From: Bacteroidota bacterium
GTDB taxonomy: Bacteria > Bacteroidota > Bacteroidia > Chitinophagales > LD1
Assembly (NCBI GenBank): GCA_026391075.1
Contig: JAPLES010000085.1
Span: forward strand, 1-39,565
DNA: 39,565 bases
Direction of reading: 5' to 3'
Both the position numbers and the translations under genes were made by a program. The notes beneath the pieces are model-generated. The model was not told the origin of the DNA. It did not search any database and saw nothing but the letters and a program-made list of their open reading frames with translations. Shown in pieces: positions 1-39,565 of the stretch. Within the stretch, counting starts at the first letter, position 1, and every line of letters starts with the position of its first letter.

Positions 1-1238
1 GTTCCGCCCGAGATGGTAATACTAGCGGTTCCGTTATTTAATCCACAGTTGGCATCGGTATGCGTAACGCTAGCAGTAACTGCGGTGGGTTGATTAATGG
101 TGTACGAACCGGTGGTAGTACAAACTCCATCGGTGACGGTGAGCGTATAAGTTCCAGCAGTAGCCCCAATTAAAGTTGTTTGAGTTGTTCCGTTGCTCCA
201 GCTGTACAAATAACCACCGTAACCTGCTGCCGGTCCAAAACCACCTGTAGGCACAATTGAAATTCCTCCGTTAGCAGCACCATTACATAAAGGCTGAGTA
301 AGAGTAGGTGCAAGTGAGATAGGTGCATTTATGGTTACTGCGTGGCTATAGGTAGTTGCGCATCCACTTATGTCAGTAATTGTAAGTGTAACCGTGTAGG
401 TCCCGTTTGCCGCGTATGTATGTATAGGATTTTGAAGTGTAGAAGTTCCACCATCGCCAAAAGTCCATGCCCAAGATTGTATAGAACCCAAACTGCTGGT
501 AGAAATATCACTGAACTGCATGGTTGGGTTACAACTTTGGTAATTAGTTCCTGCCACCCAACTTGAAGTACTAAGCACTTGAACCTGCTGGTCGTTCGTT
601 CCTCCTCCTGTTGCTCCACTCCAACCCCAGTTCACAATAGGATTTCCACCAAAATAAGTATTCACCAAATTAGGATTTACAAAACTTGAACGTAGCACAC
701 CATCAAAATAAACAGAGTAAGTTCCAGTAGATACATCCCATACAATACGTACAGTATGCCATGCACAATCATCAATATTTGCCTGACTTACCAAAGCGGG
801 AACAGCACCTACTACGTTGTGTGCATAGCCACCGCCCGATTCAATTCCTATATGGTCATAACCCGGATCGTTTACAGAACCATTTTGCCAAGTATCAAAC
901 TCTACCGCTAACGAAAACGGTTGGTTACTTCCGGCATAGCCTAAACCTTCGCCCGTGTTTCCTAAACCGTTAGGATTGGATGTTAGAACGAATACAATAC
1001 CATCGGCACCACCACTTCCACCACAGCCTAAAAAAACGCTGAAAGTGAAATCAAAAGAGTTGTTGAGGTTTATAGTTTGGTTTTGATAAATAGCTCCTGC
1101 TTGGTTACCAGAGTTAGGCGTTAACCTAAAGGTATTACAACCACTCAAAGCAGAAGCATCTTGAAGTATGGTATAGTTTTGTGCCAATAAAGAAGTGGAA
1201 AGGAAAAATAAAGTTAGGTAGGTAAATATTTTTCTCAT
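1..1238 (-). CDS. Lectin/PKD/SprB-repeat surface adhesin, N-terminal part
   Basis: The frame is open from an ATG at 1238 to the left edge, giving 412 codons of a larger protein. It starts with a signal peptide (MRKIFTYLTLFFLSTSLLAQ). Residues about 21-230 resemble bacterial legume-type lectin domains, with a DGIVFVL stretch and an AVEFDTWQNG...DHIGIE stretch. Residues about 232-320 form a PKD domain (WTFGDGGTST...HTYAANGTYTVTLTI). From about 325 on, SprB-type repeats begin (CNGAANGGISI, GTYTLTVTDG), and a second one starts at the edge (ANCGLNNGTASITISGG). Proteins of this build in Bacteroidota are secreted by T9SS and act as cell-surface adhesins, some in gliding. I infer the T9SS tail lies beyond the window. 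The ligand is unknown. Confidence 0.85.
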   Translation of the reverse strand, partial: MRKIFTYLTLFFLSTSLLAQNYTILQDASALSGCNTFRLTPNSGNQAGAIYQNQTINLNNSFDFTFSVFLGCGGSGGADGIVFVLTSNPNGLGNTGEGLGYAGSNQPFSLAVEFDTWQNGSVNDPGYDHIGIESGGGYAHNVVGAVPALVSQANIDDCAWHTVRIVWDVSTGTYSVYFDGVLRSSFVNPNLVNTYFGGNPIVNWGWSGATGGGTNDQQVQVLSTSSWVAGTNYQSCNPTMQFSDISTSSLGSIQSWAWTFGDGGTSTLQNPIHTYAANGTYTVTLTITDISGCATTYSHAVTINAPISLAPTLTQPLCNGAANGGISIVPTGGFGPAAGYGGYLYSWSNGTTQTTLIGATAGTYTLTVTDGVCTTTGSYTINQPTAVTASVTHTDANCGLNNGTASITISGG

Positions 1239-1256
1239 TACAATTATTTGTTTCAT

Positions 1257-1264
1257 CAAAGATA
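1257..1264 (-). promoter_or_regulatory. Candidate -7 promoter element of the adhesin gene
   Basis: On the minus strand these bases read TATCTTTG, a perfect match to the Bacteroidota -7 consensus TAnnTTTG. It lies about 19 bases before the adhesin ATG, which would give a leader of roughly a dozen bases. I see no clear -33 TTG at the usual distance. Confidence 0.4.
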
Positions 1265-1350
1265 GAATTGTGAGCGAAAAAGTTGCAGGCACACATGCAA
1301 TCTTACCAACTATTTTTTGCACAGTAAGTTTGTGAATTCATGTAGCACCA

Positions 1351-2031
1351 CTATTTACCCTGTATTTCCACAATTTCAGCTGCCAATTTCTCAGCCCAAA
1401 CTTTATACATTTTACCCGAAGGGTGCAGACCGTCACTAGCAATAAGAGCAGCGTCATTCTTCGCTTCCCTTGAGAACGGTGTAATGTTTATGTAATGAAC
1501 TTTGGCTTCATGAGATTCTTGTTGACCGATAGTATTAAACAAATCTATCGCTTCTCTTATTTTCTTTTCTCCACGTTCATCCTTTAAGCCAAAAGGTGTC
1601 ACTCCCCAATCGGGAATAGAAAGAACATAAACATGATTCACATTTCCGTTGGCGTAATCAATTGAAGTTTTAAGAAGTTCTCGAAATTCTTTCCGATAAT
1701 TTTCTATCTCTCTTACTCTGTATTGATTGTTCACTCCTATCAACAAGGTTACTACATCATAACTTCCTTTTAGATTTGCTCCATTAATAGCTGCCGATAA
1801 CTCGTCTGTTGTCCATCCGGTTTTGGCAATTATAGTTGGTGGCTCAAAATAGATGCCCTTCTTATTAAGCAGCTCAACGGCTTTCATAGGAAAGCGTTCA
1901 TTTTCTTCAACAGCTTCGCCAATGGTATAAGAATCGCCCAGGCAAAGCATGGAACAAATTTTTTCTTTCGTCATAAATGAAGTGTTGATTATCAAAATAA
2001 GGAGAATGAAGGAAACCATTTTCAGATTCAT
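1351..2031 (-). CDS. Secreted SGNH/GDSL-type hydrolase
   Basis: This 226-residue protein has a hydrophobic N-terminus (residues 3-20) that looks like a signal peptide or anchor. It carries the SGNH blocks: GDSY with nucleophile Ser34 (block I), GVNNQ near residue 99 (block III) and DGLHPSG near 200, whose Asp200 and His203 complete the triad (block V). Such enzymes are esterases or lipases, often carbohydrate deacetylases. The substrate cannot be read from the sequence. The gene is divergent from the NRAMP gene, with 81 bases between the two starts, so the palindrome at 2082-2107 could affect both. Confidence 0.85.
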   Translation of the reverse strand: MNLKMVSFILLILIINTSFMTKEKICSMLCLGDSYTIGEAVEENERFPMKAVELLNKKGIYFEPPTIIAKTGWTTDELSAAINGANLKGSYDVVTLLIGVNNQYRVREIENYRKEFRELLKTSIDYANGNVNHVYVLSIPDWGVTPFGLKDERGEKKIREAIDLFNTIGQQESHEAKVHYINITPFSREAKNDAALIASDGLHPSGKMYKVWAEKLAAEIVEIQGK

Positions 2032-2081
2032 TATTCAAAGCAAAGTAAAAAGTCGAAATTATATTTTAGAAATAACGAAAT

Positions 2082-2107
2082 ATAATTTTAGATTTGTCTA
2101 AAATTAT
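2082..2107 (+). promoter_or_regulatory. Palindromic operator overlapping the NRAMP promoter
   Basis: Two perfect 11-bp half sites, ATAATTTTAGA (2082-2092) and TCTAAAATTAT (2097-2107), flank the spacer TTTG. The Bacteroidota -7 element TAGATTTG (2089-2096) lies inside the palindrome. A TTTTAG about 19 bases upstream (2064-2069) could serve as the -33 region. A regulator bound here would block RNA polymerase directly. TTTTAGA/TCTAAAA half sites resemble those of DtxR/MntR-family metal repressors. That the regulator is of this type is an inference from the downstream NRAMP gene. Confidence 0.7.
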
Positions 2108-2112
2108 GAATT

Positions 2113-3984
2113 TTGGGACAACATAAATCGCTAGAAGAAGTTCACGGTACGATAGACACCACCGGAACAGAACATTGGTGGAAACGCTTTTTTCTTTTCG
2201 CAGGACCTGCCTTTCTGGTAGCCGTTGGCTATATGGACCCGGGTAACTGGGCAACAGATATTGCAGGTGGAAGTAAGTACGGTTACTCACTACTTTGGAT
2301 TTTGTTGATGAGCAATTTAATTGCCTTACTTCTTCAAACTCTCAGTGCACGTTTAGGAATTGTAAGAGGTAGAGATTTAGCACAGGCATCAAGAGAAACA
2401 TATCCAACTGCTGTAAATATTTCGCTCTGGGTATTAGCAGAAATTGCCATTGCTGCTTGTGACCTAGCCGAAGTTTTAGGAATGGCAATTGGATTGAATT
2501 TACTTTTTCACTTGCCTATTTTGTGGGGAGTTTCACTGGCCATTCTTGATACCTTTCTCATTCTTTATTTACAGAAAAAAGGAATGCGATATATGGAAGC
2601 ATTTATTTTTTCGTTGGTTGCCATCATTGGTGTTTCGTTTTTTATCGAACTGTTTTTTGCGAAGCCAAATGCAATGGAATTAGTTACCGGATTTATTCCC
2701 GGTTTAAAAGATAGCGGAGCTCTCTATATAGCCATTGGTATAATTGGTGCTACGGTTATGCCACACAATTTGTATTTGCATTCTTCTCTTGTGCAAACGC
2801 GCAGAAATAAAAAAGACGATGCAGGGATTCGAACTGCACTCAAATACAATTTTATTGATTCTGCCATTGCGTTGAACCTTGCGTTTTTCGTGAATGCTTC
2901 TATTCTAATTCTTGCTGCCACCGTATTTTTCAAAAATGGGTTGCACAACATTGTTGAAATTCAAGATGCACACAACATGCTTGCTCCTTTGCTCGGAGAA
3001 AAATTAGCGCCTATACTTTTTGCAGTAGCGTTAATTGCATCGGGACAATCTTCTACAATAACCGGAACCCTCGCAGGTCAAATTGTAATGGAAGGCTACC
3101 TTGATTTACGAATTGCTCCATGGCTGCGAAGATTAATCACACGCTTGATTGCAGTAATTCCCGCCTTCCTTGTTATTTGGTTACTGGGTGAAGATAAGAT
3201 TGGCGACATGTTGATTCTGTCGCAGGTAATACTTAGCATACAACTGGGCTTCGCCATTATACCACTCATTCATTTTGTAAGTGACAAAGAGAAGATGGGT
3301 AAATTTGCCATAAGTAATTTGGTAAAGATGTTGGCATGGCTTTCGGCAGTTATTATCGTTGGGCTAAATATCAAACTCGTTATTGAAACACTTAGCGTGT
3401 GGCATACATCGCTTGTGGGCTACGAATGGGTTTTCAATTTCATTATTATACCTGTAGTTGTGCTGGCTATGCTGTTGTTGGTGTATGTCATCTGGTGTGC
3501 GCTTACAGGTAAACGCTTTGTGAAAGACACTACAACACCTCACGGAAAAGCAGAAGAAATTCCTTTCATTGAAAAGAAAGTTTACGAGCGTATAGCTATC
3601 TGTATAGATTTTTCAAAAAGCGATATCCGCGCCATTACCGAAGGTATTTCGCATGGTGATAAAAAAACAGAATTTTATTTACTACACGTGGTGGAAACAG
3701 CAGGTGCCAGAACTGTGGGTGATGAAATTCAAGATTACGAAACCAGTGAAGATTGGAACCAACTTCAATCGTATGGAAATAAACTACGTGAGCAAGGTTA
3801 TTCTATCACCGAAAAACTCGGCTTTGGTGACCCGAAAAAAGAAATACCACAATTTGTAGCGGAGATAAATGCACAGCTTCTTGTCATTGGTAGACACGGA
3901 CACGGGGGAATAATGGATTTTATTTTTGGTGAAACCATTGCGGTGGTTAGACACAAAGTAAAATGTGCTATGCTAGTAGTTTAA
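2113..3984 (+). CDS. NRAMP divalent metal transporter with C-terminal universal-stress domain
   Basis: This proton-coupled Mn2+/Fe2+ importer of the inner membrane has 623 residues, against about 410-450 for a plain NRAMP. The extra length is a C-terminal UspA-like domain (about 490-623) with a nucleotide-loop-like GRHGHGG and FGET. The NRAMP core shows the metal-binding DPGN in helix 1 (residues 42-45) and MPHN in helix 6 (216-219), plus the conserved RDLAQASRE. The start chosen is a TTG at 2113. An in-frame TGA lies six bases upstream, and the ATG at 2106 opens only a six-codon frame. With the promoter at 2089-2096 the message would be almost leaderless. It heads a tight cluster. MntH-type activity is known for the family; Mn rather than Fe is inferred. 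Confidence 0.92.
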   Translation: MGQHKSLEEVHGTIDTTGTEHWWKRFFLFAGPAFLVAVGYMDPGNWATDIAGGSKYGYSLLWILLMSNLIALLLQTLSARLGIVRGRDLAQASRETYPTAVNISLWVLAEIAIAACDLAEVLGMAIGLNLLFHLPILWGVSLAILDTFLILYLQKKGMRYMEAFIFSLVAIIGVSFFIELFFAKPNAMELVTGFIPGLKDSGALYIAIGIIGATVMPHNLYLHSSLVQTRRNKKDDAGIRTALKYNFIDSAIALNLAFFVNASILILAATVFFKNGLHNIVEIQDAHNMLAPLLGEKLAPILFAVALIASGQSSTITGTLAGQIVMEGYLDLRIAPWLRRLITRLIAVIPAFLVIWLLGEDKIGDMLILSQVILSIQLGFAIIPLIHFVSDKEKMGKFAISNLVKMLAWLSAVIIVGLNIKLVIETLSVWHTSLVGYEWVFNFIIIPVVVLAMLLLVYVIWCALTGKRFVKDTTTPHGKAEEIPFIEKKVYERIAICIDFSKSDIRAITEGISHGDKKTEFYLLHVVETAGARTVGDEIQDYETSEDWNQLQSYGNKLREQGYSITEKLGFGDPKKEIPQFVAEINAQLLVIGRHGHGGIMDFIFGETIAVVRHKVKCAMLVV

Positions 3985-3995
3985 TCCCAGACAAA

Positions 3996-4265
3996 ATGAG
4001 TTGGAAAGAAACAATTTCGAGAGAATTTAAAGTGGCGTTTTCGTTGGCAACACAACCATTTTGGTTTCGCGTTCTAAAATGGGTAATCATTATTGCACTT
4101 TTATATTTTTTGAGTGATTATGTGGCTTGGTGGATTGTATTTTCAGCTATAGCATTGCCGGGTTTATTGCTCCATTTTTATTACCGCACCAAAACAAATG
4201 GCTGGACTAAAAGCTATGGTGCCTGGAAATACGAAAAAGTGTTTTATAAATTAGAGAACGAATGA
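3996..4265 (+). CDS. Small two-helix membrane protein next to the NRAMP gene
   Basis: This is an 89-residue protein starting MSWKETISREF. The longer frame from 3963 would overlap the NRAMP gene by 22 bases, and the ATG at 3996 lies 11 bases after its stop, so I prefer 3996. Two hydrophobic stretches (VLKWVIIIALLYFL and VAWWIVFSAIALPGLLLHF) form a hairpin, followed by a basic and aromatic C-terminus. I do not recognise a named family. Its stop overlaps the next start by four bases (ATGA), so translation is probably coupled and it likely works with its neighbours in metal transport. That role is inferred from position only. Confidence 0.75.
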   Translation: MSWKETISREFKVAFSLATQPFWFRVLKWVIIIALLYFLSDYVAWWIVFSAIALPGLLLHFYYRTKTNGWTKSYGAWKYEKVFYKLENE

Positions 4266-5011
4266 TTAGATACTTTTCTGTTTTTTTACTACTGAGTTTT
4301 CAATTCGTATATTCTCAAGAAAAAATTGAATGCGATCGTCCTGACCAAACGGAAACCCCCTGTATTGTACCTGCAGGACATTTTCAAATGGAAAACGGCT
4401 TCTACTATGTGCACGAAAGCAAAGATGAAAAAGGATTTATTTATCCATCAAGTCTTCTGAAATACGGCATTCAAGATATTGCTGAAATAAGGGTAGAAAT
4501 ACAAAACTCATCTACTTTGCTAAAGGATGAAACGGGAAAGAATTTGATTCATGGTGTTAGTCCAATAACTTTTGGAATGAAATTGAAAATTTGCGCAGAG
4601 AAAAAAAGTGTACCGAAAATATCTGTTATACTAAAGACAAGCATTCCCATTTTATCATCTGAGAAACTAAAAGAAGATTATCCTACTACTCAAATTCGTT
4701 TCACTTTTCAACATACGCTGAGCGAGAAATTTTCTTTTAGCTATAACCTTGGAGGATTGTGGGACGGAACTCAGCAGAAATTCTTCGGGCTTTATACCAT
4801 CACCAGCGGATATTCTATTACCGACAATCTAAGTTGCTATCTGGAGTTTTATGGATTTGTTGCTAAAGAACAAGACCACAGGTTTGATGGTGGTTTTTGT
4901 TTTACTCCGAAAAAAAACGTGATGCTCGATATTTCTGCGGGAATTAGCATTGACAGAACACAACCTTCCTGGTTCAGTGGCTTAGGCATTTCGTTCCTGC
5001 TGCCGAATTAG
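4262..5011 (+). CDS. Outer-membrane channel-like protein (MetA-pathway transporter family type)
   Basis: The 249-residue protein has a signal peptide (MIRYFSVFLLLSFQFVYS, then QEKIECDRPDQTETP). The RPDQTETP start, alternating polar/hydrophobic strands, GLWDGT and the terminal strand WFSGLGISFLLPN fit a small outer-membrane beta barrel. It resembles the PF13557-type proteins often annotated as transporter or phenol-degradation MetA. In this place, coupled by a four-base overlap to the membrane protein and following the NRAMP gene, it may be the outer-membrane pore for the same metal. I infer this; no ligand site is visible. Confidence 0.7.
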   Translation: MIRYFSVFLLLSFQFVYSQEKIECDRPDQTETPCIVPAGHFQMENGFYYVHESKDEKGFIYPSSLLKYGIQDIAEIRVEIQNSSTLLKDETGKNLIHGVSPITFGMKLKICAEKKSVPKISVILKTSIPILSSEKLKEDYPTTQIRFTFQHTLSEKFSFSYNLGGLWDGTQQKFFGLYTITSGYSITDNLSCYLEFYGFVAKEQDHRFDGGFCFTPKKNVMLDISAGISIDRTQPSWFSGLGISFLLPN

Positions 5012-5033
5012 ATTTGTATGTTTGCCCACCGTT

Positions 5034-5429
5034 ATGATTTCTAAATTTAAAATTGGCGATAAAAAAACTTTTGAGCGCATAGTTCGTCAAGAAGATGTTG
5101 CCGCTTTTGAAAGCGGAACAGTACATGAGCTCTACGCTACTTTTGCTATTGCCCGCGATGCTGAATGGAGCAGCCGCTTATTTGTTTTGGAAATGAAAGA
5201 GGAACATGAAGAGGGAATAGGCACTTTCGTAAACGTAAAACATATCTCACCTGCTTTAATTGGCGAAAAAGTTTTGTACGAAGCTGTTTTAGAAGAAGAA
5301 AAAGGAAATGAAATAAATTGTTCTTTCACCGCAAAAGTAGGGAATAGGATAATTGCATCAGGTAGCACAGGGCAGAAAATTTTGTTTAAAAAAAAACTTG
5401 AAAAAATATTTGAGGGTTTGAAGAAATGA
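5034..5429 (+). CDS. Hotdog-fold thioesterase (FlK-like)
   Basis: This is a 131-residue single hotdog domain. The start is taken at the ATG 5034 (MISKFKIGDKKTFERIV) rather than the TTG at 5022. The family features are the lead phrase FKIGDKKTFERIVRQEDVAAFESGTVHELYATFAIARDAEW, a conserved GIGTFVNVKHISPALIGEKV and C-terminal strands ending in ASGSTGQKILFKKKLEKIF. FlK-type and 4-hydroxybenzoyl-type thioesterases split acyl-CoA thioesters in the cytosol; the acyl group here is unknown. It follows the outer-membrane gene by 22 bases and overlaps smpB by four, so it links the metal cluster to smpB on one likely transcript. Confidence 0.8.
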   Translation: MISKFKIGDKKTFERIVRQEDVAAFESGTVHELYATFAIARDAEWSSRLFVLEMKEEHEEGIGTFVNVKHISPALIGEKVLYEAVLEEEKGNEINCSFTAKVGNRIIASGSTGQKILFKKKLEKIFEGLKK

Positions 5430-5887
5430 TTGAGCAGAGTAAGATTAACATACAGAATAAAAAGGCGGGTTTCGAATTTGAAATCATTGACCGCTATGAA
5501 GCAGGAATTGTTTTGCGCGGCAGTGAAATAAAAGTTATACGCAATGGTGGCGGTAGCATCAGCGAAGCATATTGCCTAATGCGCGATGATGAATTGTTTA
5601 TTAAAAACATGAACATTCCCGAATACTCACATGGGGGTTACGCTAATCACATTCCCGATACACAGCGCAAATTATTATTAACAAAAAGAGAACTTGGGAG
5701 AATTGATTCGAAGATTCGCGAGAAGGGTTTGAGTGTAATTCCTCTACGTGTTTTTATGAACAAACGAGGATTTGCAAAAATTGAAATCGGTGTAGGACGG
5801 GGAAAGAAAAAATTTGACAAGCGCGAATCGCTCAAACAAAAAGATACGAAAGTTGAAATTGACAGGGCAATGAAGAAGTATCGTTAA
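5426..5887 (+). CDS. smpB: SsrA-binding protein SmpB
   Basis: SmpB binds tmRNA and brings it to stalled ribosomes for trans-translation. The protein has 153 residues, the usual length. It shows the OB-fold signature (FEFEIIDRYEAGIVLRGSEIKVIR), the middle AYCLMRDDELFIKNMNIPEYSHGG, and the basic tail KKFDKRESLKQKDTKVEIDRAMKKYR that enters the decoding channel. The start ATG overlaps the thioesterase stop (ATGA). Its 3' end overlaps the convergent OmpA-like gene by four bases, so neither gene has an intergenic terminator. No tmRNA gene is in the window. Confidence 0.97.
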   Translation: MIEQSKINIQNKKAGFEFEIIDRYEAGIVLRGSEIKVIRNGGGSISEAYCLMRDDELFIKNMNIPEYSHGGYANHIPDTQRKLLLTKRELGRIDSKIREKGLSVIPLRVFMNKRGFAKIEIGVGRGKKKFDKRESLKQKDTKVEIDRAMKKYR

Positions 5888-6582
5888 AAGGCAATCACCT
5901 TAAATTCGGCTCTTCGGTTTTCTAAATATTTTTCATCGCTGCAAACCACAAACTGATTACTACAATCGCATTGATTAAGCGCTCTAACATTTCCATATTC
6001 CTTCACCGTAATTCTTTTTGTTCCGCCTTTTGAACTTAGGTAACTGCTTATGGCTAATGCGCGTTTTGCTGTCATTCCTTTCTCTTCTCGGCAATCGGCA
6101 TAAACACCAACTTCAATTTGCAGCGTGGCAAAACTTTGCAACATTTTTAAAGCATTATCAAGCGAAGCCAAATTTTCTACACTGAGTTCAGCTTTGCCAT
6201 AATCAAAATACATGGCAGGCAGTAAACCCGACTCAGTATGCTTTACTTTTTCTAATTCTGCTTCGAAAGTTTTTTTTGCTACTACTTCATTTTCTGAAAG
6301 CATATAAGTATAACTCAAATAGCCAATGCTCGAGCCGGAAGAATTTTTACTCACTTCTAAACGGTAACGGGCACCTGTCTCCAACATAAAATCTGCTTGT
6401 CCGGCATCGTTGGTCAAAAGAGTGTATTCGCGCAGCGAATTCAAGTTCTGCAATTTTACCTGTGCTGCAGGAATTGGATTGCGATTTGTTTTGTCGTAAG
6501 CAATCAATTTAAAAGGTACTTCTTGTGCGGCACAAAAGAGAATGCCTGCTGTACATACCAAACTGAGGATGAAATTTTTCAT
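5884..6582 (-). CDS. Secreted OmpA-like protein with N-terminal Ig-like domain
   Basis: The 232-residue protein has a signal peptide (MKNFILSLVCTAGILFCAAQ). Next comes a transthyretin/carboxypeptidase-regulatory-like beta domain at about 22-75 (IPAAQVKLQNL, LLTNDAGQADFML). The C-terminus at about 120-230 is OmpA-like: AMYFDYGKAELSVENLASLDNALKML, then VYADCREEKGMTAKRALAISSYL and YLENRRAEFKVIAF. OmpA domains bind peptidoglycan, and the RAEF ending is typical. The usual NxxLSxxRA helix reads GMTAKRALAISSYL here, a slightly divergent form. The gene is 11 bases from pcm and probably co-transcribed with it. Confidence 0.8.
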   Translation of the reverse strand: MKNFILSLVCTAGILFCAAQEVPFKLIAYDKTNRNPIPAAQVKLQNLNSLREYTLLTNDAGQADFMLETGARYRLEVSKNSSGSSIGYLSYTYMLSENEVVAKKTFEAELEKVKHTESGLLPAMYFDYGKAELSVENLASLDNALKMLQSFATLQIEVGVYADCREEKGMTAKRALAISSYLSSKGGTKRITVKEYGNVRALNQCDCSNQFVVCSDEKYLENRRAEFKVIAF

Positions 6583-6592
6583 AAAATTATTT

Positions 6593-7336
6593 TTAAGACA
6601 CCTTACCTTTCAGCATGGGAACGAAAGCAAACTTATCATGCACTTCCTTCGTGTAATCAGTATCGTTGTGTTTTGTCCAACACATCATGATGCAATCTTT
6701 CTCGGCTCCCAAAGGGAAAACTATTTTACCTCCTACGGATAATTGTGTAAGAAGTTTCTCCGGGATTACCGGAATGGCGGCAGTAATTATAATTTTATCG
6801 AAAGGTGCATGCATGGGCAGTCCTTCAAAACCATCACCATAAAAACATTTTACATTCCAGTATTCAGGTTCGCTTTTCCAGGTGCGCTTAGCGGGTTCAC
6901 TCGGTTTTGCTTTTTCGCCTTCAATCAACTGCACCAAATACTCTTTCATCTTCGGCAAAAATTTTGAAGTGCGTTCATGCAAAATTTTGTGCCGCTCAAT
7001 AGAATATACTTTTGCTTTCAAAAGCATTAAAACCAATGCCTGATAGCCGCTTCCTGTTCCTATCTCTAAAACTTTTTCACCTGGTTTTATTTCTAGTAGT
7101 TCACTTTGACGTGCTACAGTATGCGGACGAGAAATAGTTTGTCCCTCTCCTATATCGTAAGCTCCGTCTTCGTAAGCATATGTTTCGTGAAACACAGTAT
7201 CCTTTCCAAAAAATAAATGACGCGGAATTCTTTCAATAGCTGCTAATACATTTTCATTTGTAATTCCTTTTGCTTTTAAAACAGCGACTAGTTCTCTGCG
7301 CAATCCTTTGTGGCGGTAGGTATCATTAACTTCCAT
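6593..7336 (-). CDS. pcm: Protein-L-isoaspartate O-methyltransferase
   Basis: Pcm uses S-adenosylmethionine to methylate isoaspartate residues in aged proteins and so starts their repair. I use the ATG at 7336 (MEVNDTYRHKGLRRELV); a TTG at 7387 would add 17 residues of poor match. The protein has 247 residues. The family motif IGEGQTISRPHTVA lies at about 62-75 and the SAM-binding LEIGTGSGYQA at 90-100. Compared with typical Pcm of about 215-220 residues, an insertion sits after YSIERHKILHERTSKFLPKM (about 130-160, ending KSEPEYWNVKCFYGDG). A -7-like TAGATTTG lies at 7405-7412. Confidence 0.92.
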   Translation of the reverse strand: MEVNDTYRHKGLRRELVAVLKAKGITNENVLAAIERIPRHLFFGKDTVFHETYAYEDGAYDIGEGQTISRPHTVARQSELLEIKPGEKVLEIGTGSGYQALVLMLLKAKVYSIERHKILHERTSKFLPKMKEYLVQLIEGEKAKPSEPAKRTWKSEPEYWNVKCFYGDGFEGLPMHAPFDKIIITAAIPVIPEKLLTQLSVGGKIVFPLGAEKDCIMMCWTKHNDTDYTKEVHDKFAFVPMLKGKVS

Positions 7337-7404
7337 GTTCACAAAGCAATGGTTTTCTAAATTGGAGGCAACACTAATTTTCCCCAAAATATTTTTCCTT
7401 CATA

Positions 7405-7412
7405 CAAATCTA
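7405..7412 (-). promoter_or_regulatory. Candidate -7 promoter element of pcm
   Basis: The minus strand reads TAGATTTG, a perfect TAnnTTTG. Transcription would start near 7398, giving a leader of about 60 bases to the ATG at 7336. No clear -33 TTG is seen. Confidence 0.35.
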
Positions 7413-7443
7413 TACACTAAAAAGGTCGAATGATTAAACCTTT

Positions 7444-7451
7444 TAGTTTCG
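7444..7451 (+). promoter_or_regulatory. Candidate -7 promoter element of the arylsulfotransferase-like gene
   Basis: TAGTTTCG matches TAnnTTTG with one change and lies 17 bases before the ATG at 7469. This supports the shorter start over the one at 7430, which would lie upstream of the promoter. No -33 TTG is obvious. Confidence 0.3.
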
Positions 7452-7468
7452 TGCCCTCTAATAGCACT

Positions 7469-9130
7469 ATGAAAAAACATTTACTTCCTCTGCTTTTACT
7501 CATCCAGTTTTCTGCTTTTGCACAAACCGTTGGCATTATTCAAAACAGCGACACCGCGTTTAATGGTTACACGCTCTTCGCTCCTGTTACAGGGAAAACA
7601 ACTTACCTCATTGACAATTGCGGGCGACTGGTAAACTCCTGGACAAGTAATTTCCGTCCGGGTTTGTCGGCTTATTTATTAAGCAATGGCGATTTACTAC
7701 GTGCCGAATCAACAGGTGCGGCTCATCCTACATATGGTTCGGTTGGCGGTGCAGGTGGAAGAGTTGAACGAATAGATTGGAATGGAAACTTGCAATGGAA
7801 TTTTACTTATTCGGATACAGAGTTTGTGCAACATCATGATATTGTTCCATTACCCAACGGTAATGTTTTGTTGCTGGCGTGGGAGCGTTTCACCCGTCAA
7901 CAAATAAAAGCGCTGGGTCGCGATACTTCAAAAATTGCTGCCAGCGGCTATGTGTGGAGCGAATACTTAGTAGAGATACAACCATCAGGAACAAACACAG
8001 GAACTGTTGTTTGGGAATGGCATTTCATTGATCATGTGGTGCAAGATTACGATGTAGCACAACAAAATTATGGAAACGTGTTGTCGCATCCAGAACTACT
8101 CGATTTAAATTACACAGGTGCAAACATTACACAAGAATGGATTCACGCTAACTCAATTGACTACAATCCTGCGCTCGACCAAATTTTAATCAGCTCGCGT
8201 TTGCTTGGTGAACTTTATGTGATAGACCACAGCACCACTACGGCAGAAGCAGCAACTCACAGTGGAGGAAACAGAGGTAAAGGTGGCGACCTTTTATATC
8301 GTTGGGGGAACCCTGAAGCGTATCGTCAAGGAATTGCAAGCGATAGAATTTTGTATGGACAACATTCTGCCAAATGGATTTTTGATACAGAAAATGCAGG
8401 AAAAATAATTGTATTCAACAATGGCGAAGGCAGACCACAAGGGGCTTATTCAAGCATAGAAATTTTTGCTCCGCAAATAGATTCGACAGGTACTTACGAA
8501 AGAAATATTGCAGGAAAATTTTTGCCCGATACTTCTTTTTGGGTGTATAAAGCAACTATGCCAACTGATTTTTATGACAACCGAATTTCCGGTGGGCAAG
8601 AATTGCCGAACGGTAACGTTTTAATTTGCTCGGGTACACACGGTAAGTTTTTTGAAGTCACCAAACAAGGAAATATTGTTTGGCAGTATATTAATCCGGT
8701 AACGCAATCAGGCATTTTATCGCAAGGGCAAACGCCAAGTTTGTTTGCGAACAGTTCTTTCAGGGCAACGCGATTTGCTACAAATTTTTCAGGATTCACC
8801 GGTAAAACATTAACACCTGGTTTGCCTGTTGAATTAAATCCAACTTCAAACAATTGTGTTATTTCTTCGGTAAAAGAAGTTTCTACTGAAACATATTTTT
8901 CTGTTTACCCGAATCCTGCATCAGGAAATGAAGTGGTAATTAAAACCGAACATGATTTTATTAGCAGCGAAGTTTCGTTGTTTGATTTATATGGGGAAAA
9001 GTTACTTACCGAAAAAACAGAAGGCACAGAAACTGTTCTGCGCCTCCAAAATTTTGGTTCCGGTATTTATTTTATTCAACTTGAAAAAAATAAAAAACGT
9101 AGTGTAAGTAAATTGGTATTGGTAAGATAA
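7469..9130 (+). CDS. Arylsulfotransferase-like beta-propeller protein with T9SS sorting domain
   Basis: This is a 553-residue secreted protein. The start is the ATG at 7469, which opens a signal peptide (MKKHLLPLLLLIQFSAFAQ). The body is an ASST-type propeller with repeated blade phrases: NCGRLVNSWTS, YLLSNGDLLRAES, HHDIVPLPNGNVLLLAWERF, WEWHFIDHVVQDYD, EWIHANSIDYNPALDQILISSR, GQHSAKWIF and GGQELPNGNVLICSGTHGKFFEV. The histidine-bearing HHD and WIHANSIDYN match the usual annotation of this family. The last 80 residues (FSVYPNPASGNEVVI to SVSKLVLVR) form a T9SS type A sorting domain, so the protein is exported and anchored or released at the surface. Sulfotransfer activity is inferred from family only. 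Confidence 0.85.
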   Translation: MKKHLLPLLLLIQFSAFAQTVGIIQNSDTAFNGYTLFAPVTGKTTYLIDNCGRLVNSWTSNFRPGLSAYLLSNGDLLRAESTGAAHPTYGSVGGAGGRVERIDWNGNLQWNFTYSDTEFVQHHDIVPLPNGNVLLLAWERFTRQQIKALGRDTSKIAASGYVWSEYLVEIQPSGTNTGTVVWEWHFIDHVVQDYDVAQQNYGNVLSHPELLDLNYTGANITQEWIHANSIDYNPALDQILISSRLLGELYVIDHSTTTAEAATHSGGNRGKGGDLLYRWGNPEAYRQGIASDRILYGQHSAKWIFDTENAGKIIVFNNGEGRPQGAYSSIEIFAPQIDSTGTYERNIAGKFLPDTSFWVYKATMPTDFYDNRISGGQELPNGNVLICSGTHGKFFEVTKQGNIVWQYINPVTQSGILSQGQTPSLFANSSFRATRFATNFSGFTGKTLTPGLPVELNPTSNNCVISSVKEVSTETYFSVYPNPASGNEVVIKTEHDFISSEVSLFDLYGEKLLTEKTEGTETVLRLQNFGSGIYFIQLEKNKKRSVSKLVLVR

Positions 9131-9138
9131 ACCTTCGT

Positions 9139-9684
9139 TTACTGCATCAATGCTTTTTCAATAGCTCGCTTCACCGCTGCATCATTTACCGAGGTGCCAG
9201 GACCAACAGATTGAATGAGTTCTCCGTTTCTGCCAATGAGAAATTTTTGGAAATTCCATTTTACATCAGCATCCAAAATTCCATTCTCCAATTTTTTGGT
9301 AAGGTAAGTATACAACGGAGCCATTTCTTTTCCCTTCACCGAAATTTTTGAAAACATAGGAAAAGTGACCGCATACTCTCGTGTGCAAAATTGTTTTATT
9401 TCTTTTTCGCTGCCCGGTTCTTGTCCCATAAAATTATTGGCAGGAAAACCCAATACGACTAAACCCTTATCCTTATATTTTTCATACAAAGCTTCAATGT
9501 CTTTGTATTGCGGTGTGTTACCACACAAACTTGCCACATTCACAATGAGCAAAACTTTCCCTTTGTAAGTATCCAACGAAACATCTTTGCCGTCAATATC
9601 CTTCACCGTAAAATCATAAACGGTTTTAGAAGTTGGAAGTGCAAAAGATAAAATAGCGAGAAGAGAGGTCAATAGAATTTTCAT
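9139..9684 (-). CDS. Exported glutathione-peroxidase-family enzyme
   Basis: This thiol peroxidase has 181 residues with an N-terminal hydrophobic segment (MKILLTSLLAILSFALP), so it is probably periplasmic. Active-site residues are visible: Cys54 in NVASLCGNTPQY (cysteine, not selenocysteine), Gln88 in FPANNFMGQEPG, and Trp143-Asn144 in WNFQKFLI. Proteins of this kind in bacteria usually take electrons from thioredoxin-like partners rather than glutathione. The gene lies 83 bases after corA on the same strand and converges with the arylsulfotransferase-like gene, leaving only eight bases between the two stops. Confidence 0.93.
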   Translation of the reverse strand: MKILLTSLLAILSFALPTSKTVYDFTVKDIDGKDVSLDTYKGKVLLIVNVASLCGNTPQYKDIEALYEKYKDKGLVVLGFPANNFMGQEPGSEKEIKQFCTREYAVTFPMFSKISVKGKEMAPLYTYLTKKLENGILDADVKWNFQKFLIGRNGELIQSVGPGTSVNDAAVKRAIEKALMQ

Positions 9685-9767
9685 GGTGTAATTTTTTTGT
9701 TGTTCAATAGTAACAAGGAACTTGCAGAAAAGTTTGTCTGTTTACTTTTGTTGTGAAATGAAAGAAG

Positions 9768-10712
9768 TTAAAACCATTTTTTCTTCACAAAGAAATAGCC
9801 CATGAGAGAAGAAATAACAATACACAAACCAAACACAAATACAAACGAATAAGGCATGTCTTCACCGGGTAAGCGCACGTTCATGCCATAGAAACTGGCA
9901 ATGAGCATAGGCACCGTAAGCAAAATAGTTACCGAAGTCAATCGCTTCATGATCTCATTTAGATTGTTCGAAATAATGGAGGCAAAAGCATCCATGGTTC
10001 CGTTCAAAATATCAGAATACATTTCGCTCATGGAAAGCGCTTGTTGATTTTCAATGATGATATCATCCAGCAAATCCGATTTTTCTTCTTCGCTTATTCT
10101 CAAAAAATTAGTCCGTTTAATTTTAAGCAAAAGCAAATCGTTGAAACGTAGATTCGTTACAAAATAAATTAAGCTCTTCTGAATGTTTAGTAACTTGGTT
10201 AAATCATCGTTGCTCGAAGATTTATACAAAGCCTTTTCATAAGCATAACGCTCGTTGTTTATGTTTTTCAAAAATGTTTGAAACATAGTTACGTTTCGTT
10301 CAAAAATGGCGAGGATAGTTGCCTCCACATCAGCAGGATTAAAATTCTTGGGAGGAGTGTTTAGAAAAAATTCTATTACCTGATTCTTGTACGCGCTTAC
10401 CGTAATCAGGTAATCTGCATTGCGTATAATTCCAATTGGAATAGTAATGTAAGAAGCTTCAATATCTGAAATGCCATCGTTAGGCAGTGGCGTTTTCAAT
10501 ACAATCAAATCAACTCCGTCTTCGCTTTCGTAGCGCGAGCGCTCATCAATATCTAAGGAGTCAGAAATAAAATCAATGTCAATAGAAAGTTGCTCGCTTA
10601 GCTTTTGGGTTTCTTCAGTTCCAAACGGACCATACAAATGTATCCAGCATCCTTTCTCGGGACTGTTCAGTTTTTTCAAACCGCCATTTTCTCTTTTGAG
10701 ATAAACTACCAT
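9768..10712 (-). CDS. corA: CorA-family magnesium/divalent metal channel
   Basis: The protein has 314 residues from the ATG at 10712 (MVVYLKRENGGLKKLN); a longer frame to 10769 has no family support. It has a cytosolic alpha/beta funnel domain, a long helix (about 150-250) and two C-terminal transmembrane segments. The first ends in the selectivity signature YGMN (FYGMNVRLPGEDMPYSF), and the protein ends with a basic KKKWF. CorA forms a homopentamer that admits Mg2+ and sometimes Co2+ or Ni2+. The leader carries a -7-like TAGTTTTG (10767-10774) and a 14-bp palindrome (10748-10761), so regulation at the start site is possible. Confidence 0.92.
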   Translation of the reverse strand: MVVYLKRENGGLKKLNSPEKGCWIHLYGPFGTEETQKLSEQLSIDIDFISDSLDIDERSRYESEDGVDLIVLKTPLPNDGISDIEASYITIPIGIIRNADYLITVSAYKNQVIEFFLNTPPKNFNPADVEATILAIFERNVTMFQTFLKNINNERYAYEKALYKSSSNDDLTKLLNIQKSLIYFVTNLRFNDLLLLKIKRTNFLRISEEEKSDLLDDIIIENQQALSMSEMYSDILNGTMDAFASIISNNLNEIMKRLTSVTILLTVPMLIASFYGMNVRLPGEDMPYSFVFVFGLCIVISSLMGYFFVKKKWF

Positions 10713-10747
10713 CGTCCATGTATAAATTGTATTGGTGAATACCTGAT

Positions 10748-10774
10748 GCCTTTTAAAAGGCGCGCGCAAAACTA
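10748..10774 (-). promoter_or_regulatory. corA promoter with adjacent palindrome
   Basis: The minus strand carries TAGTTTTG (10774-10767), a perfect -7 element. The perfect 14-bp palindrome GCCTTTTAAAAGGC follows at 10748-10761, covering the expected transcription start. It could be an operator or the base of a leader hairpin. The leader would be about 45 bases long. Confidence 0.4.
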
Positions 10775-10871
10775 AACCGATATGTGAAAAGCAGAAACCG
10801 AAATGAAATTAAATGAAGCAGAAGATTTTTATTTTGTTTGTTGCATTACTTCTTTGTTTCACAAAACACAA

Positions 10872-11456
10872 ATGATAGAAACCCTTCGACATATTGATAC
10901 TTCAATTTTTCATTTCATCAATGGAACTCTTGCTAATCCAATTTTAGATGTACTATGTTCTGTATTAAGAGGAAAAACTTTTCTGGTTATTTTTTATGCT
11001 GCTGTAGCAGTACGATTGTTTCAACTTTATCCCAAACAATTTATTCGTATTGCCCTAGCGGGAGCAATTACCTTTTTATTAACCGACCAAATTTCATCCC
11101 ACGTTATCAAATATTTTTTCCACCGTATCCGACCGTGCAATAATCCAGCTATTGGTACTCGATTAGTAATTGAACAATGTGGTTCGGGTTTTAGTTTTGT
11201 ATCAGCACATGCTGCAAATAGTTTTGGTATGGCGATGTTTCTGATATTCATTTTGCGATTCAATCATCAATCATCAATCATCAGTCATCAATCTTTTACT
11301 ACTCTCCTGCTTATTACATGGGCATCGCTCGTTTCATTTTCGCAGGTATATGTTGGCGTTCACTTTCCTGCCGATGTAATTGGCGGGGCCTTGCTTGGAA
11401 TATTTATTGGAAGTATTACCGGAATAACTACAAGAACTAAATTTGCCTTTCAATAA
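10872..11456 (+). CDS. PAP2-family membrane phosphatase
   Basis: This is a 194-residue protein from the ATG at 10872 (MIETLRHIDTSIFHFINGTL). The three PAP2 motifs are present: KYFFHRIRP (the KxxxxxxRP motif), SAHAANSFGMA (the PSGH motif, reduced to SAH) and SQVYVGVHFPADVIGG (the SRxxxxxHxxxD motif). Five or six hydrophobic segments indicate an inner-membrane enzyme, for example an undecaprenyl-diphosphate or lipid phosphatase. Within the gene, 11262-11293 is a 7-base tandem repeat translated as a polar HQSSIISHQS loop between two membrane helices. It looks like an extragenic-type repeat accommodated in frame. Confidence 0.88.
   Translation: MIETLRHIDTSIFHFINGTLANPILDVLCSVLRGKTFLVIFYAAVAVRLFQLYPKQFIRIALAGAITFLLTDQISSHVIKYFFHRIRPCNNPAIGTRLVIEQCGSGFSFVSAHAANSFGMAMFLIFILRFNHQSSIISHQSFTTLLLITWASLVSFSQVYVGVHFPADVIGGALLGIFIGSITGITTRTKFAFQ
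11262..11293 (+). repeat. Heptamer tandem repeat inside the PAP2 gene
   Basis: The unit AATCATC is repeated 4.5 times with one base change (AGTCATC). Each unit is seven bases, so three units make seven codons and the reading frame shifts along the repeat. Confidence 0.85.
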
Positions 11457-11480
11457 TCAATCTTCACTAATCAATTTTCA
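11453..11480 (+). repeat. Degenerate heptamer tract between PAP2 and enoyl-CoA hydratase genes
   Basis: Four seven-base units follow one another, AATAATC, AATCTTC, ACTAATC and AATTTTC. They share the AAT..TC frame with the perfect repeat at 11262-11293. The tract starts at the PAP2 stop codon and ends just before the next ATG. Confidence 0.6.
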
Positions 11481-11483
11481 AAT

Positions 11484-12257
11484 ATGGAATTCATCAAAGT
11501 AAACCCTCAACTCGAAAAACATATTGCGCTCATTGAACTAAATCGTCCTAAGGAATTGAACGCACTCAATCGTCAACTTATGCTTGAGATACGCGATACA
11601 CTTCGCAAATTGGATGAGGACGATAACGTGCGCGTGGTGATTCTGACCGGTGGGCAAAAAGTTTTTGCGGCTGGTGCCGATATAAAACAAATGGCAGATG
11701 CCACAGCAATAGACATGTTGAACATTGACCAGTTCAGTACTTGGGACCAAATAAAAAAAACGCGTAAACCAATCATTGCAGCGGTCAGCGGCTTTGCGCT
11801 TGGAGGAGGTTGCGAACTGGCAATGACCTGCGATATGATAATTGCCAGTGAAACCGCTCGCTTCGGTCAGCCAGAAATAAAAATAGGAACTATGCCGGGT
11901 GCCGGAGGAACACAACGACTCACCCGCGCAGTGGGTAAAGCAATGGCCATGGAATTAGTATTGACCGGAAAATTTATTTCGGCACAAGAAGCATTAGATG
12001 CAGGCTTAATTAATCGAATTGTTCCTGTTGAATTATTGTTAGATGAAACCTTGAAACTGGCTCGTGAAATTGCGAAACAATCGCCTGTGGCAATTAAACT
12101 TGCCAAAGAAGCGGTCAACAACGCTTTCAATTCTACGCTCGATGAAGGTTTAGTTTTTGAGCGCAAAAATTTCTATCTCACCTTTGCCAGCCAAGATCAA
12201 AAGGAAGGAATGGCTGCGTTTGTAGAAAAAAGAAATCCCGATTTCAAAGGAAAATAA
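11484..12257 (+). CDS. Enoyl-CoA hydratase/isomerase (crotonase) family enzyme
   Basis: This is a 257-residue crotonase, normal for the family. The oxyanion-hole strands are AAGADIKQMAD (about 65-75) and GFALGGGCELAMTCD (about 105-120). The acidic catalytic region GQPEIKIGTMPGAGGTQRL (about 130-150) holds the Glu typical of true hydratases. The C-terminal helix FVEKRNPDFKGK is the trimer-contact tail. It hydrates trans-2-enoyl-CoA to 3-hydroxyacyl-CoA in beta-oxidation or aromatic degradation (PaaF-like). An acyl-CoA dehydrogenase lies far away at 36148, so no degradation operon is seen here. Confidence 0.93.
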   Translation: MEFIKVNPQLEKHIALIELNRPKELNALNRQLMLEIRDTLRKLDEDDNVRVVILTGGQKVFAAGADIKQMADATAIDMLNIDQFSTWDQIKKTRKPIIAAVSGFALGGGCELAMTCDMIIASETARFGQPEIKIGTMPGAGGTQRLTRAVGKAMAMELVLTGKFISAQEALDAGLINRIVPVELLLDETLKLAREIAKQSPVAIKLAKEAVNNAFNSTLDEGLVFERKNFYLTFASQDQKEGMAAFVEKRNPDFKGK

Positions 12258-12326
12258 TTGGGTGTAAAAAAATTCAATTCACATCAACCTTTCTTTTTTA
12301 GGTTTACGTTAGAAAATATTGGTACC

Positions 12327-14033
12327 ATGAAAAAATTTTATACTCCTCTCCTAACGCTGCTTTTGTTTTTTTCTTCTTCAAATTTTTCAACAGCTCAATC
12401 AATCTTGCGCGGACCTTATTTGCAAAGCCCGGGACCGAACAGCATTATCATTCGTTGGAGAACCGATACCCCAACCGATAGCCGAGTGTATTACGGCACA
12501 AGCATTGGTACGCAAACTTTATTTGCCGATAGTGCAACAGCAACTACTGAGCATCGTGTAAAAATTAATTCACTTACTCCGCTCACCAAATATTATTACA
12601 GTGTAGGAACTACCACACAAACCTTGCGTGGAAACGATGCTGCTTTATTTTTCAATACTGCGCCCGATGCTTCATCACATTCGCCAGTTCGCTTTTGGAC
12701 TATCGGAGATTTTGGACACGGCAACGATGGTGAACGCAAAGTGCGCGAATCGTATGTGCAGTATGCTCAAAACAGCGGGCATCCTGCCGATGCACAAATA
12801 TGGGTAGGCGATAATGCTTACAGCGATGGCACCGAAGCAGAGTTTCAAGCAAAAGTGTTTGACACTGTTAACGGTTTTGGAAACGTGTTTCTGAATTTGC
12901 CTTTCATTACCACTTCGGGCAATCACGATTACAACAGCATTTGTCCATGGCAAAATGCGCAAGGTATTCCAGTTCTTTGCGGTCAGGACCCTAACACCCA
13001 CACCGGTCCTTACTTAAATATTATTGACCCGCCTACGCAAGGCGAGTTGGGCGGTGTGGCATCGGGTCGTAAGATTTTTTACAGCATGGATTATGGTGAT
13101 GTACATATTGCTTCTATGAATTCTGAATTGGGCTCCTATACTTCCGCATACAATTGGACAGGCGTTTTGAATACAAGTCAAACTTTTACTTCGCCAATGC
13201 TCGATTGGTTAAAAGCCGATTTAGCAGCTACTACAAAAAAATGGAAAGTGGTAATCTGGCATCAAACACCTTATAGTGGTCAGGATGATTTTACCGAAGA
13301 AAACAGTGTGCAAATTTTTTGCACTGCTACACGCCATCACTTTAATCCAATTCTCGAGCAATATGGAGTTGACTTAGTGCTGGTGGGTCACGACCATAAT
13401 TATCAGCGTACTTATTTAATCAACGGACACTACGGTGGTAAACCCGATTTTAATTCTGCTACTATGATGATTAACGGCACCAGCGGAAGAGAAGCAGAGC
13501 AAGGTCCTTACGTAAAATATACCAATGGCCCTTTGACTGGTGTGGGAACTGTTTATGTAATTGCCGGAAACTCGAGCGAAGGAAATACTTACAGCCCTAT
13601 TACACACCCTGCCATTTACTGGGGCGAAGCATGTGAAACTTGCTACGGTTCTTTTATTTGGGATGTAAATGGCGATAGACTGGATGGTCGTTATCTTACC
13701 GCAACGGGCGAAATAAAAGACAGCTTTACCATTGTAAAACAACAATGGAACAGCATGCAAAAAACAGAACCTTCGACAAACAAAGTAAAGGTGGCTCCAA
13801 ATCCGTTTACCGACCAAACCGAAATTTCATTTGCACTCAACAGCAATGAAGAAGTTCATTTAGATGTGTATGATATGAGCGGAAAGAAAGTGGCTTCGAA
13901 CGATTATGACAACACAAAAACAGGCCGTCAGATTTATATTTTTGACGGAAAGAATTTAAGTGCGGGTCAATATTTTTACGAACTAAAAACCGAAGAGCAA
14001 AGCCTGCGCGGCAAGTTGATGTTGGTGAAATAG
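12327..14033 (+). CDS. Purple-acid-phosphatase-like metallophosphoesterase with T9SS sorting domain
   Basis: The 568-residue secreted enzyme starts at the ATG 12327; the upstream TTG frame adds only untypical sequence. After the signal peptide (MKKFYTPLLTLLLFFSSSNFSTAQ) comes an FN3-like purple-acid-phosphatase N-domain (ILRGPYLQSPGPNSIIIRW to KYYYSVGT). The metallophosphatase metal ligands lie in WTIGDFGHG, VGDNAYSDG, TSGNHDYN, VIWHQTPY and LVGHDHNYQRT. The end (VAPNPFTDQTEISF to LRGKLMLVK) is a T9SS type A domain. It most likely releases phosphate from organic esters at the cell surface. No Pho-box-like repeat was recognised upstream. Confidence 0.92.
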   Translation: MKKFYTPLLTLLLFFSSSNFSTAQSILRGPYLQSPGPNSIIIRWRTDTPTDSRVYYGTSIGTQTLFADSATATTEHRVKINSLTPLTKYYYSVGTTTQTLRGNDAALFFNTAPDASSHSPVRFWTIGDFGHGNDGERKVRESYVQYAQNSGHPADAQIWVGDNAYSDGTEAEFQAKVFDTVNGFGNVFLNLPFITTSGNHDYNSICPWQNAQGIPVLCGQDPNTHTGPYLNIIDPPTQGELGGVASGRKIFYSMDYGDVHIASMNSELGSYTSAYNWTGVLNTSQTFTSPMLDWLKADLAATTKKWKVVIWHQTPYSGQDDFTEENSVQIFCTATRHHFNPILEQYGVDLVLVGHDHNYQRTYLINGHYGGKPDFNSATMMINGTSGREAEQGPYVKYTNGPLTGVGTVYVIAGNSSEGNTYSPITHPAIYWGEACETCYGSFIWDVNGDRLDGRYLTATGEIKDSFTIVKQQWNSMQKTEPSTNKVKVAPNPFTDQTEISFALNSNEEVHLDVYDMSGKKVASNDYDNTKTGRQIYIFDGKNLSAGQYFYELKTEEQSLRGKLMLVK

Positions 14034-14051
14034 AGTAATGTCCGATATATA

Positions 14052-14086
14052 ATTCCGCATTCTAAATTCTACATTCAGCATTCCTC
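14052..14086 (+). repeat. Degenerate ATTC heptamer tract between convergent genes
   Basis: Five seven-base units each begin with ATTC (ATTCCGC, ATTCTAA, ATTCTAC, ATTCAGC, ATTCCTC). They lie between the stop of the metallophosphoesterase gene and the stop of priA. Confidence 0.7.
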
Positions 14087-16525
14087 TCACGGGTCAACAT
14101 CAATCTTCACTTCCACATTTTTCAAACCTGCAACTGTTTTCATTTTATCTAAAACAGTTTGCAACGCATTTTTCATTTGCCCTTGCAAATTGCTCTTCAA
14201 TAAAATCTGGCGGATATAGTAATTGTTGATTTTTGAAACGTAAGGAATAACAGGCCCCAGCACTTTTGAGGTATTTGTTTTGCGTAACTCATTGGCTAAA
14301 TACAAAGCCGCCTGCTCAATCATTTGAACTTCTTTATGCTTCAGTGTAATTTCAATCATGCGCGTAAAAGGCGGATACTGAAATTGCCTGCGCGATAGAA
14401 TTTCGGTTTCATACATTTTTCTAAAATCGCTGTTCAATACATTTTGAATAACCGGATGACCGGGATCAGAAGTTTGAATCACCACTTTCCCTTTTTTATT
14501 TTTTCTACCGGCACGCCCTGCCACCTGCATCATCAATTGAAATGCGCGCTCATGCGAACGATAACCCGGATGATGAATCAATTGGTCGGCATTGATAATA
14601 CCTACCAAACTCACATGGTCAAAATCCAATCCTTTAGTAACCATTTGCGTTCCTACTAAAATATCTACTTCACGGTTTTCAAATTCAGCAATCACTTTGG
14701 CGTGACCGTTTTTTGTTTTCATGGCGTCATAATCCAAGCGACTCACCTTTGCCGATGGAAACAGTTCGGCAATTTCATCTTCAATTTTTTCGGTACCCAT
14801 GCCTACAATATCTAAATCAATAGCACCACAGCTTTTGCATTTGTCCGCCATCTTTTCAAAGTAACCACAGTAGTGGCATTTGAGTTGATGCGAAAACTTG
14901 TGGTAGGTTAAACTCACATCGCAGTTCTTGCATTTGTAAACGTAGTTACAGGTTTTGCAAACCTGATAGTTGGCAAAACCTCTTCGGTTCAAAAACAAAA
15001 TCACCTGCTCTTTATTTTTCAATGCAAGACTAACTTCATTGACAAGCAACTGCGTAAAACTTCCCTGCATGCGTTTCCATTTCGTATCGTCTTTTATGTT
15101 CGCAATAGAAAATTCAGGCATCTCCATGCCACCATATCGCTTATCTAATTTCACTAAACCAAATTTTTCTTTTTCGGTGTTATAGAAAGTTTCTACCGAT
15201 GGTGTGGCTGTGCCCAGAATAACTTTCGCATTGAACATGGTTGCGAGAACAATTGAAGCATCGCGTCCATTGTAACGAGGTGCAGGGTCGGCTTGCTTCA
15301 TCGAGTTATCGTGTTCTTCATCTACAATTACTAATCCTAAATTTTTGAACGGAAGAAATAAACCGCTACGCGCACCAATCAAAATTTTGTAATCGCCATG
15401 CAAAACTTTGTTCCATATTTCCACGCGCTCATTCTGGTTGAATTTGCTGTGATAGACACCAACTTGTGAATTAAAAATTTTGCGAAGCCTTTTGATGATT
15501 TGCGCGGTGAGTGCAATTTCAGGAAGTAGATAAAGCACTTGTTTGCCTTGGGCAATTACTTCCTTTATCTTTTCAATGTAGATGTTTGTCTTTCCACTTC
15601 CTGTAACACCATGCAACAGCACCACATTTTTTGTTTCGAAATGTGAGTTGATTTCCGCGAGTGCATTTTGCTGCTCTTCACTTAAATCGGGTGAATCTAC
15701 TTCAGCCGTTTGCAAATTGCCGAGGCGCGAAACTTCCATTTTGAATTCGCTGAAAACATTCCGCTTAACCAAAGCAGAAAGAACAGCCGCAGAGCTTTTC
15801 GATAACTCCAACAATTCATTCTTGCGAATGAATTTTGCTTTTTTTCCTAATTGCGAAAAAGCTAACAAGAGTTCCACTTGTTTTGGAGCCCGACTTAATT
15901 CAGCATAAATTTTCTCTAACTCAGTTTGGTCTTCATACTTATCATTTAGCTTAATGTAAGTTTCAGTGCGTGTTTTAAACTTTTCTAAAATTTCTTCCGA
16001 TGAAATTGCAATGCTCAAATTGAAAAGTGTTTTTAAATACGGATACACATTCCGCTTCTTCAACAAATCCTGCACTTGCGGAATTTTAATTTCCTGTTGA
16101 GCGCGCAATGCCTGCACAATTAGAAACTCTTCTTCATTCAGCGTTTCAAAATCTCCATCGTAGTTTTCGTTGTAACGAATTTTTGTTTCGCTCGAAAGTT
16201 TTAATCCGGAAGGAAGTGCCGCATTCATCACTTCGCCTTCGGTGCACATGTAATATTCACTCATCCATTTCCAAAACTTCAATTGTGTTTCAGTTACAAT
16301 CGGTTCTTCTTCCGCAATAGTTTCAATCAGCTTTGCTTCAACAGTAGGCTTATTGTGATGAATACTTTTTACAATGGCAGAGTAAAATCTGTTCTTGCCA
16401 AACTGCACAATCACCCGCTGACCAACTTTTACAAACGGCACTAAATCTATGCTCACCGCATAGGTATATGCCTGCGGCAAAGCGAGCGGAAGGATAACAT
16501 CTACATAAGTAATTTGTGAACTCAC
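14087..16525 (-). CDS. priA: Primosomal protein N' (replication restart helicase PriA)
   Basis: PriA recognises stalled replication forks and D-loops and reloads the replicative helicase. I take the GTG at 16525 (VSSQITYVDVILPLALPQ) as start, giving 812 residues; a TTG at 16564 would add 13 untypical ones. The 3'-end-binding N-domain is followed by the helicase core with Walker A GVTGSGKTNIY and the DEEH box. A zinc module with eight cysteines (CKTC, CKNC, CHYC and CKSC) is intact. The C-terminus holds GTQMVTKGLDFDHVSLVG and QVAGRAGRKNKKG. Confidence 0.96.
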   Translation of the reverse strand: MSSQITYVDVILPLALPQAYTYAVSIDLVPFVKVGQRVIVQFGKNRFYSAIVKSIHHNKPTVEAKLIETIAEEEPIVTETQLKFWKWMSEYYMCTEGEVMNAALPSGLKLSSETKIRYNENYDGDFETLNEEEFLIVQALRAQQEIKIPQVQDLLKKRNVYPYLKTLFNLSIAISSEEILEKFKTRTETYIKLNDKYEDQTELEKIYAELSRAPKQVELLLAFSQLGKKAKFIRKNELLELSKSSAAVLSALVKRNVFSEFKMEVSRLGNLQTAEVDSPDLSEEQQNALAEINSHFETKNVVLLHGVTGSGKTNIYIEKIKEVIAQGKQVLYLLPEIALTAQIIKRLRKIFNSQVGVYHSKFNQNERVEIWNKVLHGDYKILIGARSGLFLPFKNLGLVIVDEEHDNSMKQADPAPRYNGRDASIVLATMFNAKVILGTATPSVETFYNTEKEKFGLVKLDKRYGGMEMPEFSIANIKDDTKWKRMQGSFTQLLVNEVSLALKNKEQVILFLNRRGFANYQVCKTCNYVYKCKNCDVSLTYHKFSHQLKCHYCGYFEKMADKCKSCGAIDLDIVGMGTEKIEDEIAELFPSAKVSRLDYDAMKTKNGHAKVIAEFENREVDILVGTQMVTKGLDFDHVSLVGIINADQLIHHPGYRSHERAFQLMMQVAGRAGRKNKKGKVVIQTSDPGHPVIQNVLNSDFRKMYETEILSRRQFQYPPFTRMIEITLKHKEVQMIEQAALYLANELRKTNTSKVLGPVIPYVSKINNYYIRQILLKSNLQGQMKNALQTVLDKMKTVAGLKNVEVKIDVDP

Positions 16526-16572
16526 GAGGGCAAAATAAGAGATAATACTAAATTCGAAGTTCAACTTAATGA

Positions 16573-18993
16573 ATGAAACACAATTTCCTTTTTGTTTTTA
16601 CAATCGTTACACTCTTCTCCCAAGCACAAACTTTTTCGCAACTTTTTAATCAAACAGTTCCTGATGATGGAACCACAGTAATGTATACTGTACCGGTTAG
16701 CGGTTTGCAAAATTCAATTGACACTACATTTGGTTTAGAAGGTGTTTGTATCAAGCTAACCCATACTTGGGACGATGATATGGAAGTGAAATTACAATCG
16801 CCCGATGGAAGTATTGTTTTGCTTTTTACACATGTAGGTGGCGATGGCGATGACTTTAATACCACTTGTTTTAATGGCGTTTCACCATTTCCTATTTCAT
16901 CAGGCGCAGCTCCTTTCAATAGTGCGTATCGCGCTATGGGCGATTTGGGAACATTCAACAACAGCCAAAACCCAAATGGTAATTGGACTCTAATTTTACA
17001 CGATACTTATCCTTTTGCTGACCAGGGATTCTTAATTGGCTGGGGACTTACCTTTGGCAATCAACCAGTACATCCCGCACCGCCATTTTCATCCAATCTT
17101 CCTATCATAAAAATAAATGCACACGGCAATGTAATTCTTAACGAGCCGAAGATTGAAGCAGACTTTCAAATTATTGATAACGGAATGGGAACGCGCAATT
17201 CAGTAAACGATACCATCTATTCTTTTGAAGGAAAAATAATGACCGAGTTGCAGGGATACTCCGGTCCATCGTATCCAAAAAAGAATTACGATTTCTATAC
17301 CATCAATACCGACAGTAGTAAATTGGATACATCTCTTTTAGGAATGCCAACAGAGCACGATTGGATTTTAAAATCGGAATACACCGACCCAAGTGTAATG
17401 GCCAATGCGCTAACGTATGAAATGAGCAGACGAATGGGTGTGTATGCTCCACGAACGAAGTATTGCGAATTAACAGTGAATGGCGAATATGTAGGCGTGT
17501 ATTCGCTCACCGAAAAAGTAAAACGCGATGCTAACCGTATTGATATTGCGAAGTTAAATGCGCAAGACACAAGTGGCAATTCGCTCACGGGTGGCTACAT
17601 TATTGAAATGAATATTAATGGCGACCCACCGGCTTGGACATCTGTTTATGCACCCATCAACAATGCTACTTGTACCTACAATGTAGAATTTAAAGAAGTT
17701 TATCCGAAGCAAGATTCTATACAAATTCAACAACACAATTACATAAAAAATTATGTAGACAGTTTTGAATTGGCTTTGCAAAACGATTCACTGGATCCAA
17801 ACACATGGAGAGATTTAGTTTCTGAAAAATCGTTCATCGATTTTCAAATCATTGATGAGTTTAGTGCTAATTACGATAGCTATGGACGAAGTACTTATCT
17901 GTATAAAGAAAAAAATGGGAAACTGCATATTGGTCCGCCATGGGATTATGACCGAGGTTATGCAGCAGGAACTGAGAATGGTTGGGTTTGGTTGAACACT
18001 CATCCATTTTGGCCGTTTTCGTTTTGGTGGAGCAAACTAAACAGCGATTCTGTTTACTTGAAAAAATTGTATTGCCGCTGGACAACAGTTCGAATGAATG
18101 TGTTGAGCAACGATTCCTTCAACGCGTTTATTGATTCTACTGCTGCATTGTTGCAAGAGTCTGCTGCAAGAAATTATCAACTGTGGGGAGGAGTATCAAA
18201 CTATACCAATACTGTAACTGATTTAAAGAATTTTGTTGCGGCACGTTTAGCGTGGATGGATTCAAATATTTTTGCTAATGGTGAAATTATTCCCACGCTT
18301 AGTTTGAGCGATACCACTATTTGTAAAAACGAAATGATAGAAGTGAACATCGGCAATCAATATCATTACAGTTGGAGTAGTGGCGATACTACGAACGCTA
18401 TTTCTATTGCACAAACAAATACTTTTTCACTAAGTGTAGAAGATGATTACGGTTGTTCGGCAAGTGCTGGTATTACTATTTTTGTGAGTGAACCGAACGC
18501 TTCTTTTACAACCGTTCAAGATTCAGTTTACAATTTTTATTTTTCTCCTGTAGATATTGGTGCGGCAAATTACCATTGGCAATTTGGCGATGATTCCATT
18601 TCAAATTTCAAACTACCTACGCATACTTACGATACTGCAGGCACTTATATTATCACACTCACGCTTTCGGATTCTATTGGTTGCTCTACCATTGCGTTTG
18701 ATACCATTACGATTGCTCCTGTTATTTCAGGAATTGAAAATGTTCTGTCGTACTCGTTAAAAATTTACCCAAATCCTTTCAATGATTTTTTTGAAATGGA
18801 AATTTCGAATTTGAAACAGGAAACAGGTTTTGAGTTGAAAGATGTAACGGGCAGAATAATAGCTAGTAGAAAAATGGTTGGCTCAAAAACAAAAATTTCA
18901 ACAAACCATTTGATTCCTGGAATTTATTTTGCTGAAATATTTTTTGAAGATGGTAGCAGGCAACTTTATAAACTCGCTAAGCAGTTTAAGTAA
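16573..18993 (+). CDS. CotH-kinase-family surface protein with P-domain, PKD and T9SS domains
   Basis: This 806-residue protein has a signal peptide (to about residue 19). A proprotein-convertase-type P-domain spans about 25-163 (TFGLEGVCIKLTHTWDDDMEVKLQSPDGS, NGNWTLILHD). A CotH kinase domain spans about 175-580, with the lysine-bearing YPKKNYDF at 235-241, YVGVYSLTEKVKRDANRI at 306-323 and the metal-binding GPPWDYDRGYAAG at 454-466. A PKD domain lies near 650-715 (YHWQFGDDSI to GTYIITLTLS). A T9SS sorting domain closes the protein (LKIYPNPFNDFFEM). CotH proteins phosphorylate other proteins with ATP; target and ATP source outside the cell are unknown here. Confidence 0.9.
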   Translation: MKHNFLFVFTIVTLFSQAQTFSQLFNQTVPDDGTTVMYTVPVSGLQNSIDTTFGLEGVCIKLTHTWDDDMEVKLQSPDGSIVLLFTHVGGDGDDFNTTCFNGVSPFPISSGAAPFNSAYRAMGDLGTFNNSQNPNGNWTLILHDTYPFADQGFLIGWGLTFGNQPVHPAPPFSSNLPIIKINAHGNVILNEPKIEADFQIIDNGMGTRNSVNDTIYSFEGKIMTELQGYSGPSYPKKNYDFYTINTDSSKLDTSLLGMPTEHDWILKSEYTDPSVMANALTYEMSRRMGVYAPRTKYCELTVNGEYVGVYSLTEKVKRDANRIDIAKLNAQDTSGNSLTGGYIIEMNINGDPPAWTSVYAPINNATCTYNVEFKEVYPKQDSIQIQQHNYIKNYVDSFELALQNDSLDPNTWRDLVSEKSFIDFQIIDEFSANYDSYGRSTYLYKEKNGKLHIGPPWDYDRGYAAGTENGWVWLNTHPFWPFSFWWSKLNSDSVYLKKLYCRWTTVRMNVLSNDSFNAFIDSTAALLQESAARNYQLWGGVSNYTNTVTDLKNFVAARLAWMDSNIFANGEIIPTLSLSDTTICKNEMIEVNIGNQYHYSWSSGDTTNAISIAQTNTFSLSVEDDYGCSASAGITIFVSEPNASFTTVQDSVYNFYFSPVDIGAANYHWQFGDDSISNFKLPTHTYDTAGTYIITLTLSDSIGCSTIAFDTITIAPVISGIENVLSYSLKIYPNPFNDFFEMEISNLKQETGFELKDVTGRIIASRKMVGSKTKISTNHLIPGIYFAEIFFEDGSRQLYKLAKQFK

Positions 18994-19027
18994 ATTCTGA
19001 CTGTGCAAAGCACCAACTCAAGGGCTA

Positions 19028-19039
19028 CCGAAGCTTCGG
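19028..19039. terminator. Short palindrome between convergent genes, possible terminator
   Basis: CCGAAGCTTCGG is a perfect 12-bp palindrome in the 87-base gap between the CotH-type gene and the protease gene. It is followed by a purine run and seven Gs (19053-19059). No T-tract is present, so a terminator role is tentative. Confidence 0.3.
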
Positions 19040-19080
19040 AAGGCTGAAAAAAGGGGGGGTGGTGATTTGATTCCTTTCTA

Positions 19081-20298
19081 CTATTTCCCTGCTTCAATTA
19101 TGAATACATAATCTTTTAGAATGCCAACCTTCGATGGCAAATCTTTATTTGTAGTTAAAGATGAAGCGGGAAGAGTAGACACGGTTAACGATTTTAAGAG
19201 TTTCTTTAGCTCACGAACCTTAACTGCATAGCTTACATTTTCCGCTCCATTGTGTTTTGAGACAACTACTCCAATTAGGTCTCCATTTTTATCAAACAAT
19301 GGACCACCACTATTCCCATGTTGCACCGGAACAGATATTTGCATCATAGTTGTGTCTCCATCAAAGCCCGAACTAGCACTAACAATTCCATTGGTCAATT
19401 TTATTTCCTCTCCCATTGAAGATTTAAGCGGATACCCTAAAGTAAATACATCCTCGCCTACTTGAACCTTATTACTTCTTAAGGTATATGGAATATTCTG
19501 AAATCCTCCGAAACCGTCATCCACAATTTTCAAAATAACCAAATCATTTCTTTTATCTCTCTCTACAACAACACAGGAATAGCGCTTGCTTTCTTCGTTT
19601 CGCAAATCCTTTACCGTTATATAATTCATTCCCTCAACAACATGATTTGCAGTAACCAAATAACCAGTATTACCTATAACGAAGCCAGTTCCTGAAACTT
19701 TATCGGGTTCTACAGGTTTTGAATTTTCTCTTCTCGCTGCTTCAATGTCATCAGGATTTGGGGACAGCTTAATCCCCTCAAATTCCCAGCTATTAAACTG
19801 AGTTGAATAGCTTTTCATCTCAGTTCCACTTCGCGACATTGAAAGTGTAGCACCATCTAAGTAAGCATAGCCTTCGTGATAACTATGGAAATCATTGTTA
19901 TCCCATTGTTTATAAAGATATACCCCATTTTTTGCTGTCTTTTCAAAGGTATAACAGCTAATCTTAATTTGCTCAACTTCACAATCCCAAATAAATAAAT
20001 CCCCTTGGGAAGGATAACTTTTATACGCACCATCTTTCTTATAAATAACCATTCTTTCTTCTGAGCCAATAGATACTGGGAATACCTTTCTGCCCTCTAT
20101 TAACTGATAGGATTTGTCGGTAATTGTGGTATTCCATATTCCTTCTATAGGGTCGAGGTCAAGAATGTTATTGACTAGATATTTTTTAAATGCTATCTCG
20201 TCCTTAAAGTCCGTGTTGAATTGAGCCATTGCTATGTGCGAGAATGGGAAACTTGCTATAAAAATTAAGAGATAAATCCTTGTAAGGACGAGTTTCAT
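19081..20298 (-). CDS. Secreted HtrA/S1C-type trypsin-like serine protease
   Basis: This is a 405-residue protein with a signal peptide (cut near MAQ, residue 26). Residues 27-190 form an N-terminal region of beta character that I do not recognise. The protease domain (about 200-385) has the triad His219 (YLVTANHVVEG), Asp252 (RNDLVILKI) and Ser330 (VQHGNSGGPLFDKNGDLIGVVVS). No PDZ domain follows; the chain ends about 20 residues after the fold. DegP-like proteases normally carry one or two PDZ domains at the C-terminus, so this domain order is unusual. It probably acts in the periplasm or outside the cell. Confidence 0.9.
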   Translation of the reverse strand: MKLVLTRIYLLIFIASFPFSHIAMAQFNTDFKDEIAFKKYLVNNILDLDPIEGIWNTTITDKSYQLIEGRKVFPVSIGSEERMVIYKKDGAYKSYPSQGDLFIWDCEVEQIKISCYTFEKTAKNGVYLYKQWDNNDFHSYHEGYAYLDGATLSMSRSGTEMKSYSTQFNSWEFEGIKLSPNPDDIEAARRENSKPVEPDKVSGTGFVIGNTGYLVTANHVVEGMNYITVKDLRNEESKRYSCVVVERDKRNDLVILKIVDDGFGGFQNIPYTLRSNKVQVGEDVFTLGYPLKSSMGEEIKLTNGIVSASSGFDGDTTMMQISVPVQHGNSGGPLFDKNGDLIGVVVSKHNGAENVSYAVKVRELKKLLKSLTVSTLPASSLTTNKDLPSKVGILKDYVFIIEAGK

Positions 20299-20305
20299 TT
20301 GTCTG

Positions 20306-20335
20306 CAATTCTATATGACAGCTAATAAATTACAA
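20306..20335 (-). promoter_or_regulatory. Promoter of the serine protease gene
   Basis: On the minus strand a TTG (20335-20333), a 19-base spacer and TAGAATTG (20313-20306, one change from TAnnTTTG) fit the Bacteroidota -33/-7 pattern and spacing. The ATG at 20298 follows seven bases later, so the message would be almost leaderless. Confidence 0.45.
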
Positions 20336-20362
20336 GGAATAAAAAAAATCGAATTGACCTGA

Positions 20363-20518
20363 AATAAAAAATATACTCGCAACGAATTCATCAAGATTCT
20401 GGAAACAGAAACCAACCGAGTGGAACGCAACGTTGGTAAAATGATAAGGGTTTACAAACCAAAAAGAGTTCATGCTTCTTCATCTCTTTTTTTGTCTCCT
20501 CAGCAACTTGGTGGTTAA
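20363..20518 (+). pseudogene. Possible coding remnant, 51 codons, no clear start
   Basis: An open stretch bounded by TGA (20360-20362) and TAA (20516-20518) has protein-like composition: RNEFIKILETETNRVERN, then KMIRVYKPKRVH and LFLSPQQLGG. No ATG lies at a sensible start; the only one is at 20441, in the middle. It may be the tail of a decayed gene, or a small gene using GTG at 20420. I do not recognise the family. Confidence 0.3.
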
Positions 20519-20566
20519 AACATTTTTAATCTTTTGAAACTATTTATAACCATAAACAAAATCAAC

Positions 20567-21007
20567 ATGAAACATTTACAAATTCCATTTGAACAGAAGG
20601 CAACAATCACTATTAAGCAAGGCTCAACACTTATTGTAAAGTTTGAAGCTGAACTTGCAACATCACCGATTGAACAGTTTCAAGCTTTGCTTTATCGAAC
20701 AGAACTAAAAGAAAATTCGGGTGTTGCGTTCATAATTGAAAACCCTGCTCTTCCCGCCTACATAAACACAAAGGTTCCGTTTGAAGTAGACACGATTCAA
20801 TTTGATGAGAAAGGTGAAATTACACACATAGGAAATTTACAGCCAGCAAAAAGCCCAGGTATTTTTATCACTGCGTTTCAGACAAAGCATTTATTCATGA
20901 TTCCGTTGGAGTTTAGTAAGAAGCATAAACTAATTTCTGTAAATGAGAGCAAGAACAAGAGGCAACAGCCGTTTATTGTAGCGATTAGTAATTTGTGGAA
21001 TGCTTAA
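20567..21007 (+). CDS. DUF192-like protein
   Basis: This is a 146-residue protein from the ATG at 20567 (MKHLQIPFEQKATITIKQG). The middle part GVAFIIENPALPAYINTKVPFEVDTIQFDEKGEITHIGNLQP follows the DUF192 pattern (FxxENPxxxxFxMKNTxxPLDxxFxDxxGxI), and FMIPLEFSKKHKL resembles its ending. DUF192 proteins form a small beta barrel of unknown role. There is no signal peptide, although many relatives are exported. The gene lies alone between the protease and the TPR gene. Confidence 0.55.
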   Translation: MKHLQIPFEQKATITIKQGSTLIVKFEAELATSPIEQFQALLYRTELKENSGVAFIIENPALPAYINTKVPFEVDTIQFDEKGEITHIGNLQPAKSPGIFITAFQTKHLFMIPLEFSKKHKLISVNESKNKRQQPFIVAISNLWNA

Positions 21008-21021
21008 ATAAAAAGGAAGTT

Positions 21022-21029
21022 TACTTTTG
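21022..21029 (+). promoter_or_regulatory. Candidate -7 promoter element of the TPR gene
   Basis: TACTTTTG matches TAnnTTTG perfectly and lies 60 bases before the ATG at 21090. A TTTG at 20993-20996 is about 25 bases upstream, slightly farther than usual for a -33 element. Confidence 0.35.
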
Positions 21030-21089
21030 AGACACGCTGTTGGTGACGTATCGAAGCAGTGACTCTAAAACACCTACAACAACAAAGAC

Positions 21090-21812
21090 ATGGAAAAAAT
21101 ATTAATCGCGGCTTCTCTCTTCATTTGTTCAATTTCTTTTGCACAGCAAATCAACGAAAATGTAACCCTTGAGGGGCTAAATCATCAAATCACAATATCA
21201 ACATTAAATCACGCTGAAGAAAGAAAATCATACGAAGGGACTAATTCAAATGAAGCCTTACAATATTATAATGAAGGAACAAACTATGCATTCAAAAACG
21301 ATTTTGATAATTGCAAAAAATATTATTTAATGGCATTGCAAATCGATTCTGAATTTGTCCAAGCTTACGATAACCTTGGGGTGCTTTATAGACGGTTAGG
21401 TGACTATGAGAAGGCTATAGAGAAATACAAACAATCAATACGTTTTTATCCTATGGGGAAAGTTGCGCATCAGAACTTGGCATCGGTTTATTCTATGATA
21501 AAACAATTCAGAAATGCTGGTACCGAATATGAAACTTTAATAAAGTTGGACTCCACCGATCCAGAAGGATATTTTGGTTATGCAAACTTAAATATGGAAG
21601 AATTAAAGTATGATTCAGCTCTGAAGAATGCAAAGATGGCTCTTAAGCTATATGAAAAACAAAATTCCACTTTTATTGCAGAGGGGCAATACCTAATTGG
21701 GTTGATTTATTATTACAAGCAGGATAACGATAACGCCATAAAGTATCTAAGAATAGCTAAAAAAAACGGAGCGGAGATTAGTGCAGATATTGCAAAAGCA
21801 TTAAGGTTGTAA
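21090..21812 (+). CDS. Secreted tetratricopeptide-repeat protein
   Basis: The 240-residue protein has a signal peptide (MEKILIAASLFICSISFAQ). After a low-complexity linker (20-50), about five TPR units fill residues 53-235. Typical phrases are ALQYYNEGTNYAFKNDFDNCKKYYLMAL, AYDNLGVLYRRLGDYEKAIEKYKQSI and GQYLIGLIYYYKQDNDNAIKYLRIA. TPRs make a superhelix that binds peptides or partner proteins. Nothing in the sequence names the partner. It stands alone and is followed by the repeat-rich gap 21813-22156. Confidence 0.85.
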   Translation: MEKILIAASLFICSISFAQQINENVTLEGLNHQITISTLNHAEERKSYEGTNSNEALQYYNEGTNYAFKNDFDNCKKYYLMALQIDSEFVQAYDNLGVLYRRLGDYEKAIEKYKQSIRFYPMGKVAHQNLASVYSMIKQFRNAGTEYETLIKLDSTDPEGYFGYANLNMEELKYDSALKNAKMALKLYEKQNSTFIAEGQYLIGLIYYYKQDNDNAIKYLRIAKKNGAEISADIAKALRL

Positions 21813-22156
21813 AAGTATTTTTCTATGGCTTGTTAAAGCAGGGAGTTACTACAAGACGAAGAACTGAACTTACCATTCGAGTTTGCCGTGTTGTAATCAA
21901 AAATAAAACAGACGGCCCCTAGCGGAGCGAAATTCAAAATGTGATTTTTTTTTCTACAAACAGAACGCTCCCCTAAATCGAATACAAAATACAAATGACA
22001 AACGGGTGAGTGAAGGCCGGCTGTTTGTATTTCCGCAAGGGATAGAACGGAAAGCCCGAAGCGAGGAACGAGCGAGGAATTGAAGTGATAGCCCGACCCC
22101 CAATGGCGATGATTTTTGGTAAGCATCGGGGGATGCGGCATAATGATTTTTATTTT
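21813..22156. other. Gene-free gap holding a GC-rich structured repeat element
   Basis: No credible gene is seen in this 344-base gap. From about 21894 the sequence turns GC-rich. It has inverted repeats TACAAACAG (21956-21964) with CTGTTTGTA (22021-22029), and CCCCCAATG (22097-22105) with CATCGGGGG (22124-22132). GCGGCAT (22135-22141) pairs with ATGCCGC (22172-22178) inside the next gene. Two similar 22-base units at 22038-22059 and 22075-22096 end in AGCCCGA. An open frame on the minus strand (21833-22141) crosses all these repeats and looks spurious. Confidence 0.55.
22038..22096 (+). repeat. Paired 22-base repeat units with AGCCCGA ends
   Basis: Unit 1 (22038-22059, AGGGATAGAACGG then AAAGCCCGA) and unit 2 (22075-22096, AGGAATTGAAGTG then ATAGCCCGA) agree at about 16 of 22 positions and are 37 bases apart. 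I recall similar AGCGGAAAGCCCG strings between genes of other Bacteroidota, but could not check. Confidence 0.5.
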
Positions 22157-23320
22157 CTACTCAATAGCCGGATGCCGCTTAAACGCCTTGGTTGCGTCAA
22201 ACAGTTTACGGTACGTAATGTGGCGCTTAAAGAGTTTTGCACCGAGTGCTTCGCAAGTTTTTATCATAGGTAAATTGAAATCGCCAATCCAAACCAGTTC
22301 AATTTCATCCCAGCGTTTTTTAGGAATTACTATTTCATCGGCTGCCATTACTATTGCGGCTTCCACTCCCTTCTTCTGATGTTCGGGCACCACTCCAAAA
22401 ATAATTCCGAATATTTTGCGATTGGTTTTGTCGAATGTTTTATACCAGAGAAATTTCAACATGCCCCAAAGATTGAGATTGCCGTGCGTGTGTTTGAACC
22501 AGCCGTTGAGCTCGGGCAGCATAATAAAAATGGCAACAGGCTCCTCTTTATAATAGGCGAACCAGCAGAGGTAATCGAGTAGCACAGGCTTCATGCTTTT
22601 CATCATAGTGAGCGATTGCTCTTCGCTCATTTCGTGAAAGTTGGGCAGGAATTTCCAGGTGCGGTTATACACCGAGCGGAAATCTTCGGCATATTTTTGA
22701 AGCTTGTTCTTTTCGATATGGCGGAAAATGTAATCACCACTTTTAATCATGCGCTCGAAGATGGGGCGATAACGCTCGGGGCGTTTTTCTTTTAAATCAA
22801 TGCGGTAAGAATACTGCTCAAAATAATTTTTGAATCCATACGCTTCGAAAAGCGGAATGTAGTAAGGCGGATTGTAATTCATTTGGTAAGTGGCTGGCGT
22901 AAATCCTTCCACAAGCAAACCCCACCAGGCATTGCGCTCACCAAAGTTCACGGGGCCTTCCATCGCTTGCATGCCGCGGTGCTGCAACCAATTTTTTGCC
23001 GTGTCGAAAAGCAGTTTCGCAGCTTCCTGATTGTTGATGCACTCAAAAAATCCGCAACCACCGGTTGGTTGTTCTTCGTTATGCGCGTTGTCGTGATTGA
23101 TGAAGGCGGCAATGCGTCCGTTGATCTTGTCATCTTCTTCTAATATCCATCGCGTGCATTCTCCATGCGAAAAATATTTGTTCTTTTTGGTGTCGAAGAC
23201 TTTTTGAATATCCTGTTTGAGCGGAGCTATCCAATTTGCATCGCCTTCATATATTGAATAGGGAAGCTGAAGAAATTTTTCTTCGGATTCTTTGCCAGTA
23301 ACTTCGATGATGCGGAGCAT
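22157..23320 (-). CDS. GNAT-fold acetyltransferase-like protein (YghO-like)
   Basis: This is a 387-residue protein. The N-half contains NWIAPLKQDIQKVFDTKKNKYF, a GRIAAFINHDN strand and GGCGFFECINNQEAAKLLFDTAKNWLQHRGMQAMEGPVNFGERN. That is the pattern of a GNAT-related domain found in YghO-type proteins. The C-half has a second such fold (GIIFGVVPEHQKKGVEAAIVMAADEI, with the acetyl-CoA-loop-like QKKGVEAA). Two tandem GNAT-like folds fit its length. The substrate is unknown. It follows the DUF1254 gene by 22 bases and may share its transcript. Confidence 0.7.
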   Translation of the reverse strand: MLRIIEVTGKESEEKFLQLPYSIYEGDANWIAPLKQDIQKVFDTKKNKYFSHGECTRWILEEDDKINGRIAAFINHDNAHNEEQPTGGCGFFECINNQEAAKLLFDTAKNWLQHRGMQAMEGPVNFGERNAWWGLLVEGFTPATYQMNYNPPYYIPLFEAYGFKNYFEQYSYRIDLKEKRPERYRPIFERMIKSGDYIFRHIEKNKLQKYAEDFRSVYNRTWKFLPNFHEMSEEQSLTMMKSMKPVLLDYLCWFAYYKEEPVAIFIMLPELNGWFKHTHGNLNLWGMLKFLWYKTFDKTNRKIFGIIFGVVPEHQKKGVEAAIVMAADEIVIPKKRWDEIELVWIGDFNLPMIKTCEALGAKLFKRHITYRKLFDATKAFKRHPAIE

Positions 23321-23342
23321 AGTAGTTCGAAATTAAAATCTA

Positions 23343-23858
23343 TCAATTATTCTGAGGCAGCAATCGCACTTTAAAAATGGATTGCAATTGCTTTGCATTT
23401 TCATACTGCGCTGAATCGGTCACCAACACACGCATTAAAATAGCCCCCTGTTTAGATGGCGTTCTTATACAACCATTCTCTCTGCCCACCGATGAAAGTC
23501 GCACCGAATATTTTCTTTTGAAACCCTGCAAATTATTCATGACATAATACGGCTGCACGTTATCGCCATAAAAAGCAAGCGAACTGTATTGCGTAGAATC
23601 TGAAAACAAACCTGTAATAAGCAAATCGTTTTTGCTTACATCGTAAAAGCAGGCGTTGTAAACAAAATCAGGATTTGGCAAAACTACTCTGCGCAACTTA
23701 GCATCAGTTCGCGGGGCTTGTATTACCGTGTTCAAGGGTTTGCCTGAACGGTGTTTGGCAATAGCAAAAATAATATCGGGCACAATAGCGATAAACAAAT
23801 ACTGCGTAGCGAAAACGATTGCCGCAAACAACAAAGCAGATTTGAAATAGTTTCTCAT
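23343..23858 (-). CDS. DUF1254-type protein
   Basis: The 171-residue protein has an N-terminal membrane segment (residues 8-28). The conserved stretch VLPNPDFVYNACFYDVSKNDLLITG followed by YSSLAFYGDNVQPYYVMNN is the pattern of DUF1254, which in most proteins is fused to DUF1214. Here the DUF1214 part is a separate gene directly upstream, overlapping by four bases. Both halves keep their own membrane anchor, so they probably assemble outside the inner membrane. Function is unknown. Confidence 0.75.
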   Translation of the reverse strand: MRNYFKSALLFAAIVFATQYLFIAIVPDIIFAIAKHRSGKPLNTVIQAPRTDAKLRRVVLPNPDFVYNACFYDVSKNDLLITGLFSDSTQYSSLAFYGDNVQPYYVMNNLQGFKRKYSVRLSSVGRENGCIRTPSKQGAILMRVLVTDSAQYENAKQLQSIFKVRLLPQNN

Positions 23859-24421
23859 TTGGTCAATCGTTTAATTGATGGAAGAGGAACTTCATTCAAG
23901 TGCGCTACAAAATCTTTCTTGCCTTTATAAATACGCATCACCAAATTGAATCGTGCATCGGCTGGAGATGGCAACCAGTTGCCGCTTTGCTTTTTGCTTG
24001 AAACTGTAATAGAAAAATTTCCAGCGCTGTCGGTTTGCAGGTTTGAATTATTGAAAGAGAAACGATTGTCTTGATTAGGAATTAAATACAAATCCTTTCC
24101 GTAAGCGGTAATGCTCCAGTAGTATGCTTTGATTTGATTGATGTTCCCAGTGATGACGTAATCGTTTTCGCCTGTCAGCTTTTCGTGCTGTTCATCGCGC
24201 CTTGCAAAAAGGTAGATGGCTTCTTCACTCGGCAGTGCAAACAAAGCAAAGGCAGAAACCTGCGCAGTGAGAAGATTGTCTTTACCTAACGGTAACGACT
24301 GGCTACCTGTCCAACTTCCGTTGGCAAAAAATGATTTACTGCTTTCAATATTTGCAATGCGATACACACCTACAGCTAAGCCAACAACGATTGCAATAAA
24401 TAAAAACAGAAATTTTTTCAC
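23855..24421 (-). CDS. DUF1214-type protein
   Basis: The 188-residue protein has an N-terminal anchor (MKKFLFLFIAIVVGLAVGVYRIA). The DUF1214 core is clear: YYWSITAYGKDLYLIPNQDNRFSFNN, then FSITVSSKKQSGNWLPSPADARFNLVMRIYKGK. The typical GNWLPxPxxxFxLxMRxY ending is intact. It is the first gene of the three-gene minus-strand unit DUF1214-DUF1254-acetyltransferase. The role of the family is not known; in fused form it occurs in many proteobacterial envelope proteins. Confidence 0.78.
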   Translation of the reverse strand: MKKFLFLFIAIVVGLAVGVYRIANIESSKSFFANGSWTGSQSLPLGKDNLLTAQVSAFALFALPSEEAIYLFARRDEQHEKLTGENDYVITGNINQIKAYYWSITAYGKDLYLIPNQDNRFSFNNSNLQTDSAGNFSITVSSKKQSGNWLPSPADARFNLVMRIYKGKKDFVAHLNEVPLPSIKRLTK

Positions 24422-24480
24422 GCGCTAAATATAGCATCTCAACTTTACCAAACTCCTCTCCCATTTTTAAAACAGTTTTC

Positions 24481-24488
24481 TATCTTCG
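24481..24488 (+). promoter_or_regulatory. Candidate -7 promoter element of the small lipoprotein gene
   Basis: TATCTTCG differs from TAnnTTTG at one base and lies 17 bases before the ATG at 24506. Confidence 0.3.
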
Positions 24489-24505
24489 GTTTCAATATCT
24501 ACTTT

Positions 24506-24697
24506 ATGAAATCAATTCTTGTAATCACTGTTTCTCTTTTTCTCGCCTGTAGTTTCAACAGTTGTAAAAACTGCACTACGTGCACTAGGTACCCGAATGT
24601 GAACGACAAGTTCGAAATGTGTAAGAAAGATTATTCAGATGATTCGTATAATCAGGCGTACCGCTACTATGAATCGCTTGGGTATAAGTGTCAGTAG
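24506..24697 (+). CDS. Small cysteine-rich lipoprotein
   Basis: This is a 63-residue protein, MKSILVITVSLFLACSFNSC at the N-terminus. The hydrophobic segment is followed by FNSC or FLAC, either of which could be the lipid-attachment cysteine. The mature part has KNCTTCTRYPN, a later MCKKDY and a terminal KCQ, so five or six cysteines that may form disulfides or bind a metal. Tiny lipoproteins with a CxxC after the lipobox are common in Bacteroidota. It is flanked by a promoter-like element and by the inverted octamer tracts. Confidence 0.65.
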   Translation: MKSILVITVSLFLACSFNSCKNCTTCTRYPNVNDKFEMCKKDYSDDSYNQAYRYYESLGYKCQ

Positions 24698-24757
24698 TTC
24701 CTTCGCTTCTCAATTTACTTAAACACAAGAGATTTTTTACGCTGCTAGTATCCCTAA

Positions 24758-24839
24758 TGGAATACTGGATAGGTGGAATGAGGGATGAACAACATGAACG
24801 GACTTCTGCTTTCCATAAATCCATTCTTCCATTATTCCA
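24758..24839. repeat. Inverted pair of degenerate octamer tracts
   Basis: On the plus strand four 8-base units (TGGAATAC, TGGATAGG, TGGAATGA, GGGATGAA) fill 24758-24789. On the minus strand four more (TGGAATAA, TGGAAGAA, TGGATTTA, TGGAAAGC) fill 24839-24808. The two arms are 18 bases apart and could fold into a long imperfect hairpin between the lipoprotein gene and the permease gene. Confidence 0.7.
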
Positions 24840-24901
24840 GTTTGAGATTACATTGGAAAAGGCATTTGAAATTGCAACGCATAATATCGAGAAAGGAAGA
24901 C

Positions 24902-25981
24902 TTACTTCACGGTCACTCTCGGGTCGAGTACGGAGTAGAGAATATCGTTGAAGATATTTACCACTACAAAAACAAAGGCAACAAAAAGCACGCTGCCCAT
25001 TACCACCGGGAAATCGAATGAAAGAAGCGATTCGATAGTTTGCAAACCAAGACCTTTGTAATCAAAAACTTTTTCGATAAAGAAGGCTCCGGTAAGCAAA
25101 GCAGCAAGCCAGCCGGAAATGGATGTGACCACTGGGTTCATCGCATTGCGAAGCGCGTGTTTAAAAACCACCTGATAATAACTAAGCCCTTTTGCTTTTG
25201 CGGTACGTATGTAATCCTGACTGAGCACATCGAGCATTGAACTACGAGTAAGTTGTGTAATGATAGCAACAGGACGAACACCCAACGCAAACATCGGCAG
25301 CCAAAGATTTTTCCAGATGGTTACCGTTTCACCATTGTAATCAATATCGGTTAGAGAGCCGCGAACGTTGAGGTGAGTCCAGTCGCTTAAGTAATAACCA
25401 AAAATCATAGCAAGAATAATTCCGGAGAAATAAGCAGGTTGCGAAATACCGAAAGTAGAAAGCACTAGAATAGAATCATCCCAAAGGGTGTATTGCTTTA
25501 CTGCTGCAAACACCCCGAGAATAATTCCTGCAAACGATGCAAACAACATAGCAGAAAGCGCAAGAACAAAAGTGGGATAAATTTTTTCGCTCAATATCTC
25601 ACTTACCTTTCTTCGCGTTTGAAATGATTTGCCAAGATAAGGTGCCTTGAACACCAGCGAAACAGAACCTATAGTAAACAGCGATGTAAATTTTACTTCA
25701 TCAGCATTTAGATACGAAGGCGCATCTTCATTTTTTTGATTGTTGAGCGATACAGGAGAAATATCGTTGAAGTAAAGTGCTAACCGCTGATACCACGGAA
25801 GATTTAAACGAAATTCCTTTTCAATAGCGGCAACTGAAGAAACATCGGCACGTTGACCGAGTGTCATTCGTGCAGAGTTAACCGGAAGAATATTGAAGAG
25901 AAAGAAAATAGCAATCACCACGCCTATCATTACAAAAAAGCCATTGAGTAAACGCTTCGTAATAAATTTGAATAGTAGCAT
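24902..25981 (-). CDS. ABC transporter permease, OppB/DppB family
   Basis: This inner-membrane permease for peptide-type substrates has 359 residues. It has an N-terminal helix (residues 8-32), then an extracytoplasmic insert of about 70 residues (SSVAAIEKEFRLNLPWYQRL to FKAPYLGKSF). The five-helix core follows, with the EAA loop QDYIRTAKAKGLSYYQVVFKHALRN near 255-280 and the end FNDILYSVLDPRVTVK. OppB normally pairs with OppC, two ATPases and a binding protein; none is next to it. It follows the nitronate-monooxygenase-type gene by 21 bases. Confidence 0.9.
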   Translation of the reverse strand: MLLFKFITKRLLNGFFVMIGVVIAIFFLFNILPVNSARMTLGQRADVSSVAAIEKEFRLNLPWYQRLALYFNDISPVSLNNQKNEDAPSYLNADEVKFTSLFTIGSVSLVFKAPYLGKSFQTRRKVSEILSEKIYPTFVLALSAMLFASFAGIILGVFAAVKQYTLWDDSILVLSTFGISQPAYFSGIILAMIFGYYLSDWTHLNVRGSLTDIDYNGETVTIWKNLWLPMFALGVRPVAIITQLTRSSMLDVLSQDYIRTAKAKGLSYYQVVFKHALRNAMNPVVTSISGWLAALLTGAFFIEKVFDYKGLGLQTIESLLSFDFPVVMGSVLFVAFVFVVVNIFNDILYSVLDPRVTVK

Positions 25982-26002
25982 GAAGTGTTATTAAAGAGAA
26001 AT

Positions 26003-26974
26003 TTAGTTCAGTGAGTTTTCAAATTCACTTGTCAATTCATTGGCAATTTGCTTCACCGGACGAATAGAATGCACATATTCAATAGAAGGACCCGCACACC
26101 ACATGGTTTGATACGTTGCACCAAAGGCAGCTTTTTCTAATGCTTTCATTCCTTTGTAGTAGGTAATCATCTTCGTCCACTTCTTAATTTTCTTGTTGCT
26201 ATTTAAAAATTTTTCGAGCCAGTTTTGCTCTGTGCCTACCTTCTTCACATAATCGGTATTAATTACCGAGCAAGGTGTGCCCGAAAGTTTAGTGGTCATT
26301 ACAATATCTTTTGCTCCGTAATTAACGCAAGCCATTTTATAATCTTCGGTAACGGGAGCTTCGGTAGAAGCAATGAACGGACTGCCAATAGAAATTCCGC
26401 AAGCACCATAATCAATCATCTGTTTCATTTGCTTTCCGTTACCTACACCACCAGCAGAAATTACAGGAATCTTACAATGTTGAACTAGCGTGGTAATTAA
26501 ATCGTGCGGAGAAATTCTTCCTGCATGTCCGCCCGCATCTTTGTTCACCGCAATAACTGCATCGCAACCCATGGCTTCCACTTTCTTGGCGTAATCCAAA
26601 TCAATTACATCGGCAAAAATTTTTATGCCGAGCGGTTTGCAAACATTGATAACTCCTTGCGGTGAACCAAGTGAAGTAATGATAAACGGCACGCGGTATT
26701 CCACACAGGTTTTCAATTGCTCCTCTAACCGCATGTTCGATTTGTTTGTAATGAGATTAATGCCGTACGCTTTGTTTGTAGCAGCTTTAATTTCGTCCAA
26801 TGCTTTTCTGAATTCGGCATCGGTGCGATAATTAAGCGCGGGAATAGCTCCTGCAATTCCTGCATTACACGCTTCTATTACCATTTTTGCATTGCTCACT
26901 AAAAACATGGGGGCCATAATTACAGGGTAATCGATATTCAACATTTTAGTAAGTGCGGTTTCAACTTTTGCCAT
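26003..26974 (-). CDS. Nitronate monooxygenase / FabK-like FMN protein
   Basis: This is a 323-residue TIM-barrel flavoprotein of the 2-nitropropane dioxygenase family. Visible landmarks are DYPVIMAPMFLVSN (residues 14-27), GAIPALNYRT, FADVIDLDYAKKVEAMGCDAVIAVNKDAGGHAGR with the conserved His, PVISAGGVGNGKQMKQMIDYGACGISIGSPFIAS (FMN phosphate site) and SIRPVKQIANEL. Members oxidise nitronates or reduce enoyl-ACP; the sequence alone does not separate the two. The gene is probably in one transcript with the permease downstream. Confidence 0.85.
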   Translation of the reverse strand: MAKVETALTKMLNIDYPVIMAPMFLVSNAKMVIEACNAGIAGAIPALNYRTDAEFRKALDEIKAATNKAYGINLITNKSNMRLEEQLKTCVEYRVPFIITSLGSPQGVINVCKPLGIKIFADVIDLDYAKKVEAMGCDAVIAVNKDAGGHAGRISPHDLITTLVQHCKIPVISAGGVGNGKQMKQMIDYGACGISIGSPFIASTEAPVTEDYKMACVNYGAKDIVMTTKLSGTPCSVINTDYVKKVGTEQNWLEKFLNSNKKIKKWTKMITYYKGMKALEKAAFGATYQTMWCAGPSIEYVHSIRPVKQIANELTSEFENSLN

Positions 26975-27107
26975 TGTATTTTTCTCTGGCGTGCAAAATA
27001 AAAAATGTTAGTTGGGTAAAAACAAGAAGAGATAATTAGAATGGATGAATTACAAAACTTAGGGAGCCTAAGAAATGAAAAACAACTCCCTGATTTCAAT
27101 TTCCGTT

Positions 27108-28466
27108 CTATGTAGCGTCAACAAACTCGCCTTCCCATCTTGCAATAACCACCGTGGCTAAACAGTTGCCTACCACATTTACCGAAGTGCGTGCCATATC
27201 CATGAGTTCATCAATTCCCAAAATAATAAACACTGGCTCCACAGGAAGGTTGAAGGATGAAAGCGTTCCAAGTAAAATAACCAACGAAGCACGCGGCACA
27301 CCCGCTACTCCTTTGCTTGTGAGCATGAGTGTAAACACCATTAGCAACTGAGTACCGAGTGTGAGTTCAATGCCTGCTGCCTGAGCAACAAATACCGAAG
27401 CCAATGCAAGATAAAGTGTAGTGCCATCCAGGTTGAATGAATATCCCATTGGCATTACGAACGAAACAATTTTGCGCGGCACACCAAGATGTTCCATTGC
27501 TTTCATGGCTTTGGGCAACGCAGATTCAGAGGAGGTAGTGGCAAAGGCAATAGAAACAGGTTCAACGATAGCGGCAATAAATTTTTTGAGCGGCACTTTT
27601 GCAATTAATGCCACGGGCAACAAGACAACAAGGAGAAAAACAAAAAGTGCGGCATAAAGTGTGAGCAAAAGTTTAACGAGGTTGACGAGCACTCCCAAAC
27701 CCATATGACCAACGGTGTACGCTATGGCAGCACATACTGCCACGGGAGCAAAATACATAATGAGTGCAGTGAACTTAAACATGACTTCGCTTAAACTTTC
27801 AACAAAGTTCAGCATGGGGCGTTTGTGTTTTTCGTCAAGTTGTGCAAGACCTACCCCAAACAAAATACTGAAGACTACAATTTCCAACACCGCTCCATCG
27901 TAAATACTTTTGGCAATGTTTTCAGGAAAAAGGTGGAGAATAATATCACTGAAGGTTTGTTTGGCCGTTGGCAAAAGTGCATCGGTATGTTCTACATGCG
28001 GCAAAATAATTCCAACGCCAGCTTTTGAAATATTGATGGCACCTAAACCAATGATAAGTGCAAGCGTAGTAACTACTTCAAAGTAGAGCAAACTCTTCCA
28101 ACCCATTCTGCCCACTTGTTTAATATTACTATGGCCTGCAATGCCAAATACCAAAGTGCCGAAGAGCAACGGAGCAATAATGCATTTGATTAGCCGAAGA
28201 AATAACTGAGAAAGAATTTTAAGGTTTTGCGAAAACACAGGGAAGTCAATACCTATTTCAATGCCGATAAGCATACTAATAAGTATGGTAGTGGTGAGCG
28301 AGCGTTTTAAAAAGGCGTAATAAATAAGCGATGAAAGCGCGAGCCATCTCATTACCGACAAAACAGCTATGGGAATATTCAGTATTCCTTCAAAGGTTGC
28401 CAGTGAAACAAGCACCGCAAGCAAAACTGCCGCTAATGCAGCCAAAAGAATTTTAGTTGGTTTCAT
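27108..28466 (-). CDS. Dicarboxylate/glutamate:cation symporter (DAACS family)
   Basis: The 452-residue inner-membrane protein starts at the ATG 28466 (MKPTKILLAALAAVL). Family signatures are all present: the serine-rich TTSSESALPKAMKAM of hairpin HP1, VMPMGYSFNLDGTTLYLALASVFVAQ (NLDGT, helix 7), SKGVAGVPRASLVIL of hairpin HP2, and MDMARTSVNVVGNCLATVVIARWEGEF at the end, where DxxRTxxNVxGN binds the substrate carboxylate. The N-terminus has extra hydrophobic helices before the GltP-like core. Substrates are glutamate, aspartate or C4-dicarboxylates. Confidence 0.92.
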   Translation of the reverse strand: MKPTKILLAALAAVLLAVLVSLATFEGILNIPIAVLSVMRWLALSSLIYYAFLKRSLTTTILISMLIGIEIGIDFPVFSQNLKILSQLFLRLIKCIIAPLLFGTLVFGIAGHSNIKQVGRMGWKSLLYFEVVTTLALIIGLGAINISKAGVGIILPHVEHTDALLPTAKQTFSDIILHLFPENIAKSIYDGAVLEIVVFSILFGVGLAQLDEKHKRPMLNFVESLSEVMFKFTALIMYFAPVAVCAAIAYTVGHMGLGVLVNLVKLLLTLYAALFVFLLVVLLPVALIAKVPLKKFIAAIVEPVSIAFATTSSESALPKAMKAMEHLGVPRKIVSFVMPMGYSFNLDGTTLYLALASVFVAQAAGIELTLGTQLLMVFTLMLTSKGVAGVPRASLVILLGTLSSFNLPVEPVFIILGIDELMDMARTSVNVVGNCLATVVIARWEGEFVDAT

Positions 28467-28578
28467 GATTTGAATATAGATGATTATTGAAAGCAAGAAA
28501 GGATAGCGACATTGTATTCAAGTGTAGCAGAATTGAACTTTAAAAAAATCTTTCAATAAATTGAGCAGAAGAAACACA

Positions 28579-29127
28579 TCACTCCACTCTCCCTGTTTTA
28601 AAAAATCTTCGCTTGTAATAAGCCTCGCTTAAATCGCTAATGATAACGCCTGCTTGTGTAGTGGCATGAGCAAATTTGCCGTGTTGGAGATAGATACCGA
28701 TATGCGAAATTCTTTTGTGTTTGATTTTAAAAAACAATAAATCGCCTTCGGCATATTCGTCCTTACCTCCTTTCACCACTTTGCATTGCGCAAAAATAGA
28801 AGCCGAACTGCTGTTTAATTTTTTGCCGTAAATTTTTTCGTAAAGCATGTTTACGAAATGAGAACAGTCAATTCCTTTAGAAGAATTACCACCATAACGA
28901 TAGCAGGTTCTGTACCAGCGAAAGATTTCATTATACAGTTCCGGATTGTCGCAGTTTTTTAAATTGATGGTGTACTTCTCGTAGAACGAATCAATTTTAG
29001 AAACAACAGGTTGTGATAATGCAGAGTCGGTTGCGATGATGCTGGCATCATCTTCCATTACGGGATTATCCTGCGCATAAACATTAGCAAACCCAAGCAG
29101 GCAGACCAAGCAAACTAGTATTCGCAT
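28579..29127 (-). CDS. NlpC/P60-family cell-wall peptidase
   Basis: This is a 182-residue protein from the ATG at 29127 (MRILVCLVCLLGFANVYAQ, signal peptide). The catalytic Cys is in KGIDCSHFVNMLYEKIYG, the first His in RISHIGIYLQHGKFAH and the third polar site in FAHATTQAGVIISDL. It splits gamma-D-glutamyl-diaminopimelate bonds or related peptidoglycan links in the periplasm. The gene lies 27 bases after the amino-acid permease on the same strand. The alternative start at 29151 adds eight residues before the signal peptide. Confidence 0.9.
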   Translation of the reverse strand: MRILVCLVCLLGFANVYAQDNPVMEDDASIIATDSALSQPVVSKIDSFYEKYTINLKNCDNPELYNEIFRWYRTCYRYGGNSSKGIDCSHFVNMLYEKIYGKKLNSSSASIFAQCKVVKGGKDEYAEGDLLFFKIKHKRISHIGIYLQHGKFAHATTQAGVIISDLSEAYYKRRFFKTGRVE

Positions 29128-29154
29128 TGCAAATGGTAAGTTGTAAATCATAAA

Positions 29155-30831
29155 CTATTTCGTTGCTAACTTGCTATGACTCTTCCCATATAAGAAATAC
29201 ACTACAAAACCAATCAACAACCAAACAAGAAAACGTTCCCAGTTGCTGGTACCTGACTCGCATAACAAGTAGCTACATGCTAATAAACCAAGAACAGGAA
29301 TGAGTGAAAGGTTTTTTAAGAAAGAATAAACCGTAACAAACACAGTGAGCACAAAGAAAGCCGCGTAAGGAATTTTTGTGCGAAGAATATCCCATGTGCC
29401 TGCATTAATATCCTGACTATTCATGGTAAAAAAATTAGTCAATCCTTCTCGGTTGTAAATCCACAACAAAACTCCGCCAATAATAAATAGTAAAGGCATA
29501 ATCCATTTTGCGTTGATATAAGGTGTTTTGAATTTGCTTTGTGGTGGATTGGGTGACAATTGCAATTTCAAAATACCACCACACACTAACACAAACGCAA
29601 ACAAAGTTCCCACACTGGTTAAATCAATAACCACATTCATATTTAAAAACAAAGCGGGAACAGCTACTACAACTCCCGTAAGTATTGTAGAGAACGATGG
29701 CGTTTTAAATTTTGGGTGAATGCGCGAAAAAATTGGCGGCAACAAACCATCGCGGCTCATGCTCATCCAAATTCTTGGTTGACCAATTTGAAAAACAAGC
29801 AACACACTTGCCGTTGCAATTACCGCACTTACTGCTACAACTCCTGCCAACCAATCCAAATGAATTTCTTTAAATACAAACGAAAGCGGGTCGCCAACAT
29901 CTAGTTTGCTATAGCTCACCATTCCCGTAAGCACCAGAGCTATGAGCACATAAATAACGGTGCAGATGATGAGTGAATAAATCATTCCTCGAGGTAAATC
30001 GCGCTGCGGGTCTTTGCACTCTTCGGCAGTCGTGCTTATGGCATCGAAGCCTATGTAAGCAAAAAATACAGCGGCAGTTCCTTTCAAAATTCCGCTAATT
30101 CCATTGGGCAAAAATGGATGCCAGTTATCAACCTTAACATAAAACGCACCTACAAGAATCACCACCAATATCACGGCCATCTTCAACGCTACCATTAAAT
30201 TTGCAGAGTTTCTCGATTCCTGAATTCCCCGATAAGTGATGTAAGTAATTAGAACAACAATTCCAAAAGCAGGTATATCGCAAATGAATTTAAAGTTGCC
30301 GATAGCCGGTGCAGTTTGCCAAGCCAGTTTAGCTGCATCGCTTGCCATTGCCTGTGCACTCCAATAATCCATGGTTAAGTAATCGGGAATGTGCCAACCG
30401 AAACCATCGAGAAGAGAAGTAAAATAATCGCTCCACGAAATGGCAACAGCAATATTTCCGATGGCATATTCCATCAGTAAATCCCAGCCAATTATCCACG
30501 CAATAATTTCTCCGAACGCTACATACGAATACGTGTAAGCACTTCCGCTTACCGGAACCATACTCGCAAACTCCGCATAGCAAAGTGCAGAAAAACCGCA
30601 GGCAACAGAAACAAAAAGAAAAAGAAAAATAATTCCGGGGCCGCCATCGAAACTTGCTTTGCCAATGGTGGAAAAAATTCCTGCTCCTACAATAGCAGCA
30701 ATGCCAAAGGCAGTGAGATCGCGCACGCCAAGTGTTTTGTGCAAGCCGCCTGTTTTTTCGGCTTCAATCAAACCCGCTTCGGCATCAGCTAAAACTTTGG
30801 CTACGTTTTTCTTTCGGAATAAATCAGACAT
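29155..30831 (-). CDS. Cationic-amino-acid-type APC permease
   Basis: The 558-residue protein has about 12-14 transmembrane segments. After a soluble N-terminus (KNVAKVLADAEAGLIEAEKTGG) comes the first-helix motif GIAAIVGAGIFSTIG (about 46-60) with the unwound GAGIF that binds the amino-acid backbone. FFAYIGFDAISTTAEECKDPQRDLPRGM (about 255-285) is the helix 6 signature, typical of CAT/YfnA-like importers. The start ATG lies inside the heptamer tract at 30823-30864. It probably leads a transcript with the NlpC/P60 gene. Confidence 0.93.
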   Translation of the reverse strand: MSDLFRKKNVAKVLADAEAGLIEAEKTGGLHKTLGVRDLTAFGIAAIVGAGIFSTIGKASFDGGPGIIFLFLFVSVACGFSALCYAEFASMVPVSGSAYTYSYVAFGEIIAWIIGWDLLMEYAIGNIAVAISWSDYFTSLLDGFGWHIPDYLTMDYWSAQAMASDAAKLAWQTAPAIGNFKFICDIPAFGIVVLITYITYRGIQESRNSANLMVALKMAVILVVILVGAFYVKVDNWHPFLPNGISGILKGTAAVFFAYIGFDAISTTAEECKDPQRDLPRGMIYSLIICTVIYVLIALVLTGMVSYSKLDVGDPLSFVFKEIHLDWLAGVVAVSAVIATASVLLVFQIGQPRIWMSMSRDGLLPPIFSRIHPKFKTPSFSTILTGVVVAVPALFLNMNVVIDLTSVGTLFAFVLVCGGILKLQLSPNPPQSKFKTPYINAKWIMPLLFIIGGVLLWIYNREGLTNFFTMNSQDINAGTWDILRTKIPYAAFFVLTVFVTVYSFLKNLSLIPVLGLLACSYLLCESGTSNWERFLVWLLIGFVVYFLYGKSHSKLATK

Positions 30832-30864
30832 TAGACATTAGATTTTAGATGATAGACAATAGAC
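30823..30864 (+). repeat. Degenerate TTAGAC heptamer tract
   Basis: Six seven-base units, the first ATCAGAC and the last AATAGAC, share an AGAC/AGAT ending. The tract begins inside the first codons of the amino-acid permease gene and runs into its upstream gap. Confidence 0.65.
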
Positions 30865-30953
30865 CTGAACTAATGTGGCTAAAATAGCTTTTGCATCGAA
30901 TGCAAGAAAACAGTGGGTCAGAAATATAATGTGCACGACAAAACTGTTTTTAC

Positions 30954-30985
30954 ATAAACACCTAAACACATCAACACTTTAACAC
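30954..30985 (+). repeat. Degenerate octamer tract NNNAACAC
   Basis: Four eight-base units, ATAAACAC, CTAAACAC, ATCAACAC and TTTAACAC, run up to 21 bases before the deoxynucleoside kinase start. Confidence 0.7.
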
Positions 30986-31006
30986 GCAAAATCTTAAACT
31001 CGCGCT

Positions 31007-31633
31007 GTGATTTACAATTTCATTACGATTGAAGGGTGCATTGGTGCAGGCAAAACTACGCTGTCGAAGAAAATTGCTGCTGATTATAACGGCAAATTAA
31101 TTTTAGAACAGTTTGAGGACAATCCTTTTTTACCTAAGTTTTATGAAGACCCTTCGCGCCATGCTTTTCCGGTTGAATTATTTTTTATGGCGGAGCGTTT
31201 TCAGCATTTGAAAAAGTTGTTGAGCGAAGCCGATATTTTTAAATCGTTTACCGTTTCCGATTTTCTTTTTCAAAAGAGTTTGATTTTTGCCAATCAAAAT
31301 TTGAATGATAATGAGGCGAAACTCTATCGTATGCTGTTCGATATTATCAATCCTTCGTTGCCTAAGCCCGATATTACTTTATACCTCTACGCTCCTGTAG
31401 AAAAACTTTTGCAGAATATTAAAAACCGCGGAAGAGATTACGAGCAGAATATTAAGGGAGAATATTTAGAGAAAATCCAGAATGCTTATCTCGAATATTT
31501 CAAGCTGCAAACGCATTCACGAATTGTTTTGCTCAACACCACCAACCTCAATTACATTGACCTGAAAAAAGATTATGAGTTTGTAGTGGATGTGTTGAAC
31601 ACGGAGTTTGATTTCGGTTTACATTATGTGTAA
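31007..31633 (+). CDS. Deoxynucleoside kinase
   Basis: This enzyme phosphorylates deoxyadenosine, deoxycytidine or related deoxynucleosides for nucleotide salvage. It has 208 residues and starts with GTG at 31007; no ATG fits the conserved N-terminus MIYNFITIEGCIGAGKTTL. The P-loop GCIGAGKT is at 10-17. LEQFEDNPFLPKFYEDP (about 34-50) and PVELFFMAERFQHL (about 55-70) shape the substrate pocket. The LID arginines are in NIKNRGRDYEQ (about 143-153). It is followed by a strong hairpin (31636-31668) before the MFS gene. Confidence 0.9.
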   Translation: MIYNFITIEGCIGAGKTTLSKKIAADYNGKLILEQFEDNPFLPKFYEDPSRHAFPVELFFMAERFQHLKKLLSEADIFKSFTVSDFLFQKSLIFANQNLNDNEAKLYRMLFDIINPSLPKPDITLYLYAPVEKLLQNIKNRGRDYEQNIKGEYLEKIQNAYLEYFKLQTHSRIVLLNTTNLNYIDLKKDYEFVVDVLNTEFDFGLHYV

Positions 31634-31635
31634 TG

Positions 31636-31668
31636 AGAAGTTCCACTTCTTGAAGAAGTGGAACTTCT
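31636..31668. terminator. Perfect 16-bp hairpin between kinase and MFS genes
   Basis: AGAAGTTCCACTTCTT (31636-31651) and its exact reverse complement (31653-31668) are separated by one G. In RNA this gives about a 14-bp stem with a small loop, starting two bases after the kinase stop. No T-run follows on either strand, so it may act as a processing or stability element, or be a mobile palindrome, rather than a classical terminator. Confidence 0.55.
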
Positions 31669-31680
31669 GTAAACAATATT

Positions 31681-32847
31681 ATGAAATACATTACCCGTAC
31701 CATCTTCATTCTCTCGGTTGTTAGTTTGTTCAACGATGTATCGAGCGAAATGCTTTATCCGGTAATGCCGTTGTTTCTATCGAGCATTGGTTTTTCTTCT
31801 GTGCTCATTGGTTTGCTTGAAGGTTTTGCAGAAGCGACAGCGGGCTTGAGCAAAGGATATTTTGGTAGATGGAGCGATGTCAGCGGCAAGCGTTTACCTT
31901 TTGTAAATGCCGGTTATTTAATGAGTGCCATTTCAAAACCAATGATGGCATTCTTTACAAATCCTGTTTGGATTTTTAGTGCAAGAGCTAGCGATAGATT
32001 AGGCAAAGGCGTGCGCACCGCAGCGCGCGATGCCATACTTTCAGATGAAAGCACAGCCGAGAACAAAGGAAAAGTTTTTGGCTTTCATAAAATGATGGAT
32101 ACCATTGGCGCAACTATTGGACCTGCATTTGCGCTCGCGTTTCTGTATTACTATCCTGCGCATTACCAATTGATTTTTCTGATTGCTTTTGTTCCTGCAA
32201 TCCTCGGCACACTGCTTACGTTTTTAGTAAAGGAAAAACAAATGCCTCATCAGGCAAAACCATCGTTCCGTTTGTCGCAAACGTTTGATTATTTAAAAAC
32301 CGCTTCTGCCGATTATAAAAAATTGGTGGCGGCTCTTTTGCTTTTTGCTTTGTTCAACAGTTCAGATTTGTTTTTGCTGATGAAAATTAAAGCGAGTTGC
32401 AATAACGATTCGTATGTGATTGGTTGTTACATCCTCTACAATCTTGTTTTTGCTGCGGCTGCTTTTCCGCTCGGACATCTTGCCGATAAATTTGGAATGA
32501 AGAAAACGTTGCTCTTCGGGTTCTTTATGTTTGTGCTGGTGTATGCGGGCTTCGGATTCAATTCATCGTTCACAGGTTTTCTTTTTCTATTTGTGTTGTA
32601 TGGACTTTACACAGCTGCCACCGATGGCGTTTCGAAAGCACTCATCAGCAATATGGTTCCTAAAACAGAAACAGCGTCTGCCATTGGTACTTATTCTGGA
32701 TTAAGTTCAGTGATGATTTTGTTTGCCAGTGTAATAGCCGGATTGATTTGGAAATACATTTCACCTGAAGCAGTTTTTATTTTCAGTGCGGCAGGAGTTT
32801 CGTTGGTGTTTGTATTGTTAGCGAGTATGAAGTTGAAAGAGAAATGA
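31681..32847 (+). CDS. Major facilitator superfamily transporter
   Basis: This is a 388-residue inner-membrane protein with about 12 helices. The N-terminus SLFNDVSSEMLYPVMPLFLSSIG is characteristic of a widespread but poorly characterised MFS group. The loop 2-3 motif reads KGYFGRWSDVSGKRLPFVNAGYL, and the second-half counterpart GHLADKFGMKKTLLFGF is present. FSARASDRLGKGVRTAARDAILSD is conserved in this group. Substrate is unknown; several relatives are called drug or sugar exporters on thin grounds. The start ATG is 12 bases after the hairpin. Confidence 0.88.
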   Translation: MKYITRTIFILSVVSLFNDVSSEMLYPVMPLFLSSIGFSSVLIGLLEGFAEATAGLSKGYFGRWSDVSGKRLPFVNAGYLMSAISKPMMAFFTNPVWIFSARASDRLGKGVRTAARDAILSDESTAENKGKVFGFHKMMDTIGATIGPAFALAFLYYYPAHYQLIFLIAFVPAILGTLLTFLVKEKQMPHQAKPSFRLSQTFDYLKTASADYKKLVAALLLFALFNSSDLFLLMKIKASCNNDSYVIGCYILYNLVFAAAAFPLGHLADKFGMKKTLLFGFFMFVLVYAGFGFNSSFTGFLFLFVLYGLYTAATDGVSKALISNMVPKTETASAIGTYSGLSSVMILFASVIAGLIWKYISPEAVFIFSAAGVSLVFVLLASMKLKEK

Positions 32848-32850
32848 GAA

Positions 32851-32880
32851 TGACCATTGACAATTAATGACCGACAATTG
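32851..32880 (+). repeat. Degenerate TTGAC heptamer tract
   Basis: GAC or ACAATTG cores recur in a register of seven, with one 10+4 step. The tract lies between the stop of the MFS gene and the hairpin at 32888-32915. Confidence 0.4.
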
Positions 32881-32887
32881 AAAAGCA

Positions 32888-32915
32888 GGTGTTTAACATC
32901 TTAATGTCAGACACC
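32888..32915. terminator. Hairpin between convergent MFS and tonB genes
   Basis: GGTGTTTAACAT (32888-32899) pairs with ATGTCAGACACC (32904-32915) around the loop CTTA, with one G-U pair and one A-C mismatch in 12. Its place between two facing stops suggests a bidirectional terminator, but no T-run is seen. Confidence 0.4.
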
Positions 32916-32924
32916 CGCTCATGG

Positions 32925-33743
32925 CTAATTACTACTCAGCGTAAAACAAAACGGCAAGACAAATTGCACTTTCACGGCTCTGCCTTGTTGCATACCGGGT
33001 TTAAATTTGGGTAGCAGGGCCACCACTCTTTTGGCTTCGGTGCTAAACCCTCTGCTTTCGCTTCGCATAATTTCGGTGTTCGAAATACTTCCGTCCTCGT
33101 TCACTACAAACTTGGTGAAGGTTTTGCCTTCAATGCCCATCTCTTTTTCAAAGTCGGGGTAATAGGTATTCTTAGCGAGGAACTCCATCAGCTTTTTTTC
33201 GCCACCCGGAAACTCGGGCATTACTTCTACAGTTAAATGAACCGATTCGTCAACTGCAACTTCTGTTTGCGTTTCAAATGTTTTCATATTTCCTTTACCA
33301 TCTGTAGCACCAATGGTGTTTCCGTTAATATTCGTAGTGGTGCCCGCTTCAACATTTCGAAGTTGTGCAACTGTAGGAATGGTGTCATCCGCATGACTGT
33401 TTTGCACCACCTCCATTTCCACATTGCGTTGGGTGGCTTTGGCTTGCGCCTGCTGTTTCATTTGCGGTTTGGGCTTTTCCATTTCGATTTTCTTCTGCGT
33501 TAAATCAATTGGAGGAATCGGGTCTATGGTAACAATAGGCCCCACAAGAGCTTTAGGATTTCCTTTCAACTTATCGGAAAGAAATTTTCCGAAGCAGAGT
33601 AAAAGAACTGAGGTGAGGGTAATTAGCAAAGCAGTAGAAACTGTTCTGCCGTAAGTTTGACGAAGTTCATACGCTCCGTAAGACTTGTTGCGATGCTCGA
33701 AAATCATATCGAGCATGCTGGTGTTTTGATAATTCGTTTTCAT
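32925..33743 (-). CDS. tonB: TonB-family energy transducer
   Basis: This is a 272-residue inner-membrane protein that passes proton-motive force to outer-membrane receptors. The N-terminus MLDMIFEHRNKSYGAYELRQTYGRTVSTAL is the standard Bacteroidota TonB start, followed by the membrane helix (about 35-55). The periplasmic spacer has PIPPIDLTQKKIEMEKPKPQMKQQAQAKATQ. The TonB C-domain is at about 175-270 (EFPGGEKKLMEFLAKNTYYPDFEKEMGIEGKTFTKFVVNEDGSI to KVQFVLPFCF). No ExbB/ExbD genes are adjacent. The start ATG is 145 bases from the IS110-type remnant. Confidence 0.92.
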   Translation of the reverse strand: MKTNYQNTSMLDMIFEHRNKSYGAYELRQTYGRTVSTALLITLTSVLLLCFGKFLSDKLKGNPKALVGPIVTIDPIPPIDLTQKKIEMEKPKPQMKQQAQAKATQRNVEMEVVQNSHADDTIPTVAQLRNVEAGTTTNINGNTIGATDGKGNMKTFETQTEVAVDESVHLTVEVMPEFPGGEKKLMEFLAKNTYYPDFEKEMGIEGKTFTKFVVNEDGSISNTEIMRSESRGFSTEAKRVVALLPKFKPGMQQGRAVKVQFVLPFCFTLSSN

Positions 33744-34212
33744 AACAAATTGGTTTTGGTTAAAAATAGATTCACTGGTATAATGCGCGAATGCCCATTT
33801 TCCATAAGCCCAATTGTCATAGAATTGTCATTTTTTGAAAATAGTTTTTGAGTTCTAAACGTGTAAGAATATACATAGGGACATGTTATGCTGACATCAC
33901 TATCGCGCGCTTCGCTATACCTGTTGCAGATGATATCTGGGTTAACCAACTATGGATTACTTCATTTAGTTGGTGAAACAGGAAGTGCGTTTAACCGTTC
34001 TCCAACGGTTAAACATTTTATTCGTTGGTGCCAGCTAAATCCTCGTCATAGCCAGTACAGAATAATAAATGAAAGAATAAAGAGGAAAAACAAAAACAAA
34101 GCAGGGGCGAGAAAAATAGTTACTACTTACTACAACATTCTAACCAAGGGGTGGTAGCTTTTTGCCGAATAAACCCTTCCACAAGTTCAAGCTTACATTC
34201 ACCTTCTTTTTA
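33744..34212. other. Gap between tonB and the acyltransferase gene with a transposase remnant
   Basis: No intact gene is seen in this 469-base gap. 33744-33887 is AT-rich with no feature I can name beyond the tonB leader. 33888-34157 holds the IS110-like remnant, and 34158-34212 is AT-rich with nothing recognisable. Confidence 0.6.
33888..34157 (+). pseudogene. Remnant of an IS110-family transposase, C-terminal part
   Basis: The 89-codon frame looks like the Transposase_20 half of IS110 transposases: ISGLTNYGLLHLVGETGSAF (compare the usual PGIGxxxAxxLxxEIG), then PTVKHFIRWCQLNPRHSQ (usual KHFASWLGLxPxN) and RIKRKNKNKAGARK (usual KxxNKAGxxxR). The full enzyme would need about 300 residues, and the N-terminal DEDD half is missing. 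The end of the frame drifts away from the family, so it is decayed. I see no terminal sequences. Family assignment rests on motif order and is moderately sure. Confidence 0.6.
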
Positions 34213-35901
34213 TTAAATCAATTTCTCCAATCCATAACCTTCCAAACGATTATGATAATAGTAGAGCAATTTCAAATCTTCAGTGCCCATTACATCTCCT
34301 TCTTTTGTTAATGGCGAAGCGGTGTGATACAAATTTATATTGCGCATGCCATGATCAATAATTTTATCTACGTTCCATCTTAACTCGGGCGAAATTTGAA
34401 CTTCTTTCTTCTCGTTCAAAACTTTCAATCGCTCTTTCAATTCATTTACCTTTTCTGTAACTTCTGCATAAGGAAGCGAAATTTCATTGGCTGGAGTTCG
34501 CAAAAGGGTGAACAAATCATAACCCACATATTTCTTTTTTAGGAGTTCGAAAACTGTGAAACAAACTAAATGGCTAGTGAGCACCACATTGTAACGCTGA
34601 TAATTATCTACAATTCTTTCGCCCAATATTTTGGTGTACTCGGCATCGCGCTGTTCGTCATCTTTTAATTCACCATTGGTCATGAAATAATTTTTGACTT
34701 GAATCTTTTGACCCAAATGATTATGGCTCTCTCCTTCCTCATCTACTTTGTTTCCCAAAACATCCATCACTTCGCCAAATGAAACCGAGAGTGATGATGA
34801 TGCAGAAAGAAATTTGTAGATGAATCGAATCAGTTTGAACGAAGTAGAGTATTCGTCATTTTCTCTAAAAAACTTTTCCTTACCTGTTTCTGCCAGGTAA
34901 TCATTTATCAGTCCTTGTGCTTCGAGTACAAAATGATAATTGATAACACAAGGCACCACAAATAATTTAGGTGCGGTTTCCTCGGGAAAATTTTTGTAGT
35001 GCAATTTCTGTGCTTCAACAGCAGTGCCTAACAAACCTAATTTCAACTTAGATTCCAATTGACCTGAACGTGAACGCGTGCCACCGGGAAAAAAAATACT
35101 ATGCGCTCCTCGTTGAAGTGCAACTGTAGAATATAGTTTCAGCGTTTCAAGATAAACAGCATTCTTTTTTCTGCGATCGAGTTTATACGCTCCTAAGCGG
35201 CTCATAAAAAATGAAAGCAAGCCAATGCTAAAAAGATTAAGCCCTGCACCATAAGTAAAGGCAGGCAAACCCATTTCATTCAACAACCAACCCACCATAA
35301 TTGAATCCATATTGCTGAAATGTGTAGGCACAACTACTACCGTTCCTTTTGTAGCTAAGTGGCGAATCTTCTCCACATCTCCGGTAATCGGAATTTTTTC
35401 ATGAATGGTGCGCACGTTTCCTGCAAACGCTTTAAACCATTTGCCGGGTGCTGCTGCCAACACTCTTCCGAAAAACTGTGGAAGAATAGCTTTTGCAAAA
35501 CTAAAAGCGCGAGGGTCAAACTCTCCTACTATTTCGTTAGCGTAACGATCAATTATTTCTTCAAGTAATTCAGTTTCGGTGATAGTTGATGTATGATCAA
35601 GCTGTTCAATTTTTATGAGTTTGCTTTTAATGCTACTCCAAAATTTTGCTTCATCGGGTGGGTCTGCTTTCCACGGTTTGCCAGTAAGGCGAATGCGTTC
35701 CTGATAAAGAACTTTAGCTAATTCCTCTCGCAAAGCTTTTGAAGTAGTGAAGCGCGCGGTAATTTTTTCGCGCACTCTGGCTTTTACTTCTTCCACAAAG
35801 CTTTCTTTATCGGCACTCAGCCGTGCAATGGGCCAGTCGTTTACGTTTTCAATTACGTAAGGCAGTGGATAGTCGGAACTCTTATACTCTCTTCGGCTCA
35901 T
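34213..35901 (-). CDS. PlsB-like glycerol-3-phosphate acyltransferase
   Basis: This is a 562-residue acyltransferase, longer than PlsC (about 250) and shorter than E. coli PlsB (about 800). The HxxxxD motif HFSNMD is at 194-199. Block III FPGGTRSRSG is at 271-280 and block IV LFVVPCVINYHFVLEA near 310-325. A helical N-terminal third precedes the catalytic part, and a C-terminal extension (about 400-562) resembles that of PlsB-like proteins. It would acylate glycerol-3-phosphate at sn-1 in phospholipid synthesis; relatives could use other acceptors. It is monocistronic in this window. Confidence 0.85.
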   Translation of the reverse strand: MSRREYKSSDYPLPYVIENVNDWPIARLSADKESFVEEVKARVREKITARFTTSKALREELAKVLYQERIRLTGKPWKADPPDEAKFWSSIKSKLIKIEQLDHTSTITETELLEEIIDRYANEIVGEFDPRAFSFAKAILPQFFGRVLAAAPGKWFKAFAGNVRTIHEKIPITGDVEKIRHLATKGTVVVVPTHFSNMDSIMVGWLLNEMGLPAFTYGAGLNLFSIGLLSFFMSRLGAYKLDRRKKNAVYLETLKLYSTVALQRGAHSIFFPGGTRSRSGQLESKLKLGLLGTAVEAQKLHYKNFPEETAPKLFVVPCVINYHFVLEAQGLINDYLAETGKEKFFRENDEYSTSFKLIRFIYKFLSASSSLSVSFGEVMDVLGNKVDEEGESHNHLGQKIQVKNYFMTNGELKDDEQRDAEYTKILGERIVDNYQRYNVVLTSHLVCFTVFELLKKKYVGYDLFTLLRTPANEISLPYAEVTEKVNELKERLKVLNEKKEVQISPELRWNVDKIIDHGMRNINLYHTASPLTKEGDVMGTEDLKLLYYYHNRLEGYGLEKLI

Positions 35902-35964
35902 ATCAATTTCTTTTCAATCGGTTTAAAAATAGAAGAATTTGAGAGATTGAAAATTCTGATGTAC

Positions 35965-36073
35965 GATTAGGACATAAATACAAAATCAATTCCTTACGGA
36001 TGATTAGGCAGATAAATACATTGATTTTTGGATTACATCTTCCTAATCTATGGCTGTTATCTGCGTAATCATC
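35965..36073. repeat. Direct and inverted GATTAGGCAGATAA repeats in a gap
   Basis: GATGATTAGGCAGATAA (35999-36015) matches the inverse of 36057-36073 at 16 of 17 bases, with 41 bases between the arms. A third, direct copy starts at 35965 (GATTAGGACATAAATACA, compare GATTAGGCAGATAAATACA). A small GATTA...TAATC palindrome sits inside the loop (near 36031-36048). The whole could fold as one large hairpin between the acyltransferase and the acyl-CoA dehydrogenase genes. Confidence 0.6.
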
Positions 36074-36120
36074 AACGAAGTTGTATTATTTTTTAAAGCA
36101 CAATCCATTTTGCTAATTGT

Positions 36121-36128
36121 TATACTTG
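36121..36128 (+). promoter_or_regulatory. Candidate -7 promoter element of the acyl-CoA dehydrogenase gene
   Basis: TATACTTG is one change from TAnnTTTG and lies 19 bases before the ATG at 36148. Confidence 0.3.
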
Positions 36129-36147
36129 CGCTCTCAAAAAAATCAAC

Positions 36148-37296
36148 ATGGAAAGAACGATTTACAACGAAGAGCAAAAACTGTTTCAGCAAAGTGTGCG
36201 CGACTTTGTAGCCAAAGAAATTACCCCTAACAATGCTAAATGGGAAAAAGCACAAATGGTAAGCCGCGAAAGCTGGTTGAAGTTTGGCGCAGCAGGATTT
36301 CTATGTATGCAGATTGATGAAGAATATGGCGGCTTGGGAATAAAAGATTTTCGTTACAATGCAATTGTTACCGAAGAGTTAGGAAGAACCGGTGCAGCGG
36401 GTCCTGCGGTGGGATATCCTTTGCATTCAGATATTGTAACGCCATACATTGATCATTACGGCAATGAAGCCACCAAGAAAAAATATTTACCCAAACTAAT
36501 TAGCGGTGAATGGATTGCCGCTATTGCTATGACAGAGCCCGGAGCAGGTAGCGATTTACAAAACATTCGCGCCACCGCTGTTGATAAAGGCGATTATTAT
36601 TTGGTAAACGGTTCTAAAACTTTTATTACGAATGGTTACCTGAGCGATGTAGTAGTTACTGCCGTAAAAACCGACCCCACCAAAGGAGCAAAAGGAATTT
36701 CGTTGTTATTGATTGATACCAGTATGAAAGGTTATACCAAAGGAAAACCGTTTGAGAAAATTGGATTACATGCACAGGATACCTGCGAATTATTTTTTGA
36801 AAATGTTGAAGTTCCTAAAGCAAATTTACTGGGTAAAGAAGGCGAAGGATTTAAATATATGATGACCGAACTTTCGCAGGAGAGATTAGTGGTGGGACTT
36901 GCAGCCATTTCTGCGGCCGAAGGAGTTTTGGAAAAAACGGTTCAGTACACAAAAGACAGAATCGCTTTCGGTAAACCAATTGCTGAGTTACAAAACACAA
37001 GATTCAAATTAGCTGAAGTAGCTACTGAAGTTACCATTGGCAGAACCTTTATAGACTGTTGTGTTGAATTGCACAACGAAAAAAAACTTGACCAGGCAAC
37101 AGCGTCAATGTGCAAATACTGGTTGACAGATTTACAAAGCAAAGCGGCCGATGAATGTCTTCAACTACACGGTGGTTACGGATACATTTGGGAATATGCG
37201 GTGGCTCGCGCCTGGGCCGATGCCCGTGTGCAACGCATTTATGCAGGAACCAACGAAATAATGAAAGAATTGATTGCGCGAAATTTGTTGAAGTAG
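36148..37296 (+). CDS. Acyl-CoA dehydrogenase
   Basis: This is a 382-residue FAD enzyme that makes a trans-2 double bond in acyl-CoA. AIAMTEPGAGSDLQNIRATA (about 124-144) and VNGSKTFITNG (about 153-163) bind FAD and substrate. QLHGGYGYIWEYAVARAWADARVQRIYAGTNEIMKELIARNLL closes the chain. In medium-chain enzymes the base is the Glu of IYEGTxxI; here that position is Ala (IYAGTN). In LCAD and isovaleryl-CoA dehydrogenase it is a Glu before Arg-Leu on another helix, and Glu245 in TELSQERLVV fits that. So it belongs to the LCAD/IVD-like type. Confidence 0.94.
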   Translation: MERTIYNEEQKLFQQSVRDFVAKEITPNNAKWEKAQMVSRESWLKFGAAGFLCMQIDEEYGGLGIKDFRYNAIVTEELGRTGAAGPAVGYPLHSDIVTPYIDHYGNEATKKKYLPKLISGEWIAAIAMTEPGAGSDLQNIRATAVDKGDYYLVNGSKTFITNGYLSDVVVTAVKTDPTKGAKGISLLLIDTSMKGYTKGKPFEKIGLHAQDTCELFFENVEVPKANLLGKEGEGFKYMMTELSQERLVVGLAAISAAEGVLEKTVQYTKDRIAFGKPIAELQNTRFKLAEVATEVTIGRTFIDCCVELHNEKKLDQATASMCKYWLTDLQSKAADECLQLHGGYGYIWEYAVARAWADARVQRIYAGTNEIMKELIARNLLK

Positions 37297-37302
37297 CCCT
37301 AG

Positions 37303-37428
37303 TTTTTTCAACCCGTAAAGAATCAAAAAGGTTCATGCAAAAGATGTAAAACTGCAGAAGTTTTTCAGCGTGCTTTCAATAAATTAACTGACCAAGTAAT
37401 TTGGTTCAACGATGATTTTGCTAATTAG
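37303..37428 (+). pseudogene. Possible coding remnant, 41 codons without a start
   Basis: This open stretch after the acyl-CoA dehydrogenase stop reads protein-like: KGSCKRCKTAEVFQRAFNK then LTDQVIWFNDDFAN and a stop. There is no ATG, GTG or TTG near its 5' end except in mid frame. The CxxC pair and the WFNDDF ending suggest the tail of a lost gene. I do not recognise the family. Confidence 0.3.
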
Positions 37429-37448
37429 TCGTTCGCTTCTACACCGGC

Positions 37449-38912
37449 TTACTTGTACTCCAGATACTTATCGTTCACCGATTCCATTTTAAGAGAGAAC
37501 AAATCCTTGATATAGTTTTGATAAACTTTCCATGGGTGCTTTGAGCCTTGTTTTGGTAAACTATCAAAAGCTCGTAGCACATAACCGGCATCAAAATCGA
37601 GTAAAGGCTCCGATTTAAAAACACTGCTATCAAAACGAGGCGTGCAAACGTTATATTTTTGGGTTTCCATAAAGTTGAGGACCTTGGTTACAAACTGACA
37701 GTTCAAATCGCATTTCAATGTCCATGATGCATTAGTATAACCAACAGTGATGGCAAAATTTGGAACATCGCTAAACATTACTCCACGATAACAATGCGCT
37801 TTACCTGTATCGGCTAATACTCCATTAATGTGCATGGTCATTCCACCCAGTAATTGCACTTTTAATCCAGTAGCTGTTACAATTAGGTCTGCCTCCAATT
37901 CTTTACCCGAACTAAGTAAAATTCCTTTGGGGGTAAAACGGGTAATGGTATCAGTAACTACTTCCGCTTTGCCTTCCTTGATGGAATGAAATAAATCGGC
38001 ATCCGGTACGATGCAAAGGCGCTGATCCCATGGCTTATATTTAGGATCAAAATGTTTGATGTCGAAATGCTCACCCAATTCTTTTTTGATTCCTTTTTGA
38101 ATAAATTTTCTCACTCCTTCAGGCCATTTTCTTGAAGCATTATAAAAGCCAATAGCAAATAAAATATTCTTCCAACGCGAAAGATGATAAGCCATTTTAG
38201 AAGGTAAAACTTTTCGAAAAAAATTAGCTATTACATCTTTACTTGGCAGGCTCACTACATAAGTAGGTGAACGCTGCAGCATGATAACTTTCGTGGCTTT
38301 TTTTGCCAGTTCCGGCACTAAGGTAATGGCGGTAGCACCACTACCAATTATCACCACTTTTTTATTGGTGTAATCAATATTCGAATCCCATTTTTGCGGA
38401 TGAATGATAGTGCCTTGGAAAGATTCACAACCTGGGAACTCGGGGGTGTACCCGTTATCGTAATCATAATAACCACTGCACATAAATAAAAACTTACAAC
38501 GCAATTGTTTCTTAGGTTCTAGGTTACTCGCAGCAATTTGTATAGTCCAAAGTTTATCGATATCGCTCCACGATGCATCAAGCACTTTATGATTGAACAA
38601 TATTTTTTTATCAATACCGAATTTTGTAGCCGTGTCCTTTATGTATTGAAGAATAGCAGGTCCATCGGCAATGGCTTTTGGGTTTTCCCATGGGCTGAAT
38701 GGAAAGCCAAGTGTATACATATCCGAATCGGAACGTATACCGGGGTATTTAAACAAATCCCAAGTTCCGCCAATAGCAGAGCGTGCTTCTAACACGGCAA
38801 AACTTTTTGCAGAACATTCGGTTTGCAAATGATAAGCTGCACCAATGCCCGATAGACCGGCTCCTACAACAAGCACATCGTAAAAAAATGTTGCGTCATT
38901 TGGATTGTTCAT
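37449..38912 (-). CDS. Flavin monooxygenase of the Baeyer-Villiger type
   Basis: This is a 487-residue NADPH-dependent FAD enzyme. The first Rossmann motif VVGAGLSGIGAAYHL (15-29) binds FAD. The Baeyer-Villiger fingerprint FxGxxxHxxxW is seen in FQGTIIHPQKW (165-175), and the second Rossmann motif IIGSGATAITLVPEL (188-202) binds NADPH. RSDSDMYTLGFPFSPW (60-75) is typical of EthA/steroid-type members, and the C-terminus matches them in length. It likely inserts oxygen into ketones or oxidises heteroatoms. TAAATTTG at 38949-38956 may be its -7 element. Confidence 0.92.
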   Translation of the reverse strand: MNNPNDATFFYDVLVVGAGLSGIGAAYHLQTECSAKSFAVLEARSAIGGTWDLFKYPGIRSDSDMYTLGFPFSPWENPKAIADGPAILQYIKDTATKFGIDKKILFNHKVLDASWSDIDKLWTIQIAASNLEPKKQLRCKFLFMCSGYYDYDNGYTPEFPGCESFQGTIIHPQKWDSNIDYTNKKVVIIGSGATAITLVPELAKKATKVIMLQRSPTYVVSLPSKDVIANFFRKVLPSKMAYHLSRWKNILFAIGFYNASRKWPEGVRKFIQKGIKKELGEHFDIKHFDPKYKPWDQRLCIVPDADLFHSIKEGKAEVVTDTITRFTPKGILLSSGKELEADLIVTATGLKVQLLGGMTMHINGVLADTGKAHCYRGVMFSDVPNFAITVGYTNASWTLKCDLNCQFVTKVLNFMETQKYNVCTPRFDSSVFKSEPLLDFDAGYVLRAFDSLPKQGSKHPWKVYQNYIKDLFSLKMESVNDKYLEYK

Positions 38913-38948
38913 CTACTATTTTTTAGGTATTGAAATGGTATAACAAAG

Positions 38949-38956
38949 CAAATTTA
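38949..38956 (-). promoter_or_regulatory. Candidate -7 promoter element of the monooxygenase gene
   Basis: The minus strand reads TAAATTTG, a perfect TAnnTTTG, 36 bases before the ATG at 38912. No -33 TTG at the expected spacing. Confidence 0.35.
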
Positions 38957-39085
38957 ATTTTCGTGCAAATGAAATTATCTGATATTCGTTACCTGATACT
39001 TGCACCAAAAAACAACTCTCCCTTCTAGTTTGCTTAAGGTGCGCATTACATTAAGCTGCTTACAATAAAAGGATACTGAGTAACT

Positions 39086-39565
39086 ATGGGAAATAAAAAA
39101 GAATTATCACCAAAACAAAAAGAAGAATTACTCGTGACCTTAAAAGCCCGTTTTGAAAAAAACATGAAACGGCACCAAGGATTTGAATGGAACAAAGTGC
39201 AGTATCGTCGAACCAGATGTTGTGAGTTATGATAGGAAAACAGACGAATACATCTTCTGCGATTGTTCTGCCGAAAGTCCTTCTGCTCGCAGAAGTATTT
39301 GTTACGATAGCGAAGCGTTGAAATCAAGAAAAGAAAATAAACCTAAAAGCAGTGTTATGCAAATGGCTGCTACCATGGGAATCGAAGTTTTAAATGAGGA
39401 ACAATACCTCGAATTGCAAACGCTTGGAAACTTTGATACCAAAACATCAAGTTGGTTAAAAACTCCTTTAGAAATTAGAAAACTGGGAGGTGCCATTTTT
39501 GGTGATTGCCGATACGGAACTGTTTTTGCATATCATAACGGTGCAGAATCTTATTATGCATCCAG
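39086..39565 (+). pseudogene. DUF4256-family gene broken by an internal deletion, cut by the right edge
   Basis: The first 39 codons from the ATG at 39086 match the DUF4256 N-terminus (KKELSPKQKEELLVTLKARF, then HQGFEWNKVQ) and run into a stop at 39230-39232. The rest of the protein resumes in the +1 frame at 39210 (EPDVVSYDRKTDEYIFCDCS) and stays open to the edge (FDTKTSSWLKTPLEIRKLGG, YHNGAESYYAS). Family members have about 20 residues between KVQ and GGEPDVV; here seven bases remain. So a deletion of roughly 55-65 bases removed that part and broke the frame. Outside the deletion the sequence is well kept, so the break is recent or an assembly error. DUF4256 has no known function. Confidence 0.8.

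Follow-up and report, generated by a model that had tools for sequence, protein, structure and literature searches.

Organization of the locus

The window, i.e., the whole stretch of 39,565 nucleotides analyzed here, contains three closely spaced genes of one direction, which encode an NRAMP-family transporter with a Usp domain (NRAMP-Usp), a small protein with two predicted helices, and a putative outer-membrane β-barrel, followed by genes for a thioesterase and SmpB (Table 1). The first two genes stand 11 bases apart (+11), and the second and third overlap by four (−4), in agreement with the preliminary description of this DNA.

Table 1. Features of the locus (positions in the window).
Feature	Position	Strand	Basis, remarks
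Inverted repeat AATTTTAGA-TTTG-TCTAAAATT with perfect 9-base arms	2084..2105	.	candidate DtxR/MntR operator
TAGATTTG, fits TAnnTTTG	2089..2096	+	sequence; matches the presumed Bacteroidota −7 consensus
MntH-type NRAMP with C-terminal Usp domain	2113..3984	+	TTG start; Pfam, NCBIfam
Usp domain of NRAMP-Usp, residues 491–623	3583..3981	+	PF00582, 4e-20
89-aa two-helix, probably membrane, protein	3996..4265	+	lineage-specific accessory
Signal-peptide-like N-terminus and COG4313/PF13557 β-barrel	4262..5011	+	candidate outer-membrane divalent-metal channel
FlK-type thioesterase	5022..5429	+	PF22636, 4.1e-24; synteny; possible read-through neighbor
SmpB	5426..5887	+	PF01668, 5.6e-51; synteny; possible read-through neighbor

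Besides the Usp domain, NRAMP-Usp matches the Pfam family Nramp (1.6e-134), scores above the cut-off of the NCBIfam MntH subfamily (597 bits vs. 430), and contains MDPGNW and MPHN, which cover DPGN and MPH, presumably the metal-site motifs of NRAMP proteins. Its start codon is TTG; close relatives have TTG, GTG or ATG at the corresponding position.

The operon possibly extends into the thioesterase gene, which starts either with the TTG at 5022 or with an ATG further in, and into smpB, which overlaps it by four bases; both were omitted in the preliminary description. The thioesterase gene stands in its usual synteny, and no link to metals was seen for it.

That the gene spacing is beyond chance seems borne out by conservation in relatives, and not by spacing statistics, and a single promoter for NRAMP-Usp, the small gene and the barrel gene is plausible. 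In a sigma-70-type scan of positions 1500–6000, promoter-like and terminator-like sites were rarer than in shuffled sequences, and no Rfam element reached its gathering score anywhere in the window.

Inverted repeat upstream of the NRAMP gene and its candidate regulator

An element absent from the earlier account is the inverted repeat that stops seven bases upstream of the TTG start of NRAMP-Usp. It contains an octamer fitting TAnnTTTG, which we take to be the −7 promoter consensus of the Bacteroidota, and therefore a repressor bound to the repeat would cover the promoter. The seed motif was sought at 39 NRAMP genes (the window and 38 loci fetched from relatives; two have no upstream DNA), in a region reaching from 120 bases upstream of the called start to 30 bases downstream of it, and was found at 21 of them, while 0.05 are expected from shuffles of the same stretches; within the genus, the motif is present in 16 of 18 NRAMP loci, including the window's own.

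The own genome has the exact core in a single location, and likewise the reversed control pattern, hence this single occurrence is no evidence by itself. A regulon with several operators in the own genome was rejected: with at most three mismatches allowed, the motif has eight matches and its reversed control six, the match at 2086 being the only one with fewer than three mismatches.

Another contig of this genome (G000:C59:25506-26162) encodes a DtxR-family regulator composed of HTH, metal-binding/dimerisation and FeoA domains. Its relatives (cluster c5, membership being assigned by relatedness, with a domain scan for some of the members) lie inside 13 of the 39 NRAMP stretches, and several directly adjoin NRAMP. 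The inverted repeat is a candidate operator of the DtxR/MntR family. According to extracts of PMC4805248, PgMntR, a Bacteroidota DtxR protein with FeoA domains, binds manganese as well as the operon promoter of a Mn transporter, FB2.

The small two-helix protein

The small protein had no Pfam or NCBIfam match when scanned in the longer reading from the ATG at 3963, the start common to two relatives being 3996. A model from the single sequence predicts helices at residues 3–18 and 22–87 (pLDDT 82.4, pTM 0.40). Pairwise comparison of the window with two other loci yielded dN 0.11 and dS 1.68 (L035), and dN 0.31 and dS 1.29 (L036), both dS values being near saturation; dN far under dS points to purifying selection.

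The preliminary description had assigned this protein to a three-part module with the transporter and the barrel. As a constant partner in such a module it is rejected, since the gene is present in three out of 60 genomes, always directly behind NRAMP-Usp, and, according to a profile search, in three out of 18 genomes of the genus (own genome included in both counts). Moreover, two genomes of the genus (G004, G010) have the barrel directly after NRAMP and no small gene, and two others (G022, G024) have the small gene behind NRAMP and no barrel next to it; as either gene occurs without the other behind NRAMP, the small protein is no fixed part of the system. It is a genuine gene and a local, dispensable accessory, and could be a helper of NRAMP-Usp in one branch of the genus, perhaps for stability or assembly.

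Family, fold and conserved residues of the barrel

The sole Pfam match of the barrel is PF13557 (6.8e-23, 82.4 bits vs. the cut-off of 22), and all eight scanned relatives match this family as well. TonB-dependent receptors are large 22-strand barrels with a plug domain; the present protein, with 249 aa, 13 strand segments and only PF13557, does not have their features.

The structural model, based on 67 sequences, has a mean pLDDT of 91.8. Its fold matches FapF (Z 24.3, 217 residues, 10% identity) and the COG4313 channel 4rl8 (Z 23.4, 2.4 Å, 217 residues), the latter described as 12-stranded (PMC4493636, extracts); no convincing match emerged when the barrel profile was compared with the sequences of solved structures. 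According to the same extracts, the 4rl8 channel is narrow, with its lumen filled by the N-terminus and an electronegative outer cavity, and passage of hydrophilic molecules through it in vivo was considered unlikely (PMC4493636).

Among 64 alignment rows from linked loci, conservation is nearly complete at D28, Q29, T30, E31 (at least 0.95) and at E195 (1.00); these residues are mostly missing from 23 distant unlinked rows. Since the comparison set linked rows against distant ones, these residues mark the subfamily and not the metal link. In the model, the strand faces carrying the conserved residues E44, E75, K107, E195, D209 and D223 are the more hydrophilic ones, and we take them to be the lumen side; E44, E75, K107 and D223 are common also to unlinked distant members. 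The conserved charged residues fit an ion path, and are no proof of one.

Genomic context of the barrel family

Barrel loci were obtained by scanning alignment A1 against genome contigs, and the best 80 of 121 were used; they are not independent, several being near relatives, and three of them (L087, L088, L114) have no called barrel ORF. Alignment A3 consists of the window and 66 of 71 full-length barrels (L085, L104, L152, L153 and L155 left out). The claim that the barrel keeps company with NRAMP genes holds, far outside the genus: NRAMP lies within 6 kb of 30 of these best 80 loci. In ten out of the 80, the barrel is divergent from a DtxR gene followed by ZIP, and 24 of these 40 NRAMP- or DtxR-ZIP-linked loci also contain FeoB in their stretch. 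The remaining 40 lack both NRAMP and DtxR within the stretch, and some of these stretches end at contig ends. No importer, DtxR or site is found at 20 of the 80, again with some meeting contig ends, in a tally that leaves out the site of L091.

The arrangement varies. In Chryseobacterium and Kaistella, NRAMP is upstream of the barrel and co-directional with it, and in many Flavobacterium loci NRAMP is divergent from the barrel, with DtxR mostly after NRAMP-Usp. The Chryseobacterium and Kaistella NRAMPs beside barrels have no Usp match by tblastn (one, subjected to a domain scan, contains Nramp only), which rules out the Usp domain as an essential element.

A lycopene cyclase gene neighbors the barrel in 23 of the best 80 of 121 loci, and some barrels are preceded by a gene encoding a 398-aa protein with no Pfam match.

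When approached from the transporter, 35 of the 39 NRAMP loci from the window's order, the window included, have no barrel in the stretch examined, two of these 35 having fewer than 1000 bases downstream. Hence, the expectation that the barrel would persistently accompany NRAMP-Usp genes largely failed within the order.

We also considered a sample of 198 genomes evenly drawn from the phylum, including the own genome. With up to 13 candidates scored per genome, at least 36 of the 198 contain a barrel (E no higher than 1e-20), and 66 contain NRAMP (1e-40 or better). NRAMP is present in ten of the at least 36 barrel genomes vs. 66 out of 198 as the background, that is, not above it, and the two genes are side by side only in the own genome and in G232.

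The 36 loci fetched for this sample (35 from other genomes and one from G023) have an importer, DtxR or site in ten cases and none of these in 26, with some stretches truncated by contig ends. Five carry DtxR with a split FeoB, located immediately before the barrel in L172, L174 and L176, before it with VIT1 between in L175, and divergent from it in L171; one has DtxR with ZnuA/ABC and FeoB, in the order DtxR-barrel-ZnuA-ABC (L170), and one has NRAMP-Usp. Such links are present in eight out of the 14 loci closest by profile score (1e-40 or better, the own locus left out) and in two out of the 21 remaining ones, namely, L180, where DtxR lies some 2 kb past the barrel, and L190, with a site. Thus, the link belongs to the near subfamily and not to PF13557 at large.

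Overall, the neighbors of the near subfamily include four unrelated importer types, NRAMP, ZIP, FeoB and ZnuA/ABC, and DtxR-family regulators. A barrel specific for NRAMP is ruled out by the ZIP, FeoB and ZnuA/ABC partners and by a co-occurrence with NRAMP that does not exceed the background. In a quick tree of 108 barrel rows, with many weak forks and long branches, the NRAMP locus L173 is nested among FeoB loci (SH-aLRT 98), L108 with NRAMP groups with L116 with ZIP (SH-aLRT 92), and L086 with ZIP groups with L097 with NRAMP (SH-aLRT 86). The importer beside the barrel appears to be swapped within barrel clades, i.e., to be interchangeable.

Operator-like sites at barrels in other genomes

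A site matrix was trained on 19 NRAMP sites from relatives of the window; the loci L080 and L081 were also in the training set, and L130 was kept out. Of the best 80 of 121 barrels, 48 have this putative operator, with a score of at least 12 bits, in the 300 bp preceding the gene, and this pattern extends far outside the genus. These sites are distributed as 18 out of 30 barrels with NRAMP, ten out of ten with DtxR only, and 20 out of 40 with neither nearby. Shuffled upstream stretches reach 12 bits in ten cases out of 1975; when the stretch of each of the 48 site-bearing barrels was itself shuffled 100 times, an equally high score never arose for 47 of them and arose once for L104. Across 946,167 bp, 64 of 70 sites with at least 12 bits stand at the starts of barrel, NRAMP or DtxR genes.

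The 12 other NRAMP-linked loci include nine with a site before NRAMP, the barrel and NRAMP running the same way (L080, L081, L087, L095, L113, L114, L115, L130, L143), and one (L105) with a site between NRAMP and the barrel, outside the counted upstream stretch. The best score of L088 is 11.3, under 12 bits, and L102 has no site.

In 52 barrel-site pairs, including a few duplicates of one site, TAnnTTTG is on the strand of the barrel in 29 and never on the opposite one; it is absent from 23, many of which are Cytophagaceae-type loci. In divergent loci, it faces away from NRAMP (18 out of 30 pairs) and from DtxR (11 out of 14), which leaves the own promoters of NRAMP and DtxR unexplained.

Proposed mechanism and alternatives

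The linkage, the shared inverted-repeat site and the COG4313-type barrel model are computed directly from the sequences; from them, we infer repression, ion passage and the identity of the metal for the barrel system, for which PgMntR (PMC4805248) and MnoP (PMC9334652) are the closest precedents from experiment. The barrel is fairly probably a channel that admits Mn2+/Fe2+ through the outer membrane independently of TonB, is repressed by DtxR/MntR, and is paired with importers that can replace one another. For the broader claim that this COG4313 subfamily constitutes widespread TonB-independent Mn2+/Fe2+ channels of the Bacteroidota, with a DtxR operator over the −7 element and the lineage's own importer (NRAMP, ZIP, FeoB or ZnuA/ABC), we see the chances as evenly balanced. 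The channel reading is weakened by the barrel-less NRAMP loci of the order (35 out of 39), by the co-occurrence of barrel and NRAMP not exceeding the background, by the confinement of the link to the near subfamily, with a majority of unlinked barrels in the phylum sample, and by the solved COG4313 channel, which was considered to serve hydrophobic molecules (PMC4493636).

In this mechanism, when metal is plentiful, metal-loaded DtxR/MntR would bind the repeat, covering the −7-like element and shutting off NRAMP, the small protein and the barrel together. In metal shortage, all three would be made, the barrel would admit ions into the periplasm through its charged lumen, and NRAMP, a member of a family with proton-driven transport, would move them from the periplasm across the inner membrane. 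The importer would be interchangeable, with the barrel and the switch remaining constant. The envelope-spanning route not relying on TonB, as initially proposed, thus survives in spirit for NRAMP and the barrel, whereas the small protein as a fixed component and the specificity for NRAMP do not.

The barrel might carry something other than bare ions. COG4313 channels, whose function has been described for few members, are implicated in the uptake of hydrophobic molecules, and detergent is bound in the structure (PMC4493636, extracts); in metal shortage the present protein could import chelated metal or some other ligand of hydrophobic or organic nature, and be co-regulated because this ligand brings the metal. 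We regard this as unlikely, since NRAMP, ZIP, FeoB and ZnuA/ABC are bare-ion importers by family, and no recurrent ligand-synthesis gene was seen among the subset of neighbors scanned. Slightly less likely still, the barrel could serve envelope maintenance during metal starvation and move no metal, as might be suggested by the 20 of 40 barrels (best 80 of 121) that have the site and neither NRAMP nor DtxR nearby, and by recurrent neighbors of a non-metal nature, such as the lycopene cyclase; its repeated pairing with four unrelated importer types argues against that. The absence of the barrel from most NRAMP loci of the order and the lack of genome-level co-occurrence above the background would agree with the barrel standing beside NRAMP in this genus by an accident of synteny only, but this is very improbable given that the loci are built in several ways (co-directional, divergent, with ZIP, with FeoB) and that sites occur at barrels far from any importer.

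A regulated dedicated channel, if true, would provide a function for a part of a large family named after phenol degradation, and could mark environmental Bacteroidota that are limited by metal. To our knowledge, passage of free divalent metals across the outer membrane of Bacteroidota has been little studied, and no published link of COG4313/PF13557 barrels to NRAMP, DtxR or manganese was found among the matches listed, mostly from non-subscription literature.

Comparison with known systems

Outer-membrane components of Mn-limitation systems include the MntR-regulated TBDR-pTFP of S. maltophilia and MnoT of Burkholderia, which, unlike the small COG4313 barrels, are TonB-dependent receptors (PMC13217887, extracts; for MnoT as an outer-membrane component, also extracts of PMC9334652). 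The PgMntR-FB2 (FeoB2) operon of Porphyromonas gingivalis likewise combines a DtxR-FeoA regulator of Bacteroidota with a Mn importer, whereas the extracts of its description mention no outer-membrane partner (PMC4805248).

The COG4313/PF13557 channels (4rl8 Pput2725, TcpY, SphA) share the Pfam family and the fold with the present barrel; they are described for hydrophobic molecules (PMC4493636, extracts), whereas the near subfamily considered here is metal-linked and has D28-Q-T-E31 and E195. FapF, an amyloid secretion channel, is the top fold match, tied with 4rl8, but its sequence identity to the barrel is only 10%.

MnoP of Bradyrhizobium is TonB-independent and co-regulated with MntH by Mur. 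The role proposed here resembles that of MnoP as an outer-membrane protein for Mn import that is required when Mn is scarce (PMC9334652, a review, extracts). In contrast to MnoP, the present barrel belongs to COG4313/PF13557, the switch looks to be of the DtxR type rather than of the Fur/Mur type, and the importer varies, with MnoP set apart by its description rather than by sequence comparison. The shared putative operator and the operon layout, both read from sequence, would be compatible with co-regulation of barrel and importer. In the proposed reading, the barrel would work like MnoP and apparently represents, by description, another family.

Gene Neighborhoods of the Barrel and NRAMP Loci

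A lycopene cyclase gene, which often abuts or overlaps the barrel gene, lies behind the outer-membrane barrel in 23 of the best 80 of 121 barrel loci; the loci that have it are flavobacterial. A gene for a 398-aa protein precedes the barrel in three loci (L135, L139, L142) and also in L147, but there it is one gene more distant; phylum-sample locus L168 has a gene of equal length in the corresponding position. The L139 copy of this protein yielded no Pfam match. In L139 and L168, the putative operator sits between the barrel and the gene of this length.

Five barrel loci (L097, L100, L102, L118, L130) come from MAG contigs titled Bifidobacterium, Bdellovibrio, Ignavibacteriae, or Chitinophaga. 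Since the genes look like those of flavobacterial loci, the first two of these labels, if not more, are probably misassigned.

In the phylum-sample loci L174 and L171, DtxR is followed by a second regulator-like gene and then by split FeoB. The second gene encodes Fe_dep_repr_C and FeoA domains, and the domain scan found no HTH match in it.

The NRAMP locus of the congener G023 lacks a barrel; a more distant barrel (L201, G023:C445; E 2.1e-40) lies on a separate short contig, with importer, DtxR, and candidate operator all absent from the 4 kb examined around it.

The GDSL-type lipase gene divergent from NRAMP belongs to cluster c1, which has 21 members, mostly conserved in position, among the 39 NRAMP loci of the window's taxonomic order (window included). 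We know of no link of this gene to metals.

Location of the features discussed
Feature	Coordinates	Strand	Position
GDSL-type lipase gene	window 1354-2031	-	divergent from NRAMP
Usp domain	window 3583-3981	+	C-terminal part of NRAMP
Lycopene cyclase gene (example)	L092:6732-7868		behind barrel

Usp Domain of the NRAMP Protein

Nucleotide binding by the Usp domain is uncertain, judging by its sequence, as the nucleotide motif, GRHG-9x-GE, ends in GE, whereas the canonical Usp motif ends in G-S/T.
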